Origin: Terrimicrobiaceae bacterium
Lineage (GTDB): Bacteria > Verrucomicrobiota > Verrucomicrobiia > Chthoniobacterales > JAATET01
NCBI GenBank assembly: GCA_028713285.1
Contig: JAQTOP010000006.1
Coordinates: 1 to 64,000 of the forward strand
Direction of reading: 5' to 3'
DNA: 64,000 nucleotides
Made by a program: the position numbers and the translations under genes. The notes under the pieces are model-generated. The model was not told where the DNA came from and ran no database searches. It saw nothing but the letters and a program-made list of their open reading frames with translations. Shown in pieces: positions 1 to 64,000 of the stretch (its first letter is position 1; each line of letters starts with the position of its first letter).

Positions 1-659
1 AGCGCGTTGAGGCATTTGCGCGCATCGCCATCGCTGATCGTCGCGAGATGCGCCGCGGCGTCCCCATCGAGCACGATGCCCCGCCCGCCCAGCCCGCGCT
101 CCGCGTCGGCGAGCGCCCGATCCAGCAGCTCGCGCAGATCGGCCTCGGTGAGCGGCTCGAGCTGAAAGACCTGCGAACGTGAAACGAGCGGAGAGTTCAC
201 GTAGAAATACGGGTTGTGCGTCGTCGCCCCGATCAATCGCACGCGCCCGCTCTCGACGTCGGGCAGGAGCACGTCCTGCTGCGCCTTGTTGAACCGGTGA
301 ATCTCGTCGATGAAGAGCAGCGTCGGCGGCCCGCCCCGCTCCGCCCGCACCGCCGCCGCGGCCATTACCCGCCGCAAATCCGCCACGCTGCTCTCGACCG
401 CGTTCATCCGCTCGAATCGCGACCGCGTCGTCGCCGCGATCACCTGCGCGAGGCTTGTCTTGCCCGTGCCCGGCGGCCCGAAGAAAAGTAGCGACGAGAC
501 CCGATCCGCTTCGATGGCGCGGCGTAGCAGCTTCCCCTCCCCGATGATGTGCCGCTGGCCCACGACCGCGTCGAGCGTGCGCGGGCGCATCCGCGCGGCG
601 AGCGGCGCGGACGCGGGAATGGCCGCGTGCGCGTCGTCCGGGGTGAACAGGTCCTCCAT
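1..659 (-). CDS. rarA: Replication-associated recombination ATPase RarA/MgsA (N-terminal part)
   Basis: AAA+ ATPase of the RarA/MgsA (WRNIP1) family, thought to act at stalled replication forks together with single-strand binding protein. Only the first 219 codons are inside the window; the C-terminus runs off the left edge. The protein begins MEDLFTPDD. Visible motifs are the Walker A stretch GPPGTGKTS near residues 61-69, Walker B LLFIDEIHRFNKAQQD near 113-128, and the sensor-1 region GATTHNPYF near 144-152. These are diagnostic for RarA rather than RuvB or the DnaX clamp loader. It is divergent from the adjacent stress-protein gene, with only about 60 bases between the two starts, so the promoters must lie there. 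Confidence 0.93.
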   Translation of the reverse strand, partial: MEDLFTPDDAHAAIPASAPLAARMRPRTLDAVVGQRHIIGEGKLLRRAIEADRVSSLLFFGPPGTGKTSLAQVIAATTRSRFERMNAVESSVADLRRVMAAAAVRAERGGPPTLLFIDEIHRFNKAQQDVLLPDVESGRVRLIGATTHNPYFYVNSPLVSRSQVFQLEPLTEADLRELLDRALADAERGLGGRGIVLDGDAAAHLATISDGDARKCLNA

Positions 660-722
660 CCCGCCACTATGTCAGCGCCCGAAAAGCTCGCAAGACACGG
701 TCGCTCGTGGGATAGTGCAGGC

Positions 723-1169
723 ATGAAAACCCTCCTCGCCGCCGTCGATTTCAGCGAAGCCTCCCTCACGGTTGTCGCCAACGCCGCGGAGTTTGCGCGT
801 TCGCTCGATGCCCGTCTCGTGCTGCTCCATGTGGTCGAACCGATCGCCAGCTACGTGCCGGTGGGCGCTGCGATGGACGTGATCGAGACCGCTCCGCCGC
901 CGATCATGGAGGAGGATCTCGCCGCCCAGAAGGAACACCTCAACCGCCTCGCCGAAGGACTCGAGAACGTAGAAACCGCCGCCATCGTCGGGCTCGCCGC
1001 CGACGAAATCGTCAACCAGGCGGAAGACCGCGGCGCCACGCTCATCGTGCTGGGTTCGCACGGCCACGGCGCGATCTACAATCTCTTCGCCGGCAGCGTC
1101 GTCACCGGCGTGCTCAAGCGCGCCCGCATTCCCGTGCTCGTCATCCCCATCGGCGACCGGATGAAATAG
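723..1169 (+). CDS. Universal stress protein, UspA family
   Basis: Small cytoplasmic Usp-domain protein (148 residues) that probably binds ATP. It starts MKTLLAAVDFSE, typical of the family's first strand. The ATP-binding signature G-2x-G-9x-G(S/T) is intact near residues 119-133 (GSHGHGAIYNLFAGS), placing it in the nucleotide-binding UspFG-type group rather than the UspA type that does not bind ATP. It contains one domain, not a tandem. It is divergent from rarA and followed by a convergent glycosyltransferase gene, so it is probably transcribed alone. The precise role of Usp proteins is usually stress survival; nothing in the sequence narrows that further. Confidence 0.92.
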   Translation: MKTLLAAVDFSEASLTVVANAAEFARSLDARLVLLHVVEPIASYVPVGAAMDVIETAPPPIMEEDLAAQKEHLNRLAEGLENVETAAIVGLAADEIVNQAEDRGATLIVLGSHGHGAIYNLFAGSVVTGVLKRARIPVLVIPIGDRMK

Positions 1170-1197
1170 CGCCGGCCACCTTGTTCGAAAAAGCGTC

Positions 1198-2343
1198 CTA
1201 TCCGGCGCTGACCTGGCGATAGAGCCGGTCCAGCGCTTCAGCCACCGCCGCGCGGGAAAATTTCGACCGCACCGCCGCCGCGCCGCCCGCCGCGATCCGC
1301 GCATACAGGCCCGGATCGCCGATCAGCCGCTCGACCGCCTCCGCCACGCCGCCGGCATCCCGCTCTTCGCACAGCAGGCCGCCGACCTCGTGTTCGACCG
1401 CCTCGGGGATGCCGCCGTGCCGCGTCGCGACCACCGGCAGCCCCGTCGCCATCGCTTCGAGCAGCCCATTGGGGATCCCTTCCACATCGCCCGCCACCGT
1501 TTCGCTCGGATGCAAAAAGACGTGCGATGAAGCGAAGAGCTCGCGCAGCGCCGATTGATCGAGAAATCCCGCGAAGCGCACCCGGCTCGCCACGCCGAGC
1601 TGCGCCGCCCGCTCGCGCAGCTTCGTATCGAGCGGTCCGGTGCCGGCGATCACAAGGGTCATTTTCGGGTGGCGCGGTGAGAGCTTTGCAAAAGCCGCAA
1701 GAGTCGTCACCAGCCCCTTCTTCGGAACCAGCCGGCACGCCTGCACGAGTTGAATCGAGCCGTCCGCAGGCAACGCCCGTTCGCGAAACTCCAGCTCCGG
1801 CAGGGCCGTGCGAATGACGGTCAGTTTCTCGCGCGGACACCCGAGCCGGTGCACCGCCTCGACCAGCGCCTCGCTCCGGCACGCCACGCGCGCCGCCTGT
1901 GCGAAGATGCGCTTCCGCGCGGCGCGATAGCCCGGCGTGGCGATGTCGCCGGCCACATCCGCGCCATGGAACGAAACGACGACCGGAATCTCGACGCTCT
2001 CGATCAGCGGCAGCAAATGCACCGCGACATTGCCGAAGAAGACATGCAGCACGCGCGCCCGCCGCTCGCTCAGGACCGCGCGCAGACGCGCCGTCTCGCC
2101 GCGGCTGATTTGCCACGGCGCGAGGGTGAAATGCCTCTCGACGGCCCGCGCGGCGAAACGCCAGGGCGAACGCGGCACGACTTCGAGGCCGTCCATCGGA
2201 AACGTGCCGGGGTTCTCGACCTTTTGCGCGAGCACGAGCGGCTGCCAGCCGTCCAGCGCGAGGATTTGCCGGTGCAGGTGGTGCATCTCCGGCTTGAGGT
2301 AGGTCGCGCAGAAAAACGCGACGACCGGTTCGTTACCACTCAA
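1198..2343 (-). CDS. Glycosyltransferase family 4 (GT-B fold)
   Basis: Glycosyltransferase of 381 residues, probably acting on exopolysaccharide or lipid-linked sugar at the cytoplasmic membrane face. The N-terminal acceptor domain has a VVSFHGADV motif near residues 122-130. The C-terminal donor domain carries the GT4 hallmarks LVIAGTGPL and the E-x7-E motif EGIPNGLLE near residues 288-296, followed by GLPVVATRHGGIPEAV. Donor and acceptor cannot be told from sequence. Its start overlaps by 11 bases the end of a small secreted-protein gene, so the two are probably co-transcribed. No other glycan genes are adjacent. Confidence 0.9.
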   Translation of the reverse strand: MSGNEPVVAFFCATYLKPEMHHLHRQILALDGWQPLVLAQKVENPGTFPMDGLEVVPRSPWRFAARAVERHFTLAPWQISRGETARLRAVLSERRARVLHVFFGNVAVHLLPLIESVEIPVVVSFHGADVAGDIATPGYRAARKRIFAQAARVACRSEALVEAVHRLGCPREKLTVIRTALPELEFRERALPADGSIQLVQACRLVPKKGLVTTLAAFAKLSPRHPKMTLVIAGTGPLDTKLRERAAQLGVASRVRFAGFLDQSALRELFASSHVFLHPSETVAGDVEGIPNGLLEAMATGLPVVATRHGGIPEAVEHEVGGLLCEERDAGGVAEAVERLIGDPGLYARIAAGGAAAVRSKFSRAAVAEALDRLYRQVSAG

Positions 2344-2620
2344 AGGCGAATAAAATGAAGCCCTTCGGCTTGCCCGGGTCGCGGTCGCTGTGCGCCACGT
2401 TGTTTTCGCCGTTGCCGTATTCCTTGGGCGCGAGGGGATTCACGAGCTGCCACGGTTTCTTGATCGTGAAGATTTCCTTCACGATGCCTTCGATTGTCGG
2501 CTTCGGCGCCACCGGCTCATGAACGACCGGCGCCTTCCTCGGGGCATGCGGCGCGACGAACTCCTGTCCCATCGCGCTTGCGGCGACCAGTGCGAACCCG
2601 ATGGCGAGCAGTGCCTTCAT
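2333..2620 (-). CDS. Small secreted protein of unknown function
   Basis: A 95-residue protein with a clear signal peptide (MKALLAIGFALVAASAMG, cleavage probably after AMG) followed by a proline-rich stretch and the conserved-looking end GKPKGFILFAFEW. I do not recognise the family. The start is the only ATG that yields a signal peptide; the open frame extends upstream but that part overlaps the divergent kdsD coding region and looks antisense. Its 3' end overlaps the glycosyltransferase start by 11 bases, suggesting an operon. The 87 bases between this start and that of kdsD must hold two divergent promoters. Confidence 0.7.
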   Translation of the reverse strand: MKALLAIGFALVAASAMGQEFVAPHAPRKAPVVHEPVAPKPTIEGIVKEIFTIKKPWQLVNPLAPKEYGNGENNVAHSDRDPGKPKGFILFAFEW

Positions 2621-2707
2621 GAAAAAAGAGTTAGCGCAATCCCGCGCCGCCGACAAGCCGCGCGACGCTTGCCACCCGCCGGCCGGCGCGGCACAATCCC
2701 CGTTCCC

Positions 2708-3679
2708 ATGGACTTCCTCGGCCAGGCCCGCCGCGTCTTCGACATCGAGATCGAGGGCCTCCGCGCCGTGGCCGCCCGCCTCGACGGGACCTTCGTGCAG
2801 GCGGTGGAGGCGCTGCGAGCCTGCGTGGGACGCCGCGGAAAAATCGTCGTCGTCGGCGTTGGCAAGTCCGGCCACATCGGCGAAAAAATTGCCGCCACCC
2901 TCACGAGCACGGGCAGCCCGGCCGTCGTCCTGAATTCGTTGAACGCCCTCCACGGCGACCTCGGCATCGTGTCCGACGGCGACGTCGTGCTCGCGCTCAG
3001 CTACAGCGGCGAAACGGACGAACTCAACAATCTCCTCCCCGCCCTCGCCCGATTCGACGCCGGACTCATCGCCATCACCGGCAACCCGCAATCCTCGCTC
3101 GCTCGCGCGGCCGGCATCGTGCTCGACGTGCGGGTCGAGCAGGAGGCCTGCCCGCTCAATCTCGCGCCCACCACCAGCACGACCGCCATGCTTTCCCTCG
3201 GCGACGCCCTTGCCATGGTGCTGCTCGAGGCCCGCGGCTTCGACAAGGACGACTTCGCCCGCTTCCACCCCGGCGGCCAGCTTGGCCGCTCGCTCCTGCT
3301 GCGCGTGAGCGAAATCATGCGCGGCGCGGACCGCCTCGCCCTCGTCGGCCCGGACGAATCGATCCTCGATACGATCAAGGTGATGAATTCCCGGCGCGCC
3401 GGCGCCGCCGTGATCGTCGATCCGGCGGAAAGGCTTCTCGGCATTTTCACGCACGGAGACTTCGCCCGCCACTTCACCGCGGCGCCCGACATCGCGAATC
3501 ATCCCGTCGGGCGATTCATGACGCCCATGCCCGTCACGATCCGCAGCGACCGGCTCGCGGCCGAAGTGCTGCACGTCTTGCAAACGCGGCGCATCGACGA
3601 TCTCGTCGTCGTCGATGCGGAGGGCCGGCCCGTCGGCATCATTGACTCGCAGGATTTGTCGCGCCACAAACTCCTTTGA
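2708..3679 (+). CDS. kdsD: D-arabinose-5-phosphate isomerase (KdsD/KpsF family)
   Basis: Catalyses ribulose-5-phosphate to arabinose-5-phosphate, the first step of Kdo synthesis for LPS. The 323-residue protein has the family order: SIS sugar-isomerase domain (residues about 30-170, with VVGVGKSGHIGEKIAAT and LSYSGETDE), the HPGGQLGR segment, then two CBS motifs (about 205-323) including DFARHF and VGIIDSQD. The start MDFLGQARRVFDIE matches the usual N-terminus; the open frame continues upstream but that part is antisense to a secreted-protein gene. It precedes efp by 49 bases. Together with gmhA and the MsbA-like exporter in this window it argues for an LPS-bearing outer membrane. Confidence 0.94.
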   Translation: MDFLGQARRVFDIEIEGLRAVAARLDGTFVQAVEALRACVGRRGKIVVVGVGKSGHIGEKIAATLTSTGSPAVVLNSLNALHGDLGIVSDGDVVLALSYSGETDELNNLLPALARFDAGLIAITGNPQSSLARAAGIVLDVRVEQEACPLNLAPTTSTTAMLSLGDALAMVLLEARGFDKDDFARFHPGGQLGRSLLLRVSEIMRGADRLALVGPDESILDTIKVMNSRRAGAAVIVDPAERLLGIFTHGDFARHFTAAPDIANHPVGRFMTPMPVTIRSDRLAAEVLHVLQTRRIDDLVVVDAEGRPVGIIDSQDLSRHKLL

Positions 3680-3728
3680 CCCCCGCCGCCCTCCCCGGCT
3701 ATCCACTTACGTTCACCCAATCTCCTCA

Positions 3729-4286
3729 ATGGCACTCGCAAACGATCTCCGCAAAGGCATGGCCATCCGCTACAACGGAAACCCCGCCATCGTCCTCGAA
3801 GTCCAGCACCGCACACCCGGCAACCTCCGCGCGTTTGTGCAGGTCATCGTCCGCTACATCGGCACCGGCAAATCCGCCGACATCCGCTTCTCCTCGACCG
3901 AGAAAATCGACCTCGTCGATGTCAACCGCCAGGAACTCGAATTCAGCTACTCCGACTCGCAGGGCTTCCACTTCATGGATCCCGAGACCTACGAGACGAT
4001 CACGCTCAACGCCGACCTCCTCGCCGACTCGAAGGATTACCTCGTCGAGAACTTGAAAGTCTCCGTGCTCAGCCTCGAGGGCCGGCCCGCCCAGGTCGAG
4101 CTGCCCGCCACGGTGGAACTCACCGTCACCGAATCCGCCGCGGGCGTGAAGGGCGACTCGGCGAACAACGTCCAAAAGCCCGCCAGGCTCGAAACCGGAA
4201 AGCTCATCAACGTCCCCCTCTTCATCAAGGAGGGCGAAAAAATCCGCATCGACACGCGGACGGGCAACTACATGGGCCGGGCATAG
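3729..4286 (+). CDS. efp: Translation elongation factor P
   Basis: Ribosome-binding factor of 185 residues that relieves stalling at polyproline stretches. The three-domain beta-barrel layout is complete: KOW-like domain I (MALANDLRKGMAIRYNG), domain II with FHFMDPETYE, and the C-terminal signature INVPLFIKEGEKIRIDTRTG. The tip of the domain I loop reads RTPGN (residues 28-32): asparagine 32 sits where most EF-Ps have the lysine or arginine that is lysylated, rhamnosylated or otherwise modified. No EpmA, EarP or YmfI-like gene is in the window. The start ATG is the one giving the canonical N-terminus; the open frame runs further upstream into kdsD. Confidence 0.95.
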   Translation: MALANDLRKGMAIRYNGNPAIVLEVQHRTPGNLRAFVQVIVRYIGTGKSADIRFSSTEKIDLVDVNRQELEFSYSDSQGFHFMDPETYETITLNADLLADSKDYLVENLKVSVLSLEGRPAQVELPATVELTVTESAAGVKGDSANNVQKPARLETGKLINVPLFIKEGEKIRIDTRTGNYMGRA

Positions 4287-4351
4287 GAAGGCCAATTTGC
4301 GCTCTCCGGACGCGACCGTTCTTCGTTTCGCGGCAGACGCAATGCAGGCAT

Positions 4352-5266
4352 ATGGCAATTCCCGATTATCAGTCCTGCATGCTGCCGCTCCTCCGTTTCG
4401 CGGGTGACGGCCAGGAGCACCAATTAAAGGATGCGATTCTTGCTTTGGCGGACGAATTCGCACTTTCAGACGGAGAGCGAAACGAGTTTCTTCCCAGTGG
4501 ACAGCAACCCGTCTTTACGAATCGCGTCGGGTGGGCTCGAACCTATTTGAAGAAGGCAGGACTTCTCGCGTCACCCAGGCGGGGATACTTCCAGATCACA
4601 GACCGAGGGCGCTCCGTGCTTCAAGAGCGACCCGTTGCGATCAGTCAAAAATCTTTGGAAAGATTCCCCGAATTCGTCGAATTCAAGGCAATCCGACGAG
4701 ACAAGTCGGAAGATGGCGGGGCTGGCGAGCCCGAGTCGTTGCTTGGACAAACTCCGCACGAAGCCCTTGAGTCAGCATATGACCGACTGAGCGCCGAGCT
4801 GGCCGCTGACATACTTTCCAATATCAAGTCCACCGACCCGGCTCTTTTCGAGAACGTTGTCGTCGAACTTCTCGTGAAGATGGGATACGGGGGGAGTCGC
4901 AAGGATGCTGGACGGGCGATTGGTCGCAGCGGCGACGAAGGCATAGACGGTATCATCAAGGAGGATCACCTTGGATTGGACAATATCTACATCCAGGCGA
5001 AACGCTGGGAGGCAACGATCGGCCGACCGGAGATTCAGAAATTCGCCGGCGCGCTTCAGGGGCAGCGCGCACGCAAAGGCATATTCATCACCACGTCAGA
5101 TTTCACCAAAGACGCTCGTGATTACGTATCTCGAATCGATTCCAGAATTATTCTGATCGACGGAGCAACCCTCTCTAAGCTGATGATCGAATTTGGAGTC
5201 GGCGTTACGCCAGTCGTCACTTATCAGGTAAAGAAGCTGGATTCGGACTATTTCAGCCAAAACTAA
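4352..5266 (+). CDS. mrr: Mrr-type restriction endonuclease
   Basis: Type IV-like modification-dependent nuclease, 304 residues, about the length of E. coli Mrr as I recall it. An N-terminal winged-helix Mrr_N domain (about 1-95, with the conserved NRVGWARTYLKKAGL) is followed by a PD-(D/E)xK nuclease domain (about 155-290). The catalytic elements D-E-G-I-D-G and, after a strand, IYIQAKRW are present, as is the family sequence KGIFITTSDFT. No methyltransferase is adjacent, consistent with a solitary Mrr that cuts methylated DNA. Codons are visibly AT-richer than those of the flanking genes, which suggests acquisition by transfer. Confidence 0.93.
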   Translation: MAIPDYQSCMLPLLRFAGDGQEHQLKDAILALADEFALSDGERNEFLPSGQQPVFTNRVGWARTYLKKAGLLASPRRGYFQITDRGRSVLQERPVAISQKSLERFPEFVEFKAIRRDKSEDGGAGEPESLLGQTPHEALESAYDRLSAELAADILSNIKSTDPALFENVVVELLVKMGYGGSRKDAGRAIGRSGDEGIDGIIKEDHLGLDNIYIQAKRWEATIGRPEIQKFAGALQGQRARKGIFITTSDFTKDARDYVSRIDSRIILIDGATLSKLMIEFGVGVTPVVTYQVKKLDSDYFSQN

Positions 5267-5305
5267 AATGCACCGTCCGATTCAGCACGTTTCGATTTTC
5301 CAGCG

Positions 5306-6139
5306 ATGCGACACTGCCTCCTTCCGCTCCGAGGCCGCGCAAACCTTCACGCTGGCGACTGGTTCCCGGATTCGGTAAACCGCAGCGTGGCCCGCCGAAA
5401 GCGCTCCAACGAGAAACTGCGAGCGGCCCTCGCGCCGGATCTGCGCGCCACGGTGCCCACGCGGTGGGTGAAATTCGTCGTCGGCCTGTTTCTGCTGCCG
5501 CCCGCATGGGTGCTTACGGAGACCTTCTTCACGGCCTTCGCCCGGGCCGCGCTGCACGAGCATTTTTGGGCGACGGAGGAGTTCTGGTTCTTCGGGCTCG
5601 GGCTCGTTCTGTGGCTGGTCGCCTTCCTCGCGCTGCCGCGGCCGCTGTGGATTTACGTCTTCGGGCATGAACTCACCCACGCGCTGTGGGTGCTGCTGCA
5701 CGGCGGCCGCGTGAGCCAGTTTCGCATCACGCCGCAGGGCGGGCACATTCTCTCCGACCGCATCAATACCTGGATCGCGCTCGCGCCGTATTTCTTCCCG
5801 ATCTACAGCCTGCTCGTGATCGCGATCTACGGCGCGGCGGGGTTGTTTTGGGACATGACGCCGTTTCGGCCCGTGCTCTACATGCTCATCGGCGCGACGT
5901 GGGGATTCCACATCACCTTCACGCTCTGGATGATCCCGCGCGGGCAGACCGACATCACCTACGGCGGCAACTTCTACTCGCTCGTCATCATTTACCTTCT
6001 CAATCTCGCCGTGCTCTCGATCTTTTTGATCGCGGCGTCGCAGGGCCTCACCCTCGCGGGCTTCGGACGGGAACTGCTGGCCAACTCAGTGGACTTTGTC
6101 GCCCGCGCGACGCATCTCCTCCGGCTCGGGCGGCTTTGA
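5306..6139 (+). CDS. Integral membrane protein with HExxH motif (M50-like)
   Basis: Polytopic membrane protein of up to 277 residues. Hydrophobic segments lie around residues 54-75, 92-115, 155-180, 190-212 and 222-245. The sequence VFGHELTHALWVLLHGG near residue 118 contains an intact HExxH zinc motif inside a hydrophobic stretch, as in site-2-type intramembrane proteases; I see no clear second metal-ligand motif, so a metalloprotease role is inferred. The start is uncertain: the first 27 residues look non-coding and an in-frame GTG at 5387 (reading VARRKRSNEK) may be the true start. The stop TGA overlaps the TTG start of the next gene, so the two are probably co-translated. Confidence 0.72.
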   Translation: MRHCLLPLRGRANLHAGDWFPDSVNRSVARRKRSNEKLRAALAPDLRATVPTRWVKFVVGLFLLPPAWVLTETFFTAFARAALHEHFWATEEFWFFGLGLVLWLVAFLALPRPLWIYVFGHELTHALWVLLHGGRVSQFRITPQGGHILSDRINTWIALAPYFFPIYSLLVIAIYGAAGLFWDMTPFRPVLYMLIGATWGFHITFTLWMIPRGQTDITYGGNFYSLVIIYLLNLAVLSIFLIAASQGLTLAGFGRELLANSVDFVARATHLLRLGRL

Positions 6140-7212
6140 GCGCGGCCATCGAGTTTCTTCTGCGACTCCAGGCCGAATGCGGCGGAGTGATTCCCGTCGA
6201 GCGCTACCTCCGCGAGGCGCTGTATCATCCCGAGCACGGCTACTACGCGCGAAACATCCGCACCGTCGGACGGCGCGGCGACTTCGCCACGTCGGCCAGC
6301 CTCGGCGAGGCGCTCGGCTCCGCGCTCGCACGCTGGCTGTGGCTCAATCGGCTGCCCGCGAAGCGGGGCGCGTGGCATGTGATCGAGGCGGGCGCGGGCA
6401 CGGGCGAACTCGCGCGCACCGTGCTGCGCCGGCTTGGCCTCTTGCGGCGGCGCGGACTCGTCTATCACATCGTGGAAACGTCGCCGGTCCTGCGCGAAGA
6501 GCAGCGGCGCGCCCTGCCGCAATACCGCGTGCGCTGGCACGAATCGATGATCGACGCCCTGGCGGAATGCGACGGCCGGGCCGCAACTTTCTCGAACGAA
6601 CTCATCGACGCCTTTCCGTGCCAGCTCTTCGAGCGACGGGAAGGCGCGTGGATCGAAGTGGGCGTGCGCATCGAGAATGGACGCGTGATCGAATGCGCGC
6701 TGGACCGCCCGCCGCCGCCAAGCAGCGCCTTCGCAGGGAACTTCGCCGACGGTCAGCGGGTGGAGGTGCATGCCTCGGCGGCCGAGTGGATCGCCTCGTG
6801 GGCCGCCGCCGCGCGCGAGGCCCGGATGCTCACGATCGATTACGGCGACACGGCCCCCGCGCTCTACCACCGCCGGCCGCGCGGCACGTTGCGCGCGTAT
6901 TTCCATCATCAGCGCTACGAGGGCGTCGAGGTCTATCACCGCTTTGGCCGGCAGGACATCACCTGCGACGTGAATTTCACCGACCTGCGCGCGTGGACGG
7001 AGCACTGCGGCTGGCGCACGGCGGCGCTCACCACGCAGGCGGAATTTTTCGCGACCCACGGCGCGGTGCATGCGAGCTTGCACGACGCGCAGCTCGTGGA
7101 TCACACCGGCGCGGGCGCGGCGTTCAAAGTGCTCGTGCAGGAGAAGGGATTCACGCCCCGGGAGCTGCCGGGCCGATTTCGCTTGTCGCACAGACGCGTA
7201 GATGTGGAATAG
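6136..7212 (+). CDS. SAM-dependent methyltransferase, MidA/NDUFAF7 family
   Basis: Class I methyltransferase of 358 residues. It starts at TTG (reading MSAAIEFLLRLQAECGG) inside the TTGA overlap with the upstream membrane-protein stop; earlier frame is antisense-like. Family features are YLREALYHPEHGYY, GDFATSASLGEALGSALA, the SAM-binding VIEAGAGTGELARTVL (about residues 79-94), SNELIDAFP and LTIDYGD. The mitochondrial homologue methylates an arginine of complex I; bacterial members have no settled substrate. Coupling to an HExxH membrane protein is notable but does not define the role. Its 3' end overlaps the following NHL gene by 11 bases. Confidence 0.9.
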   Translation: MSAAIEFLLRLQAECGGVIPVERYLREALYHPEHGYYARNIRTVGRRGDFATSASLGEALGSALARWLWLNRLPAKRGAWHVIEAGAGTGELARTVLRRLGLLRRRGLVYHIVETSPVLREEQRRALPQYRVRWHESMIDALAECDGRAATFSNELIDAFPCQLFERREGAWIEVGVRIENGRVIECALDRPPPPSSAFAGNFADGQRVEVHASAAEWIASWAAAAREARMLTIDYGDTAPALYHRRPRGTLRAYFHHQRYEGVEVYHRFGRQDITCDVNFTDLRAWTEHCGWRTAALTTQAEFFATHGAVHASLHDAQLVDHTGAGAAFKVLVQEKGFTPRELPGRFRLSHRRVDVE

Positions 7213-8674
7213 TTTGAGAAGGATGAAGAAATCCCTCCGCTTCTTCGCGCTCATGGGATCGGCTCTTGCCGGAATCTGCCCGCAATTGCCCGCCGCCTCC
7301 TTCTCGACGTTCCAGGCCGCCGATCTTGTCCTCGGACAGACAAACTTCACGTCGGGTGGCTTCCTGACACCCCCGACCGGGGCCAGCCTGCGGGCGCCTT
7401 CCGGCATCGCCATCGATCCCGCCACGGGCAAGGTGTTCGTTGCGGATGCGTTCAACAATCGCGTCCTGCGCTTCTCGAGCGCCGCTGCGATGGCCAGCGG
7501 CTCGAACGCCGAGGCCGTCTTCGGTCAGCCAAATTTTTCCGGCTCCTCGCCAAACCAGGGCGGCTCTGTCAGCGCAAGCACGCTGGCCGTTCCCACCACG
7601 CTGGCCATCGACGGGAACGGCACGCTTTGGGTGGCGGATGGAAACAATCGCGTGGTGGGTTATCTGGTCGCCTCGAGCCTCTCGAACAATCCGCCTGCGG
7701 ACCGCGTGCTGGGGCAGGCGACTTTCACGACGGCGGCGCCCGGTCTGACCGCTTCGACGCTCAAAACTCCCAGCGGCGCCTGGGCCGATTCCGCGGGCAA
7801 TCTGTGGGTCGCCGATGGGGGTAACCACCGCGTGCTGCGCTACGACAATGTCGCCGCGAAGGCCAATGGCGCTGCCGCGGACGGAGTGCTCGGACAGGCC
7901 AACTTCACCAGCGGCGCAGCCGCCACCAGCGCGTCGGGAATGTCCCCTCCCGGCGGTGTTCACGTGGATGGCAGCGGCACGCTTTGGGTTGCGGATACTG
8001 GCAACAGACGCGTGTTGCGATTTGCCAACGCGGCGGCCCGGATCGATGGGGCCCCGGCCGACGGCGTATTGGGCCAGGCCGATTTTGCCTCCACCGCACC
8101 TTCGACCACGCAAGCAGGAATGAGCGGCCCGGTCGGTGTCCTGACGGATGCCCACGGATCGCTCTACGTCAGCGACAGCTCCAACAACCGCGTGCTGATC
8201 TTCGACGGCGCAAACGGGCTGGCGAATGGCGCCCCGGCCGACGTCGTGCTCGGTCAGCCAGACTTCACCACGAGCGCCCCGGCGACCGCCGCGCAGGGCA
8301 TGAACGGTCCCGGCGGCTCCGCTCTCGATTCCGCCGGCAGGCTCTGGGTGACGGACGGAACCAACAGCCGGGCGCTCCGATTTTCGCCGATCGTTTCCCC
8401 CGCCCCCGGCAAACCAAAGCTCACGATTGCCGGGAAGAAAACCATCACGACCGGCAAGCCGAGCGTTCGCATCCGGGGAACCGCATCCAGCTCCGTCGGA
8501 ATCGCCAGGGTTGAGTTCAAGGTCGGCACGGGATCCTTCAAAACCGCGCAGGGAACCGCGTCGTGGAAATTCAAGACGTCGATCACCTCCCCGGCCACGA
8601 TCATCAAAATCCGCGCCATCGACACCACCGGCCGTTTCTCGAAGGTCGGCAAGGTGAAGGTCATTCTCGAATAG
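7202..8674 (+). CDS. Secreted NHL-repeat beta-propeller protein
   Basis: Exported protein of 490 residues. After a signal peptide (the core FFALMGSALAGICPQLPAA follows basic residues; ATG at 7202 or 7223) there are about six NHL-type repeats of roughly 62 residues. Each contains a D-x-VLGQ-x-x-F-T element and a WVAD-x-x-NxRVLR element, spanning about residues 40-400, enough for one six-bladed propeller. The last 80 residues (from KPKLTIAGKKT) form a predicted all-beta, lysine-rich Ig-like domain. No catalytic motif is seen; a binding or surface role is inferred. Its 3' end overlaps the convergent bioF gene by 14 bases. Confidence 0.85.
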   Translation: MWNSLRRMKKSLRFFALMGSALAGICPQLPAASFSTFQAADLVLGQTNFTSGGFLTPPTGASLRAPSGIAIDPATGKVFVADAFNNRVLRFSSAAAMASGSNAEAVFGQPNFSGSSPNQGGSVSASTLAVPTTLAIDGNGTLWVADGNNRVVGYLVASSLSNNPPADRVLGQATFTTAAPGLTASTLKTPSGAWADSAGNLWVADGGNHRVLRYDNVAAKANGAAADGVLGQANFTSGAAATSASGMSPPGGVHVDGSGTLWVADTGNRRVLRFANAAARIDGAPADGVLGQADFASTAPSTTQAGMSGPVGVLTDAHGSLYVSDSSNNRVLIFDGANGLANGAPADVVLGQPDFTTSAPATAAQGMNGPGGSALDSAGRLWVTDGTNSRALRFSPIVSPAPGKPKLTIAGKKTITTGKPSVRIRGTASSSVGIARVEFKVGTGSFKTAQGTASWKFKTSITSPATIIKIRAIDTTGRFSKVGKVKVILE

Positions 8675-9830
8675 CACGCACTCGCCGAATCGTCGCCGCA
8701 AGCGATGCCACCTGCTCCGCCGTGTGCGCCGCGCTCACGGTCACCCGGAGCCGCGCCGCGCCCCTCGCCACCGTCGGATGCCGGATCGCGGGAACGAGGA
8801 ATCCCTCCTCCAGCAATGCCGATGCCCGGTCGAGCGCGCGGCGCTCATCGCCGATGCGCACCGGGAGAATCGCGCTGGACGGATCGGTACCGATCGCGGA
8901 CGCCAGCATGCGGATGTGGCTCCAGAGCCGGTCGCGAAGCGGCTCTGCTTCTCCCGAATCGAGCAGCGTCACCGCGGCGGCCGCCGCAGCAGCAGACGCC
9001 GGCGGAGGGGCGGTCGAAAAAATGAACGTCCTCGCCCGATTGATGAAAAAATCGGCAAGCTTCCGGCTGCCGCAGATGTAACCGCCGGAGGCGCCGAGCG
9101 CCTTTCCCAGCGTGCCCATCTGAATCTCGATGCGGTCCGCCACGCCAGTCGCATCCGCCAGTCCGCGTCCGCGCGCGCCGAGCACGCCCACTCCGTGCGC
9201 CTCGTCCACCAGCAGCCATGCGCCGTGGCGGTCCTTGAGTTCGACGATCTCGCGCAGCGGAGCGAGATCGCCATCCATGCTGAAGACGCTTTCGGTGAGG
9301 ATGAGAATCTGCGCGGCGGAATGTTTCGCGCGCGCCCACCGCAAATGACTCTCCAGCTTCCCGATGTCGTTGTGCGGAAAGATCCGCATCGCCGCTCCGC
9401 TCATCCGAGCCGCATCGACGAGGCAGGCGTGGCAAAGCTTGTCGAGAATGACGACGTCGTCCGATCCCACCAGCGCAGGCACCGCGCCCAGCGCCGTCGC
9501 AAACCCGGTCGAGAAAGTCAGCGCCGCCTCGGAGCGCTTGAACTGCGCGAGCGCATCTTCCAGGGCGGCATGCGGACGCAGCGTCCCGCAGATCAAACGC
9601 GATGCGCCCGCGCCCACGCCGTATTCCTTGATCGCGGCCATCCCGGCTTCGCGCACCCGATCATCGGCGGCCAGACCAAGATAGTCGTTGGACGAAAAGT
9701 TGAGAATCTGCCTCCCGTCGATAAGGACAACCGGCTGCTGCGGCGAGTCCAGCACGCGGAGGCGGCGCAGCAGACTTTGGGATTCGAGGCAGGCGAGCTT
9801 TTCGCCCAGCCACCGGTCGAGATCGCTCAT
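8661..9830 (-). CDS. bioF: 8-amino-7-oxononanoate synthase (biotin biosynthesis)
   Basis: PLP enzyme of the alpha-oxoamine synthase family joining pimeloyl thioester and alanine. At 389 residues it matches BioF length. Motifs: LNFSSNDYLGLA near residue 43, GVGAGASRLICGT near 71, LLVDEAHGVGVLG near 203, and the PLP-lysine segment MGTLGKALGASGGYICG near 237-253 with the Schiff-base lysine in LGKALG. 2-amino-3-ketobutyrate ligase (Kbl) is the main alternative, but the shorter N-terminus favours BioF. The start ATG overlaps the pdxJ stop by four bases, so translation is coupled to another vitamin-cofactor gene whose product, PLP, it needs. Confidence 0.9.
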   Translation of the reverse strand: MSDLDRWLGEKLACLESQSLLRRLRVLDSPQQPVVLIDGRQILNFSSNDYLGLAADDRVREAGMAAIKEYGVGAGASRLICGTLRPHAALEDALAQFKRSEAALTFSTGFATALGAVPALVGSDDVVILDKLCHACLVDAARMSGAAMRIFPHNDIGKLESHLRWARAKHSAAQILILTESVFSMDGDLAPLREIVELKDRHGAWLLVDEAHGVGVLGARGRGLADATGVADRIEIQMGTLGKALGASGGYICGSRKLADFFINRARTFIFSTAPPPASAAAAAAAVTLLDSGEAEPLRDRLWSHIRMLASAIGTDPSSAILPVRIGDERRALDRASALLEEGFLVPAIRHPTVARGAARLRVTVSAAHTAEQVASLAATIRRVRAIRE

Positions 9831-10561
9831 GCGCCGAGCAGGCCGGCCATTTCGCGGGTCGCCTGCTCGATGCCGACAAAGACGGCCCGCGAGACGATGG
9901 AGTGCCCGATGTTCAGCTCGACGAGGTGCGGGATGCGCAGGGTTTTTGCGACGTTCGTGTAGTTGATCCCGTGGCCGGCATTCACGCGCAGGCCGAACGA
10001 ATCGGCCAGCTCCGCGCCGGCGACGAGGCGCAGCAATTCCTCATCCTGCGCGCCGCCGACCGCATTCGCAAACGCGCCGGTATGCAGCTCGACGCACTCC
10101 GCGCCCAGTCGCGCCGCGGCCTCGATCTGCTCCGGGTCGGGATCGATGAACAGGCTCACGCACGTGCCCGCATCCTGCAAGGCCAGCACGGTCTCGCGCA
10201 GGGCCGCCTCGTTCGCGACGCAATCGAGCCCGCCCTCGGTGGTGACTTCGGCGCGGTTCTCCGGCACGAGGCAGGCGTCCTCCGGTTTCACGCGCAGCGC
10301 GATGCGAATGATCTCCGGCGTGTTGCCCATTTCGAAATTGAGCTTCGTCGCGATCGCCTCGCGCAGCCGGAAAATATCGGCATCCTGGATGTGCCGGCGG
10401 TCGGCGCGCAGGTGCGCGGTGATGCCCGACGCGCCGCCCCGCTCGGCGGCCAGCGCCGCAGCCACGGGATCCGGCTCGGCATTCGCCAAATCGGGCATGC
10501 CGCGATAGCGCGCCTGCCGGATGGTGGCGACGTGGTCGATGTTGACGCCGAGCTTGATCAT
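9827..10561 (-). CDS. pdxJ: Pyridoxine 5'-phosphate synthase
   Basis: Condenses 1-deoxyxylulose-5-phosphate with 3-amino-2-oxopropyl phosphate, the ring-forming step of DXP-dependent vitamin B6 synthesis. The 244-residue TIM barrel begins MIKLGVNIDHVATIRQAR, the usual N-terminus, so the 14 upstream codons in the open frame are excluded. GGASGITAHLRADRRHI, KLNFEMG, VELHTGAFA and RVNAGHGINYTNV are all present and catalytic histidines and glutamates appear intact. It is followed by bioF with an ATGA overlap and preceded at 52 bases by a DUF5069 gene, in a leftward operon. Confidence 0.96.
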   Translation of the reverse strand: MIKLGVNIDHVATIRQARYRGMPDLANAEPDPVAAALAAERGGASGITAHLRADRRHIQDADIFRLREAIATKLNFEMGNTPEIIRIALRVKPEDACLVPENRAEVTTEGGLDCVANEAALRETVLALQDAGTCVSLFIDPDPEQIEAAARLGAECVELHTGAFANAVGGAQDEELLRLVAGAELADSFGLRVNAGHGINYTNVAKTLRIPHLVELNIGHSIVSRAVFVGIEQATREMAGLLGA

Positions 10562-10613
10562 GCTGCGTGCCTTGCGCGCCGGGAAGTTCCGGCGGCAATC
10601 CAAGCCGGCCGGA

Positions 10614-11054
10614 TCAGGCGAGCACTTCCTTGTGGAAGGTCGTCCAGTCGTCGAGATTGTTCAAATCCACCGCGCCGGGGTTCACCGAGCCGTCGTCGGG
10701 CAGGCCGGCGGCGGAAAGGATGGTCTTCCGCGTCGCATCGTCGTGAATGTAGCCGAGAATCGCCGTGTTGTTTTTGTAGATCGTCGCCTTGTCGAGCTTC
10801 ACGCCCGGCTGGGCCTTCACCCACGCCTCGAATGCGACGTAGCTGGGCCGGGTCTTGATGAACTCGCGAACGGACGCCTCGCTCAGATTCAGGGCCGCGA
10901 GAACCATCGCGTCGTAGCCCTTGCCGATTCCGGGATAGTCGGGATGCAGTTTGCCCTGCGACTCGAGGGAGACTTTCTGCCAGAGACGCGGCAGGTGGAG
11001 GACTCCGAGGGGACCGGCGACGCCGGAGCTGATCAAGGGAACGTAGGTGCTCAT
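10614..11054 (-). CDS. DUF5069 domain protein
   Basis: A 146-residue soluble protein beginning MSTYVPLISSGVAGPLG. It matches my memory of the DUF5069 family: the YPGIGKGYDAMVLAAL and KRPSYVAFE-like segment (here TRPSYVAFEAWVKAQPG) and the closing DWTTFHKEVLA are characteristic. The function is unknown. The family is common in Verrucomicrobiota. No catalytic triad or metal motif stands out. It lies in the leftward run purH-DUF5069-pdxJ-bioF; the 107 bases to purH contain no gene and could hold a promoter. Confidence 0.85.
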   Translation of the reverse strand: MSTYVPLISSGVAGPLGVLHLPRLWQKVSLESQGKLHPDYPGIGKGYDAMVLAALNLSEASVREFIKTRPSYVAFEAWVKAQPGVKLDKATIYKNNTAILGYIHDDATRKTILSAAGLPDDGSVNPGAVDLNNLDDWTTFHKEVLA

Positions 11055-11161
11055 GATTGGGTGGATGGGGTGGTGGAAGTTCTGACCGCGACGCGACGGG
11101 TTTTGCCGCGCGCGGGTCAGGAACCCTTCTACGGAGAGAATGACTCCTTACCAATAAAAAC

Positions 11162-12685
11162 TTAGTGCCGAAAATGCCGGATGCCGGTGAAGACCATGGC
11201 GACGCCGTGTTCATTTGCCGCCTTGATGACCTCTTCGTCGCGCACGCTGCCGCCGGGCTGGATCGCGCAGGTCGCACCGGCCTCCGCGGCGGCGACGAGG
11301 CCGTCGGGAAATGGAAAAAATGCGTCGCTGCACACGGCGCTGCCCTTGAGCGAGAGGCCGGCCTCCTTCGCCTTCCAGACGGCGATGCGCGAGGAATCGA
11401 CGCGCGACATCTGGCCGGCGCCGATGCCGAGCGTGCGGTCCGCGCCCGCGTACACGATGGCGTTGGACTTCACGTGCTTCACCACCCTCCAGCCGAATTC
11501 CATCGCCTCAAGTTCGGATTTCGTGGGCGGGCGCTCGGAAACGACGCTGGCCTCGAGTTCGTGAATGCCGGCGCTGTCGCCGTCCTGCACGAGCAGGCCG
11601 CCGAGCACGGAGCGCGCGTCGCGGAATTCGTCGCCGGGCAGGCGCAGCAGGCGCATGAGGCGGAGGTTTTTTTTCTTCTGCAAAACCGTGCGCGCCTCGG
11701 CATCGAAGTCCGGCGCGATAATGACTTCGCTGAAAATCTCGCTGATCGCCCGGGCGAGCGCGGCATCGACGGGCTGGTTCGCGATGATGATGCCGCCGAA
11801 GGGCGCCTGCTTGTCGGTGGCGAAGGCCTTGTCCCAGGCGGCCTTGAGATTTGCATCGGTGGCGACGCCGCAGGGATTCGTGTGCTTGAGGATCGCGACC
11901 GTCGGCTTCGCAAACTCGGCGATGAGCCGCGTGGCGGCGGTGATGTCGAGGATGTTATTGTAGGAGAGTTCCTTGCCCTGGAGCTTCTCGAAGTAATCGC
12001 CGAAGGCGCCGTAGAGCTCGGCCTTCTGGTGCGGATTCTCGCCGTAGCGGAGGCGCTGCTCGAGCGGGAGCGTCAGCGAGAACATGCCGGCCGGGTGCTG
12101 CCCGCCGCCGAGGTAACCGGCGATGGCCCGATCGTAGGCGGCGGTCGTCGAGAAGGCCTTGATCGCAAGCCGCTCGCGGAGCTTCGGCGTGGTCGCGCCG
12201 TCCTCCGTCTGCATCTCGGCGAGCACGGCGGAGTAGTCGGCGGGATCGGTGACGACGGTGACGGATTGGTAATTTTTCGACGCGCTGCGGATCATCGACG
12301 GGCCGCCGATGTCGATGTTCTCGATGGCTTCGGCGAGGGTGACGTCTTCCTTCGCAACCGTCTCCTCGAACGGGTAGAGATTCACGACGACGAGGTCGAT
12401 GGGCTCGATCCCGTGAATTTGCGCGGTGGCTGCGTGCTCGACATTTTCGCGGAGATAGAGGAGGCCTCCGTGAACCTTCGGGTGCAGCGTCTTCACGCGG
12501 CCGTCGAGGATTTCCGGCGAGCCGGTGAACTCGGAAATTTCGATCACCGAAATCCCGGCTTTTTGCAGGACGTTCGCCGTGCCACCGGTGGAGATGATCT
12601 CGATGTCGAGGGCGGCGAGGCCCCTGGCGAAGTCGAGGAGACCGGTCTTGTCGGATACGGAAATGAGGGCGCGCTGGATTTTCAT
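11162..12685 (-). CDS. purH: Bifunctional AICAR transformylase / IMP cyclohydrolase
   Basis: Carries out the last two steps of de novo purine synthesis, 507 residues. The N-terminal MGS-like cyclohydrolase domain (about 1-195) has [32 protein letters not shown] and the [17 protein letters not shown] motif. The C-terminal transformylase domain (about 200-507) has [14 protein letters not shown], the K-H pair in ILKHTNPCG and the end [14 protein letters not shown]. Everything expected is present. It lies in a leftward run; 114 bases separate it from the exporter gene upstream, occupied by a dispersed repeat. Confidence 0.97.
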
Positions 12686-12702
12686 GGAAGCAAGCGATGG
12701 GG

Positions 12703-12786
12703 TTTATCCGCAGATTTCGCAGATTCACGCAGATTAAATTTCCGTCGTTTATTCAGCATCTGTGAAAACCTGCGCAATCCGTGGAT
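12703..12786. repeat. Dispersed imperfect inverted repeat, ATCCGCAGATT type
   Basis: Intergenic sequence between purH and the exporter gene made of the words ATCCGCAGATT, TCGCAGATT and CACGCAGATT, then a spacer, then the roughly complementary ATCTGTGAAAACC and AATCCGTGGAT. The outer arms at 12706-12716 and 12776-12786 pair imperfectly. From memory, sequences built from these words are scattered in many Verrucomicrobia and other genomes; there is one copy here. It would form a long imperfect RNA hairpin. Function unknown. Confidence 0.6.
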
Positions 12787-12799
12787 CGATTTCAGGCGC

Positions 12800-14644
12800 T
12801 CAAGCGGCGGCGACCGCTTCTTCATGCTGGAACTGGATCTCGTAGAGCCGGCGATAGAGGCCGCTCTCGGCGAGGAGTTCGCGATGGGTGCCGACCTCGA
12901 CGATGCGGCCGTGATCCATCACGACGATGCGGTCGGACTTGAGGATGGTGGACAGCCGGTGCGCGATGGCGATGACCGTGCGCCCCTGCGCGAGCCGTTC
13001 GAGCGCGGCCTGGATAATGCGCTCGCTCTCGGAATCGAGCGCCGACGTGGCTTCGTCGAGCAGGAGGATGGGTGCGTTTTTCAACAGCGCGCGGGCGATG
13101 GCGAGCCGCTGCTGCTGGCCTCCGGAGAGCAGGCTGCCCTTGTCGCCGACGACGGTTTGGTAGCCGCGCGGCTGGGCCACGATGAAGTCGTGCGCGTAGG
13201 CGAGCTTCGCCGCCGCTTCGATCTCGGCCTTCGTCGCGTCGAGGCGTCCGTAGCGGATGTTTTCGTAGATCGTGTCGTGGAAGAGGAAGCTCTCCTGCGT
13301 GACGATGCCGATTTGCTCGCGCAGAGATTGCTGCGTGATCGCGCGGATGTCGCGCCCGTCGAGCCGGATCGCGCCGGACTGCGGATCGTAGAAGCGCAGC
13401 AGCAGCGCGAGCATCGTCGTCTTCCCCGCGCCGCTGGCGCCGACGAGCGCGTATTGTTTGCCATCCTCGACCCGGAGCGTGATGTCCTGGAGCGCGTAGC
13501 CATCCGGGCCATAGCCGAAGGTGACGCGCTCGAACTCGATGTCGCCGCGCGAGGACTTGAGCACGACCGCATCGGGCGCGTCCTGGATCGTGGGCTCGGT
13601 CGCCATAATCTCGAAAATGTAAGTCGAGGACGCCAGGCACTTCTGCATGAGCATGGGAATCTTGCTCAGCGATTTGACGGGATTATAGAGCAGGAAGATG
13701 CCGGCGCAGAGCTGGCCGAACTTGATGAAGCTGATGTCGAAATAGACGACATAGAGCAGCGCGAAGACCACACCGACCGCGGAGACGGACTCGATCATCG
13801 GCTGAACGATGTCGATGCTCTTGCGCACCCGCATGCTGTTGCGGCACTGCTCGTCGCTGGATTTATCGAACTGGCCGGCCTGGTAACCCTCGCGGGCGAA
13901 GGATTTGATCACGCGGATGCCGGAGAACGTCTCCTGCAGGATCACAGCCATGGTGCCGGCCTCGTTCTCCTCGGCTTTGCCGGCCTTGCGGACCTTTTTT
14001 CCGTAGATGACGACGGGCAAAATACAAATCGGGAAAAGGACGAGCGTCGTGAGACTGAAACGCCAGTCGATCGTGGCAAGCACGACCACGCCGGTGATCA
14101 CCGCGACGGGATCCTTCACGAGATCTCCGGCGATCGAGGTGAGCGCGTTTTGCGCCATGCGCGTGTCGTTTAGCACGCGGGAGATGAGCTTGCCGGATTT
14201 GGCCTTGTTGAAGAAATCGAGAGACTGCGACGTAATGTGCGCGAAGAGCTGGGTGCGCAGGTCGCGCAGCACGCGGTAGCTCACCCAGGCCATGCAGTAG
14301 GAATTCAAATACGAGAAAATCCCGCGCGCGATGATCGCCGCCGGGATGAGCATGATGATCCAGACGAAGCCCCCTGCTTCGTGCATGCCGGGGCCGGTGG
14401 CGTCCCGGCTGGAAAGCGGATTGAGTTTGAGCATGGACTGCCCGCCGCCCGGAAAGGCTTTGCCAACAATGCCGATGACGAGCGGAAAGACGCCGTTCAG
14501 CAGACCCGCGACCACGCCGCAGACAAGCCCAGCGACGAAGCGCCCGCGATAGGGCTTCAAATAGGCCGCAAGCGCCAAGTAGGGTTTCCAAAGCCGGCGG
14601 ATCAGCTCGGGGAGCGGGAGTTTTTTCGTCTTGGGATCAGCCAT
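12800..14644 (-). CDS. MsbA-like ABC exporter (fused permease/ATPase)
   Basis: Half-transporter of 614 residues; a homodimer would flip lipids such as lipid A-core, or export drugs. The N-terminal transmembrane domain (about 30-345) has six predicted helices, with a stretch from FPGGGQSML to AGG between helices 1 and 2 that is longer than in E. coli MsbA. The nucleotide-binding domain (about 375-605) has Walker A GASGAGKTT, Q-loop VTQESFLFHDT, signature LLSGGQQQR, Walker B ILLLDEATSALD and the switch histidine in AIAHRLST. The MsbA assignment rests on overall type and the LPS genes nearby; substrate specificity cannot be read from sequence. Confidence 0.88.
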   Translation of the reverse strand: MADPKTKKLPLPELIRRLWKPYLALAAYLKPYRGRFVAGLVCGVVAGLLNGVFPLVIGIVGKAFPGGGQSMLKLNPLSSRDATGPGMHEAGGFVWIIMLIPAAIIARGIFSYLNSYCMAWVSYRVLRDLRTQLFAHITSQSLDFFNKAKSGKLISRVLNDTRMAQNALTSIAGDLVKDPVAVITGVVVLATIDWRFSLTTLVLFPICILPVVIYGKKVRKAGKAEENEAGTMAVILQETFSGIRVIKSFAREGYQAGQFDKSSDEQCRNSMRVRKSIDIVQPMIESVSAVGVVFALLYVVYFDISFIKFGQLCAGIFLLYNPVKSLSKIPMLMQKCLASSTYIFEIMATEPTIQDAPDAVVLKSSRGDIEFERVTFGYGPDGYALQDITLRVEDGKQYALVGASGAGKTTMLALLLRFYDPQSGAIRLDGRDIRAITQQSLREQIGIVTQESFLFHDTIYENIRYGRLDATKAEIEAAAKLAYAHDFIVAQPRGYQTVVGDKGSLLSGGQQQRLAIARALLKNAPILLLDEATSALDSESERIIQAALERLAQGRTVIAIAHRLSTILKSDRIVVMDHGRIVEVGTHRELLAESGLYRRLYEIQFQHEEAVAAA

Positions 14645-14696
14645 TGGCCAGGGGAGTCACGCTATACGACGCCGCGGAAGGGAGAAACAAAAAGCG

Positions 14697-15791
14697 TCAC
14701 GGCGCGATCGGGCGCAGCAACGCGAGATACCAGCGGATGGCCTCGGGGCCGCAGACGAGCCAGAGCGCCGCGCCGAGCGCGAGGTAGGGGCCGTAGGGAA
14801 TCCTGCCGCCCGCCCTGCCGCGCGTGAGGAGCATCGTCCCGCCACCGATCAGCGCGCCCGCGACGGACGAAGTGGCGACGGTGAACAAGACGGCCTGCCA
14901 GCCGAGGAACGCGCCGATGCACGCCAGGAATTTCACGTCGCCCAGGCCCATCGCCTCGCGCGGAATCACCACCGCGCGCAGCACGCCGGTAAATTCGCGG
15001 ACTTCTTCGATCGGCGTCTCGCGCGCATCCGCGACCATGCGATTGAAATACACGCGCACCGTTCCGTCGCGCACGGCCGCGCCATTGAGCACCGCGTGCT
15101 CGCACTCGATCAAGAGCGCATCGGACTCGCGGCTGAAAATTTCCTGCCACGGCCAGCTTTCCTCGCCGATGACGAGGCGGGGATTCTCCGGGTCGGGCTC
15201 GAAGCGGAAGGGCTGCGGCTCCGGCGGGGCGATGCGCTTGCGGCCGAAGGCGAGCTTGCCGGCCTCGACGACCAGCCACAGTAAGCCCGCGCCGAGCACG
15301 GCGCCTGCGACCGAGAGCAATGCGGCCTGCCAGTGCGACGCGACGCCCATCAGCGCGGGCAGCGCGGCGCTGAGCGCGATGCCCGCGGCCGTGCCCCCAA
15401 GCGTGATCCTGTCTGGAATGATGTAGTGCTCGAAGTCGATGAATGTCGCCGTGATGAGCAGCGCGGCGAAGAGCGCATAGATGGGCGCGAGGGGGAGCCC
15501 GAACTTCAGCCAGAGCGCCAGGAAGGCGGCGCCGGTCAGAATTTCGACGAGAAGGTAGCGCGGCGATATGGGCGCGCCGCACGAGCCGCAGCGGCCGCGC
15601 AGCAAGAGCCAGCTGATGATCGGGAGGTTGCGATGCCAGGGGATCGCCGCCTTGCAATGCGGGCAGAACGACCGGCGGGGGTTGTCGAGTGAGATGCCGC
15701 GCGGAAGCCGGTGGATGCAGGCGTTGAGGAACGAGCCGACGACCGCGCCGAAGAGGAACGCGAAGACCGCGTGGACGCCCGGGGGCGTCAT
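14697..15791 (-). CDS. pilD: Prepilin peptidase / N-methyltransferase (A24 family)
   Basis: Inner-membrane aspartyl protease that processes type IV pilin or type II pseudopilin leaders, 364 residues. Two CxxC pairs (CPHC and CGSC, about residues 42-75) mark the N-terminal methyltransferase/zinc domain. The catalytic aspartates are in FIDFEHYIIPD and GLGDVKFL. Between them, in place of a short loop, is a soluble insert of roughly 85 residues (from RKRIAPPEPQP to FTGVLRAVVIPRE), longer than in E. coli PppA or Pseudomonas PilD. The start is the ATG overlapping the gmhA stop by four bases. A GspF/PilC fragment at the right edge belongs to the same secretion class. Confidence 0.93.
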   Translation of the reverse strand: MTPPGVHAVFAFLFGAVVGSFLNACIHRLPRGISLDNPRRSFCPHCKAAIPWHRNLPIISWLLLRGRCGSCGAPISPRYLLVEILTGAAFLALWLKFGLPLAPIYALFAALLITATFIDFEHYIIPDRITLGGTAAGIALSAALPALMGVASHWQAALLSVAGAVLGAGLLWLVVEAGKLAFGRKRIAPPEPQPFRFEPDPENPRLVIGEESWPWQEIFSRESDALLIECEHAVLNGAAVRDGTVRVYFNRMVADARETPIEEVREFTGVLRAVVIPREAMGLGDVKFLACIGAFLGWQAVLFTVATSSVAGALIGGGTMLLTRGRAGGRIPYGPYLALGAALWLVCGPEAIRWYLALLRPIAP

Positions 15792-16378
15792 TCCTTCGGC
15801 AGCCGCTCCTCGAGCAGCTCGCACAGGACGTGGAGGAGGAATTTCTGCGCCTCCTGGATGCGCGCCGTCTCGCCCCCCTCGACGATGATCTCGATCTCGG
15901 CGGCGCCTTTGGTGAAGCCGCCCTGGCGGCCGAGGAGCGCGATGGTGCGCACGTCGGCGCGCCTTGCCTCCTCGATGGCGTCGAGCAGATTGCGCGACTT
16001 GCCGCTCGACGAGATGATGAGGAGGACGTCGCCCTTTTGCCCGAAGGCCTTCACCTGGCGGGCGAAGACTTCCTGGTAGGCGTAGTCGTTCGAGATGGCG
16101 GTGATGAGGCCGGCGTCGGTGTTGAGCGCGAGGGCGGGGTAGGGCCGCCGGTCGCCCTTGAACCGGGCGACGAATTCGGTGGAAATGTGCGCGGCGTCGG
16201 AGGCGCTGCCGCCATTGCCGCAGATGAGGAGCTTGTTGCCGGCGAGAAATGTCTTTTCGAGCATGTCGGCGGCGGCGAGGAGCGTCGCCTCGTGCGGTTT
16301 GAGCGCCTCGAAGGTCTCTACGGCGTCATGGAGCGAACGGTGGAAGTGGGTCATGGATGGAGTGGTGGTGGCGCTCAT
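15788..16378 (-). CDS. gmhA: Phosphoheptose isomerase-like SIS protein (GmhA/DiaA type)
   Basis: SIS-domain isomerase of 196 residues converting sedoheptulose-7-phosphate to a heptose-7-phosphate for LPS core. Motifs: LLICGNGGSASDAAHISTEFVARFKGDR (here given by its ends LLICGNGGSAS and STEFVARFKG), the aspartate-rich LALNTDAGLITAISND, and IISSSGKSRNLLDAI. The DnaA-regulator DiaA is closely related and cannot be fully excluded. The start ATG overlaps the upstream gene's stop by four bases, and its own stop overlaps pilD by four, giving a tightly coupled three-gene block. Confidence 0.88.
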   Translation of the reverse strand: MSATTTPSMTHFHRSLHDAVETFEALKPHEATLLAAADMLEKTFLAGNKLLICGNGGSASDAAHISTEFVARFKGDRRPYPALALNTDAGLITAISNDYAYQEVFARQVKAFGQKGDVLLIISSSGKSRNLLDAIEEARRADVRTIALLGRQGGFTKGAAEIEIIVEGGETARIQEAQKFLLHVLCELLEERLPKE

Positions 16379-16875
16379 TTGCGGATGAGTGCGAGCCGGG
16401 GGTCGATCACCAGCAGCGCATCAAGATCAGGCCAGGCCTCAGATCCCTGCGGCTGGAAGAGATGGAGATAAACTTTCACCGCGAGCGGCGGGTGCTTCGC
16501 GGCGACGGCGTCCACTGCGGCATCGACCGTCTCGCGCGCGGGCTGCGCGGGGATATTGTCGATCAGCCCGTCCTCGTGCGCGAAGCCGCAGGCCGAAAGG
16601 AAGTCGCCGAGCAGGGCGCGGTGGGCGCCGAGCAGCCAGTTTTGCAGCACGTCGAGGGCGATGTCTTCGTTGGCCGGCTGGGCGAGCGCGGCCCGCATCC
16701 ATTGATGACGATCCGTCCGCGGCTTCCGCTCGAGGAAGACGCTGCGCAATCTGCGGCGCGATGCCGTAACCTGCATGCAGCCCTTGTAGGCGGCCTTGTT
16801 GGTCTCGTGCAAGGATTCAAAAAGCTCGTGCGCTTCGGCGGGCGCGAGGCCGGAAAATATGTCGGATGCGGTCAC
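16375..16875 (-). CDS. Conserved-looking protein of unknown function
   Basis: A soluble 166-residue protein that I do not recognise. It is mostly alpha-helical by composition, with no signal peptide or membrane segment. The N-terminal third (MTASDIFSGLAPAEAHELF, then YKGCMQVTASRRRLRSVFLE) is basic and could contact nucleic acid; the middle (LDVLQNWLLGAHRALLGDFL) is amphipathic. It is first in the block with gmhA and pilD, joined by an ATGA overlap, which supports its reality. No catalytic motif was seen. Confidence 0.65.
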   Translation of the reverse strand: MTASDIFSGLAPAEAHELFESLHETNKAAYKGCMQVTASRRRLRSVFLERKPRTDRHQWMRAALAQPANEDIALDVLQNWLLGAHRALLGDFLSACGFAHEDGLIDNIPAQPARETVDAAVDAVAAKHPPLAVKVYLHLFQPQGSEAWPDLDALLVIDPRLALIRK

Positions 16876-16984
16876 GTTCGATCAATCGGGGGTGAAGGGT
16901 TAATGTGTCGGAGGGTTCGAGAGCAAGAGCGGTTTCGCGACCGGCGGCGCGGCGCGCCGATGTTCCCAACCGGTTTGACACGCC

Positions 16985-17524
16985 ATGCCAAAGCGGCTTT
17001 CATCGGCGCGCATGAGAGGCATCCTGGCCGCGGTAGTGGCGTCTGTATTACTCGCGGCCTGCGCCGGCCCCGAAAAACCACCCGTCTATCTCGAGAAGGC
17101 GAACGTCCTGCCGGTGCAACTGAACGACCGGTTCAAGTTCCGCAAGCAGGATACGTTCTTCAACGACCCGCGCACCTACCTCGCCACGCAGAGCGAGGCG
17201 ATGCGCTTCTTCCGCCTGCGATTGAACTACGGCGTCGTCACGCCGCGCGATTACGACGAGGTCACGGGCAACTTTTTTACGTTCTTCTGGTGGGCGCACG
17301 AGCGGGCCGATGTGACCGTGCGGCTGGAATACCGCCAGGCCGCGCTCGGCGATTACGTGATGGCGCAGGAGCGCTACTATCCGAATGCCAGCGGGTCGTA
17401 TAAGTCGGATTTCAAGGTGACCGGCGACGAGTATCTCGAGCATGGCCGCGTGACCGCGTGGCGGGTGCTTCTCATCGTCGAGGGGCGGATCGCCGCCTTC
17501 CGCCAATCGTTCATGTGGAAGTGA
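16985..17524 (+). CDS. Putative outer-membrane lipoprotein
   Basis: A 179-residue exported lipoprotein of unknown function. The signal sequence ends in the lipobox LLAAC (cysteine near residue 26 from the first ATG at 16985). Mature part is aromatic- and charge-rich (FFWWAHERADVTVRLEYRQ, then DYVMAQERYYP), suggesting a beta-rich domain. No family recognised. It is the first gene of a rightward group that continues 55 bases later with a STAS protein, but the different topics make co-function uncertain. Confidence 0.68.
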   Translation: MPKRLSSARMRGILAAVVASVLLAACAGPEKPPVYLEKANVLPVQLNDRFKFRKQDTFFNDPRTYLATQSEAMRFFRLRLNYGVVTPRDYDEVTGNFFTFFWWAHERADVTVRLEYRQAALGDYVMAQERYYPNASGSYKSDFKVTGDEYLEHGRVTAWRVLLIVEGRIAAFRQSFMWK

Positions 17525-17579
17525 CGGATGGTGGCCGCATTGACACGTCCCGCAGCCCAGACATAGTTTACCCAGCCTC

Positions 17580-18098
17580 GTGAGTCCAAAATCCACGATA
17601 CTTGCCGGCCTCTACCACCAGGCAGTGTGGTTGAGGGTCAATGGGCGCGGCACCTTTCAAACCAGCGCGGGCATGAAGGAATACACCCGGCGCATGGTGC
17701 AGCGCGGCCATCGGGAATTCATCGTCGATCTCGCCGATTGCGAGCTGATGGATTCCACCTTCATGGGAACCCTCGCCGGCATCGCCCTGCGCCTGCGCGA
17801 GATCGGCAGCGGCAGCCTCACGGTGCTTCATCCGAATATCCGCAACCGCACGCTGCTCGAGAATCTCGGACTCGATCATCTTTTTTCTTTTGAATCGCCG
17901 TCCGACGCGCCCCCCGCGCCCCGGCAGGTCGCGCAGGAAACACTCACCCCGCCGCCTCTGGACCCCGCCACGCAACACGACACGATCCTTTCGGCTCACG
18001 AGGCGCTGGTCGAAGCCGACCCCGAGAATGAAGAACGCTTCCGTGACGTGCTCGATCTGCTGACGCAGGAATCGCAGCCGAACGCGGCGGATACCTGA
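17580..18098 (+). CDS. STAS-domain anti-anti-sigma-type protein
   Basis: STAS domain of the SpoIIAA/RsbV type in the first 105 residues, with a proline-rich and acidic C-terminal extension of about 65 residues that ordinary antagonists lack. The phosphorylatable serine region is DLADCELMDSTFMGTLAGI near residues 50-68, with the usual D-S-T. Such proteins bind an anti-sigma kinase when unphosphorylated. No kinase (RsbW type) is in the window. The start is GTG at 17580. The next gene, 85 bases on, is a SpoIIE-type phosphatase, its expected partner. Confidence 0.85.
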   Translation: MSPKSTILAGLYHQAVWLRVNGRGTFQTSAGMKEYTRRMVQRGHREFIVDLADCELMDSTFMGTLAGIALRLREIGSGSLTVLHPNIRNRTLLENLGLDHLFSFESPSDAPPAPRQVAQETLTPPPLDPATQHDTILSAHEALVEADPENEERFRDVLDLLTQESQPNAADT

Positions 18099-18183
18099 AT
18101 TCATGCGCCCCGGGGGAAACAACGGATTGCTCGATTGCTCGGCTGGCGCAAGTCCACGCGCCTCGCGCTGACCGCTCCATCGC

Positions 18184-19617
18184 ATGGACTGGACTCTCGT
18201 ATTCGTAGGGCTCTTTTTGGCATCGACGGCCGCATGGATCGCCACCTCGGGTGTGTTGTCGCGGCGCATTCGCCGCTCGGAGAAGGCGCGGTTCGACATC
18301 GAGATCGAGGAGGGACGCGTATTTGAATTCCTGCACAGCCTGGGAGAGGCCTTCGCCGAGGGCGTCCGCTCGGCGGATTTGCATCGATTGATCGCCGAAA
18401 GCGCCGCCCGCATCCTCGATACCCACGGCGGCGCGCTCTATCTCACGGATCGCAACGACGTCGCGATGGTCCCCGCGTTTCTGTCGAAGAGCTGCCCGCC
18501 GCTCATCGACGTGCCGCGCCACGTGCTGGAGCAGGGCGTAAATACGCCCATCGCGGTCGAAAGCTACGTGCGACTGCACGCTGTGAAGCCCGGCGAGGGC
18601 CTTATCGGCGCCGCGTGGCAGAACGCCGAGCCCCACCTCGTCGCCTCCGATCTCGAAGCCCTCAATCTCCACCGCGACCGATCGCTCCAGCTCGGCTCGG
18701 CGCTCATCGGTCCGCTCATCTATCGCCGGAAATGCCTCGGCGTCCTCGCGGTCACGGCGCTGCCGGGCGCCACGCCCTTCACCGATGCGGATGTGAAGGT
18801 CTTTCGCACGATCTGCGAGCAGTCGGCCTTCGCCCTGTATAACGAAGTCGTCTATCTCGAGGCGAACGAGAAGAAGCGCCTCGACCACGATCTCGAAATC
18901 GCCCGCGAGATTCAGAGCATCCTCCTGCCCTCCGATCCCCCGCCCGTTCCCGGCTACGAAATCAGCGGCTTGAACATTCCCGCCCGCCAGGTCAGCGGCG
19001 ACTATTTCGATTATCTCGTGATCGACGACAACCGCACCGGCATCGCCATTGCCGACGTCTCCGGAAAAGGCGTGCCCGCCTCGCTCATCATGGCCATGTG
19101 CCGAAGCGTGATTCGCAGCCACGCATCCACCCAGACGTCCGCCGCCGAGGTGCTTCGGCGGGTCAATCGCCAGCTCTACCCCGACATCAAGGAGGATATG
19201 TTCATCAGCATGGTCTATCTCATCCTCGACGCGCATTCGAACGTCGTTCGAATGGCGCGCGCCGGCCACGACCCGCCCTACGTCTATCGCGCCGCCACGG
19301 ACAGCATCGAAAACCTGAACCCCAAGGGCATGGCCCTCGGAATTGACAGCGGGGAGGTCTTCGATAGAGTGTGCGCGGATTTCGAATTCACGCTCGAGCC
19401 GGGCGACTATGTCCTGCTCTACACCGACGGTGCCACGGAGGCGCTCGACGCAGAGGGCGATGAATTCGGAACGGAACGGCTCGTGCACAGCCTCAAGGCC
19501 AGCGCGAGCGGGAGCGCGGCAAGCGTCATCCGCCAGCTCACCGACGACTTGAAAAGCTTCGTCGGCACGTATCCGCAACACGACGACATTACTTTGATTG
19601 CCATTCGCAAACTATGA
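18184..19617 (+). CDS. Membrane-anchored GAF-SpoIIE serine phosphatase (PP2C type)
   Basis: A 477-residue regulator likely to dephosphorylate the STAS protein encoded upstream. One N-terminal transmembrane helix (residues about 5-24), a GAF domain (about 50-215) and a C-terminal SpoIIE/PPM phosphatase domain (about 250-475). Metal-binding aspartates of the PPM fold are all visible: GDYFDYLV, IADVSGKG, ARAGHDPP, LLYTDGATEA and HDDITLIAI. The GAF domain would make activity respond to a small ligand or redox signal. Its stop overlaps the grpE start by four bases (ATGA), an unexpected coupling to a chaperone gene. Confidence 0.9.
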   Translation: MDWTLVFVGLFLASTAAWIATSGVLSRRIRRSEKARFDIEIEEGRVFEFLHSLGEAFAEGVRSADLHRLIAESAARILDTHGGALYLTDRNDVAMVPAFLSKSCPPLIDVPRHVLEQGVNTPIAVESYVRLHAVKPGEGLIGAAWQNAEPHLVASDLEALNLHRDRSLQLGSALIGPLIYRRKCLGVLAVTALPGATPFTDADVKVFRTICEQSAFALYNEVVYLEANEKKRLDHDLEIAREIQSILLPSDPPPVPGYEISGLNIPARQVSGDYFDYLVIDDNRTGIAIADVSGKGVPASLIMAMCRSVIRSHASTQTSAAEVLRRVNRQLYPDIKEDMFISMVYLILDAHSNVVRMARAGHDPPYVYRAATDSIENLNPKGMALGIDSGEVFDRVCADFEFTLEPGDYVLLYTDGATEALDAEGDEFGTERLVHSLKASASGSAASVIRQLTDDLKSFVGTYPQHDDITLIAIRKL

Positions 19618-20147
19618 CCGAGCCCGCCAATCCACCGGCCGAAACCGAACCCGCCTCTACAGAATCCGCTTCTGCCGGTACCGCCGGGAAGCCCGCAGAC
19701 GAGGCCCCGCGCGAGGATTTGGAGAAATTCAAGGATCTCTACCTGCGCAGCAAGGCCGACCTCGACAACTATAAAAAACGCACCGCCCGCGAGCGCGAGG
19801 ACGCCATTCGTTACGCGAACATCGCGCTTCTCGACCGCCTGCTCCCCGTGCTCGACAACTTCGATCTCGGCCTCGACGCGGCGCGCCAGAGCGGCGACGC
19901 CGAAGGAATTCTCCAGGGGATGTCAATGGTGCAAAAGCAACTCCACGATTTTCTGCGCGACAGCGGGGCCGAAGCCATCGATGCCGTCGGCGCGCCATTC
20001 GACCCAAATTTCCACGAAGCCATCGGCCACGAGCCGAGCGCCGAAGTCGCCGAGGGCACCGTGCTGCGCCAGGTCCGCCGCGGCTACAAGCTGCGCGATC
20101 GCCTGCTCCGTCCCGCAACCGTAATCGTCTCGAAGGGAGCGGAATAA
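19614..20147 (+). CDS. grpE: Nucleotide exchange factor GrpE
   Basis: Co-chaperone that releases ADP from DnaK, 177 residues. A low-complexity acidic N-terminal region (about 1-38, rich in P, A, E, S) precedes a long coiled coil (about 38-90, with [18 protein letters not shown]) and a C-terminal beta-wing with [13 protein letters not shown] and [26 protein letters not shown], which is the GrpE signature. It begins inside the stop codon of the phosphatase gene and ends 7 bases before dnaJ. No dnaK is present in the window. Confidence 0.96.
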
Positions 20148-20154
20148 CGCGCCG

Positions 20155-21291
20155 ATGAAGACCCAGCGCGACTTTTACGAGGTGCTCGGCGTCGAGCGCG
20201 GCGCAGCGCCGGAGGAGATCAAGCGGGCCTACCGCAAGCTCGCGGTCAAATACCATCCGGATAAGAACCCGGGCGATCACGCGGCCGAAGAGCGGTTCAA
20301 GGAACTCGGCGCGGCCTACGACGTGCTCATGGACGCCGACAAGCGCGCCGCCTACGACCGCTACGGCCATGCGGCCTTCAGCCAGGGCGGGATGGGCGGC
20401 GCCGGCGGCTTTCACGATCCCTTCGACCTTTTCCGCGAAGTCTTCGGCGCCGGCGGCGGCGCGGGCGGCATCTTCGATCAATTCTTCGGCGGCGCCGGAG
20501 GCGGCGCCGACGGACGGCAGCGCGGATCGGACCTGCGCTACGACCTGCAAATCACGCTCGAGGAAGCCGCCGAGGGAGTCGAAAAGGAAATCGAGATCCG
20601 CAAGCTCGATGTCTGCGACGACTGCTCCGGCAGCGGCGCGCAAGCCGGCTCGCGCACCGTCACCTGCACCGTCTGCCGCGGCCGCGGCCAGGTCGTCGTC
20701 TCCCGCGGATTTTTTCAGGTCGCGCAGACCTGCCCGAATTGCCATGGCACGGGCCGCATGGTAGAGAAACCCTGCCGCTCCTGCGGCGGCGAAGGCCGCA
20801 CCGAAAAAACCTCGCGCGTAAAATTAAAAATCCCTGCCGGCATCGAGCACGGCGCGCGCCTGCGCTCGAACGGCAATGGCGAGGCGGGCCTGCGAAATGG
20901 CGGCTCGGGCGACCTCTACGTCATCGTCCACGTCAAGGAGCACGCGATCTTCGAGCGCGAGGGCGCGGACCTCCGCTGCGACGTGCCGATCCCCTTCACC
21001 ACGGCCGCGCTCGGCGGCGAAATCCACGTCCCGACGCTCAAGGGCGCGATCAATCTCAAAATTCCCGCGGGCACCCAGGGCGGCGCGGTCTTCCGAGTGC
21101 GCAACCAGGGCCTGCCCTCGCTGAACGGCGGCGGGCGCGGCGATCTCTTCACGCGCGTTCAGGTCGAAGTGCCGACGAAGCTCGACGGCGAACAGCGCGC
21201 GAAGCTCGAGGAATTCGCGGAACTCTGCGGCGACGACAACACGCCGCTCCACCGCACGTTCTACGACAAGTTGAAGGACTTTTTCAGCTAA
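20155..21291 (+). CDS. dnaJ: Chaperone protein DnaJ
   Basis: Full-length type I Hsp40 of 378 residues. J domain at 1-70 with the HPD tripeptide in KYHPDKNPG. Gly/Phe-rich linker at about 75-125. Four CxxCxGxG zinc motifs: [24 protein letters not shown] and CRSCGGEG (about 155-220). C-terminal substrate-binding domains follow. It acts with GrpE encoded just upstream. Its TAA stop directly abuts a palindromic repeat lying between it and the convergent kinase gene. Confidence 0.97.
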
Positions 21292-21368
21292 TCTTCCTCA
21301 TCGTCGTCCTCGTAATCCTAATCCCGCAGACGATGGGGATGAAGATGACGATTACGAGGAAGATGAGA
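21292..21368. repeat. Palindromic dispersed repeat, copy 1 (TCGTAATC family)
   Basis: A 77-base imperfect inverted repeat between convergent dnaJ and kinase genes. The left arm contains TCTTCCTC, CCTCGTAATC and TAATCCC; the centre is CAGACGATGGGGAT; the right arm contains GATTACGAGGAAGATGA. Arms match at roughly 23 of 32 positions by hand alignment. The right arm, read on the minus strand, supplies the last codons (TCA TCT TCC TCG TAA) of the kinase gene. A second copy is at 29410-29489, also between convergent genes. Confidence 0.8.
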
Positions 21369-23484
21369 GGCGGCTTACGACGGCGAGGAGTTCGTCGGGT
21401 TCCACGGGCTTTGCCAGATGATTTTGGAATCCAAGCTGGATGGCCTTCGTGCGGTCTTCCGACCTCGCATAGGCCGTGAGCGCGACCGCCGGCAGGACAT
21501 TTCCCCCGCTTTTCTCAAGCTCCCGAATCCGCCGAATGAGGGAGTAGCCATCTTCCTTCGGCATTCCGATGTCGCAAACGAGCACATCCGGCTTCGACTT
21601 GAGAATGCTTTCCATCGCCTCCGCCGCGGAGCCCGCCGTGGAAACGGTTGCTCCGGCCATTTCCAGCAGCCTTTTCATCAGCTCGCGGGCATCGGTTTCG
21701 TCGTCCACCACCAGCACCCGGACGTTGGCAAGGGAGACGGCCGGCAACGGCTCGGTCTCGCGCCGCACAGCCCTCGGGTGCAGGCGGTCCTTTTCCGGCT
21801 CGGGTTGCACGGCCACAAGCGGGAGTTGAATGACGAATGCCGCGCCCTGCCCAATGCCGCCGCTTTTCACGCGGACGGAGCCGCCGTGCAGCTCGACCAA
21901 TTGCTTGACGATGGCCAGCCCGAGGCCCAGCCCGCCGTGGCGGCGCGTGGTGGACGCGTCCGCTTGTTGAAAACGGTCGAAAACATAGGGCAGGAATTCC
22001 GGGGCAATGCCCTCGCCGGTGTCGAGGACGCTGATTTCGACGTGCGAGTTGACGCGCTCCAGCAAGATATGAACTCTGCCGCCCTTGGGCGTGAACTTGA
22101 TGGCATTGTTGAGCACGTTCCAGAAAATCTGCTGCAGGCGGTTCGGGTCGCCGGAGATCGGGCCGGCAAACGGGTCCACCACGGCTTGCAGCCGCACGCC
22201 TTTCGCCTCCGCACTGGCGCGCACGGTGTCGATGGAGTCGTTCAGGATGGCGGGCAGATCGATTTGCTGCTGCACATCCAGCCGCACCTTGCCGGAAATA
22301 ATGCGGCTCATGTCGAGCAGATCCTCGATGATCTGGGCCTGCACGCGGGCGTTTCGCTCGATGGTCGCGAGGCCTTGCTTGAGATCCTCTCCCTGAAACT
22401 GCCCCTGCTGGAGAAGCGCCGCCCAGCCCAGCACGGCATTGAGCGGCGTGCGAAGTTCATGGCTGAGTGTCGCGAGGAATTCATCCTTCATTCGGCTTGC
22501 CCGCTCGGCCTGCGCGCGCGCCTCCCGCTCGCTGTCGAGAAGCCGCAGCCGCTCGCGGCTGGCCTCTTCGGTTTTTTCCAGCGCTTTTTTAAGCTCCGCC
22601 TCCACTTTTTTTCGTCCGGTGATGTCGCGGGCCACTTTCGACGCGCCGACGACATGACCGGCGAGGTTCTTGATCGGCGAAATCGTGAGAGAGACGTCCA
22701 GCGGCCTGCCGTCTCTGGCCAGGCGAATGGTCTCGAAGTGCTGGAGGCGTTCGCCATTGCGAATGCGGGCGAGGATTTCGTGCTCTTCCGCCTGGCGGTC
22801 GCGAGGAACCAGGCGCATAATGGATGTCCCGATGATTTGCTGCGCAGTATAGCCGAAGATGCGCTCGGCGCCGGAGTTCCAACTCGTGATAATCCCCTCC
22901 AGATCCTTGCCGATGATCGCGTCGTCGGAGGAGGCGACGATGGCCGCCAGCCGGAACGACACGATCTCGGCATGGTGGCGCTCCGTCACGTCGCGAAAAC
23001 TCCATACCCGGCCCGCGCCGCGGTCGCCGATGAGCAGGACTTTGGAATAAAGCTCGAAAATCCGCCCGTCCGACAGCTCGAGCACGTCGAAGCTCTCCCG
23101 CGCGACGGTGGCGATTTCCCCGATGCGGGCGAGAAATTTTTTCGGATCGGAAAAAACGCTGCTCGCGAGGCTCCATGCGCTGCCGGGGCTCGCGCCTTCC
23201 AGCGCTTCCCGCGCAATGCCCCACATGGCGAGATACTTCTCGTTAAAATGGGTGACCGCACCTGTCCCGTCGGTGACGAGGATCGCATCCGTGGCCGATT
23301 CCAGCGTCGCACGCATGATGACGAGCGCCTCGGCCAGTTCTTTGGAGCGCTGCGCGAGCGCGTCGTTTGAGCGGCGGATTTCCTGCTCGGCGCGCTGCCG
23401 GATTTGAAGGATGGAAGTCGCGGTCTGGAGCACGGAGAATCGCCTTTCGCCGGCCTCGTCCTCGGATTCCATTCGATCAGCCAT
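21352..23484 (-). CDS. PAS-PAS hybrid sensor histidine kinase with receiver domain
   Basis: Soluble hybrid kinase of 710 residues, no transmembrane helix. Order: coiled coil 20-60, PAS about 55-165, PAS about 175-290 ([19 protein letters not shown]), coiled coil, HisKA with [13 protein letters not shown] (phospho-acceptor His342), HATPase with N-box [11 protein letters not shown] (about 454-464), G1 [11 protein letters not shown] and G2 [10 protein letters not shown], then receiver with Asp638 in [11 protein letters not shown] and Lys692. Signal and output are unknown. The C-terminus LSSSS is encoded by the neighbouring palindromic repeat. Its start overlaps by eight bases the end of a decayed metE-like gene. 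Confidence 0.93.
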
Positions 23485-24096
23485 TGATTATTTTTTGTGC
23501 CATCGCCGTGCCTTCGACCCGCGCGCGAATCTTCGCAAAGGGCCGTCTCCCGCGTGGTCGAGGTGTCATCGCAAAACGGGGAGAACCCGCAGTCGTCCGT
23601 GGTGCCTAGTTGATCCGCAGGAATGTATCGCGCCGCCTCCACGATGCGGTCGCATATTTCGCGGGGATTCTCCACGCGCGGAGCGATGGGCGACACGACG
23701 CCGATGAAGATGCGATGCTCGGGCCTGAGATATTTTTTGATGATCTTTAGCACGCCTGCGCGGTCCGGCTCGGCAGCCAGCGCGATGTAAAAATTTCCCG
23801 CCTGGAGCTGGAACAGGCTCGGCAGCAGGTCGGCGTAGTCCACATCCGCGCTGTGGGTGGAATCCCTGTCCCCTCCGGGGCAGGTGTGAATCCCGATCCG
23901 GCTCCGCTCCGCCTCGGAAAAACGGCTCAGCGCGAGATTGTTGAGTTCGATAAAGCTCGTGAGCAGCGCGCCAGATGGATCGATCTTCACCGCGAGCCGG
24001 CCCTCGGTGAAATCCACCTGCACCTTGTGTGCGCCCCTGGAAAAACACCCGCGGTGGAATGCTCCCGATCGGCTCGGTTGGAAGGATATGGCTCAG
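23477..24096 (-). pseudogene. Remnant of MetE-like (COG0620, cobalamin-independent) protein
   Basis: Broken gene of the MetE C-terminal-domain-like family. A short N-terminal piece, ILPTEPIGSIP, is read near 24090-24058. Then about 180 residues normally found in the middle appear to be missing, and the frame changes to continue at AHKVQVDFTEGRLAVKIDPSG (about 24022), through GIHTCPGGDRDSTHSAD to DDCGFSPFCDDTSTTRETA. There one extra base in a GCCCTTT stretch shifts the frame; without it the expected end FAKIRARVEGTAMAQK and a stop at 23477 follow. Zinc-site residues of the C-terminal half survive, but two frame breaks and the deletion argue against function. Confidence 0.75.
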
Positions 24097-24174
24097 GTTT
24101 ACAGATGCTGGATGCCGGCCCGCCAGCCGTCAAGGGCATCCCTTTCGTCGGCACCCAGCCACAGCGGAGCCATT

Positions 24175-25047
24175 TCAAGAAACGGGCTTGCCTCCGGTAA
24201 CGGCGATCACCTCTCCGGTGACGTAGGTGGAGTCGCTCGAAGCCAGATAGACAAATGCCGGTGCAAGCTCGGCCGGTTGTCCGGCGCGGCCCATCGGAGT
24301 GTCTTTGCCGAATTCCTTCACTTTCTTTTTGGGCATGGTGGCCGGAATTAGCGGAGTCCAAATCGGACCCGGCGCAACGGCATTGACGCGCACCCCTTTT
24401 TCAATGGCCAGATCTGAAAGCGCCTTGGTGAAAGTCACGATTGCCCCTTTGGTGGTCGCGTAGGCCAGCAGGGCCGGGCTTGGCTGATAGGCTTGAATGG
24501 ATGCGACGTTGATGATCGTTCCACCCGGTCGAATATGTGGCAGCGCCGCCTTGCAGAGATAAAACATCGCATAGACGTTCGTCTTGAACGTGCGGTCGAA
24601 TTCCTCGCTGCTGAAATCCTCGATCGTCCTTTTTGTGCGTTGATGCGCGGCATTATTCACCAGCACATCCAGGCGGCCCAGCTTGGCCACGCATTTGCCC
24701 ACCAAGGCTGCGCACTGCTTTTCCTTGCTGACGTCTCCGGCCGCCAAGATGCAGCGCCGCCCCTCATTCTCGACAAGCTTCGCCGTGTCTTTGGCATCGT
24801 CGTGTTCGTTCAAATAAGACAGCAGAAGATCCGCGCCCTCCCTGGCAAAAGCCAGGGCCACCGCCCGCCCGATGCCGCTGTCGCCCCCGGTAATCAACGC
24901 GACTTTCCCAGCCAGCTTGCCGCTGCCTTTGTAAGATTTCTCACCGTGGTCCGCGGACGGCGACATTCTGCGCTCGCTGCCTGGCGGCATCTGCATCGGC
25001 TGCGGATAGGGCGGCTTCGGATGCCTCTTCTTAGGGTGGGGCGACAT
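24175..25047 (-). CDS. Short-chain dehydrogenase/reductase with basic N-terminal extension
   Basis: SDR of 290 residues resembling the YghA/YhdF-type oxidoreductases common in stress loci. The first 45 residues (MSPHPKKRHPKPPYPQPMQ and on) are a proline-rich extension. The Rossmann motif is ITGGDSGIGRA near residue 53; LVNNAA near 129; catalytic serine in NVASIQ and YxxxK in YATTK near 195-199; end YVTGEVIAVTGGKPVS. Substrate unknown; homologues are described as glucose/ribitol dehydrogenase-like or ydaD-type stress proteins. Its neighbours (DUF3008, YciE/F, CsbD) fit a general-stress block. Confidence 0.9.
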   Translation of the reverse strand: MSPHPKKRHPKPPYPQPMQMPPGSERRMSPSADHGEKSYKGSGKLAGKVALITGGDSGIGRAVALAFAREGADLLLSYLNEHDDAKDTAKLVENEGRRCILAAGDVSKEKQCAALVGKCVAKLGRLDVLVNNAAHQRTKRTIEDFSSEEFDRTFKTNVYAMFYLCKAALPHIRPGGTIINVASIQAYQPSPALLAYATTKGAIVTFTKALSDLAIEKGVRVNAVAPGPIWTPLIPATMPKKKVKEFGKDTPMGRAGQPAELAPAFVYLASSDSTYVTGEVIAVTGGKPVS

Positions 25048-25152
25048 AGTGGGTTATTTTTTTAGGGAATCGGCTTTCGCTCACACGATGGATGGGACGA
25101 TTTTTCCTCTCTGAAATACGTCCAGCCTTCGCCGGCATGACGAATGTAAAAC

Positions 25153-25332
25153 ATGCCAGCGAAATCTAAAAAACAGCAGATGGCGGCCGGTGCAGCACTC
25201 GCCGCGAAGCGCGGGGAACAAAAAAAGTCCAGTCTCAGGGGTGCTTCCAGGCAAATGGCCACATCAATGACGGAGGCTCAGTTGAAGGACATGGCGAAAA
25301 CAAAGCGGAAAAAACTGCCGGCACGAAAATAG
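25153..25332 (+). CDS. DUF3008 family small basic protein
   Basis: A 59-residue, very basic cytoplasmic protein beginning MPAKSKKQQMAAGAALAAKR and ending KRKKLPARK. The sequence matches my recollection of DUF3008: the MPAKSK start, KRGE, LRGASRQMA and MTEAQLKDMA elements. Function unknown; it may bind nucleic acid given its charge. Too short for a typical ORF cutoff but the match is convincing over its full length. A decayed paralogue is at 33993-34175. Confidence 0.85.
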   Translation: MPAKSKKQQMAAGAALAAKRGEQKKSSLRGASRQMATSMTEAQLKDMAKTKRKKLPARK

Positions 25333-25367
25333 GCTCCCTGCCCCGCAGCCCTTCCCTCCACGCGAAT

Positions 25368-25391
25368 CGTGACGGCGGTCAAGCCGTCACG
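25368..25391. terminator. Hairpin between convergent genes
   Basis: Perfect 9-base inverted repeat CGTGACGGC / GCCGTCACG with a 6-base loop GGTCAA. It lies between the DUF3008 gene and a convergent lipoprotein gene and could terminate both, though neither side has a T-run, so termination is inferred only from position. Confidence 0.5.
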
Positions 25392-25406
25392 GCTCGCAAA
25401 GAGATT

Positions 25407-25667
25407 CTACCAAGGACGCGGCACCACGACATAGCCGCCCCTCGGATAGCTGCGATAAACCACATCGCCAGCATAGTAATAGGATGCACCCCGGTAAACG
25501 CGGGTGCGATAGCCCGCTGGCAAAGTGGTGACTACGGTTTCCTGCGCCACAGGCGCCGTGTCCGTGACCACGACAGTCCTGTCCGGAGTGTGGCGCTCAT
25601 AGCTAATGCACCCGGCTGTGGTGACAGCCATCAAAGCCGGAAGGAAGAATGAAGCGATTTTATTCAT
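25407..25667 (-). CDS. Small lipoprotein, unknown function
   Basis: An 86-residue lipoprotein. The signal sequence MNKIASFFLPALMAVTTAGC ends in a lipobox with Cys20. The mature part has ISYERHTPDRT then many tyrosines and valines (SYYYAGDVVYRSYPRGGYVV), a pattern seen in small envelope lipoproteins. The ATG at 25667 is chosen because it gives the signal peptide; the frame extends upstream without one. A shorter lipoprotein with a similar ASHERST segment is at 40552-40677. Confidence 0.75.
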   Translation of the reverse strand: MNKIASFFLPALMAVTTAGCISYERHTPDRTVVVTDTAPVAQETVVTTLPAGYRTRVYRGASYYYAGDVVYRSYPRGGYVVVPRPW

Positions 25668-25743
25668 AAGGTTGGGATTATTTGCATGGAGATCGGCGGC
25701 CGCGCCGGACTCGCGCTTATCTTTTAGAAAAAATGTGCGATTA

Positions 25744-26463
25744 TCACGGAGACGGATTGCTTTCACGCCGGACGATTTTCCAAGTGCTTTCATCGGCCAG
25801 AGCACAAAGGTCGGCATCTTCCCACAGGCGTTCCGCGCCAACGTAGGCGGAGGCATTGTTCACGAGACGGCAGCCTTCCGGCATCGGGTCGATCAATTTA
25901 GCATTGCCGCCTCCAAGCACAATTTCGTCCGGGTGAAAAACGTCGCGCAATAACTCCACGGCCTCCTGCACGGCTTCGAGCCATGTCTTGATGCCGTATT
26001 CTTTCAAGGCTTCCTTGGAAAGGCGATCCATGAACCGCTCGTTGTTGCTAAACTTGATCATGCCGATCTCAATCGGCACCACGATGTCATCCGCGATGAT
26101 GCAGGTGCCGACGCTTGTGCCGAAGCCGAGAAACAGAAGCCGCCCATGCATATAGTTTCCAAGAGCCTGCATGGCCGCGTCGTTAATGAGCCGCACCGGC
26201 TTGCTGAAGGCCTTTTCAAAATCGAAATTCAACCAGCCGCCGCCGAGGTTGAACGGATCGCGCACCGGCTTGCCGCGGCGCATGAGGCCGGGGTAGCCGA
26301 TGGAAATAGCATCATAAGTCCAGTCTTCGCTCCCGGCGATCACGCCCTCGGCCATCTTCGCCGCGCTGAAGCCGGCGCCCGACTTTATTTTACGCATTTC
26401 GCCATCGCGGGCATTCATGAACTTCGCGTTGCTGCCCCCTACATCGATCATTAATATATTCAT
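25744..26463 (-). CDS. ROK-family sugar kinase (polyphosphate-glucokinase-like)
   Basis: Actin-fold kinase of 239 residues. Phosphate-1 motif MIDVGGSNAKF (residues 5-15), GYPGLMRRG, the DFEKAF then INDAAMQALG segment containing the likely catalytic aspartate, and phosphate-2 LFLGFGTSVGTCII. It resembles the short PpgK-type ROK glucokinases, but I see no zinc-binding CxCGxxGC repeat, and the expected EIG motif is EIGMIKF. Substrate unproven. It is translated from an ATGA overlap with an upstream HAD phosphatase, a kinase/phosphatase pair. Confidence 0.82.
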   Translation of the reverse strand: MNILMIDVGGSNAKFMNARDGEMRKIKSGAGFSAAKMAEGVIAGSEDWTYDAISIGYPGLMRRGKPVRDPFNLGGGWLNFDFEKAFSKPVRLINDAAMQALGNYMHGRLLFLGFGTSVGTCIIADDIVVPIEIGMIKFSNNERFMDRLSKEALKEYGIKTWLEAVQEAVELLRDVFHPDEIVLGGGNAKLIDPMPEGCRLVNNASAYVGAERLWEDADLCALADESTWKIVRRESNPSP

Positions 26464-27155
26464 TGAGCCTGCTTGTTTTCCACGGCCTCCAGGTCTCCGC
26501 GCAATAGGGAATCGATCAATTCGGCAACGCCCGCCCCCGCATTCGAGCGGGTGACGAAGTTCACACGCTCCTTGAGAGCAGGCAGAGCGTTGGCGACAGC
26601 CGCGGACAAGCCGCAGCGTTCCAGAAAAGCATGGTCGTTCTCTGCATCACCCACTCCGACCACCCCGGAAAATAGAATGCCGCGAATATCCAGCGCGGCC
26701 TGCAATCCACTGGCCTTGTTCACCCCGGCGGGCAGCACCATCACCGCTCCTTTGTTGAAAATCACATGGAGTTCCAGCGCCATTTCCTTGATCAATTCAA
26801 GAACTGCAACTTCGTGCGGTTCGACCGTGGCGACAATGACCTGTCCCGCTGCAACGGGGATGCCGCGCCGGCCAAGCTCCGCGGCAAATTGCGGCGGGGG
26901 CGGCGGGGCCATCACGCGGGTCTCTTTTGTAAGGGGCGAATACAGCACGCCGCCATTCTCTGCGACCACGGAATCGAACAAGCCCATCACGCCGGGAGCG
27001 CCGGCGAAGTCTTTTAACCCGCGGCCTGTCACAAGAAATGTCGCGGCCCCAGCGTCCCTGACTCTTTGCAATGCCTGCATCGTGGCCTCATCGACCATGC
27101 CATCCGTGGCGATGGTTCCGTCAAAATCCGTTGCAAAAGCCAGCCACTTCATCAT
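26460..27155 (-). CDS. HAD-superfamily hydrolase (Cof/SPP type)
   Basis: Haloacid dehalogenase-like phosphatase of 231 residues. Motif I is FATDFDGTIATDG near residues 7-19, motif II VTGRG, motif III lysine in VNKASGL, and motif IV GVGDAENDHAFL. A C2-type cap of about 85 residues lies between motifs II and III. This is the COG0561 group, which includes sucrose-phosphate and mannosylglycerate-phosphate phosphatases; substrate unknown. The ATG at 27155 (MMKWLAF) is preferred over an upstream TTG. It is coupled to the ROK kinase. Confidence 0.85.
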   Translation of the reverse strand: MMKWLAFATDFDGTIATDGMVDEATMQALQRVRDAGAATFLVTGRGLKDFAGAPGVMGLFDSVVAENGGVLYSPLTKETRVMAPPPPPQFAAELGRRGIPVAAGQVIVATVEPHEVAVLELIKEMALELHVIFNKGAVMVLPAGVNKASGLQAALDIRGILFSGVVGVGDAENDHAFLERCGLSAAVANALPALKERVNFVTRSNAGAGVAELIDSLLRGDLEAVENKQAQ

Positions 27156-27229
27156 CACGATATCGTGCAAGGCCGCACAGGCGCGTTTGCGGCTGGAGCA
27201 GAAATCAACGAATGCACAATAAGGCGAAC

Positions 27230-27276
27230 CGAAAAAATCCGCCCAGGCCGCTTTCCAGCCCGGGCGGGAGGTTTTT
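27230..27276 (-). terminator. Rho-independent-type terminator after yciE/F-like gene
   Basis: GC-rich stem CCGCCC (27237-27242) paired with GGGCGG (27260-27265), followed on the minus strand by a six-base T run (27230-27235). A run of seven T lies on the other side at 27270-27276, so it could act in both directions. It sits right behind the YciE/F-like gene. Confidence 0.7.
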
Positions 27277-27289
27277 TTCTAATCGAGAA

Positions 27290-27793
27290 TTATTTTGCTT
27301 CGGCCATTTCCGCTTCATTGTTGACGACGCCCTCGGCGATTGCCGTGAGCTTGTCATCCGCCTGGATCTCCTCATCCAGCGTGTCCTGGAGAAGCTCGGC
27401 CACGTTCTTCTCCCCGAGAAGTTCCGCAAATGTGCGCGCCGTGCCGTAGCCAGCGATCTCATAATGCTCGACTTTCTGGGCGATGCTAATAATGAGCGCA
27501 TCGCGCACGGCGTCGGTGGCATCCTCCCCGATCACCTTTTTCCCTTCCTCGATCAGCCCCTCCATGGCCTTGCATTTCTCGCGGCCGGTGGTGGCGTCGA
27601 GCAGTTTCAATGCTTTTTCCAGCCGTTCGACATGCCCTCTGGTTTCCCCAAGATGCTCCTCGAAAGCCGTGGACAATTCCTCGTGCGTGGAGGCTTTGGC
27701 CATTTTGGGGAGTGCCTTGGTCAGTTGATTTTCGGCACTGTAAAGATCCTGAAGATCGTGAACAAGTGCGTCGCGCAGGGTATTAATTTTCAT
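27290..27793 (-). CDS. YciE/YciF ferroxidase-family (DUF892) protein
   Basis: Ferritin-like four-helix protein of 167 residues. It starts MKINTLRDALVHDLQDLYSAE, with the family's D-L-Y-S-A-E-x-Q segment, and has EHLGETRGHVERLE, KVEHYEIAGYGTARTFAE and LLQDTLDEEIQADDKL; the glutamates and histidines of a di-iron site are in place. Members are induced by osmotic or general stress in enterobacteria. It is followed by a good terminator and seems to be transcribed alone. Confidence 0.93.
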   Translation of the reverse strand: MKINTLRDALVHDLQDLYSAENQLTKALPKMAKASTHEELSTAFEEHLGETRGHVERLEKALKLLDATTGREKCKAMEGLIEEGKKVIGEDATDAVRDALIISIAQKVEHYEIAGYGTARTFAELLGEKNVAELLQDTLDEEIQADDKLTAIAEGVVNNEAEMAEAK

Positions 27794-27897
27794 AACAGTA
27801 TTTTATCGCTGGGCACCCCATGGGAGGATGTCAGGAAATTGCAGGCAATTCCCTGAGAGAAGGGTCAGGGGCGGCGGCCTTATCGCAGCCGCCGGTG

Positions 27898-28254
27898 TCA
27901 TGCCTCGAGCACTCGCTGCAAATCCGAGAAACCCACCGGCTTTAGCAACCAGGCATCGAAGCTCGATTTTCCGGAACGCTGGCGCAATCCTTCAGGCTCG
28001 TGTCCTGTCACGGCCACCAGCCGAACTCCATGAGCCCAGGGCCGGGCGCGAATCACCCCGCAAGTGTCGTAGCCGCCCAGCTTGGGCATGCTGATGTCCA
28101 GCAGGAACAACTCCGGCTTGAAAACCGCAGCGCGCCTAATGCATACATGCCATCCGTCGCCACTTCAGTTTCAAAGCCCATCCGCTTGAAGCATCATTTC
28201 CAAACTTTTCGCCGAATCTTCATGATCGTCCACGACCACGGCGCGGCGCTTCAC
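27898..28254 (-). pseudogene. Frameshifted response-regulator receiver domain
   Basis: Receiver-domain remnant in three frames. Starting near 28254, KRRAVVVDDHEDSAKSLEMML is followed after one frame change by KRMGFETEVATDGMYAL and after another by FKPELFLLDISMPKLGG, then VTGHEP and LLKPVGFSDLQRVLEA to a stop at 27898. The acidic pair, phospho-acceptor aspartate (LLDISMP) and lysine (LLKPV) are all still encoded, so the decay is recent or one break is a sequence error. No output domain. The intact receiver at 29039-29434 is a different gene. Confidence 0.75.
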
Positions 28255-28470
28255 GGCTTTTGCTTCGGAAGATTGCGGGGAGCGACTGGACGGCCGGAAT
28301 AGCAGGCATATTTTATTCGCAGATCGCATGGCAGCGGAGGCATGGACGCATCACAAAAATATTCCCCGACAGCCACCTCAATCAATACATCCACCCATTG
28401 TCCGACATGCGATTCATTATCGGAAACACGGCTTGAATACCCTCTCCGCTAAAAACTAAACCCAAAAAAA

Positions 28471-28662
28471 ATGACAACTCTCGAGATCAAAGGAAACTGG
28501 AACACCATCAAAGGCAAACTTAAGCAAAAGTATGGCCAGTTGACGGATGACGATCTTGCCTTCGTGCAAGGCAAGGAAGAGGAGCTGCTTGGTCGCCTTC
28601 AAACCCGCCTTGGCAAAACCAAGGAGGAAGTGCGCAGCGATATCGAACAGCTCGGAAGTTAA
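28471..28662 (+). CDS. CsbD family stress protein
   Basis: A 63-residue hydrophilic protein of the CsbD (general stress, sigma-B regulated in Bacillus) family: [24 protein letters not shown] is split by the usual G-K-x-K-x-x-x-G pattern, then [18 protein letters not shown]. Molecular function unknown. An A-rich leader (CCCAAAAAAA) precedes the ATG with no strong Shine-Dalgarno. It is probably co-transcribed with the DUF1328 gene 17 bases downstream and ends at a terminator beyond it. Confidence 0.93.
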
Positions 28663-28679
28663 ATAGCAACTCAAAAAAT

Positions 28680-28844
28680 ATGCTTCATTATGCCATAGTA
28701 TTTCTAGTCGTGGCCCTTATTGCGGGATTTCTGGGATTTGTGGGAATCGCAGGCTTGGCGGCCGAAATCGCCAAAATTCTGTTTGTTCTTTTCTTAATCC
28801 TATTTATCATCACATTGGTCATCGGACGGCGGCCTCCTGTCTAA
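28680..28844 (+). CDS. DUF1328 (YtjA-like) small membrane protein
   Basis: A 54-residue protein with two hydrophobic helices ([20 protein letters not shown] and then [19 protein letters not shown]) joined by the conserved [11 protein letters not shown] loop, the DUF1328 signature. Function unknown; members often sit next to CsbD-type genes. It is AT-richer than the window average. The start lies 17 bases after the csbD-like stop and the gene ends just before a terminator. Confidence 0.9.
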
Positions 28845-28860
28845 GTTAGTGCACGCGCTT

Positions 28861-28893
28861 TGCCGCAAAATAAGCGGCAGGGGGCTTTTTTTT
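28861..28893 (+). terminator. Rho-independent terminator after DUF1328 gene
   Basis: Stem TGCCGC / GCGGCA with a 7-base loop AAAATAA, extended by GGGGGC and followed by eight T (28886-28893). It lies 17 bases after the DUF1328 stop. Confidence 0.75.
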
Positions 28894-29038
28894 GATATCA
28901 GCTCTGCGCGATTCTGTTTTTTCGCTACAGCAGGCGCGCCGCATTTTCACTGAATTCGGCGCTTTTCAATCTCGCATCACCATATCCAATTGCTTTTGCC
29001 GGACAATATTGAAACGTTCCACTGCACTCTTGATATAA

Positions 29039-29434
29039 ATGCCCGGAAATTCTCCGAAAAACTTCCTGTCGATTTTATTGGTGGAGGATCATCTGGATAC
29101 TGCGCAGGCGATCGGTCATTTTCTTATGGCGCTTGGACATTCCGTGAGGACAGCCGATTCCGTGGAAACGGCGGTCAAGAACGTCGTTGAACACCAATTC
29201 GATTTGATCATCAGCGATGTGGGACTGCCGGATGGAAATGGCGTCAGCTTGATGCATGGCATTCGACCGTTCTGCAGCACACCCGCCATTGCCCTTACAG
29301 GATACAGCGGGGAAGACGATATCGCGCGGTGCAAACGGGCGGGCTTTAATCTTCATCTCACGAAGCCCATCGATCCGGCGACATTGCAGGAGGCTATATC
29401 ATCCATACAATCTTCCTCGTCCTCTTCATCGTAA
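29039..29434 (+). CDS. Single-domain response regulator with polyserine tail
   Basis: Receiver-only protein of 131 residues (CheY-like). Acidic pocket in LLVEDHLD, phospho-acceptor aspartate in LIISDVGLPDGNG (near residue 60), threonine in ALTGYSG and lysine in LTKPIDP. No output domain. After the receiver fold ends (LQEAISSIQ), the final seven serines and the TAA stop are encoded by the left arm of palindromic repeat copy 2. It could accept phosphate from the hybrid kinase at 21352-23484, but pairing is not shown. Confidence 0.88.
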   Translation: MPGNSPKNFLSILLVEDHLDTAQAIGHFLMALGHSVRTADSVETAVKNVVEHQFDLIISDVGLPDGNGVSLMHGIRPFCSTPAIALTGYSGEDDIARCKRAGFNLHLTKPIDPATLQEAISSIQSSSSSSS

Positions 29435-29489
29435 TCTTAATCCCTCAGACGATGGGGATTATGATGAAGATTACGAGGACGAGGAAGAT
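29410..29489. repeat. Palindromic dispersed repeat, copy 2 (TCGTAATC family)
   Basis: An 80-base inverted repeat between two convergent genes. Outer arms are perfect over 15 bases: ATCTTCCTCGTCCTC at 29410-29424 and its complement at 29475-29489; an inner stem AATCCC / GGGATT surrounds the loop TCAGACGATG. Between them the same short words occur in permuted order. The left arm encodes the polyserine tail of the upstream regulator; the right arm, on the other strand, that of the pseudouridine synthase. Confidence 0.85.
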
Positions 29490-30073
29490 GAAAACACCGC
29501 GTCCCGCTCGAGCGCCGAAAGCTCGCGCCACGTTCCGACCGCAAGGCCGTCCGGCAAATCAAATTCGCCGATCCGCACCCGGATCAATCGCAGCGTGGGA
29601 TGGCCGACCGCCGCCGTCATCCGGCGCACCTGCCGGTTGCGTCCCTCCCGCAGCTCGATCGCGATCCATGCATCGGGTATCGCCTTGCGCACGCGAATCG
29701 GCGGATCGCGCGGCGCAACCCTGGGCTGCGGCTCGATCCGCCACGCCCGCGCAGGCAGCGTGATCCTCCGCTGCACCGCCACGCCCTCTGCCAGCGCCCG
29801 GAGCGCCGGCGCAGCCGGCTCCCCCTCGACCTGCGCCCAGTAGCGCCGCCAATGCCCGCGCGCCGGGTGCAGCAGGCGGTCGTTCAAACCGGGCTCATCC
29901 GTCAGCAGCAACAGCCCCTCGGAATCCGCGTCGAGCCGGCCCACGGGATAGACGCCTCCCGGCAGGCCGCATTCCGCCAGCGTCCGCTGGCCGGACGACT
30001 CGGGCGTGAACTGACTGAGCACGGCGTAGGGCTTGTGGAGCGCAAGGAGCATGCGCGATTGATCCCTCGTCAT
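29471..30073 (-). CDS. RluE-like rRNA pseudouridine synthase
   Basis: RsuA/RluB/RluE-type pseudouridine synthase of 200 residues, lacking the N-terminal S4 domain, as in RluE. Catalytic aspartate is in VGRLDADSEGLLLLT (near residue 48); KPYAVLSQF and REGRNRQVRRM are also diagnostic. Predicted to modify 23S rRNA. The C-terminus VFSSSSSS and stop are encoded within palindromic repeat copy 2, beyond the last family-conserved residues. Start at ATG 30073 or the internal ATG at 30052. Divergent from the downstream NAD(P)HX repair gene. Confidence 0.9.
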   Translation of the reverse strand: MTRDQSRMLLALHKPYAVLSQFTPESSGQRTLAECGLPGGVYPVGRLDADSEGLLLLTDEPGLNDRLLHPARGHWRRYWAQVEGEPAAPALRALAEGVAVQRRITLPARAWRIEPQPRVAPRDPPIRVRKAIPDAWIAIELREGRNRQVRRMTAAVGHPTLRLIRVRIGEFDLPDGLAVGTWRELSALERDAVFSSSSSS

Positions 30074-30101
30074 GCCGTTCGCGTCAGCATAAAATCCCGT
30101 T

Positions 30102-31562
30102 GTGCTCGTGACGTGCGATCAAATGAAAGGCATCGAGGCCGCGGCGTTCCGGCGTGGAGTCGATCCCGAGCGGCTCATGGAATCCGCCGGCTCCGCCATT
30201 GCCCGCGCGATCCTCGACTTCTTCCCCACGCCCGCTCTCGCGACGGCCCTCTGCGGCAAGGGCAACAACGCCGGCGACGTGCTCGTGGCCGCCCGCCGCC
30301 TCGCCGGGCTGGGATGGGAAATCGAAATCGACCTCGCCTTTCCCGAGTCCGAACTCTCCCCGCTGCCAGCCAAGAAACTCGCCGAGCTGCGGAGCGTTCA
30401 AAAATCGAAAGTCGAAAACCGAAAATCGAAAATTCTGTTGGACGGCCTCCTCGGCATCGGCGCGCAAGGCGCTCCGCGCGAGCCGGTGGCCGCTGCAATC
30501 CGCAGCCTGAACGAGCAGCGGAGCTGCCATGGAGCGTTCGTCGTGGCGGCGGACATTCCGAGCGGATTGGATGCGGATACGGGACAGCCCGGCGCTCCCT
30601 GCGTCACCGCCGACCTCACCGTGACGATCGGCCACGCCAAGACCGGTCTGCTTGCGGACGCCGCAACGAATTTCGTCGGCCGCCTCGCGCTCGCGCCGCT
30701 CGATGAGCTGACTGCCGGCGCGGGCGATCCCGCGGAATTGATCACGCCGGAATGGCTGCGCCCCCTGCTCAGCCCGCGCTCGTTCGATTCGCACAAAGGC
30801 ATGTGGGGCCGAATCGGCATCATCGCCGGCTCGCGCGGCACCCTCGGCGCGGCGCGGCTTTGCGCCGAGGCGGCGCTGCGGTCCGGCGGGGGATTGATCA
30901 CCCTCTATGCGCTGCCCGACACCTACGAGTTGCTCGCCGCCACGGCGCCGCCCGAGGTCATGGTCAAGCCGGTTGCAAGCTACGTGGAGGCGCTGTCGGA
31001 CCGGCTCGACGCGATCGGCATCGGCCCCGGCCTGGGTCTGGCGCAAGACCTCGCGGTGCGCGAAATCGTCGCACGATTTCCCGGCCCAATGGTCGTCGAT
31101 GCCGACGCGCTCAACCTCCTCTCGCGGCATTCCGGCGCATGGGATCAGCCCGCCGGCCCGCGCCTCATCACCCCCCACCCCGGCGAGATGGAGCGGCTGT
31201 TTCCCGCAGGCAGCAAGCTTGCCCGGCGCGCCGCGGCCGAACAATACGCCGCCCTTCATCCGGTCACCGTGCTGCTCAAAGGGGCCCGCACCGTGATCGC
31301 GCAGGCCGGCGCGGCGACCGCATTCAACACGACCGGCAACCCCGGCATGGGCAGCGGCGGCATGGGCGACGTGCTCACCGGCGTCTGCGCAGCGCTCCTG
31401 GCGCAGAGGCATTCGCCGCGCGATGCGGCGATGCTTGGCGCGTGGATTTGCGGCCGCGCCGCGGAGCGCTATGTCTTCGGCCCCGGCGGCTCGCCCGAAT
31501 CGCTGGTCGCCGGCGAAATCATCCGCCACCTCGGCGGAACGCTGCGCGAGCTGCGCGGCTAA
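30102..31562 (+). CDS. nnr: Bifunctional NAD(P)HX epimerase / ADP-dependent dehydratase
   Basis: Repairs hydrated nicotinamide cofactors; 486 residues. The N-terminal YjeF_N epimerase domain (about 1-205) has LCGKGNNAGDVLVAARRL and DIPSGLDADTG. The C-terminal YjeF_C/CARKD dehydratase domain (about 215-486) has SFDSHKGMWGR, GIGPGLG, VDADALN, TPHPGEMERL and GSGGMGDVLTGV. Around residues 99-112 the sequence QKSKVENRKSKI is encoded by an A-rich near-repeat and replaces the usual hydrophobic strand entry; it looks like an in-frame insertion. The gene ends against a convergent DUF697 gene with a 4-base overlap. Confidence 0.93.
   Translation: MLVTCDQMKGIEAAAFRRGVDPERLMESAGSAIARAILDFFPTPALATALCGKGNNAGDVLVAARRLAGLGWEIEIDLAFPESELSPLPAKKLAELRSVQKSKVENRKSKILLDGLLGIGAQGAPREPVAAAIRSLNEQRSCHGAFVVAADIPSGLDADTGQPGAPCVTADLTVTIGHAKTGLLADAATNFVGRLALAPLDELTAGAGDPAELITPEWLRPLLSPRSFDSHKGMWGRIGIIAGSRGTLGAARLCAEAALRSGGGLITLYALPDTYELLAATAPPEVMVKPVASYVEALSDRLDAIGIGPGLGLAQDLAVREIVARFPGPMVVDADALNLLSRHSGAWDQPAGPRLITPHPGEMERLFPAGSKLARRAAAEQYAALHPVTVLLKGARTVIAQAGAATAFNTTGNPGMGSGGMGDVLTGVCAALLAQRHSPRDAAMLGAWICGRAAERYVFGPGGSPESLVAGEIIRHLGGTLRELRG
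30400..30435 (+). repeat. A-rich short tandem-like repeat inside nnr
   Basis: Imperfect iteration of the words AAAATCG and AAAGTCG / AAAACCG (AAAATCGAAAGTCG then AAAACCGAAAATCGAAAATT). The composition contrasts sharply with the flanking GC-rich codons. Read in frame it gives the lysine-rich KSKVENRKSKI. From memory, similar GAAAATCG word repeats occur in intergenic regions of related genomes. Confidence 0.6.
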
Positions 31563-32686
31563 TCCGTGCCGGTCGGTTTGCGGTGCAGAAGCGGCAGCGC
31601 GCGCGACCTGAAGGAATCGAAGCCGGGCTGGAGGCGGCGGAACAATTTCCGCGTCTCCTGCAGCGGGAGGTCCTCGATGAAATACGCGATCGCCGCGCGC
31701 CCGACCGCATACGTGCCCGCGCCCGCTACGATGCCCGAGATCGCATTGCCCCAGATCGGGAAAATTTTCAGCAGCGCGCGCGCTCCCTCGCGGAACGCAA
31801 AACCGACGCCGATGTTCAAGCCCAGCGAACCCGCGAACTCCGCAATCAGCCGCGCGCTCGCCGGACGTCCGCTCACATAGACGATCATCCCGACGAGGAG
31901 GGATTGCAGGGTCGTGAGCACCGGCATGTCCGCGAGCGGAATCGGCTGCACGCCGATCACGCCGCACACGGCGGTGAAGGATTTCAAGAGCGACGTGGCA
32001 ATCGCCGCCTGCGCGCCCCGCGCCCGCGTGAGGCGGGCGAACTCGAGCTTCGCGCAATTCGGGAGGCACGCGCACAGCGCCTCCGCCGCAGCCTCGGCGG
32101 AATCGGATTCCGCGCCGAAAACATGGAGGGAGCGCTGGACGAACTCGCGCCGCGAATTCAACAGCGCGCTCAATCGCGCCCGCGCGGCGGCGGCCTCGCC
32201 GCCGAAGGCCAGCGCAACCATTCCCGGTCGCACACCGTCCGGCTCGTCGGCAAGCGCGACGCGCGCCACGGCCACCGCGAAGGCTTCATCGAAACCCTCC
32301 GCGGCATCCGCTTCTCCGCGCAGGAAAACGATGGCGTCCGGCCGCTGCGCCGCGAGGCCCGTTTGCACCACGGCATCCGGCGTCGAGGCGCGCGCATCGA
32401 GCACGTCGATCGCGCCGCGGTCCGCCACACGATACGCGCGCCAGCCCCGGTCGGCGTCGCCCGTTTCGACCGGCACCCCGCCCAGGAAATGCAGCAGCGC
32501 GGGCACGGTCGTCTGCACGGCGCCGCCGACCACCAGCAGGCGCGCGGGCCGCTGCTCGAGGAAGAGTTCCCGCAACGGCACCAGCTCGCGCAGAATCGGC
32601 TTTTGCACGCCGCCCGGCAGTTTCTCCACGAGCGACGCGAGCCGTTCGTAGAGCTTCAGCACGCTGTCACGGTTCAAAATTTGCAA
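31559..32686 (-). CDS. DUF697 membrane protein with degenerate GTPase domain
   Basis: A 375-residue protein resembling the GTPase-plus-DUF697 (YcjF/YcjX-like) architecture. The N-terminal half (about 50-210) follows a Ras-like strand order but the P-loop position reads LLVVGGAVQTTVPAL instead of GxxxxGK(S/T), and the DxxG position reads IDVLDARA, so nucleotide binding is doubtful. The C-terminal DUF697 part (about 230-360) has GVQPIPLADMPVLTTLQSLL, then hydrophobic segments including GIVAGAGTYAVGRAAIAYF. Function unknown. Its start overlaps the upstream peroxiredoxin by 20 bases. Confidence 0.78.
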   Translation of the reverse strand: MQILNRDSVLKLYERLASLVEKLPGGVQKPILRELVPLRELFLEQRPARLLVVGGAVQTTVPALLHFLGGVPVETGDADRGWRAYRVADRGAIDVLDARASTPDAVVQTGLAAQRPDAIVFLRGEADAAEGFDEAFAVAVARVALADEPDGVRPGMVALAFGGEAAAARARLSALLNSRREFVQRSLHVFGAESDSAEAAAEALCACLPNCAKLEFARLTRARGAQAAIATSLLKSFTAVCGVIGVQPIPLADMPVLTTLQSLLVGMIVYVSGRPASARLIAEFAGSLGLNIGVGFAFREGARALLKIFPIWGNAISGIVAGAGTYAVGRAAIAYFIEDLPLQETRKLFRRLQPGFDSFRSRALPLLHRKPTGTD

Positions 32687-33170
32687 GATCTTCGAGCAGG
32701 ATGTCCGTGTGTTCGGCGGGCTTCACCCGGCGGAACACGGATTTGATGCGGCCGTCGGGGCGAATGACAAACGTCGTCCGCTCCGTGCCCATGAATTTTT
32801 TGGCATACAGGTTTTTCTCGACCCACACTCCGTAGGCTCGAACGATCGACTGCGCCTCGTCGCTGATGAGCGGAAACGGCAGCCCGTATTTCTCGATGAA
32901 CTTCCGATGACTCGCGACGGAGTCCACGCTCACGCCGAAAAACGCCGTGTCCGGCCGCAGCAGGCGCGACCAGCGATCCCGCATGTCGCACGCCTGCGTC
33001 GTGCAGCCCGGCGTATCGTCCTTCGGATAAAAATACAGCACCACCGCCGCGCCCCTCAGCCCGCTCAACCGCACGGTTGCGCCCTCGGGGCCGTATGCGC
33101 CGCCAACGGCCACCGCCTCGAAATCGGGCGCGTCCATGCCGGGAAGCAGTTCCACCCGTTCCATGGTCAC
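32667..33170 (-). CDS. Thioredoxin-dependent peroxiredoxin (Bcp/PrxQ type)
   Basis: Peroxide-reducing enzyme of 167 residues. The peroxidatic cysteine is in YPKDDTPGCTTQACDMRD; the second cysteine four residues on (C-T-T-Q-A-C) is the atypical 2-Cys resolving partner of PrxQ. GVSVDSVASHRKFIEKYGLPFPL and TFVIRPDGRI complete the fold. Cytoplasmic, no signal peptide. Start is GTG at 33170 (overlapping the upstream stop as GTGA) or ATG at 33164. A secreted relative is at 43261-43776. Confidence 0.93.
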   Translation of the reverse strand: MTMERVELLPGMDAPDFEAVAVGGAYGPEGATVRLSGLRGAAVVLYFYPKDDTPGCTTQACDMRDRWSRLLRPDTAFFGVSVDSVASHRKFIEKYGLPFPLISDEAQSIVRAYGVWVEKNLYAKKFMGTERTTFVIRPDGRIKSVFRRVKPAEHTDILLEDLANFEP

Positions 33171-33406
33171 ACCCGTTGTGGGCCGAGCCAGTCGAGCGCC
33201 TTCACGTAGCTCTGGCGCTCGAGGTAATGCCGCAGCCTCGGGTCGGCGTCCGCCGGCAATTCCCCCGCGAGCCGGTCCACCGCCTCCGACGCCTCGATCA
33301 ACTGCGCAAGGTGCGCCTTCGGATCCCGCTCGTAGAACTGACGGTCCGCGACAATCGCGAGCCGCCGCTCCAGGGCGTCGCGCAGCTCCTCAAAACTCGT
33401 CTTCAC
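33167..33406 (-). CDS. Small alpha-helical protein, unknown
   Basis: A 79-residue soluble protein (MKTSFEELRDALERRLAIVAD, ends ALDWLGPQRV), rich in charged helical heptads. No family recognised. Its stop overlaps the peroxiredoxin start by four bases, which supports it being a real, co-translated gene. It lies just before the tRNA-Asn gene on the other strand. Confidence 0.6.
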   Translation of the reverse strand: MKTSFEELRDALERRLAIVADRQFYERDPKAHLAQLIEASEAVDRLAGELPADADPRLRHYLERQSYVKALDWLGPQRV

Positions 33407-33571
33407 ACCGTGGACATCGCAGCGAACGCACCGGCGCGCAAGTCCCGAGACAAGCCGTGGCGAATCCAGGCCAACGGGACGCGGACCAAATCGCCCGCGA
33501 GAATTCGCGAAACATTGAGGGTTGAAATCGGGAGGCAGCCGTGTTTGAGTTCCCGGCTCGCAACGAACAAA

Positions 33572-33646
33572 TCCTGAGTAGCTCAGTGGTAGAGCGGTCG
33601 GCTGTTAACCGATTGGTCGTAGGTTCGAATCCTACCTCAGGAGCCA
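33572..33646 (+). tRNA. tRNA-Asn (anticodon GTT)
   Basis: Cloverleaf of 75 bases including an encoded CCA. Acceptor TCCTGAG pairs with CTCAGGA; D-arm AGCTCAGTGGTAGAGC; anticodon loop CTGTTAA with GTT at 33604-33606; T-arm GTAGGTTCGAATCCTAC. It forms the left boundary of an accessory-looking region that ends at tRNA-Lys. Confidence 0.97.
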
Positions 33647-33650
33647 TTTT

Positions 33651-33673
33651 GTAACTGATTTGTTTTCAGTTAC
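33651..33673. repeat. Short inverted repeat behind tRNA-Asn
   Basis: GTAACTGA and TCAGTTAC, eight bases each, separated by 7 bases, starting four bases after the CCA end. No T-run follows, so it is a weak terminator candidate. Position next to a tRNA 3' end would also suit an integration core site; no second copy of the tRNA end was found. Confidence 0.45.
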
Positions 33674-33992
33674 TTAAATGCTGTTGAGGTCAGAATTTTG
33701 GGCCGTTTGACAGCAGGATTGCCCGCAAACTTTAGGATGGTACCCGAGTTTGCAGTGCGTCGCACGAGCTCTGCCACAGCGGAAGAGCCCATGACTCCGC
33801 AAGACTTCCACTCGCCACCGGGAGTTCGAGCGGCGCATGTGGAATTCAAGAAACACGCACGCGCGAATCTGCTACCGGCATTCCCATATTGGCGTCAGGC
33901 CCCTAGCTGCGCGTATCCGATCACCGAAGCCTGCTGCCTCGCGAACGGAGGATTTCTCCATCCGTCTCCCGCCCCGCCGACGAATCAAGGGT

Positions 33993-34175
33993 GATCCCGC
34001 AAAATCCAAAAAACAGCAAATGGCCGCCGGCGCCGCCCTCGCCGCCAGGCGCGGAGAATAAAGCAAATCCGGCCTCAAAGGCGCTTCCCGGCAAATGGTG
34101 GACTCCATGTCCGAGAAGGAACTGCGCGACTTTGCGAAGACGAAGGACAAGAAGTTGCCGGCGAAAAAGGATTGA
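33993..34175 (+). pseudogene. Decayed DUF3008 paralogue
   Basis: Reads DPAKSKKQQMAAGAALAARR-GE, then a TAA stop at 34059-34061, then continues in the same frame SKSGLKGASRQMVDSMS, EKELRDFAKTKD, KKLPAKKD and a TGA. Compared with the intact copy at 25153, the start ATG is lost (GAT) and a lysine-type codon has become TAA. No other coding sequence is recognisable between 33674 and 33990. Confidence 0.8.
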
Positions 34176-34180
34176 GCGAT

Positions 34181-35098
34181 CTAGACTCGGGAAAGATCCC
34201 GCAATCGCGGCAGCCTTTGTTTGATCGAAAGGACGGGCTCGAACAGGTCTCCGAGTTTTTCCACGCGGTTCAGCACGTGATCGCAGTCGAAGCTCAGCGG
34301 CTCCCTGCGTTTCACCGCCTTCTCCACTTCCGCCCAGGAAACCGGCGTCGAAACCATGGGCCGCTCCCGGGCGCGCAGCGAATAAACGTTGATCGTCGTT
34401 TTCTTGCCGTCGTTTTGGCTCCAATCCACCAGCACTTTGCCTTTGCGCAGCGACTTTTGCATCCGCGAGACGACGAGCCTGGGCGACTGTCTTTCGAGCA
34501 CCTCGGCGACGGCATGGGCGAATGGTTTCGTTCGCTCATACGTCACAGCGGTATTGAGCGGCACGTAAACTTGCAGTCCTTTCGAGCCGGAGGTCTTCGG
34601 GAAAGTTTGCAAACCCAGCGCCGCGAACGCGTCACGCACCAAAAGCCCCACAGCGCAGCACTCGAGAATGCCGGCCGGCGCGCCGGGATCGAGATCGAAT
34701 GCGAGCGCGGTGGGACGCTGGATCGCCGGAGCCTTGTGCAGGAAGGTATGCAACTCGAGATCGGCGAGGTTGGCCGCCCACACCAGCGCCGGCAGGTCAT
34801 TCATCACGCAATAATGGATTTCGCCGCCGTCGGTCTTCGGCACCTTCGCCGTCTTCACCCATTTCGGCCGATGGGGCGGACATTTTTTTTCGTAAAAGAA
34901 AAGGCCCTCCACGCCATCCGGGTAGCGTTTGAGCGTGATCGGCCGGGCCTTGAGATGCGGAAGGAGAACGGGCGAGATGCGAACGTAATAGTCGATGACC
35001 TGCCCCTTGGTGAAACCGGCTTTCGGATAAAGCACCTTGTCGAGATTCGAGACCTCGATCTTGGCACCGCCGACATCGAGCATGGATTTTGCGCTCAT
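34181..35098 (-). CDS. ligD: LigD polymerase/primase domain as a separate protein
   Basis: NHEJ polymerase of the archaeo-eukaryotic primase superfamily, 305 residues. MLDVGGAKIEVSNLDKVLYPK is the usual opening (split: VGGAKIEVSNLDKVLYP); then ITLKRYPDGVEG, the catalytic aspartate pair in LAFDLDPG and SGSKGLQVYVPL with the active-site histidine region altered to GLQVY. RKGKVLVDWSQND and AVYSLRAR-like (NVYSLRARERP) follow. The ATG lies in a 4-base overlap with the stop of the PE-ligase gene. In Pseudomonas or Mycobacterium these are one polypeptide; here gene order keeps PE-LIG-POL but as two proteins. Confidence 0.93.
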   Translation of the reverse strand: MSAKSMLDVGGAKIEVSNLDKVLYPKAGFTKGQVIDYYVRISPVLLPHLKARPITLKRYPDGVEGLFFYEKKCPPHRPKWVKTAKVPKTDGGEIHYCVMNDLPALVWAANLADLELHTFLHKAPAIQRPTALAFDLDPGAPAGILECCAVGLLVRDAFAALGLQTFPKTSGSKGLQVYVPLNTAVTYERTKPFAHAVAEVLERQSPRLVVSRMQKSLRKGKVLVDWSQNDGKKTTINVYSLRARERPMVSTPVSWAEVEKAVKRREPLSFDCDHVLNRVEKLGDLFEPVLSIKQRLPRLRDLSRV

Positions 35099-36648
35099 GC
35101 CTCCTCGCGCACGACTTCCCGGGCATCCTTGTCCTCGCGAAGACCGAGAAATACCGGCTGGCGCAGATGATTGTCGCGCGTCCATTCCGAGAATCTCACC
35201 TGGCAGACCATCGCGGGCTCCACCCAATGGCATCGCTTCATTTCCGAAGCGGTGAGGGACTTGCCCCTTCCTGACGAACGAGGCTCGGGCAGATTGGAGA
35301 ACGGACAATCTTCGCGCGCGATCTTTGCAAAGCGGCCATGCAGGACCCTCAGCAGCGCGTAATTGAATCCGGTTCCGACCTTGCCGGTGAAAACGAGCGT
35401 TTTGTTCCGATGAACCCCCACGAGGAGGGCGCCGAAATATTTGCGAGAGCCTTCGGGATCGGTGTGGCCGCCGATGACGAATTCCTGCTCCCGGAGCAGT
35501 TTGAGTTTGATCCAGGCGCCGCTCCGCCGTCCGGGTTCATAGGCTGAATCCTTTCGCTTCCCGATGAGGCCTTCCAAGCCGATCTCCCGCGCCCGCTCGA
35601 GCAATGGAGCCGCCTTGTCCCCTAACGGCGCGGAATACCGGATCAATCCCGACCCGGAAGGCACCAGCTTTTCCAGCATGGCCTTCCGCTCCGAGAGCGG
35701 CCGCGTGAGCAAATCTTTGCCGTTCAGCCGTAAAAGGTCAAAGACGTAAAAATACAGCGGCGGGCGTTCCTCTCCCAACTCGTAAGCCTGGAGCCGCTGG
35801 AACGAAGAGACTCCGTTTTCGTCGAGAGCCACGATCTCCCCGTCGAGGATCGCATCCGTCACGCGAAGCCGGGCAACGGCCTCCAGGATTTCCGGAAACT
35901 TCGCGCCGAGATCCTTCTCGTTTCGGGAAAGCAGGCGCGCTTCATCGCTCCCGCGCAGGGCAAGTGCCCGGAACCCGTCGAATTTGATTTCGTAAATCCA
36001 GCCTTTGTCGCTGGGCGCGTGCGCCGCCAGCCTCGCCTTCATCGGTTCGACAAAGCCGGGAATCGGCGCCGATTTCGTTTTCTTCGCCGTCTTCGAGTTC
36101 CACACGCGGTCGCTCGCCGAAAGCTGCTTCATCGATTTTCCGGAAGCCACCGATGTGTCGTCCATTCGCCTGGACACGGGCTTCATGCTCTCGCCACCGC
36201 GAATGAGCAGCCATTGGCCGTCGTCCCGCAGCCGCACGAGATGCCACTCTCCTTTCAGCTTCCGCCCGTGCAGCGTGAAATGAAGCTTCCCGGCATCGAG
36301 GTCCTTCGCGGGAGTCTTGCTCAACGGCTCGAACGTGCCGGCGTCCCAGACCATGACCGTGCCGCCGCCATACTGGCCCGCGGGAATCGTGCCCTCGAAA
36401 TCGACGTAGGAAACCGGATGGTCCTCGACCTGAACCGCGAGCCGCTTCTCGCCGTGCTCGACTGGCACGCCTTTTGGCACCGCCCACGATTTCAGCGTCC
36501 CGCCGATTTCCAGCCGGAAATCGTAGTGCAGCCTCGAAGCGTCGTGTTTCTGGATAACAAAGCGATAACCCGCTTTCGTTGCTTTCGATCCGCGCGGCTC
36601 CGCGGTTTTTCGGAAGTTTCGCTTGCGCGTGTATTCTTTCAGCGACAT
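35095..36648 (-). CDS. ligD: LigD phosphoesterase-ligase protein
   Basis: ATP-dependent NHEJ DNA ligase of 517 residues. The N-terminal 3'-phosphoesterase domain (about 20-150) has FVIQKHDASRLHYDFRLE, whose H-x5-H-Y-D-x-R-L-E metal site is intact, and the second histidine region VEDHPVSY. The ligase domain (about 200-390) has the adenylated lysine in EIKFDGFRAL, then LDGEIVAL, FYVFDLLRL, EGLIGKRKDSAYEPG and WIKLK. The OB domain (about 395-500) ends SEWTRDNHLRQPVFLGLR. Works with Ku from the adjacent gene. Its stop overlaps the polymerase start. Confidence 0.95.
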   Translation of the reverse strand: MSLKEYTRKRNFRKTAEPRGSKATKAGYRFVIQKHDASRLHYDFRLEIGGTLKSWAVPKGVPVEHGEKRLAVQVEDHPVSYVDFEGTIPAGQYGGGTVMVWDAGTFEPLSKTPAKDLDAGKLHFTLHGRKLKGEWHLVRLRDDGQWLLIRGGESMKPVSRRMDDTSVASGKSMKQLSASDRVWNSKTAKKTKSAPIPGFVEPMKARLAAHAPSDKGWIYEIKFDGFRALALRGSDEARLLSRNEKDLGAKFPEILEAVARLRVTDAILDGEIVALDENGVSSFQRLQAYELGEERPPLYFYVFDLLRLNGKDLLTRPLSERKAMLEKLVPSGSGLIRYSAPLGDKAAPLLERAREIGLEGLIGKRKDSAYEPGRRSGAWIKLKLLREQEFVIGGHTDPEGSRKYFGALLVGVHRNKTLVFTGKVGTGFNYALLRVLHGRFAKIAREDCPFSNLPEPRSSGRGKSLTASEMKRCHWVEPAMVCQVRFSEWTRDNHLRQPVFLGLREDKDAREVVREEA

Positions 36649-36654
36649 GGGCGC

Positions 36655-37482
36655 CTAGGCCGCTTTCTTCCGCGACGATTTGGGTGATTTTCTTCTCGCG
36701 GACTTCTTACCCTGGGTCTTTTCGATGCTTTGCTGCAACACCGACACGAGGTCGATGATGTTCGTCGGCTTGGATCGCCTGGTGGTCGCAGGTGCTTGCC
36801 GTCCGCCATGCTCGACCTTTTCTTCGATCATTTTTTCGAGGGCGTCGCGATATTCGTCGGTATAGTCCTCGGGCCGCCATTTTTCGCTCATGCTTGCGAT
36901 GAGCTGCCGGGCCATCGTCATTTCCGACCTGGCCGGCTTCTTCTCCTGTGGCGACTTGAATTCCGAGGTGTCGAGAATCTCGTGCGGAAAATGCATGAGC
37001 TCGAGCATGAGCCCGCGTTCCTGCGGCTTCACCGCGGCCAGGTGCTGCCGGGTCTTGATGACGACCTTCGCGATGGCGATCTTTCCGGTTTCCTCAAGCG
37101 CGTCGCGCAGGAGCACATAGGCGCGATCTCCGCCTTTTGCCGCCTCCATGTAATAGGGCTTGTAGAAGAGGAGCGGATTGACCTCCTTGATCGCCACGAA
37201 ATGGAGAATATCCACCGTCTGCGTCGCTTCAATATCGACCCGGGCAAAATCCTCATCCTTGAGAATCACGAACTTTCCCTTCTCGTATTCGTAGCCCTTC
37301 ACGATGTCCTCCCAAGGCACCTCCTTGCCATCGGCCTCCGCCACGCGCTTGTAATTGACGGGGCTTAGATCCTTTCCCCGGAGCAATCGGAATTTCAGTT
37401 CCTCGCGTCGCGTCGCCGGGTAAAGCGAAACGGGAATATTGACCAGGCCGAATGTGATGGCGCCCTTCCAGATAGCTCTCAT
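36655..37482 (-). CDS. ku: Ku protein for non-homologous end joining
   Basis: Homodimeric DNA-end binding ring, 275 residues, starting MRAIWKGAITFGLVNIPVSLY (upstream in-frame ATG at 37503 is less likely). Beta-barrel core includes KRVAEADGKEVPW, YEYEKGKFVIL and LLRDALEETGKIAIAK. The C-terminal tail (RRSKPTNII then KKSARRKSPKSSRKKAA) is short and lysine-rich, as in mycobacterial-type tails that aid DNA threading. It lies 6 bases upstream of ligD in the same operon and is divergent from a DUF72 gene, with about 85 bases between the starts. Confidence 0.96.
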   Translation of the reverse strand: MRAIWKGAITFGLVNIPVSLYPATRREELKFRLLRGKDLSPVNYKRVAEADGKEVPWEDIVKGYEYEKGKFVILKDEDFARVDIEATQTVDILHFVAIKEVNPLLFYKPYYMEAAKGGDRAYVLLRDALEETGKIAIAKVVIKTRQHLAAVKPQERGLMLELMHFPHEILDTSEFKSPQEKKPARSEMTMARQLIASMSEKWRPEDYTDEYRDALEKMIEEKVEHGGRQAPATTRRSKPTNIIDLVSVLQQSIEKTQGKKSARRKSPKSSRKKAA

Positions 37483-37566
37483 GATCGTATTCTGGAATCG
37501 CATCCCGCGGGTCCGCCGGCGGTGTGATCCGACGACCGGAGCAAAGCCGGCAACCGATCCCCGGAC

Positions 37567-38442
37567 ATGCCGGCGCGGATTCGGATCGGAATATCGGGAT
37601 GGACCTATCCTCCGTGGCGCGGGGTTTTCTATCCGAAGGGCCTACCGCATCGCGAAGAACTTTCGTTTGCCGCAAAGGCACTCCCGACGATCGAAATCAA
37701 CGGGACGCATTATTCGCTCCAAAGTCCCAAGTCGTTTCAACACTGGCATGAACAAACCCCCGCGGACTTCGTCTTTTCGGTGAAAGGAAGCCGTTATATT
37801 ACCCACATGCGGCGACTGCATGACGTGCAGATCCCGCTGGCGAATTTCTTCGCGTCAGGCCTCCTGGCCCTTAAGGAAAAATTGGGGCCGATCCTGTGGC
37901 AATTCCCGCCGAGTTTCCGTTTCGAGCCCGAAAGCTTCGAAAATTTTCTTCGCCAATTGCCCCAGGATACCGTAGCCGCCTCTGGGTTCGCACGGCAGCA
38001 TGACGAACGGTTGAAAGGCCGCGCCTGGCTGCGACCCGGGCGCAAGCGGCGAATCCGGCATTGCGTCGAGATTCGCCATCAAAGCTTCATGGTTCCCGAA
38101 TTTTTCGCCCTGCTACGCCGCTATCGGATCGCGTTCGTTTTCGCAGATGCCGCGGGCAAATGGCCGTATGCCGAGGACCTCACCAGCGACTTCGTCTATG
38201 TGCGGCTGCATGGAGCGGAGAAACTTTACGAAAGCGGATATACGGCATCCGCGCTGAACACCTGGTCCCGGCGCATCGTCGCCTGGGCAAACGGAAAGAA
38301 ATGCAAGGAAGCAGTGCTCGTCACACCGCACCGCGCGCGCCGGATCCGCGACATCTTCGTTTACTTCGACAACGATACAAAGGTGAAGGCGCCGCGCGAC
38401 GCACGACGCCTTCTCGCCAAACTCCACATGCGTGCTGCCTAA
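37567..38442 (+). CDS. DUF72 domain protein
   Basis: TIM-barrel-like DUF72 protein of 291 residues: IRIGISGWTYPPWRGVFYP, then ALPTIEINGTHYSLQS, FVFSVKGSRYITHMRRL, LGPILWQFPPSF, FVYVRLHGAEKLYESGY and the C-terminal FVYFDNDTKVKAPRDARRL. The family's conserved E-x-N-x-T/S-F/Y and R-x-H-G motifs are present. Function unproven. Such genes often sit by NHEJ or DNA-repair loci; here it is divergent from ku. Confidence 0.92.
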   Translation: MPARIRIGISGWTYPPWRGVFYPKGLPHREELSFAAKALPTIEINGTHYSLQSPKSFQHWHEQTPADFVFSVKGSRYITHMRRLHDVQIPLANFFASGLLALKEKLGPILWQFPPSFRFEPESFENFLRQLPQDTVAASGFARQHDERLKGRAWLRPGRKRRIRHCVEIRHQSFMVPEFFALLRRYRIAFVFADAAGKWPYAEDLTSDFVYVRLHGAEKLYESGYTASALNTWSRRIVAWANGKKCKEAVLVTPHRARRIRDIFVYFDNDTKVKAPRDARRLLAKLHMRAA

Positions 38443-38474
38443 CGGCGCGAATCCACATCACCGCGGCAATCACC

Positions 38475-38627
38475 TCATGTGCAAGAGGCATTCCACTCCG
38501 GGTCTCGATCTCTTCCAATCTTCCCCGGCGAAATCACATGAATTTTGTCTTTGGGATCAATCATCGCACGGAGTCCGTCGGCGATTGCCGAAACGGATGG
38601 ATATTTCCAGCCACCGTGAAAAGTCAC
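38475..38627 (-). CDS. Possible 50-residue protein, unknown
   Basis: From a GTG at 38627 the frame reads VTFHGGWKYPSVSAIADGL, then RAMIDPKDKIHVISPGKIG and ends EWNASCT. The composition looks protein-like and it begins in the stop of the DUF4142 remnant (GTGA). No family recognised. It may equally be a fragment of an older gene. Confidence 0.3.
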   Translation of the reverse strand: MTFHGGWKYPSVSAIADGLRAMIDPKDKIHVISPGKIGRDRDPEWNASCT

Positions 38628-38953
38628 AGCGAAAGCGCAGCACGGTTCAGCTCCGACTGAATTTTGCGGATGCCGTCCAGATGCTTCTGGATGACTGCGC
38701 TCGTCCTCTCCGCAAATTCCTTCAAATCCGGATCGGACAGACCTTTCGCAGCCGCCTGAAACTCGGCCAAATCCTTTTCGTCGTCGGTCACCATTTCGCT
38801 TACATAGGCGGCATCGAAGGCCTTCCCCGTGAGGCCCGAAAGCTTGTCCACTTTGGCCTGCAGCTTTTTGGGCAACTACAGAAGCAGTTTGATGCCTTCC
38901 TTGGCGGCGATCGATGCAAGCTCGGCGCCAGCCTTGCCATGGTCGGTCACCAT
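38624..38953 (-). pseudogene. Truncated DUF4142 gene with in-frame TAG
   Basis: Reads MVTDHGKAGAELASIAAKEG, then IKLLL, a TAG stop (near 38877), then in the same frame LPKKLQAKVDKLSGLTG and KAFDAAYVSEMVTDDEKDL to SVIQKHLDGIRKIQSELN. The two parts join into the helical DUF4142 (ferritin-like periplasmic) domain where LPTxLPKK-type sequence is usual. The signal peptide and first helix are absent, so this is a remnant. Confidence 0.72.
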
Positions 38954-39013
38954 CAGCAGGAGTGGATTCGTTGCAACGGTGGGAAATGGCCGCAAGTCCG
39001 TCGCAGGACGATT

Positions 39014-39244
39014 TCAATGCGCCTCGGCAGCAGGATATGCGGCGCAGCTTCCAAAGATCTGCCAGGCGATTGGAAGGGTCGTCAGCACACCGATTGCGGC
39101 CAGCGTCCACCCCGCCGCCCGTCGCCGTTCCACGCTGAGGTTATCGGCGAGCAGAAACGCCACGCCGGCGGCGAGCATTGCGCGCGTTCCGACCGCAAGG
39201 CCGAGCATGGGAACGGAAAGGGTAATTTCTTTTGGAGGCTTCAT
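39014..39244 (-). CDS. Small two-helix membrane protein
   Basis: A 76-residue protein starting MKPPKEITLSVPMLGLAVGT. Hydrophobic segments are at about residues 10-33 (GTRAMLAAGVAFLLA) and 46-66 (GWTLAAIGVLTTLPIAWQIF), separated by the charged loop NLSVERRRAA. Unknown function. The ATG at 39244 is chosen because upstream frame looks non-coding. Confidence 0.6.
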   Translation of the reverse strand: MKPPKEITLSVPMLGLAVGTRAMLAAGVAFLLADNLSVERRRAAGWTLAAIGVLTTLPIAWQIFGSCAAYPAAEAH

Positions 39245-39428
39245 GACATTGATAGATCGGGCCCCGCAATCGGTGCGACCGTAAGGATATCCTGCACCCA
39301 CTCGGAAAAAATCTCCGCGGGGCCGTTTCCACTCCCACCGGCTTGAAACGGACCACTCGATTGGTTCCCGGCCCCGCGGTGGATGCCACGGAATTGCAAC
39401 CACACTGGCATCGTCATGCGAAACCCAA

Positions 39429-39983
39429 ATGGAGGTTTCCTCCGCCATGGACCTGAAGCTGCTGCGACGCTGCCTGCTGGAAGAGCTTGGGCGACTCCAT
39501 CACTCGACGCTGAGCGTGGGTGAGTTGCTTCCAGATATCGAGCGAGCGATTGGCTGGCAAGGCATGCTCGATCCCGTCGCGCAGTGCGAAGCCCGCCAAT
39601 TGGAAACGTTTCGGCGCATGTTCAAGCGTTTCGAGAGCGTCCCTGCCGAAAACTTCGGCCCGGCGCTTGCCGGCTTGCTCGCGGAAGTCCGGGAGGATTT
39701 GTCGCGGCAAAGCAATGTCTACCCCCCTGCGGCCGTGGACTTCCGTTTGTTGGCCGGGCTGGCAAAGCTGCTCCACTACAAAATCGCGGTCCTGCGATCA
39801 GCGATTCTCGCCGCCAGGTTGATCGGAACGCGCGAGATCGAGGAGGAATTCGAGCGCTGTCTGGGAGAAGAGAGCGAAAACATCGGGCTGCTCATCGACC
39901 TCGCCGGGAATACCCTTCACCTCTGCTGCGCCGATTCGTCAGACGAAATCGCCCGCGCGATGACACACACTCACGCCGGATAG
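39429..39983 (+). CDS. Helical protein, possibly ferritin-like, unknown
   Basis: A 184-residue soluble helical protein (start ATG 39429 or 39447, MDLKLLRRCLLEELGRLHH). The region DFRLLAGLAKLLHYKIAVLR to RCLGEESENIGLLIDLAGN is reminiscent of the YciE/F helical bundle (HYKIA compares with HYEIA) but the iron ligands are not obviously kept. No confident family. Its 3' end overlaps the convergent CBS gene by 13 bases. Confidence 0.55.
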   Translation: MEVSSAMDLKLLRRCLLEELGRLHHSTLSVGELLPDIERAIGWQGMLDPVAQCEARQLETFRRMFKRFESVPAENFGPALAGLLAEVREDLSRQSNVYPPAAVDFRLLAGLAKLLHYKIAVLRSAILAARLIGTREIEEEFERCLGEESENIGLLIDLAGNTLHLCCADSSDEIARAMTHTHAG

Positions 39984-40420
39984 GCGCCGGTCACGAAATG
40001 CTCCAAATCCTCGATGGCCGTGCTTTGAGCGCCGATGATCCAGTTGACCACGTCTCCGATCGAGATGAGGCCGACCATGCGGGCGCCTTCCATCACGGGC
40101 AGATGCCGGACGCGATTGTCCGTCATGAGGCGCATGCATTCCTGGACGGTGTCCTGCGGGGAAACCACAATGAACTCGCGCCTCATGATGTCGGCCACGG
40201 CCGTCTGCCGTGAAGCGCGCCCCAGCAGGACGACCTTTCGCGTGTAGTCGCGCTCGGAAATCATCCCGAGAAGACGTCCGTCTTTCAACACAGGCAGGGC
40301 GCCAACGTCCCTCTCGGCCATCAGGGCAATGGCATTGAACACGGTATCGCCAGGATCGACGGACCAGATGGCGGCGCCTTTGCGTTCAAGAATCGACCCG
40401 ATTGGAGTGGCGATTTCCAT
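39971..40420 (-). CDS. Tandem CBS-domain protein
   Basis: A 149-residue stand-alone CBS pair. First CBS (about 10-65): AIWSVDPGDTVFNAIALMAE, LPVLKDGRLLGMISERDYTRKV. Second (about 78-135): FIVVSPQDTVQECMRLMTD, RHLPVMEGARMVGLISIGDVV. It matches the small CBS proteins that bind adenine nucleotides or NADH and act as energy sensors. Start ATG 40420 (MEIATPIGSIL); the longer open frame upstream is not protein-like. Confidence 0.9.
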   Translation of the reverse strand: MEIATPIGSILERKGAAIWSVDPGDTVFNAIALMAERDVGALPVLKDGRLLGMISERDYTRKVVLLGRASRQTAVADIMRREFIVVSPQDTVQECMRLMTDNRVRHLPVMEGARMVGLISIGDVVNWIIGAQSTAIEDLEHFVTGAYPA

Positions 40421-40551
40421 GGTTGGTCTGGATGAAGTAGTATCGAGCGCTTTTTCAAACAACCCACCGGAGGGTTTTCGATTTGCACCGATAGACCTCC
40501 GCCAATCGATCCCGCTACGACGGGTTTGAGCCCCGCCAGGCAGGCTTCCTG

Positions 40552-40677
40552 TTATTTGCTTGTGACCGTGCTGGTGCTGCTGTTGTAGGCGGAGGTGGTC
40601 GACCGTTCGTGAGAGGCGCAACCAACGGCCAGGATGGAGATGGTGATGACGGCGAGAAGAATCGCGGATGCTTTCAT
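40552..40677 (-). CDS. Very small lipoprotein
   Basis: A 41-residue lipoprotein: signal MKASAILLAVITISILAVGC with lipobox cysteine at 20, then ASHERSTTSAYNSSTSTVTSK, a serine/threonine-rich tail. Similar in size and type to entericidin-like lipoproteins, although the sequence does not match them. Frame upstream of this ATG is discounted. Confidence 0.6.
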   Translation of the reverse strand: MKASAILLAVITISILAVGCASHERSTTSAYNSSTSTVTSK

Positions 40678-40819
40678 ACACGGTGGAATCGCTTGCCGAA
40701 CATCAATTGGACGTTCCCGAAAGGCTCCGTCCGCTTCCCGTTCTTCTCCAATATGGGAAATTCTGCAAAATGCATTGATCGAGCGCCTTCGCAAGCCTGG
40801 CACGCGTTAAGGAGAAGCA

Positions 40820-41032
40820 ATGTTCAATCTCAAACAGGAAATCGTCACAGGCGAATGGGGTTCCCCGGTGCTCAATCTCGGATCGGATAACCTCAACACG
40901 GGCAAACGACTCGGCGAGGAAATCCGCATCCCGTTTTGCCCTCGCAATCAGCGACTAATCGCTTGCTTATCAAGGATGCCAGTTGCAAAAGCTTCGCAGG
41001 AAGAATTCAGAGCGTCGTTTCCACCACCATGA
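40820..41032 (+). CDS. Possible small protein, unknown
   Basis: A 70-residue frame preceded by a good ribosome-binding site (AAGGAG, six bases before ATG). It starts MFNLKQEIVTGEWGSPVLNL; the end (SQEEFRASFPPP) is less convincing. Its TGA overlaps the ATG of the next gene by four bases. No family recognised. The 3' half may be damaged. Confidence 0.4.
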   Translation: MFNLKQEIVTGEWGSPVLNLGSDNLNTGKRLGEEIRIPFCPRNQRLIACLSRMPVAKASQEEFRASFPPP

Positions 41033-41313
41033 CCGCCGCCGAACTGCACGCCGCCGAAGCGGAGCCGACCGGTCTCTCGAACGCGCTGACCGCGCTGTGG
41101 TGCGATGCCCACGGAGATTGGAACAAAGCCCACCGCCTCGTGCAGGATGACGCAGGCCCCGACGCCGCCTGGGTTCATGCCTATCTGCACCGCAAGGAAG
41201 GCGATGAAGGCAACGCGCACTATTGGTATCGCCGGGCGCGACGGGACTTCTTCAACGGCTCGCTCGAAGACGAATGGACGCACACCGCCGCGGGGCTGCT
41301 CTCCCGGCCATGA
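41029..41313 (+). CDS. Small conserved hypothetical protein
   Basis: A 94-residue soluble protein. The core ALTALWCDAHGDWNKAHRLV, QDDAGPDAAWVHAYLHRKEGD and NAHYWYRRARR matches a widespread small family whose function I do not know (usual form W-x-D-A-x-G-D-W-x-x-A-H ... A-W-V-H-A-Y-L-H-R-x-E-G-D). Start ATG overlaps the upstream TGA. Confidence 0.7.
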   Translation: MTAAELHAAEAEPTGLSNALTALWCDAHGDWNKAHRLVQDDAGPDAAWVHAYLHRKEGDEGNAHYWYRRARRDFFNGSLEDEWTHTAAGLLSRP

Positions 41314-41329
41314 CGTGCGGCACGGAGAG

Positions 41330-42625
41330 CAAATCGGCGGTGGTTTTTGGTCAAGCTCCGCAGTTCGATTCCGCTTTCGAGCCGTTTCGCTCGGCACCGC
41401 CGGGTTTCTCCTTTTCGGTTGTTCAAAACCGCAATCGCTCTCGAAGGAGGCCTACGTCTGGCAGCAGGTTCGAAGCGAATCGGTGCACCAGGCGGTGCGG
41501 AGGGCAGTGGGCGTCCTGGACGGGCTTTATCTCCACGCTGCCGATATCTCACGGCACGGGCATGGACCAGAGGTTCATCGATTCGATGCCCCGTGGATGG
41601 AGGCTGCCTCATGCCGGGAAACGAGTCGGCACGGTCATCCGGATTCCCTTCGCAGAAGGCGGACTGGGCAGTTCGCCACAAGCGGCGACCGCCGTGGCGG
41701 AACTGATCGCATCGATTACGGAAGGGGCAATGCGCTCGGGCGCGCGCTGCGACGAAGTTCAGATCGACTACGATTGCCCGACATCAAAACTGGGGCTCTA
41801 CGCGAAATTTCTCGCTGACCTGAAGGCGGCTTGCGGCAATGTGACCGTCGCGTTTACGGCACTACCTTCGTGGTTGGGGAATCCGAATTTCAAAGAACTT
41901 GCCCGGACCTCCGGCAACTAAGTTTTGCAGGTGCATTCACTTCGACTCCCCGGAAAGAATGACTCTGAAGCGATTATCTGTGATCCCGGCGAGGCGAGGG
42001 CGGCCATTCGTGCCACGGAGAAAATCGGGGTTCCGTACCGAGTGGCGCTCCCGACCTATCGCTGCATCGTCTTACTCGACGGCGAAGGCCGACGCATCGA
42101 CGTAGTCTCCGAAGGCCGCATGCCTCCGACAACGCCGGGCGCGCGCGCGATTCCCGGAACGTCGGATCCGGTGGAATTGGCGCAGTTGGTCTCGGAACTC
42201 CAGAATCATCGCCCTCGCTGTCTCAAGGGTGTGATCTGGTATCGCCTTCCAGTGGATTCGGACCGGATGAACTGGAGCTGGCCACGTTCCTTGCCGTTGC
42301 TGATGGCCGACGACCCGTCTCTCGCCTCGACGTCTCGTTCACGCCCCATTCCGAAGGCTATTCGACGATTGAAATTCGCAACGTCGGCGAAATGTCGGAG
42401 CGCCCGCCCAAATCGATTACCGTTCACTGGGACCCCGGGAACTTCGAGGCGTCCGACGCGCTTGGCGGCTATCAAGTGAACGCCGATCCAAGCCGGCGCT
42501 CCTGCCATTTTTTCCTCACAGAAACCGCCCATACCAAAATCGTCCTGAATCCGCCTTATCTTAACGCCATCCTCTACCCCCTTTTACCGAACAGACCGTA
42601 TCCGCCATCCGCATCAGCCGATTGA
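41330..42625 (+). pseudogene. Decayed DUF3142 lipoprotein gene
   Basis: Once a DUF3142 protein, now in three frames with a stop. Frame one: lipobox GFLLFGC, then AYVWQQVRSESVHQAV and LDGLYLHAADISRHG. After a frame change near 41610: VGTVIRIPFAEGG, CDEVQIDYDCPTSKLGLYAKF, VTVAFTALPSWLG, ending SGN-TAA at 41919. It resumes in the same frame with VLQVHSLRLPG, RVALPTYRCIVLLDGEG and GVIWYRLPV. After another frame change near 42260: LELATFLAVADGRRPVSRLD and ITVHWDPGNFEASDALGGYQ. The DYDCPTSKL motif identifies the family. The exact 5' end is uncertain. Confidence 0.75.
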
Positions 42626-43111
42626 ACACATCCCAGACAGCTTTTTCGGTCCGTCGTTGATGAGATTTTTGTCGCTGTCGCGCGTCTGCGCGATCCCGCC
42701 GACTGCAATGTAGCCGTTCGTGTGTATAAAACCGATCTGGAACTTTGACATGCCGAGGCAACCCGATGTGATGAACGGACATCGTGTAGCAAGTCGCACC
42801 CCTTACCGAATTCGCAGCCAATGCTCCCTCAAGCACACGCGCAGCGGGTTAACCGGGACAGTGCTCCGTGGCGGGATGGCGTCGGGATGTTCAGTTTGAC
42901 GTAGGCGACCTTCGCCCTTTTATGTGACCCGACTGTCTGGTGCATTCCTGTTCCGACATGTTGTGCATGTGGCGCTGGAACGAAATGGCCAAGGAGGCCG
43001 GATCCCTCACAGGGTGTTCATAGCCGAGAAGCTTGCTGTGCTTCATCCTCGCAAATAGGTTGGCACCGCCAATGCTATCGGTTGGCTCGCGGGTTCATAT
43101 ATCTGAAAACC
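42626..43111. other. Intergenic stretch without recognisable gene
   Basis: About 490 bases between the DUF3142 remnant and tRNA-Lys. Short open frames exist on the minus strand (for example one reading MSKFQIGFIHTNGYIAVGG near 42754) but none has a recognisable family. No strong hairpin or repeat was noticed. Probably degenerate sequence plus the tRNA downstream region. Confidence 0.5.
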
Positions 43112-43183
43112 TGGGTTGGGAGGGACTCGAACCCTCAACCAATGCCTTAAAAGGGCACTGCTCTACCATTGAGCTACCAACCC
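43112..43183 (-). tRNA. tRNA-Lys (anticodon TTT)
   Basis: Cloverleaf of 72 bases; CCA is not encoded. Acceptor GGGTTGG pairs with CCAACCC; D-arm AGCTCAATGGTAGAGC; anticodon stem GTGCC/GGCAT with loop CTTTTAA (anticodon TTT); T-arm GAGGGTTCGAGTCCCTC. It forms the right border of the accessory region. Confidence 0.97.
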
Positions 43184-43260
43184 GTTCGCTCTTCAGGAGG
43201 GCCCGGAAGCTACGCAACCGGTCCCGTCGGCGCAAGTTTCGATTTGACCCGCCGCCGCGG

Positions 43261-43776
43261 CTACTTGAGCGCAGCGACCGCGTCCTCGACCTCCCGGGCG
43301 TGCGTGGCGGTCTGCGCGTTCGGCGAATACCAGACCACCCTGCCGTCGCGGATGAGAAACGACTGCCGTTTCGCCATGCCGAACGGCAGCGTCGGAACGC
43401 CGAACGCCGCGATGACCTTCCCCTCCGAATCGGCGATGAGCGTGAACGGAAGCTGGTATTTTTCCTTGAACGCCTTTTGCGCGGCCGGCGTGTCATGGCT
43501 GACGCCGATCACGTTCACCCCGATTTTTTTGAGATCCACGATCGAGTCCCGCAGCGAGCAGGCCTGCGCCGTGCATCCCGGCGTGCTGGCCTTCGGGTAA
43601 AAGTAAACGAGGGTGATTCCCTTCGCGCAAAGGTCGCCGAGCTTGACCGGCTGGCCGTTTTCGTCGGGCGCCGTGATTTCCGGAGCGGCGGCTCCGATGG
43701 CGAGCGGGGCGGCGTGAAGGTGGATTCCAAAAAGTCCGAGAAGGGTCATCGCGATGGCGGTTGGGAGAGGCTTCAT
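43261..43776 (-). CDS. Exported peroxiredoxin (Bcp/PrxQ type)
   Basis: Peroxiredoxin of 171 residues with an N-terminal signal peptide (MKPLPTAIAMTLLGLFGIHL, cleavage near HAAP), hence periplasmic, unlike the cytoplasmic relative at 32667-33170. Peroxidatic and resolving cysteines are in YPKASTPGCTAQACSLRD; VIGVSHDTPAAQKAFKEKY and SFLIRDGRVVWY complete the fold. It would need a periplasmic reductant. Divergent from the TPR lipoprotein gene. Confidence 0.92.
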   Translation of the reverse strand: MKPLPTAIAMTLLGLFGIHLHAAPLAIGAAAPEITAPDENGQPVKLGDLCAKGITLVYFYPKASTPGCTAQACSLRDSIVDLKKIGVNVIGVSHDTPAAQKAFKEKYQLPFTLIADSEGKVIAAFGVPTLPFGMAKRQSFLIRDGRVVWYSPNAQTATHAREVEDAVAALK

Positions 43777-43852
43777 TTTCAAAGGGACATACGCGCGGCA
43801 GTGTAGCTCGGATTTTGATATTTTGCGAATGCCCTTGTAGCGTGCGCTGCAC

Positions 43853-44911
43853 ATGGTTCTCCCTCGCAGCGGTTTCCTGTTTGTTCTCCTCGTCGCCTTC
43901 GGAGCCGGCTGCCAGCGGCCTCCCCCGGCCGATCCACGGCTGCAGGCTCCGACGGGGCTGATGCACGAGGCCTCCGCACGCGGGTTGAAAAACATCTTTG
44001 CCAACCCCCGCGCGCAGCCAGCACTGCGCGGGCGGTCCCTGGCGCTCGCTCCCGCCACTGGTGAGGACGCCGCCGCCGTCCAATCGCCGACCCTCTGGCG
44101 GAAGCTCGACCGCGCCCGGCGCTTCGATGCGGTGCTGCTCGCGGGACCGGTCGGCGAATTCCTCCCGCTGCTGACGCATCTCGCCGCTTCGCCCGATTTC
44201 CACCTCGTGCGGGCGGACAATTGGGGAGCCCTGTTCATCCGCGAACCTTCCGCGCCCTACACGCCGCCGGAGGTGAATTCGATCTCGAAGGATTTTCCGA
44301 ACGCGAACGACCGCGGCATCTACCTTTCGCAAATGGCGCTCACCCTCGACGCCATCGGCGAGGTCTCGGCGGCCCGCGCCTATTCCACCGCCGCCATCAA
44401 CTGCGCGCCACGGCAGCCTGTGGTGCACATCGCCGCCGCCGCCCTTGCGCTCAGCCACAAGGAATATCCGCGCGCCGTTCAACACGCCGGGCGCGCGCTG
44501 GAGCTGCATCCCCACGACCCCGCGGCACTCGAAGTCGAGGCGCGCGCGCTGGCGGCGGCCGGCGCAGTGGAAGAAGCCTGGGTGGTGGCGAACGAGCTGA
44601 AGGCCCGCGCCGCGCCGGATGATCTGAACGCGCTCTTCCTCCACGCGCGGCTCGCGAATGCCGCCCATGCCTACGGCGCGGAGCAGGATTCTCTCGAGCG
44701 ACTCGTTCATCTGGCCGAGGAGCGGAAACTGCCGGCGAGCGACTACCGCGTTTACCTCGGTCAATGCTACGCCCGCCAGGGTCTTGCGCGCCCGGCCCTC
44801 GATCAGCTCGACCTCGCGTCGAAAGATCCAAATCTTACCGCGAAGGAACGCGCCGACCTCGACACGGCGATTGAAACCGTGCGCAAACGCGCCGGCACGC
44901 TGAACAATTGA
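43853..44911 (+). CDS. TPR-containing lipoprotein
   Basis: Exported lipoprotein of 352 residues: signal MVLPRSGFLFVLLVAFGAGC with lipobox cysteine at 20. The middle (about 55-150) resembles no known domain, though FDAVLLAGPVGEFLPLLTHL is strand-like and recalls the periplasmic part of membrane glycosyltransferases. From about residue 160 there are four or so TPR-like helix pairs (for example YLSQMALTLDAIGEVSAARAY and YLGQCYARQGLARPALDQLD). A scaffold role is likely. 68 bases precede ilvD. Confidence 0.75.
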   Translation: MVLPRSGFLFVLLVAFGAGCQRPPPADPRLQAPTGLMHEASARGLKNIFANPRAQPALRGRSLALAPATGEDAAAVQSPTLWRKLDRARRFDAVLLAGPVGEFLPLLTHLAASPDFHLVRADNWGALFIREPSAPYTPPEVNSISKDFPNANDRGIYLSQMALTLDAIGEVSAARAYSTAAINCAPRQPVVHIAAAALALSHKEYPRAVQHAGRALELHPHDPAALEVEARALAAAGAVEEAWVVANELKARAAPDDLNALFLHARLANAAHAYGAEQDSLERLVHLAEERKLPASDYRVYLGQCYARQGLARPALDQLDLASKDPNLTAKERADLDTAIETVRKRAGTLNN

Positions 44912-44979
44912 CGCCGCCCGCAAGCGCAAACCCGGCGCTTCCCCTCGCCGCCGCGAGGCGCTAGTTTTGCGCTTTTCCC

Positions 44980-46680
<1,701 letters not shown>

Positions 46681-46683
46681 CCT

Positions 46684-49600
46684 GTGCCAGCCATGCGAGA
46701 TTTTCCCGTTTCCCTTCGCGATTCCCTGCCTCTGCGCCGCTACCTGGAAATCTCCCGGCAGCCCGCCGGCTCCGCCTTCCACACGTCGCAAGTCTCGATC
46801 AGCTTCGGCGAGACCATCGACGCCGCCGCGCTGCGCGCCGCATGGGAGGCGGTGACTCAGGCTCACGCAGCGCTGCGCTGCGCCTTCAATGCGGAAGGCG
46901 GCCTCACCGAGGCCGCCCGGCCGGGATTCGCATGGAAGGAACTCGATTGGCAAAACACCGCATCGGAGGAACTCGGCGCGACATGGCAGGCGCTCGTGGA
47001 TTCCGATTCCGCCGCGCCCATCGCCTTCGACACCGCGGCGCCCCACCGCATCACGCTCATCCGGCTGCCGAATGGCGGCAGCCACGCGCTGTGGTCCTTC
47101 CACGCCGCCCTGCTCGACCACGCCTCGATCTCCACCGTCCTGCACCGGTGGCTCCACACCTACGACTGCCTGCGCTCCGGCGCGGAGGCGCCGCGCTTCG
47201 ACCCGCCGACTTCCAACGCACCTTCCGTCGAACCCGAGGATGCGTGGAAAACCGCTTTCGAGCGCTTCTCCCCCCCGCGTCCGCTCATCGTCCTGCCGCT
47301 GCCCCGCGGCAACGAGCCCGCCGGCACGCGGCGCTCGATCTCGCATGTCTTCGAGCGGCCCGAGCGCGCGGAATTCGCCGCCGCTGCGAAAAATCTTGGC
47401 GGCGATCCGCGCAGCCTTTTCGGCGCGGCGTGGGCGTTCGTGCTCGCGCGCGCCACCGCGTCCGACGATGTCCTGCTCCTCGAACCATCCCGCCCGCAGG
47501 GCGGCGTCGGACGGCTCGAATCCTTCCGGCTGCATCGCCGCAAGGTGGATGGGCACCCGACAAGCGGAGACCTCGTGCGCGCCTTCGCGGCGGACGCCCC
47601 GCCCTCGCCCCTCGATCCCGCCGCCATGGCCCAGGCGCTCAATCTGCCCGAGCCCGCGCTGGAGCCCACCGGATCTTTCGTTTTCCGCGAGCACACGCTC
47701 AACGACCGGCTCGTGCTCGAAATGCCGCGCTGGATGGAAGCCGACGCGCAGTTGATCCAAAACACCCCCATTCCGACCACGTTGCGGGTCGTCGCCACGG
47801 ACCGCCCCGAGATCGCGCTCGACTACGACCCCGCCCGCCTTTCCGACACCGCGGCGCGCACGCTCTTCGAGGCGTTTCGCGGCACGCTCGCCGCATTCGC
47901 CGCCGATCCCTCGCTCACGCTCGACACGTTCGCGCTGCCGGGCGCGCCCTCGGAAGTCGAGGCGCCCGAGGTCCCGTCGGCCTTCCGCTCGCTCGTTCCT
48001 CAAGGCATTCACGAAATCTTCGCGGATGCCGCGGCGGAATCGCCCGACGCCATCGCCGTGGAATTCGGCGACGAAAAGCTCACCTTCGCGCAATTGAACA
48101 ACGCGGCCAACCAGCTCGCCCGCCTGTTGCGCAAGCGCGGCATCGAGCCCGGCGCGCGCGTCGCCATCGCGATGCCCCGCTCGCCGAAATGGGTCACCGC
48201 TCTGCTGGGCGCGCTCAAGGCCGGCGCTATCATCGTGCCGACGCGCGTCGAGGATACCGGAGCCGACGTTCGCGGGTGGATCGTGGATTCCCTTCCCGAG
48301 GGCGACGAGCGCAAGCCGGTCGTCCAGATGCAGGCGGATGCCGGCCCCCTCGCGAACGAAAAATCCCGCGGCGTGCAGAACGAGACGAACCCAGCCTCCG
48401 ATGCGATCGCGTGGAAGTCCGACTCCGCGAGCGTCGCGTTGAGCCATGAAAAGCTCGCCGCCGCGTTGCAATACCGGGCCGCGCTGCTGGCCCTCAGCCC
48501 CGGAGATCGCGTGCTGCAATTCGCCCCGACGGCCACATTCTCCGCCGTCGAGGAAGCGCTCGCCACGCTGCTCAGTGGCGCGACGCTCGTTCTGCGCGCC
48601 GAGGACCGCTGGCCGACGCGCACGGCATTCCAGGAGTTCATTCAAGAAAAGAGCATCACCGCCCTCAGCGTGCCCACTGCGTTCTGGAGCCAGTGGACCC
48701 ACTACCTCTCCGACCTTTCGCTCCGCGCGCCCTCCACGCTGCGCATTGTCGTGACGACCGGCGAACTCCCCGCGCCAAATGCCGCCGCCGCATGGCGCGC
48801 CGCCGCGGACCAGGCGCGCTGGCTGCATCACACCACCGCGGAAATCCCCGGCGGCCCCGGACTCAGCGCGGAGTTTGCGGACGACGCCCTCTGGGTGGCG
48901 GCCCGCCTTGGGGAGCCCGGGCCTGCGACGCTCGCCCGGCTGGTCGATTCGCGTGGTCTCATCGTGCCGGTGGGCATGCCCGGCAACGTCGAGATCACCT
49001 CGATCCACGCGCAGGAAGCATTCAAGCCTCTCGGCATTGAGGCCTTCGCCTCTCCCGAAGGCGCCTTCTACGCCCGCTCGCAACTCCAGGCGATCGTCGC
49101 CGGCCCCTCGCCGGAGGTGCTCGCCGAGGCCATCCGCCACGCGGCGGCCTCCCACCCGGGCGTTTTCGACGCCCATGTCGAGCACCGCCTCATCTCTGCG
49201 CGACACGAATGGTGCGTGTGGATCGTCCCGCAGGACTCCGAACGCGGCGAACCGCACGACTTCCGCGACTGGCTCGCGGCGCGCCTTCCCGCGGCGCTCC
49301 GTCGCATCCGCGCGCTCCCGCGCTTCCCGCTCGACGACGCCGGCGGCATCGACCACGCGGCACTGATCGAGTTGCTGCCAGAGGACGCCGCCGCACCCAG
49401 CCTGCGCAAAGGCTCCGACGTCGAGGAGCGCTTCCGCCAGGCCATCTCGCGCGCGCTTGGCGGCCGCCGTATCGAACTCGACGAGATTCTCACCGACGGC
49501 CGCACGAAGCCGGTCGTCGCGAAGCTGCTGCTCGAAGCCGTCTCGCGCGAGGAACCCCGCGTCGAACTTGCGGACTTCACCACCGGCTTTTCCGTCCGCT

Positions 49601-50382
49601 CGCTCCTGCGCAACGTCCGCAGTCGCCGCACCGGAAAAGACAGCCCATGGACGCCGCTCCAGCCGCTCCGCGCTTCCGGCAAGCTCCCGCCGCTCGTTTT
49701 CATTCACGACTTCGATGGCACCGCGAAGCCCTTCGCCGGCCTGGTCGCGCATCTCGGCGACGACCAGCCCTGCTACGCCATCACGGCGCGCGGTCTGGTC
49801 GAGCCCGACGCCTGCCATTCCTCGATCGAGGAAATGGCCCGCGCGTATGTCGAGGCGCTCCGGGTCTTCGATGCCAGCGGCCCCTATCGCCTCGCGGGCT
49901 ACGGCTTCGGCGGACTGGTCGCTTTTGAAATGGCGCGCCAGCTCACCGCGGCGAACGCGCAGGTCGCCCTCCTCGTCGCCCTGGCGACCGAGCCGCCCGC
50001 CGGCAACTCGCCGACGGGTTTCCTCCTCGGCGGCTGGAAGCGCGCTCTGCCGGCATTTCTTGGAGGCAAGCCCGCCGGGGAACCGAACGGCCGCCGCCGT
50101 CGCACGCAGGATACGCCGGTCTTCCGCGCGAACCGCGAGGCGGCCGGAGCCTACGCCCCGCCCCAGGCTTCGCTTGCCGCGCAGATTTTCGCGCCCGAGC
50201 GCGAGTTTCCATCCTATTCCACGGTCCAGCGCGGCTGGTCCGCATGCTGTCGCGACGCACGGTTCTACCAGGTCCCCTGCTCGGGCCGCGAAATGATGGA
50301 CGAACCCGCCGTCGAGGCCGTGGCCCGCGCCATTACGAAGCTCGCCCGCTCCGAGGCGCTCGACACCGAGCTGGAAACATAG
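46684..50382 (+). CDS. NRPS-like C-A-T-TE protein lacking recognisable catalytic residues
   Basis: A 1,232-residue protein (GTG at 46684; ATG at 46693 also possible) with the fold order of a terminal NRPS module. Condensation-like (about 10-430): HHxxxDG reads HAALLDH (140-146), losing the catalytic second His. Adenylation-like (about 440-895): A1-type LTFAQLNNAANQLARLLRKRG is kept, but the glycine-rich A3 loop is deleted (IAW-KSDSASVALSH, 575-588) and the A10 lysine is Gly888 in AGGIDH. Carrier-like (about 910-985): the phosphopantetheine serine aligns with Lys942 in LTDGRTKPVV. Thioesterase-like (about 1000-1225): GYSFGG reads GYGFGG (Ser to Gly1074), and the His position is Gly1201. The frame is intact over 3.7 kb. 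Confidence 0.85.
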   Translation: MPAMRDFPVSLRDSLPLRRYLEISRQPAGSAFHTSQVSISFGETIDAAALRAAWEAVTQAHAALRCAFNAEGGLTEAARPGFAWKELDWQNTASEELGATWQALVDSDSAAPIAFDTAAPHRITLIRLPNGGSHALWSFHAALLDHASISTVLHRWLHTYDCLRSGAEAPRFDPPTSNAPSVEPEDAWKTAFERFSPPRPLIVLPLPRGNEPAGTRRSISHVFERPERAEFAAAAKNLGGDPRSLFGAAWAFVLARATASDDVLLLEPSRPQGGVGRLESFRLHRRKVDGHPTSGDLVRAFAADAPPSPLDPAAMAQALNLPEPALEPTGSFVFREHTLNDRLVLEMPRWMEADAQLIQNTPIPTTLRVVATDRPEIALDYDPARLSDTAARTLFEAFRGTLAAFAADPSLTLDTFALPGAPSEVEAPEVPSAFRSLVPQGIHEIFADAAAESPDAIAVEFGDEKLTFAQLNNAANQLARLLRKRGIEPGARVAIAMPRSPKWVTALLGALKAGAIIVPTRVEDTGADVRGWIVDSLPEGDERKPVVQMQADAGPLANEKSRGVQNETNPASDAIAWKSDSASVALSHEKLAAALQYRAALLALSPGDRVLQFAPTATFSAVEEALATLLSGATLVLRAEDRWPTRTAFQEFIQEKSITALSVPTAFWSQWTHYLSDLSLRAPSTLRIVVTTGELPAPNAAAAWRAAADQARWLHHTTAEIPGGPGLSAEFADDALWVAARLGEPGPATLARLVDSRGLIVPVGMPGNVEITSIHAQEAFKPLGIEAFASPEGAFYARSQLQAIVAGPSPEVLAEAIRHAAASHPGVFDAHVEHRLISARHEWCVWIVPQDSERGEPHDFRDWLAARLPAALRRIRALPRFPLDDAGGIDHAALIELLPEDAAAPSLRKGSDVEERFRQAISRALGGRRIELDEILTDGRTKPVVAKLLLEAVSREEPRVELADFTTGFSVRSLLRNVRSRRTGKDSPWTPLQPLRASGKLPPLVFIHDFDGTAKPFAGLVAHLGDDQPCYAITARGLVEPDACHSSIEEMARAYVEALRVFDASGPYRLAGYGFGGLVAFEMARQLTAANAQVALLVALATEPPAGNSPTGFLLGGWKRALPAFLGGKPAGEPNGRRRRTQDTPVFRANREAAGAYAPPQASLAAQIFAPEREFPSYSTVQRGWSACCRDARFYQVPCSGREMMDEPAVEAVARAITKLARSEALDTELET

Positions 50383-50435
50383 CACGCAACGCCCGGGCTT
50401 GAGCCCGATCTCGCGACTTTGTAGCGTGCGGCTCC

Positions 50436-52307
50436 GTGAGTAATCTACTTGAACGCATCCGCCCTGCCGCCGACAGCGGCCTTCTCCTGCCCGCTTCGGC
50501 AAAGAACCTCGCCGCGTTCCTCGTTCACAATCGCTCGTCCGTCAGCCTCGCCGCCATCGACGAATTGATCGCGGCCGAAAACTGGACCGAACTCGACAAC
50601 CGCTTCTTTCGCACCCTCGCCTTCGGCACCGGCGGATTGCGCGGCAAATCCATCGGTGCGGTCGTTACCGCCGCCGAGCGGGGCGCGGGCGGCCCGAATG
50701 GACGTCCCGAGCATCCCTGCGTCGGAACGAACGCGATGAATTATTACAATCTCAGCCGCGCCACGCAGGGCCTCGCAGCCTACGTCCTCGAGTGGCACGC
50801 GACAAGCGGCCGCACTCAGCGGCCCGCGATTTGCATCGCGCACGACACGCGGCATTTCTCGCGCGAGTTTGCGGAATTCGTCGCGAAGGTCATCGCCGAT
50901 CTCGGCGTGGACGCCCTGCTCTTCGAGGGCCCGCGCTCGACGCCCGAGCTCTCCTTCGCCGTGCGGCAGACGGGCGCGGCGGCCGGCATCAATCTCACCG
51001 CCAGCCACAACCCGCCGGAATACAACGGCTACAAGGTCTATTTCGCCGACGGCGGCCAGATCGTCGAACCGCACGCCAGCCGGATCATCGCGCGCGTGAA
51101 CGCCATCGCCGGGGAGAGCTACGAGCCCGTCGCCGAACGCGGACGCATCGTCGCACTCGGCGCGAATATCGACGCTCCGTATCTCGACGCCCTCGAATCG
51201 CTGCTGCTCGATCCGGCGGTCGTTCGCAATGCAAGGCTCCGCATCGTATTCAGCGCCCTGCACGGCGTCGGAGGCGAGGCCAGTGTGCCGATCCTCCGGC
51301 GCGTCGGCTGCGAAGTCTCAACCGTCGCCGCGCAGGACGTTCCCGACGGCCGCTTCCCGACGGTAAAGTCGCCGAACCCCGAAAATGCCGAAGCCCTCAA
51401 TCTCGCCATGCGGCAGGCCGACGCCGGGGGCACCGATCTGGTTCTCGCCACCGATCCCGACGCCGACCGCCTCGGCGTGGCCGCGCGCAGCACGGACGGC
51501 GCGCTGCATCTGCTCACCGGCAACCAGCTCGGCTCGCTCATGGCATGGTATCGGGCGATGAAATTTTTCGAGCTTGGCCGGCTCACGCGCGAAACCGCCT
51601 CGAGTGGCGTGATCATCAAGACATTCGTCACGACCGACCTGCAAAAGGCGATCGCGGAGAAGTTCGGACTGCGCTGCGTGGAAACGCTCACCGGATTCAA
51701 ATACATCGGCGCGAAGCTCGCGAAATACGAGGCCGACGGCGGCTCGATCTTCGTTTTCGGCGGCGAGGAAAGCTACGGCTACAGCGGCGCGGACTTTGTG
51801 CGCGACAAGGATGCCAATGCCGCCGCGGTGATGATCGCCGAGGTCGCCGCCTTTGCGAAGTCGCGCGGCCAGACCCTGCCGGAGTTGCTCGACGCGCTGT
51901 TTGCCGAGTTCGGCGTGCATCTGGAGCACAGCGAATCGCTCGTGATGGAGGGCGCGGACGGCGCCGCGAAAATCCAGGCCCTGTCGCAATCCTACCGCGA
52001 CCATCCTCCCGCAACGATCGCCGGTGCTGCGTTGATTCGAACGCGCGACTTCGCGGCGGGCGGGCTCGTCGATGTGGAAGGCGACGCCATTCCTCCCGAG
52101 TCGATGACCATTTTCGACGTCGAGGGCGGCCTGCGCGTCGCCGTGCGCCCGTCGGGAACCGAACCCAAAATCAAATTCTATCTATTCGTTGCGGAGCCGC
52201 CATCCGCCGACGTTGCGGCCGCCAAAGCACGCGCACGGGATCGACTCGACGCCGCCTGGGCGTGGCTCGACGCGGACGCCAAAACTCGCGGCTCGAATGT
52301 GCCGTGA
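50436..52307 (+). CDS. Phosphohexomutase (phosphoglucomutase/phosphomannomutase)
   Basis: Alpha-D-phosphohexomutase of 623 residues starting at GTG (MSNLLERIRPAADSG). Four-domain layout with FGTGGLRG, active-site serine in NLTASHNPPEYNGYK, metal loop ATDPDADRLGV, sugar-binding FGGEESYGYSG and phosphate-binding RPSGTEPKIKFYLF. Length and the early FGTGGLRGK motif fit the PGM2-like group acting on glucose-1-phosphate, ribose phosphates or related sugars. It is followed one base later by a small lipoprotein gene. Confidence 0.94.
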   Translation: MSNLLERIRPAADSGLLLPASAKNLAAFLVHNRSSVSLAAIDELIAAENWTELDNRFFRTLAFGTGGLRGKSIGAVVTAAERGAGGPNGRPEHPCVGTNAMNYYNLSRATQGLAAYVLEWHATSGRTQRPAICIAHDTRHFSREFAEFVAKVIADLGVDALLFEGPRSTPELSFAVRQTGAAAGINLTASHNPPEYNGYKVYFADGGQIVEPHASRIIARVNAIAGESYEPVAERGRIVALGANIDAPYLDALESLLLDPAVVRNARLRIVFSALHGVGGEASVPILRRVGCEVSTVAAQDVPDGRFPTVKSPNPENAEALNLAMRQADAGGTDLVLATDPDADRLGVAARSTDGALHLLTGNQLGSLMAWYRAMKFFELGRLTRETASSGVIIKTFVTTDLQKAIAEKFGLRCVETLTGFKYIGAKLAKYEADGGSIFVFGGEESYGYSGADFVRDKDANAAAVMIAEVAAFAKSRGQTLPELLDALFAEFGVHLEHSESLVMEGADGAAKIQALSQSYRDHPPATIAGAALIRTRDFAAGGLVDVEGDAIPPESMTIFDVEGGLRVAVRPSGTEPKIKFYLFVAEPPSADVAAAKARARDRLDAAWAWLDADAKTRGSNVP

Positions 52308-52308
52308 T

Positions 52309-52674
52309 ATGAAGGCTCATCTTCTCGCAATCTCAACGCTCGCCCTCATTCTTGTGGCTTGTGACGCGAAGAAACCCCAGGCGAAACCCGCCACGCCGAC
52401 TCCCGTCGCGGAGACCGCCACGCAGCGCATCCAGCGCGAAGCCAGGGAAATGGCGGGCGTGGCGGCAATCGCCGCAAGGGAGGCCGCGGCTCGCGCTTCG
52501 CAGGCGGCCAGTGACGCATCGAAAGAAGTCGAACCCGCGATGAAGGACGCCGGACAATCGATCCAAAACGCCGCCGGCAGCGCGCTGCAATCCCTCAAAG
52601 GCGCCGCCGATGCCGCGCGGGAAAAAATCCACGAGGCCACCGCTCCGACCCCCACGCCGAAACCCGCCCCCTAG
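52309..52674 (+). CDS. Small lipoprotein with alanine-rich helical domain
   Basis: A 121-residue lipoprotein: signal MKAHLLAISTLALILVAC, lipobox cysteine at 18, followed by a Lys/Pro/Thr linker and a long amphipathic helix (REAREMAGVAAIAAREAAARA, then SLKGAADAAREKIHEAT) resembling late-embryogenesis-like or apolipoprotein repeats. Ends in a proline-rich tail TPTPKPAP. Start lies one base after the phosphohexomutase stop. Confidence 0.7.
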   Translation: MKAHLLAISTLALILVACDAKKPQAKPATPTPVAETATQRIQREAREMAGVAAIAAREAAARASQAASDASKEVEPAMKDAGQSIQNAAGSALQSLKGAADAAREKIHEATAPTPTPKPAP

Positions 52675-53753
52675 GCTGGCAGCGTGTCGTCGAGCCAGGC
52701 GAGCAGCGCGGTGATCGTCTCCTCGTTCTCGTCGCCCATGTTTGAGATTCGGAAGGTCGCGCCCTTGAGCTTTCCGTAGCCGCCGTCGATCACGCAGCGG
52801 TATTTCTCGCGCAGACGCTTGATCCACTCGGCAACATCGACTCCGCGGGTGTTCTTCACGCACGTGAGCGAGAGCGAGCGATAGCCGTCCGGCGCGAAAA
52901 ACTCGAAGCCGCGGCTCGTCACCCATTCGTGAACGATGCCATTGAGCCGTGCGTGGCGGGCGTGTCGCACATCAACGCCCTCTTCGAAAATATCGTCGAG
53001 TTTGGAACACAGCGCGTAGATGTGCGAGATCACCGGCGTGCTCGGCGTCATGTCCTGCTCCTGGTTCTTTTTGAACTCGAGGAAGTCGAAATAATACCCG
53101 CGATCCCGCAGCGTGGCCGCGCGCTCGAACGCCCGCTCCGACACGCTGAAGAGCGCAAGCCCCGGCGGAAGCGCGAGCGCCTTCTGGCTGCCGGTGAGCA
53201 GCACATCGATGCCAAGTTCATCCATCGGGATCGGCTCGGTCGAAAACGACGAAACGGTATCCACGATGAAAAGCACGCCGGGGTATTTTTTCACGACGGC
53301 GGCGATTTCCTTGAGTGGATTGCGGACGCCGCATGAGGTCTCGTTGTGAATGAGCGTGATCGCATCGTAGCCGCCGGCCGCCAGCGCGGCATCCACCTGC
53401 GCCGGCAGGATCGGCTGCCCCCACTCGACCTGTAGGGCCCCGGCCTCCTTGCCGCAGCGCTTGCTCACATCGAACCATTTGTCCGAAAACGCGCCGCACA
53501 TGCAGTTCAGCACCTTTTTCGCGACGAGGTTGCGGATCGCTCCCTCCATCACTCCCCACGCCGAGGACGTGGAAAGAAACACCGGCTGCCGCGTGCCGAA
53601 GAGCGTCTGCAAGCGCGGCTGGATTCCCCCGTAGAGCTTTTTAAAATCGCCGCTGCGATGCCCGATCATGGGGCTGCAGAAGGCGTGAAACGTTTTTTTG
53701 GAGACCTCGACCGGTCCCGGGATGAAGAGCTTGACGTGTTCGTTGGTTGGCAT
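52671..53753 (-). CDS. Class V aminotransferase (alanine/serine-glyoxylate type)
   Basis: PLP enzyme of 360 residues. LFIPGPVEVSKKTFHAF is the typical opening with the substrate-binding PGP; then LIHNETSCGVRNPL, VDTVSSFSTEPI with the cofactor aspartate, and PLP-lysine in LLTGSQKALALPPG. This matches the serine-pyruvate/alanine-glyoxylate aminotransferase group (the same fold as phosphoserine- and aspartate-using relatives); the exact amino donor is unknown. The end overlaps the convergent lipoprotein gene by 4 bases. Confidence 0.9.
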   Translation of the reverse strand: MPTNEHVKLFIPGPVEVSKKTFHAFCSPMIGHRSGDFKKLYGGIQPRLQTLFGTRQPVFLSTSSAWGVMEGAIRNLVAKKVLNCMCGAFSDKWFDVSKRCGKEAGALQVEWGQPILPAQVDAALAAGGYDAITLIHNETSCGVRNPLKEIAAVVKKYPGVLFIVDTVSSFSTEPIPMDELGIDVLLTGSQKALALPPGLALFSVSERAFERAATLRDRGYYFDFLEFKKNQEQDMTPSTPVISHIYALCSKLDDIFEEGVDVRHARHARLNGIVHEWVTSRGFEFFAPDGYRSLSLTCVKNTRGVDVAEWIKRLREKYRCVIDGGYGKLKGATFRISNMGDENEETITALLAWLDDTLPA

Positions 53754-53763
53754 GCGAGGAGCG

Positions 53764-56168
53764 TCAATCCTCCCAAATAAAGTTCTCGAGCCGCAAGTGC
53801 TTTACACGCTCCTTCGCCTCGCCGGCGCGCGGTCCCGGCACGGCGGCCATCTTTTCGTAGATGGCGGCGGCCTCCTTCAGCCTTTCACGATTGATGAGAA
53901 GCTGCGCCGCGGCAAATCCGGCTTTGTAATACCAGAAATACTCCGGCTGCCGGTCGCGCGGCGCGACAAGCACCTCGTAGTATGCGGAGAGGGCGCCGTC
54001 CACGTCGCCCGCCTGCTCACTCGCCGCGGCGGCGTGCGTGAGCGCCTCGTTCCGCTCGGAGGGCAATGCATCGGGAGAGCCCGCGATGGCGCGCCATTCC
54101 TTGATCGCGTCCTGGAGGCGCTCGGGCTGGGCATGACTGAGGGCCAGCAGCGCATCGCCCTTTTTCAAACGGGCGGCGAGGCGCAGCCGCGCGTCCTTCG
54201 TCGTCGCGATCAGGCTGTCGAGCGTCTCCACGCTGTCCTTGGGCCTCCCGCGGGCGCTTTGCAGGATCGCCTGCTCCCAGCGCGCCTGTTCGGCGAGGAC
54301 GCCGGATTTCTCCTGGGCGACGTCCTCGAGCAGCGGCGAGATCGCCTCCTCGATCTGCTCCGGCACCATGCTGCCGGCAGCCGCCCGCGCCGCAAGGAAC
54401 AGCGCGCTCTGGCGCAACGCCGGATCGCTGGTGCTGCGACCGGCCTCCTCGAACTGAAATCGCGCGCCCCGGTAATCTCCACCCCGCATGAGCACCTCCC
54501 CCCACTTCATGCGCACTTCCGCTTCGTGCTCGGAATCCGGATGGTGCGCGATAAAATCCTCCGCGGCCCGGGCCACCCCATCCACAGCCTTCGTCGATCC
54601 GTCGTCCGCAAGATAGACCGCGAAGTAATCCCTCTGGTCATCGTTGCCCGCCGCAGCGGAATTCGATACGCGCCGATACTCGGACCTCGCGCCGGCCAGG
54701 TCGCCGCGCTGCCAGCGCCATTCCGCGAGAGCGAGCCGCGCCCGGTCGCCGACCACCCCGCCGTGATCCGCGAGCCAGGCCAGTTGCTCGCCGGCATCAG
54801 GATTCCCGAACCGGGCATTCTGAAACGCCTGCGCCAGTTCGATCCTCCGAGCCGTCCCCGCGCTCTGCTTGCGCAATGCGCTGAAGATTTCCGCCGCCAG
54901 CGGTTCGTTGCCCGCGACGATTGCAGACAGCGCCGCATTCGCCAGAGCCTCCTCCGCGATGCCTGGGTCGAGGTTCGCCGCCGCCACGAAGGTTTTCGAG
55001 GCTGCGGAATAGTCGCGGGCTTGATACTCCGTCGCACCCCGTAGAAATCGCAACTTCGCCCCGTCCGCACGATCCGCCGGCTCGCCGCTCGACGTGACGA
55101 GAGCGGTGGCGGACGCCGTTTGACCCGATGCGACGAGGAGCCGCGCGAGGCGAATAGTCGCCGCAATGCGCAGCGGCTGCTGCGGATATTGTTTGATAAA
55201 TCCGCCGTAGTTCCGAATCGCCCGGTCTGTCCGCCCCTGTCGCTCGTCGTGGCGGGCAAGGTAATATCCAGCCGCCGCGGCGAGCGCAGGATTACGGTCG
55301 TCGTTCTCCCACTGCTTGAGCGTCGCGTTCGAGGGCTCTTTCTCGCGGCTGCGCACTTCGTCGAGTTTCGCAAGCAATTCGCCGATCAGCGGACTGCCGG
55401 GATTCTCGCGCACGAACGACTCGATCCGCGACTCGGCCTTCTCATTGTCGCCGCCCCGGGAAAGCGCTTCGGCCTCGCCGATCGCCAATCCGGCTGCCAG
55501 CCTGCGATCACGCGGATCGAAATCGTCGTAAATCCGCGCCGCATTCCCGGACTTTCCGGTATCCAGGGCGACCCGTCCCAAGAGGTAGCTTCGGAGATCC
55601 TTGTCTTTTCGGCTGCCCGGCCGGACCGCGTCGAGCAACCGCTTCGCCTCGTCGGGACGTCCACTCTCGATAAATATCGTCGCGCTGGCGAGCTGCGCCG
55701 CGGAGTGCCGGGCGCTCCCAGTCGGAATTGCCAGATAAACGCCAAGCGCCTCCGGTGAGCGGCCGAGCGCCTCCAGCATGCGGCCGCTCCCAAAGTTCGC
55801 CTCTTCGCGCAGGGCGGCATCCGCATGGGCGGCGCGCCGATAGTCCTCGAACGCCGCGGCGTAGTCGCCCTTCTGCGCACGCGCCTGCGCTCGCCAAAAG
55901 ATAACTTCCGGGTCGTCGCGATAAATGGTTTTCCGCATCCAGTCGATCGCCTCGGCCTCGCGGCCAGACTCGATGAGGCAGCGCGCCAGCTCGACGATCA
56001 CCGACACAGCCTGCCGTCCTGTCGCCTCGCCAGCGGAGCGTTTGAGATCGTAGATCGCCGCTTGCGGCACGCCATCCGTCCGCGCGGCGCGTCCGCGCGC
56101 AAGGGCATCCTCGACGTCCCCGGCCACCGCCGACGGAATTGCCGCGAGCAGAATGAGACAGCGCCAGT

Positions 56169-56172
<4 letters not shown>
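53764..56172 (-). CDS. Large exported TPR protein
   Basis: An 802-residue protein with a signal peptide (MNWRCLILLAAIPSAVAG, likely cut after VAG) followed by TPR-like helical repeats nearly to the end, in two blocks (about 20-430 and 440-790), for example EAIDWMRKTIYRDDPEVIFW and FIAHHPDSEHEAEVRMKWGE. Probably a periplasmic scaffold like the YbgF/BamD or gliding-type TPR proteins; partner unknown. The start ATG overlaps the uvrA stop by four bases; translation coupling to a repair gene is odd but both are on the leftward transcript. Confidence 0.8.
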
Positions 56173-59063
<2,891 letters not shown>

Positions 59064-59145
59064 GCGGTGAATCGCGCAGTATAAGCCACGCCGCCCCGCG
59101 CCTGCCCACGAAAAACGCTCCGTCTTTTGCCAATGCGCCCCGGGC

Positions 59146-60165
59146 GTGCTATCAAACATCCAGCCAGTGAATATCCGCCGCATCCCGCCCCTGCTGCTTC
59201 TCGCGGCTTCCTTTCACGCGTCCGCCTTGAGCGCATTCGCAGTCGTCCGCCGGGACGACCGGCCCGATTCGGCATATCGGAAGCTGGGGAATCGAGCGGC
59301 ATTCAATCCGGTCGGCCGGGTGGAGATCGACTACGGGAATGGATTCGAAGCCATCGGCACCGCGACGCTCTACGGACGCGACCGGCTCGTAAGCGCCGCG
59401 CACGTCTTCGACAGCGAAGCGCTCGCCGGCGCGCAGAGCGTGCGAATCAATTTCGGCCGCGGGCGGATTCAAACCATCGATTTCGGCACCTCCGGCGTCG
59501 TGAACATCCACCCGGGCTACAATCCATCGACACTGCGCAACGATGTGTCGGTCGTCTTCCTTTCGCAGCCATTCACGCTCGCGCCCGCCCGGCTTTATAC
59601 GGGAAAAAGGATTCGTCTTGGCGCCGCGATCACTTTCGTCGGCTACGGGGACACCGGAACCGGCCTGACCGGCAGCAGCCAGTTCTCCATCATCAAACGC
59701 GGCGGACAAAACGCACTGGGCAGATACGTCGCCGGCGGCGCCGATTTCGAAGTCGATTTCGACCGCCCGGGCACCGTTGCATACAACTCATTGGGAAGCA
59801 GCAACGCGCTGCGGCTCGAGGGCCTTCTTGGCCCGGGCGACAGCGGCGGCTCCGTCTGGGTGCGCAGGAACGGGCGATGGAGGGTCGTCGGCATCAACGA
59901 CTATGGCCTGGATTGGTTTCCAAACGGGCGCGGCAACGGCGTGAATGACGACTACGGCGACCGCAGCGGATTCGTCTATCTGCCGCGCTACGCGAAGTGG
60001 ATGTCCTCGCTGCCTCAGCCGAACTTCAATGCCTCCCGCGGGCTGCCCTCCGCCGCGCTCGCGGCCGTGCCGGAGCCGGCGCCGATCCTCCTGCTCGGAC
60101 TCGCGGGAGCCACCCTGCTGATCTTTCGCCGCCGCGCCGGCGCACTCAATTGCCCGACTTGCTGA
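59146..60165 (+). CDS. Trypsin-like serine protease with PEP-CTERM sorting signal
   Basis: Exported S1-type protease of 339 residues (GTG at 59146 or 59167). Signal peptide RRIPPLLLLAASFHASALSA. Catalytic triad visible: His in RLVSAAHVF, Asp in LRNDVSVVFL, Ser in LGPGDSGGSVWV. The C-terminus is a PEP-CTERM: AVPEPAPILLLGLAGATLL, then IFRRRAGALNC, so the protein is predicted to be processed by an exosortase (EpsH/XrtA type) and placed in the envelope or exopolysaccharide. No exosortase gene is in the window. Confidence 0.88.
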   Translation: MLSNIQPVNIRRIPPLLLLAASFHASALSAFAVVRRDDRPDSAYRKLGNRAAFNPVGRVEIDYGNGFEAIGTATLYGRDRLVSAAHVFDSEALAGAQSVRINFGRGRIQTIDFGTSGVVNIHPGYNPSTLRNDVSVVFLSQPFTLAPARLYTGKRIRLGAAITFVGYGDTGTGLTGSSQFSIIKRGGQNALGRYVAGGADFEVDFDRPGTVAYNSLGSSNALRLEGLLGPGDSGGSVWVRRNGRWRVVGINDYGLDWFPNGRGNGVNDDYGDRSGFVYLPRYAKWMSSLPQPNFNASRGLPSAALAAVPEPAPILLLGLAGATLLIFRRRAGALNCPTC

Positions 60166-61334
60166 GCCGCTCGACCGGCTGGTCGTGCAGCAGGGCGTGC
60201 GCCTCGCGCAGCAAGCCGGGAATGCGGTCCGCGAACGGATTCGCAGCGACGGCGGCCCGCAGCGCCCCCTCGTCGAAGTCGCCCGCGGGATGCCCCGGGA
60301 ACCAATGATCCGCCTGGCCGAGCAGGTTGTATCGCATTTTTCCAAATTCCACGAAATCCAGCGCCTTCGCGTAGTTGGACAGGCGGAGGATCTCCCACAC
60401 GTTCACTCCGCCGGGTATCGCGTCCCATTCCGGCAGGCCCTCATCCCAGCGCGCAAGCCAGTCGGTGCCCAGCGTGCGGGCCATTTCGCTCCGCAATCTG
60501 GCGTCGATTTCGGCGACGACGGGGGCGGCATTCTCCCATTTCCCGAGGGCCGCGAGATGCGCATCGAAGTCGCCGGGCTTCGCCGCGCCGATGCTGAGCG
60601 TATGCACCTCCGGCCGGAGCAGGCAGTAGAGGTCATTAAACTCCATCGGCGCAAGCAGCTCGCAGAGCCGGGGCAAACTTCGCGGGCGGCTCATAGAGTT
60701 TTCCGCCCTTGTCGTTCGGGCTGATGATGAACACCCCCATGTCCTGGCGGGTGGCCGCCTGGATCGCGGGCCAGTTGATGTCGTTCACCCAATACCAGTG
60801 AAGATTCACATAATCGAATTCCCCGCTCTCGATGGCCTCGATGATGAGCCGCTTCGAGCCGTGGGTGGAAAAACCGACGTGCCCCACGCGCCCCTCGCGC
60901 TGGAGCCGCCGCACCGCTTCGAGGCAGCCTCCCTTGCGCAGGGACCAGTCGAGCAATTCGTCGGTATTGATCCCGTGCAGCGAGAGCAGATCGACGCGGT
61001 CGAGCTTCAGCATCGCCATCGACGTCTCGAAGGTTTCGAGAAACTCGCGCGGCCTGGCGCGCGGGCTGACCTTTGTCTGGACGACGATCTTCTCCCGCGG
61101 CAGCGTGGGAAGAATGCGGCCCAACTGCATTTCGGAAGAGCCGTAGCCGCGCGCGGTCTCGATGTGATTGATCCCGATTTCGAGCGCGCGGCGAATCGTC
61201 GCCTCGAGGTTCGCCTGGCCGTCGGCCGGGATGTCCTCCGGCTTTGCGTCGGTCCACGAATTTTGAAAACGCATACCGCCGCAGGAGAATACGGGCATCC
61301 GCAATTCGGTGCGGCCAAATCGTCGGTAGAGCAT
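60146..61334 (-). pseudogene. Aldo/keto reductase (COG1453-type) with one frameshift
   Basis: The N-terminal 232 residues read MLYRRFGRTELRMPVFSCGG, HIETARGYGSSEMQLGR, VQTKVSPRARP, VDLLSLHGIN, WYWVNDINWPAI, FIISPNDKGGKLYEPPAKF and then stop early. The adjoining frame continues with LCELLAPMEFNDLYCLLRPE, VHTLSIGAAKPGDFD and DWLARWDEGLPEWDAIPGG to 60146, as full-length members do (about 390 residues). A single-base change near 60665 would restore one frame. The conserved Tyr (ARGYG) and Lys (QTKV) are present. It is either a fresh pseudogene or a sequence error. Confidence 0.75.
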
Positions 61335-61343
61335 TTTCCTTCG

Positions 61344-62408
61344 TTACGATACCGGCGCGAGTTCCGCCAACACTTCCACTTCGGCCGTCTGCGGGAACAT
61401 GTCGAACGGCGTCGCCGCCGCGAGCCGATATGTGCCTGACAGACCCTTGATATCGCGGGCAAGCGTGGCCGGATTGCACGAGACGTAAAGAATTCGCGCC
61501 ACGCGGTTCGCCGTCAGCAAGTCGAGCACGCGCGCATCCACGCCCTGGGAGGGCGGATCGAGGATCACCGTCGCGCGCGCAGGATCGATGCCGGCAAGAA
61601 CCTCGCCGAGTCGCTCGGAAACGTCCCCCTCGATGTAGCTCTCGTTTGCCGCCGCCCGGGTCCGCGCCTGCGCGACGCTGCGCTCGTTCCACTCGATGCC
61701 CGTCGCCCGCTCGAACTTCGCCGCCAGCCGGTTCGCGAAAAATCCATCCCCGCAGTAGGCGTCAATCAGGCTGCCTCCGCCGTCGCCGCAGGCATTTTCC
61801 ACTGCATCGAGCAGCAGCGCGGCAACGGCGTCGTTCGTTTGATGAAATCCAAACCGCTCGTTATGCTCCCGCAATGTGCGCGCGCCCTCGCGCCACCGCT
61901 CCCGGCGCAGCTCCATCAGGCCCGCATTCACCGCATCGGACGCGAGCAGGCACACCTCGATATCGACGAGCCCGGCGCCGTCGCGGCGATGGAAACCGAT
62001 TCGACCGCCAATGCGATGCACGGTGATGCGGTTGCGATATCCGTAAGGCAGGGGCGACGCGACCGCCGGCTGCACCGGAGGCGCCTCGATGCCACCCAGC
62101 CGGCGCAGCACCTCGCGCACCTGGTTCGTTTTGATTTCCAGCTGCAAGTCATGCGCCGCGTGCTGATACGAGCATCCGCCGCACTTGCCAAAATACGGGC
62201 ACGGCGGCTTCACCCGGCGCGGCGACGCCTCGCTCACGCGGTCGAGTTGCGCCTCGACGAAGCGCTTCGTCTCGCGCACCACGCGCACCCTCACCCGCTC
62301 GCTGGGCAGCGCGTCGGGCACAAAGCACACCCGCCCGTCCGCCAGCCGCCCCACCGCCTTCCCGCCGAAGGCTATGTCCGTGATATCGATCGTTTCAGGT
62401 TCGGTCAC
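61344..62408 (-). CDS. RNA uracil-5-methyltransferase family (RlmD/TrmA type)
   Basis: SAM-dependent RNA methyltransferase of 354 residues from the GTG at 62408 (MTEPETIDITDIAFGGKAVG). N-terminal TRAM domain (about 1-60), iron-sulfur motif CPYFGKCGGCSYQH (about 68-82), SAM-binding SLIDAYCGDGFFANRLA, catalytic region VILDPPSQGVDARVL and nucleophilic cysteine in ILYVSCNPATLARDI. Substrate (23S rRNA or tRNA) not assignable. The frame continues upstream to 62468, but that is inside a terminator of the preceding gene. Confidence 0.9.
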   Translation of the reverse strand: MTEPETIDITDIAFGGKAVGRLADGRVCFVPDALPSERVRVRVVRETKRFVEAQLDRVSEASPRRVKPPCPYFGKCGGCSYQHAAHDLQLEIKTNQVREVLRRLGGIEAPPVQPAVASPLPYGYRNRITVHRIGGRIGFHRRDGAGLVDIEVCLLASDAVNAGLMELRRERWREGARTLREHNERFGFHQTNDAVAALLLDAVENACGDGGGSLIDAYCGDGFFANRLAAKFERATGIEWNERSVAQARTRAAANESYIEGDVSERLGEVLAGIDPARATVILDPPSQGVDARVLDLLTANRVARILYVSCNPATLARDIKGLSGTYRLAAATPFDMFPQTAEVEVLAELAPVS

Positions 62409-62468
62409 CCATCGACGGTAGGTCCCGGCGGGCGGCGAAGCCATTCCGCTTTCCGCCAAAAAACACAA

Positions 62469-62498
62469 ATCCCGCGGGTTTTGGAAAACCCGCGGGAT
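62469..62498 (-). terminator. Strong hairpin terminator after hsp20 genes
   Basis: Perfect 14-base stem ATCCCGCGGGTTTT / AAAACCCGCGGGAT with a 2-base loop, followed on the minus strand by TTGTGTTTTTT. It lies 24 bases after the end of the first Hsp20 gene, in its direction of transcription. Confidence 0.85.
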
Positions 62499-62522
62499 GT
62501 TCAGTGTCCGGTTGCTCTCGCC

Positions 62523-62897
62523 TTACTTCACGGCAATGCGCCGGGGCTTCGCGCCTTCGGCCTTCGGCAGGCGCACGGTCAGCAGACCCTGCTCGATTCC
62601 CGCCTCGATCCGCGACGAGTCGATGCTCGGGTCCAGGTCGAACGCACGGCGGTAGTCTGCTTCGGACGACTCGCGATAGACCGCCCCCTCGGCGGTTCCG
62701 TTGCCTGGCCGGTGGCCGGTCAGCGTGAGTTTGCCGTCCTCGAACGTGACCTCGACGCCGCTCTTCGGCACGCCGGGCATTTCCGCCTCGAGCGTGTAGC
62801 CGTCGGCATCCTGATGAATGTTCACGGCGGGAACGACGAAGTTTGCGAATTGCGCGCGCGCGGGTGACGCAGGTTTGGTTTCAACAATTTGGCTCAT
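62523..62897 (-). CDS. Small heat-shock protein, Hsp20 family
   Basis: Alpha-crystallin-domain holdase of 124 residues. The domain covers about 25-118: VPAVNIHQDADGYTLEAEMP, GVEVTFEDGKLTLTGHR, YRRAFDLDPSIDSSRIEAGI, and the hallmark GLLTVRLPKAEGAKPRRIAV. The N-terminal arm is short (MSQIVETKPASPARAQ). Second gene of a two-hsp20 operon ending in a strong terminator; 25 bases separate it from the first. Confidence 0.95.
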   Translation of the reverse strand: MSQIVETKPASPARAQFANFVVPAVNIHQDADGYTLEAEMPGVPKSGVEVTFEDGKLTLTGHRPGNGTAEGAVYRESSEADYRRAFDLDPSIDSSRIEAGIEQGLLTVRLPKAEGAKPRRIAVK

Positions 62898-62922
62898 GGT
62901 ATTTACCTCCGATTGGTTTGAA

Positions 62923-63381
62923 CTATTTGACTTTCACTTCGATCTTGCGCGGTTTCGCCTCCTCCGCCTTGGGCAGAGTAACCGTAAGGACGCCGTCCGT
63001 GTAGGTGGCGGCGACACCGTCGGACTTCACCGCCGCGGGCAGGGTCACCGTGCGGCTGAACTCCCCGAAGAATCGTTCACTGCGGAAGCTTTCGCCGTCG
63101 CGCTGTTCGGATTCGGATTTCCGCTCGCCGGAGATCGTGATGTTGTCGTCGTGCAGCGAAATATCGAAGTCTTCCTTCTTCAATCCCGCCGCATCGAGTT
63201 TCACCGTGACGTTTTCCGCATCTTCGTAAATGTCGAGAACCGGAGCCCAAGCCCGCCCTCCGGCGGCTTGCGTTCCCGTTCCGGCCAGCTCAAAGGCCGA
63301 ATCCAGCAAATCCCGAAGGGATGACAGGCGGTCGAATGACGACCAAGGTGCGAGTTGTGGTTGGTAGCTAATAAGTCTCAT
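62923..63381 (-). CDS. Small heat-shock protein, Hsp20 family
   Basis: Alpha-crystallin protein of 152 residues, start MRLISYQPQLAPWSSFDRL, a typical N-terminal arm, preceded by GGAGG 8-9 bases before the ATG. Crystallin domain about 45-148: VLDIYEDAENVTVKLDAAGL, FDISLHDDNITISGERK, and the end GVLTVTLPKAEEAKPRKIEV. First gene of the hsp20 pair; its upstream region is unusually AT-rich. Confidence 0.95.
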   Translation of the reverse strand: MRLISYQPQLAPWSSFDRLSSLRDLLDSAFELAGTGTQAAGGRAWAPVLDIYEDAENVTVKLDAAGLKKEDFDISLHDDNITISGERKSESEQRDGESFRSERFFGEFSRTVTLPAAVKSDGVAATYTDGVLTVTLPKAEEAKPRKIEVKVK

Positions 63382-63644
63382 ATGATTATTCCTCCAGTTG
63401 ATGTTTGAGTTTCCTCTCACAGCTATCAAACAGCTTCACTCATGCCGTAGGATTTCTGGCGGCTACAAATTCGACATTACTTACTTATCGAACGCTACTT
63501 ATGCAATGAATGGCGCTCACAGGTGACAATCCATACACGCGCCATAATGTCACGTATATGAGTCAACAACAGACAGCGAATATAAGCCATTGTGACTCAT
63601 TTACGATACTCCGATTCCGAAAAAACATCCGAAAACCCGAAGAC
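63382..63644 (-). promoter_or_regulatory. AT-rich control region upstream of hsp20 pair
   Basis: A 263-base gene-free stretch between the first hsp20 gene and the GspF gene. It is clearly AT-richer than its surroundings. It contains a perfect separated inverted repeat ATGAGTCA (63558-63565) and TGACTCAT (63593-63600), and further GTGAC/GTCAC words near 63522 and 63549. No CIRCE element (TTAGCACTC-N9-GAGTGCTAA) is seen. A repressor or activator site is inferred. Confidence 0.4.
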
Positions 63645-64000
63645 CTACTGCACCAGCGAGCTCAAGGTCTGATAGTAGCCCAGATAAAAGCTGACGATTT
63701 TCCAGGCCAGCACGAGCGCGATCATGACATAGATCATCCTGGGCACCGCTTTTGAAATGAAATCCAGGCGCGAATTGAACTGCTCCGAGAAGCGCGTGGC
63801 CTGGCGCTCCATTTCCTCATCGAGCCGGCCGGAAGCTTCGCCGACCTGGAATGCCCGGTCGATGGCCTCCGGAAATGCCCGGGTCCGCGCGACAGCCGAG
63901 CCGAGCGCGGCGCCGCCCTTCACGGCCGCGACCGCTTCGTCGGCGCCGCGCTGGAAGAGTGCGCTGCCGCTCGCGGTCGCAGAACGGTTCATTGCCGAAA
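63645..64000 (-). CDS. Type II secretion / type IV pilus platform protein (C-terminal part)
   Basis: The last 117 residues of a GspF/PilC inner-membrane platform protein; the N-terminal part lies beyond the right edge. Visible: a T2SSF repeat with GADEAVAAVKGGAALGSAVA, FPEAIDRAFQVGEASGRLDE, and the final transmembrane helix IYVMIALVLAWKIVSFYLGY. It would work with the prepilin peptidase at 14697-15791, although the two are far apart. Confidence 0.85.
   Translation of the reverse strand, partial: SAMNRSATASGSALFQRGADEAVAAVKGGAALGSAVARTRAFPEAIDRAFQVGEASGRLDEEMERQATRFSEQFNSRLDFISKAVPRMIYVMIALVLAWKIVSFYLGYYQTLSSLVQ

Follow-up and report, generated by a model that had tools for sequence, protein, structure and literature searches.

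A conserved NRPS-like protein without catalytic motifs, mostly encoded next to ilvD in Chthoniobacterales

The locus and the predicted module

The stretch of DNA analysed here (the window, 64,000 nucleotides of contig JAQTOP010000006.1 from a Terrimicrobiaceae bacterium) carries on its forward strand ilvD, encoding dihydroxy-acid dehydratase (44980..46680; TIGR00110, 752 bits with a cut-off of 618), and directly downstream a frame, 46684-50382 (+), which is open for 1232 amino acids from a GTG at 46684. The true start is most likely the ATG at 46693, 12 nt past the ilvD stop, because relatives begin at the equivalent methionine, and we place the gene, referred to as the pseudo-NRPS gene, at 46693..50382 (+), with a protein of 1229 amino acids; residue numbers are nevertheless counted from the GTG. 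It is followed at 50436-52307 (+) by a protein of the phosphoglucomutase/phosphomannomutase family, whose matches to named NCBIfam subfamilies are all below cut-off. The initial annotation took the open 3.7-kb frame as a sign of selection. Selection is indeed present, as judged from dN/dS, while the open frame alone is no proof of it, since the DNA is 69% GC and an antisense frame of 1823 amino acids (45031-50502, minus strand) covers both ilvD and the pseudo-NRPS gene. This antisense frame was rejected as a real gene: its dN/dS of 1.2-2.1 marks it as a shadow of GC-rich coding sequence.

Pfam matches, all above cut-off, were found for a condensation (C) domain (PF00668, 39.8 bits, residues 33-263; 46693..47964), an adenylation (A) domain (PF00501, AMP-binding, 127 bits; 47974..49380) and a thioesterase (TE) domain (PF00975, 82.6 bits; 49645..50379), the limits of the first two being approximate. 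A linker and carrier-protein remnant (49381..49640) can be aligned between the last two, and the order condensation, adenylation, carrier, thioesterase proposed initially is confirmed, even if a carrier profile search gave no match within the gene. In the motif alignment with EntF (E. coli K-12) and intact Verrucomicrobial NRPSs, HAALLDH (residues 140-146, 47101..47121) falls on HHxxxDG, Gly888 within the A10 region DAGGIDH (49336..49356) on the catalytic A10 Lys, and Gly1074 and Gly1201 on the nucleophile and His of the thioesterase, from which the whole Ser/Asp/His triad is absent. Lys942 stands opposite the phosphopantetheine Ser of the carrier once a short alignment gap is closed by eye. 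All these residues are where they had been reported, and the loss of the A3 motif was reported correctly as well; the loop itself, described as deleted, is shortened and unrecognisable in the alignment. Further losses are the A4 Asp, the A5 Glu and the Asp of the thioesterase. None of the residues by which a functional NRPS is recognised, i.e. A3/A5/A10 Lys, carrier Ser, second His of HHxxxDG and Ser/Cys-Asp-His of the thioesterase, is present in the window protein.

Structure prediction nevertheless gives the window protein the fold of a complete condensation-adenylation-carrier-thioesterase module of the EntF/SrfA-C type. Its AlphaFold model (residues 1-1200 counted from the ATG, with 20 relatives in the input) has a mean pLDDT of 78.7, and Foldseek matched it to the full-length NRPS modules ObiF1 (6n8e, E 1.9e-58), EntF (5ja2, E 4.4e-58) and SrfA-C (2vsq, E 1.6e-55). 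A relative without carrier, from the family designated f10 below, was modelled with a pLDDT of 82.5 and matches the same structures. The overall rmsd is high because the domains are arranged differently, an arrangement which the models do not fix (pTM 0.65 and 0.67). By descent the protein belongs to the NRPS superfamily, since Pfam and Foldseek show C, A and TE folds that are homologous to those of NRPSs and arranged as in a module.

No other condensation domain was found in the window's genome with the Condensation profile, which means that there are neither partner NRPS modules nor a glycopeptide assembly line. One PPTase match and seven carrier matches are present, all of them outside the pseudo-NRPS gene; one carrier match (G000:C59, L114) lies inside an open frame of 2112 amino acids, possibly a PKS or fatty-acid-like megaenzyme.

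Homologues, descent and selection

Homologues were searched for in 213 genomes of the order and 384 genomes of the class. They are present in 33 of the 36 genomes examined from four Chthoniobacterales families, designated f1 (4/4 genomes), f10 (23/26), f6 (2/2) and f13 (4/4), which live in soil, freshwater and nematodes; named records likewise put the dead family in Chthoniobacterales/Spartobacteria. Two of the three f10 genomes without the gene are merely 71% and 64% complete. All three other genomes of the window's genus carry it, at 60-67% identity. The main matches within the family exceed 800 bits, with a single outlier at 391 bits (G048); beyond the clade the highest score is 520 bits, for an intact enzyme from G381. 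None of the matched stretches contains an internal stop, the TGA and TAA codons flagged in them being terminal; the gene is split over two contigs in three genomes (G078, G095, G100) and ends early near a contig end in another (G093). A plasmid-borne source was dismissed, as matches were only partial and below 60% identity.

In a maximum likelihood tree of the C-A region the dead members form one clade (100/100, recovered in all 200 bootstrap trees), whose nearest outside relative is an intact enzyme in G381 with the order C-A-T-TE; the clade itself yielded no intact version. Close and distant homologues carry the same substitutions. Wherever the alignment columns are readable, no member has A3, A5 or the A10 Lys, nor the TE nucleophile, Asp or His, and Gly always takes the nucleophile position. 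The second His of the C domain is replaced by A, T, S, P, K, Q, G or R and is kept in a single f6 member, G047 (L045/L093), whose motif reads HHSLFDE. As the A and TE sites of this member are dead, its HH hints that loss of the C site came later. The carrier remnant is recognisable only in f1, to which the window's genus belongs, and the carrier is absent in f10 and f13. The losses at the A and TE sites are most likely older than the split of the four families. Loss of the C-domain His was probably a later event that happened more than once. The simplest history would be one ancestral A and TE loss, followed by loss of the carrier outside f1, with the old C site left free to vary. The catalytic sites were initially described as lost independently, which is not what we find: the losses are largely common by descent, in one clade.

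Selection was examined by the NG86 method. Ratios of dN/dS are 0.06-0.14 in close f10 pairs, with C, A and TE all low, and 0.18-0.19 for more distant f10 members and for a pair of Xiphinematobacter genomes. The range in the window's genus is 0.29-0.44, C, A and TE being alike, and the carrier remnant and linker have 0.22-0.26. The exact values are rough because several pairs have high dS. The antisense control, by comparison, gives 1.5-2.1 in the close f10 comparison, and it is the distance between the sense and antisense ratios that shows selection on the pseudo-NRPS gene. In each of the same pairs ilvD has the lower ratio, roughly one third of that of the pseudo-NRPS gene in the window's genus, and in the Xiphinematobacter pair six neighbouring genes have 0.06-0.10 against 0.18. 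The gene is thus constrained, and evolves faster than housekeeping genes. With its catalytic residues lost, its fold predicted as kept and all three domains under purifying selection, the protein has the features of a pseudoenzyme. Since the substitutions are also common to its homologues, the initial view of a repurposed protein, and not a pseudogene, is well supported, and a lone decaying gene can be discarded on the grounds of homologues and dN/dS.

Gene neighbourhood and family-only residues

Outside f13, ilvD was found on the same strand 7-93 nt upstream of the pseudo-NRPS gene in 23 of 24 relatives examined, compared with 12 nt in the window, and the pair was seen in three families (f1, f6 and f10), while other flanking genes vary among clades. 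In the sole exception (G083, L044 / L072) the upstream ilvD has a broken frame, owing to either an assembly error or a genuine frameshift. Both genes are kept in f13, unlinked, with ilvD elsewhere in the genome, which indicates that the link to ilvD is dispensable. In one f13 genome (G212, L037) the dead gene adjoins panS (ketopantoate transporter) and lies two genes from cimA (citramalate synthase). In Xiphinematobacter (L039, L040) it and a livF-like gene are arranged tail-to-tail, and beyond the latter come livG- and livM-like genes and carB; the three liv-like genes score below the cut-offs of the Liv models. Another f13 genome, G210, has no branched-chain-type neighbour at the dead gene. 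The branched-chain contexts in f13 were noticed post hoc and count as hints.

Columns conserved in 26 or all of the 27 members were sorted by whether intact NRPSs share them. Fourteen are family-only, ten in the C domain (S38, F41, G42, W84, W89, W101, P129, H134, W350 and D354), three in the A domain and one in the TE domain (Gly1074), while the conserved A and TE columns are mostly structural residues common to intact NRPSs. The most diverged member, G048 (L108:4655-8131; about 20% identity), is barely seen by Pfam (C domain 29.3 bits, below cut-off) and still lies directly downstream of ilvD; genes as diverged as this one would likely be annotated as hypothetical. It keeps all 14 family-only invariants against 19 of 39 other conserved columns, a contrast that is only indicative (Fisher p 0.0004) since alignment columns are not independent, and that for the C domain alone is not significant (p 0.10). 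This retention suggests, as far as sequence conservation can tell, that the new function is placed largely in the condensation domain.

A putative binding protein and its alternatives

From these results we consider the protein to be a non-catalytic, NRPS-derived pseudoenzyme with a binding or scaffold role, probably acting in branched-chain amino-acid metabolism, and give this reading a probability of about 60%. In a common ancestor of the four families, a complete NRPS termination module (C-A-carrier-TE) would have lost the chemistry of adenylation and thioesterase, a one-time event, and would since have been maintained as a non-catalytic protein. Most likely its condensation domain would have been reshaped to present a binding surface, and the folds of the A and TE domains would persist as its structural body. 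The pseudo-NRPS gene would probably be co-expressed with ilvD, presumably by co-transcription, and the protein could, for example, bind dihydroxy-acid dehydratase or some other component of the branched-chain amino-acid pathway, be it a protein or a metabolite. The scaffold or binding role, already put forward in the initial annotation, is favoured by the family-only invariants of the C domain, and the tie to IlvD or to branched-chain metabolism is proposed here from gene context. The narrower proposal, that a whole NRPS module gave up enzymatic work in a single conversion and came to assist or regulate dihydroxy-acid dehydratase and branched-chain amino-acid synthesis, thereby joining core metabolism and mattering enough to outlast genome reduction in a nematode's nutritional symbiont, is held tentatively and is rather doubtful.

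The gene pair could also have been passed on vertically in genomes that rearrange slowly, so that a binding or scaffold protein would have its partner elsewhere and the position next to ilvD would be an inherited accident. The unlinked genes of f13 agree with this, as does the fact that ilvD is near-universal and its co-occurrence hence uninformative; the persistence of the pair in f1, f6 and f10 while other neighbours change, and the branched-chain or ketopantoate genes that appear again in f13 contexts, make it unlikely. The main catalytic alternative to a binding protein is a new enzyme, with an active site in the condensation domain (CAT/acyltransferase fold), perhaps at H134 and D354, and a substrate from branched-chain or pantothenate metabolism. 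Condensation-fold proteins are versatile in acyl transfer and capable of catalysing many such reactions, and the ten new C-domain invariants, kept in all members checked, include His, Asp, Ser and Trp. On the other hand, the HHxxxDG position varies freely (A, S, P, K, T, Q, G, R), which indicates that the old tunnel centre is not used, and loss of the motifs is a strong though not conclusive argument against new catalytic activity; we regard a new enzyme as improbable.

Two further explanations have little in their favour. An NRPS module still active through displaced catalytic residues or trans-acting partners would fit the fully retained fold of the models and the trans-acting A domains used by some NRPSs (PMC8949500), and is very improbable given that the A, TE and C sites are lost together, the carrier is deleted in f10 and f13 and lacks its Ser in f1, and the window's genome has no other C domain. 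The loss of all catalytic motifs and an evolution faster than that of ilvD would also be expected of a decaying pseudogene of a lost NRPS cluster, an explanation which is hardly credible for a gene with open frames in four families and a dN/dS far under 1 in each of its three domains, and which is kept even in the 0.92-Mb reduced genome of Xiphinematobacter americani (G209, CP012665, 915,884 bp; PMC4607532).

The binding protein that we prefer has partial precedents. Termination modules of the EntF/SrfA-C type share its domain order and predicted fold, the homology is statistically clear, and the closest relative outside the clade, the intact enzyme of G381, is of this type; unlike them, the window protein lacks the catalytic motifs and is free-standing beside a primary-metabolism gene, and most family members lack the carrier. 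The X-domain of glycopeptide NRPSs is an inactive condensation-type domain with a mutated HHxxxDG which recruits oxygenases, the P450 Oxy enzymes (PMC8949500, PMC5238595). The window protein, as judged from its sequence, likewise has a condensation fold with a degenerate HHxxxDG, and the X-domain offers a precedent for non-catalytic binding; it is, however, one dead domain within an active assembly line, and the window protein is a whole dead free-standing module. In the albicidin and ramoplanin systems inactive A domains are complemented in trans (PMC8949500). These A domains, too, sit in an NRPS and have no functional core motifs, but they belong to working, peptide-making assembly lines. 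The literature search found only such single-domain cases and no earlier example of a conserved NRPS module that stands alone and is dead throughout, in agreement with what the initial annotation had supposed; a search on NRPS genes in Spartobacteria gave nothing relevant, and neither "nonribosomal" nor "ilvD" occurs in the main text of the Xiphinematobacter papers.

Xiphinematobacter is thought to provide essential amino acids to its nematode (PMC7857533), and retention of the gene there points to a possible link to symbiosis. Genome-mining tools may score the pseudo-NRPS gene as biosynthetic although peptide production is improbable. A dead module that is conserved, selected and nearly always found right after ilvD suggests that a complete assembly-line enzyme has become a protein that is no longer an enzyme and serves ordinary metabolism instead. 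If this is true, megaenzymes of secondary metabolism can be co-opted for binding, in this case apparently in the service of primary metabolism.
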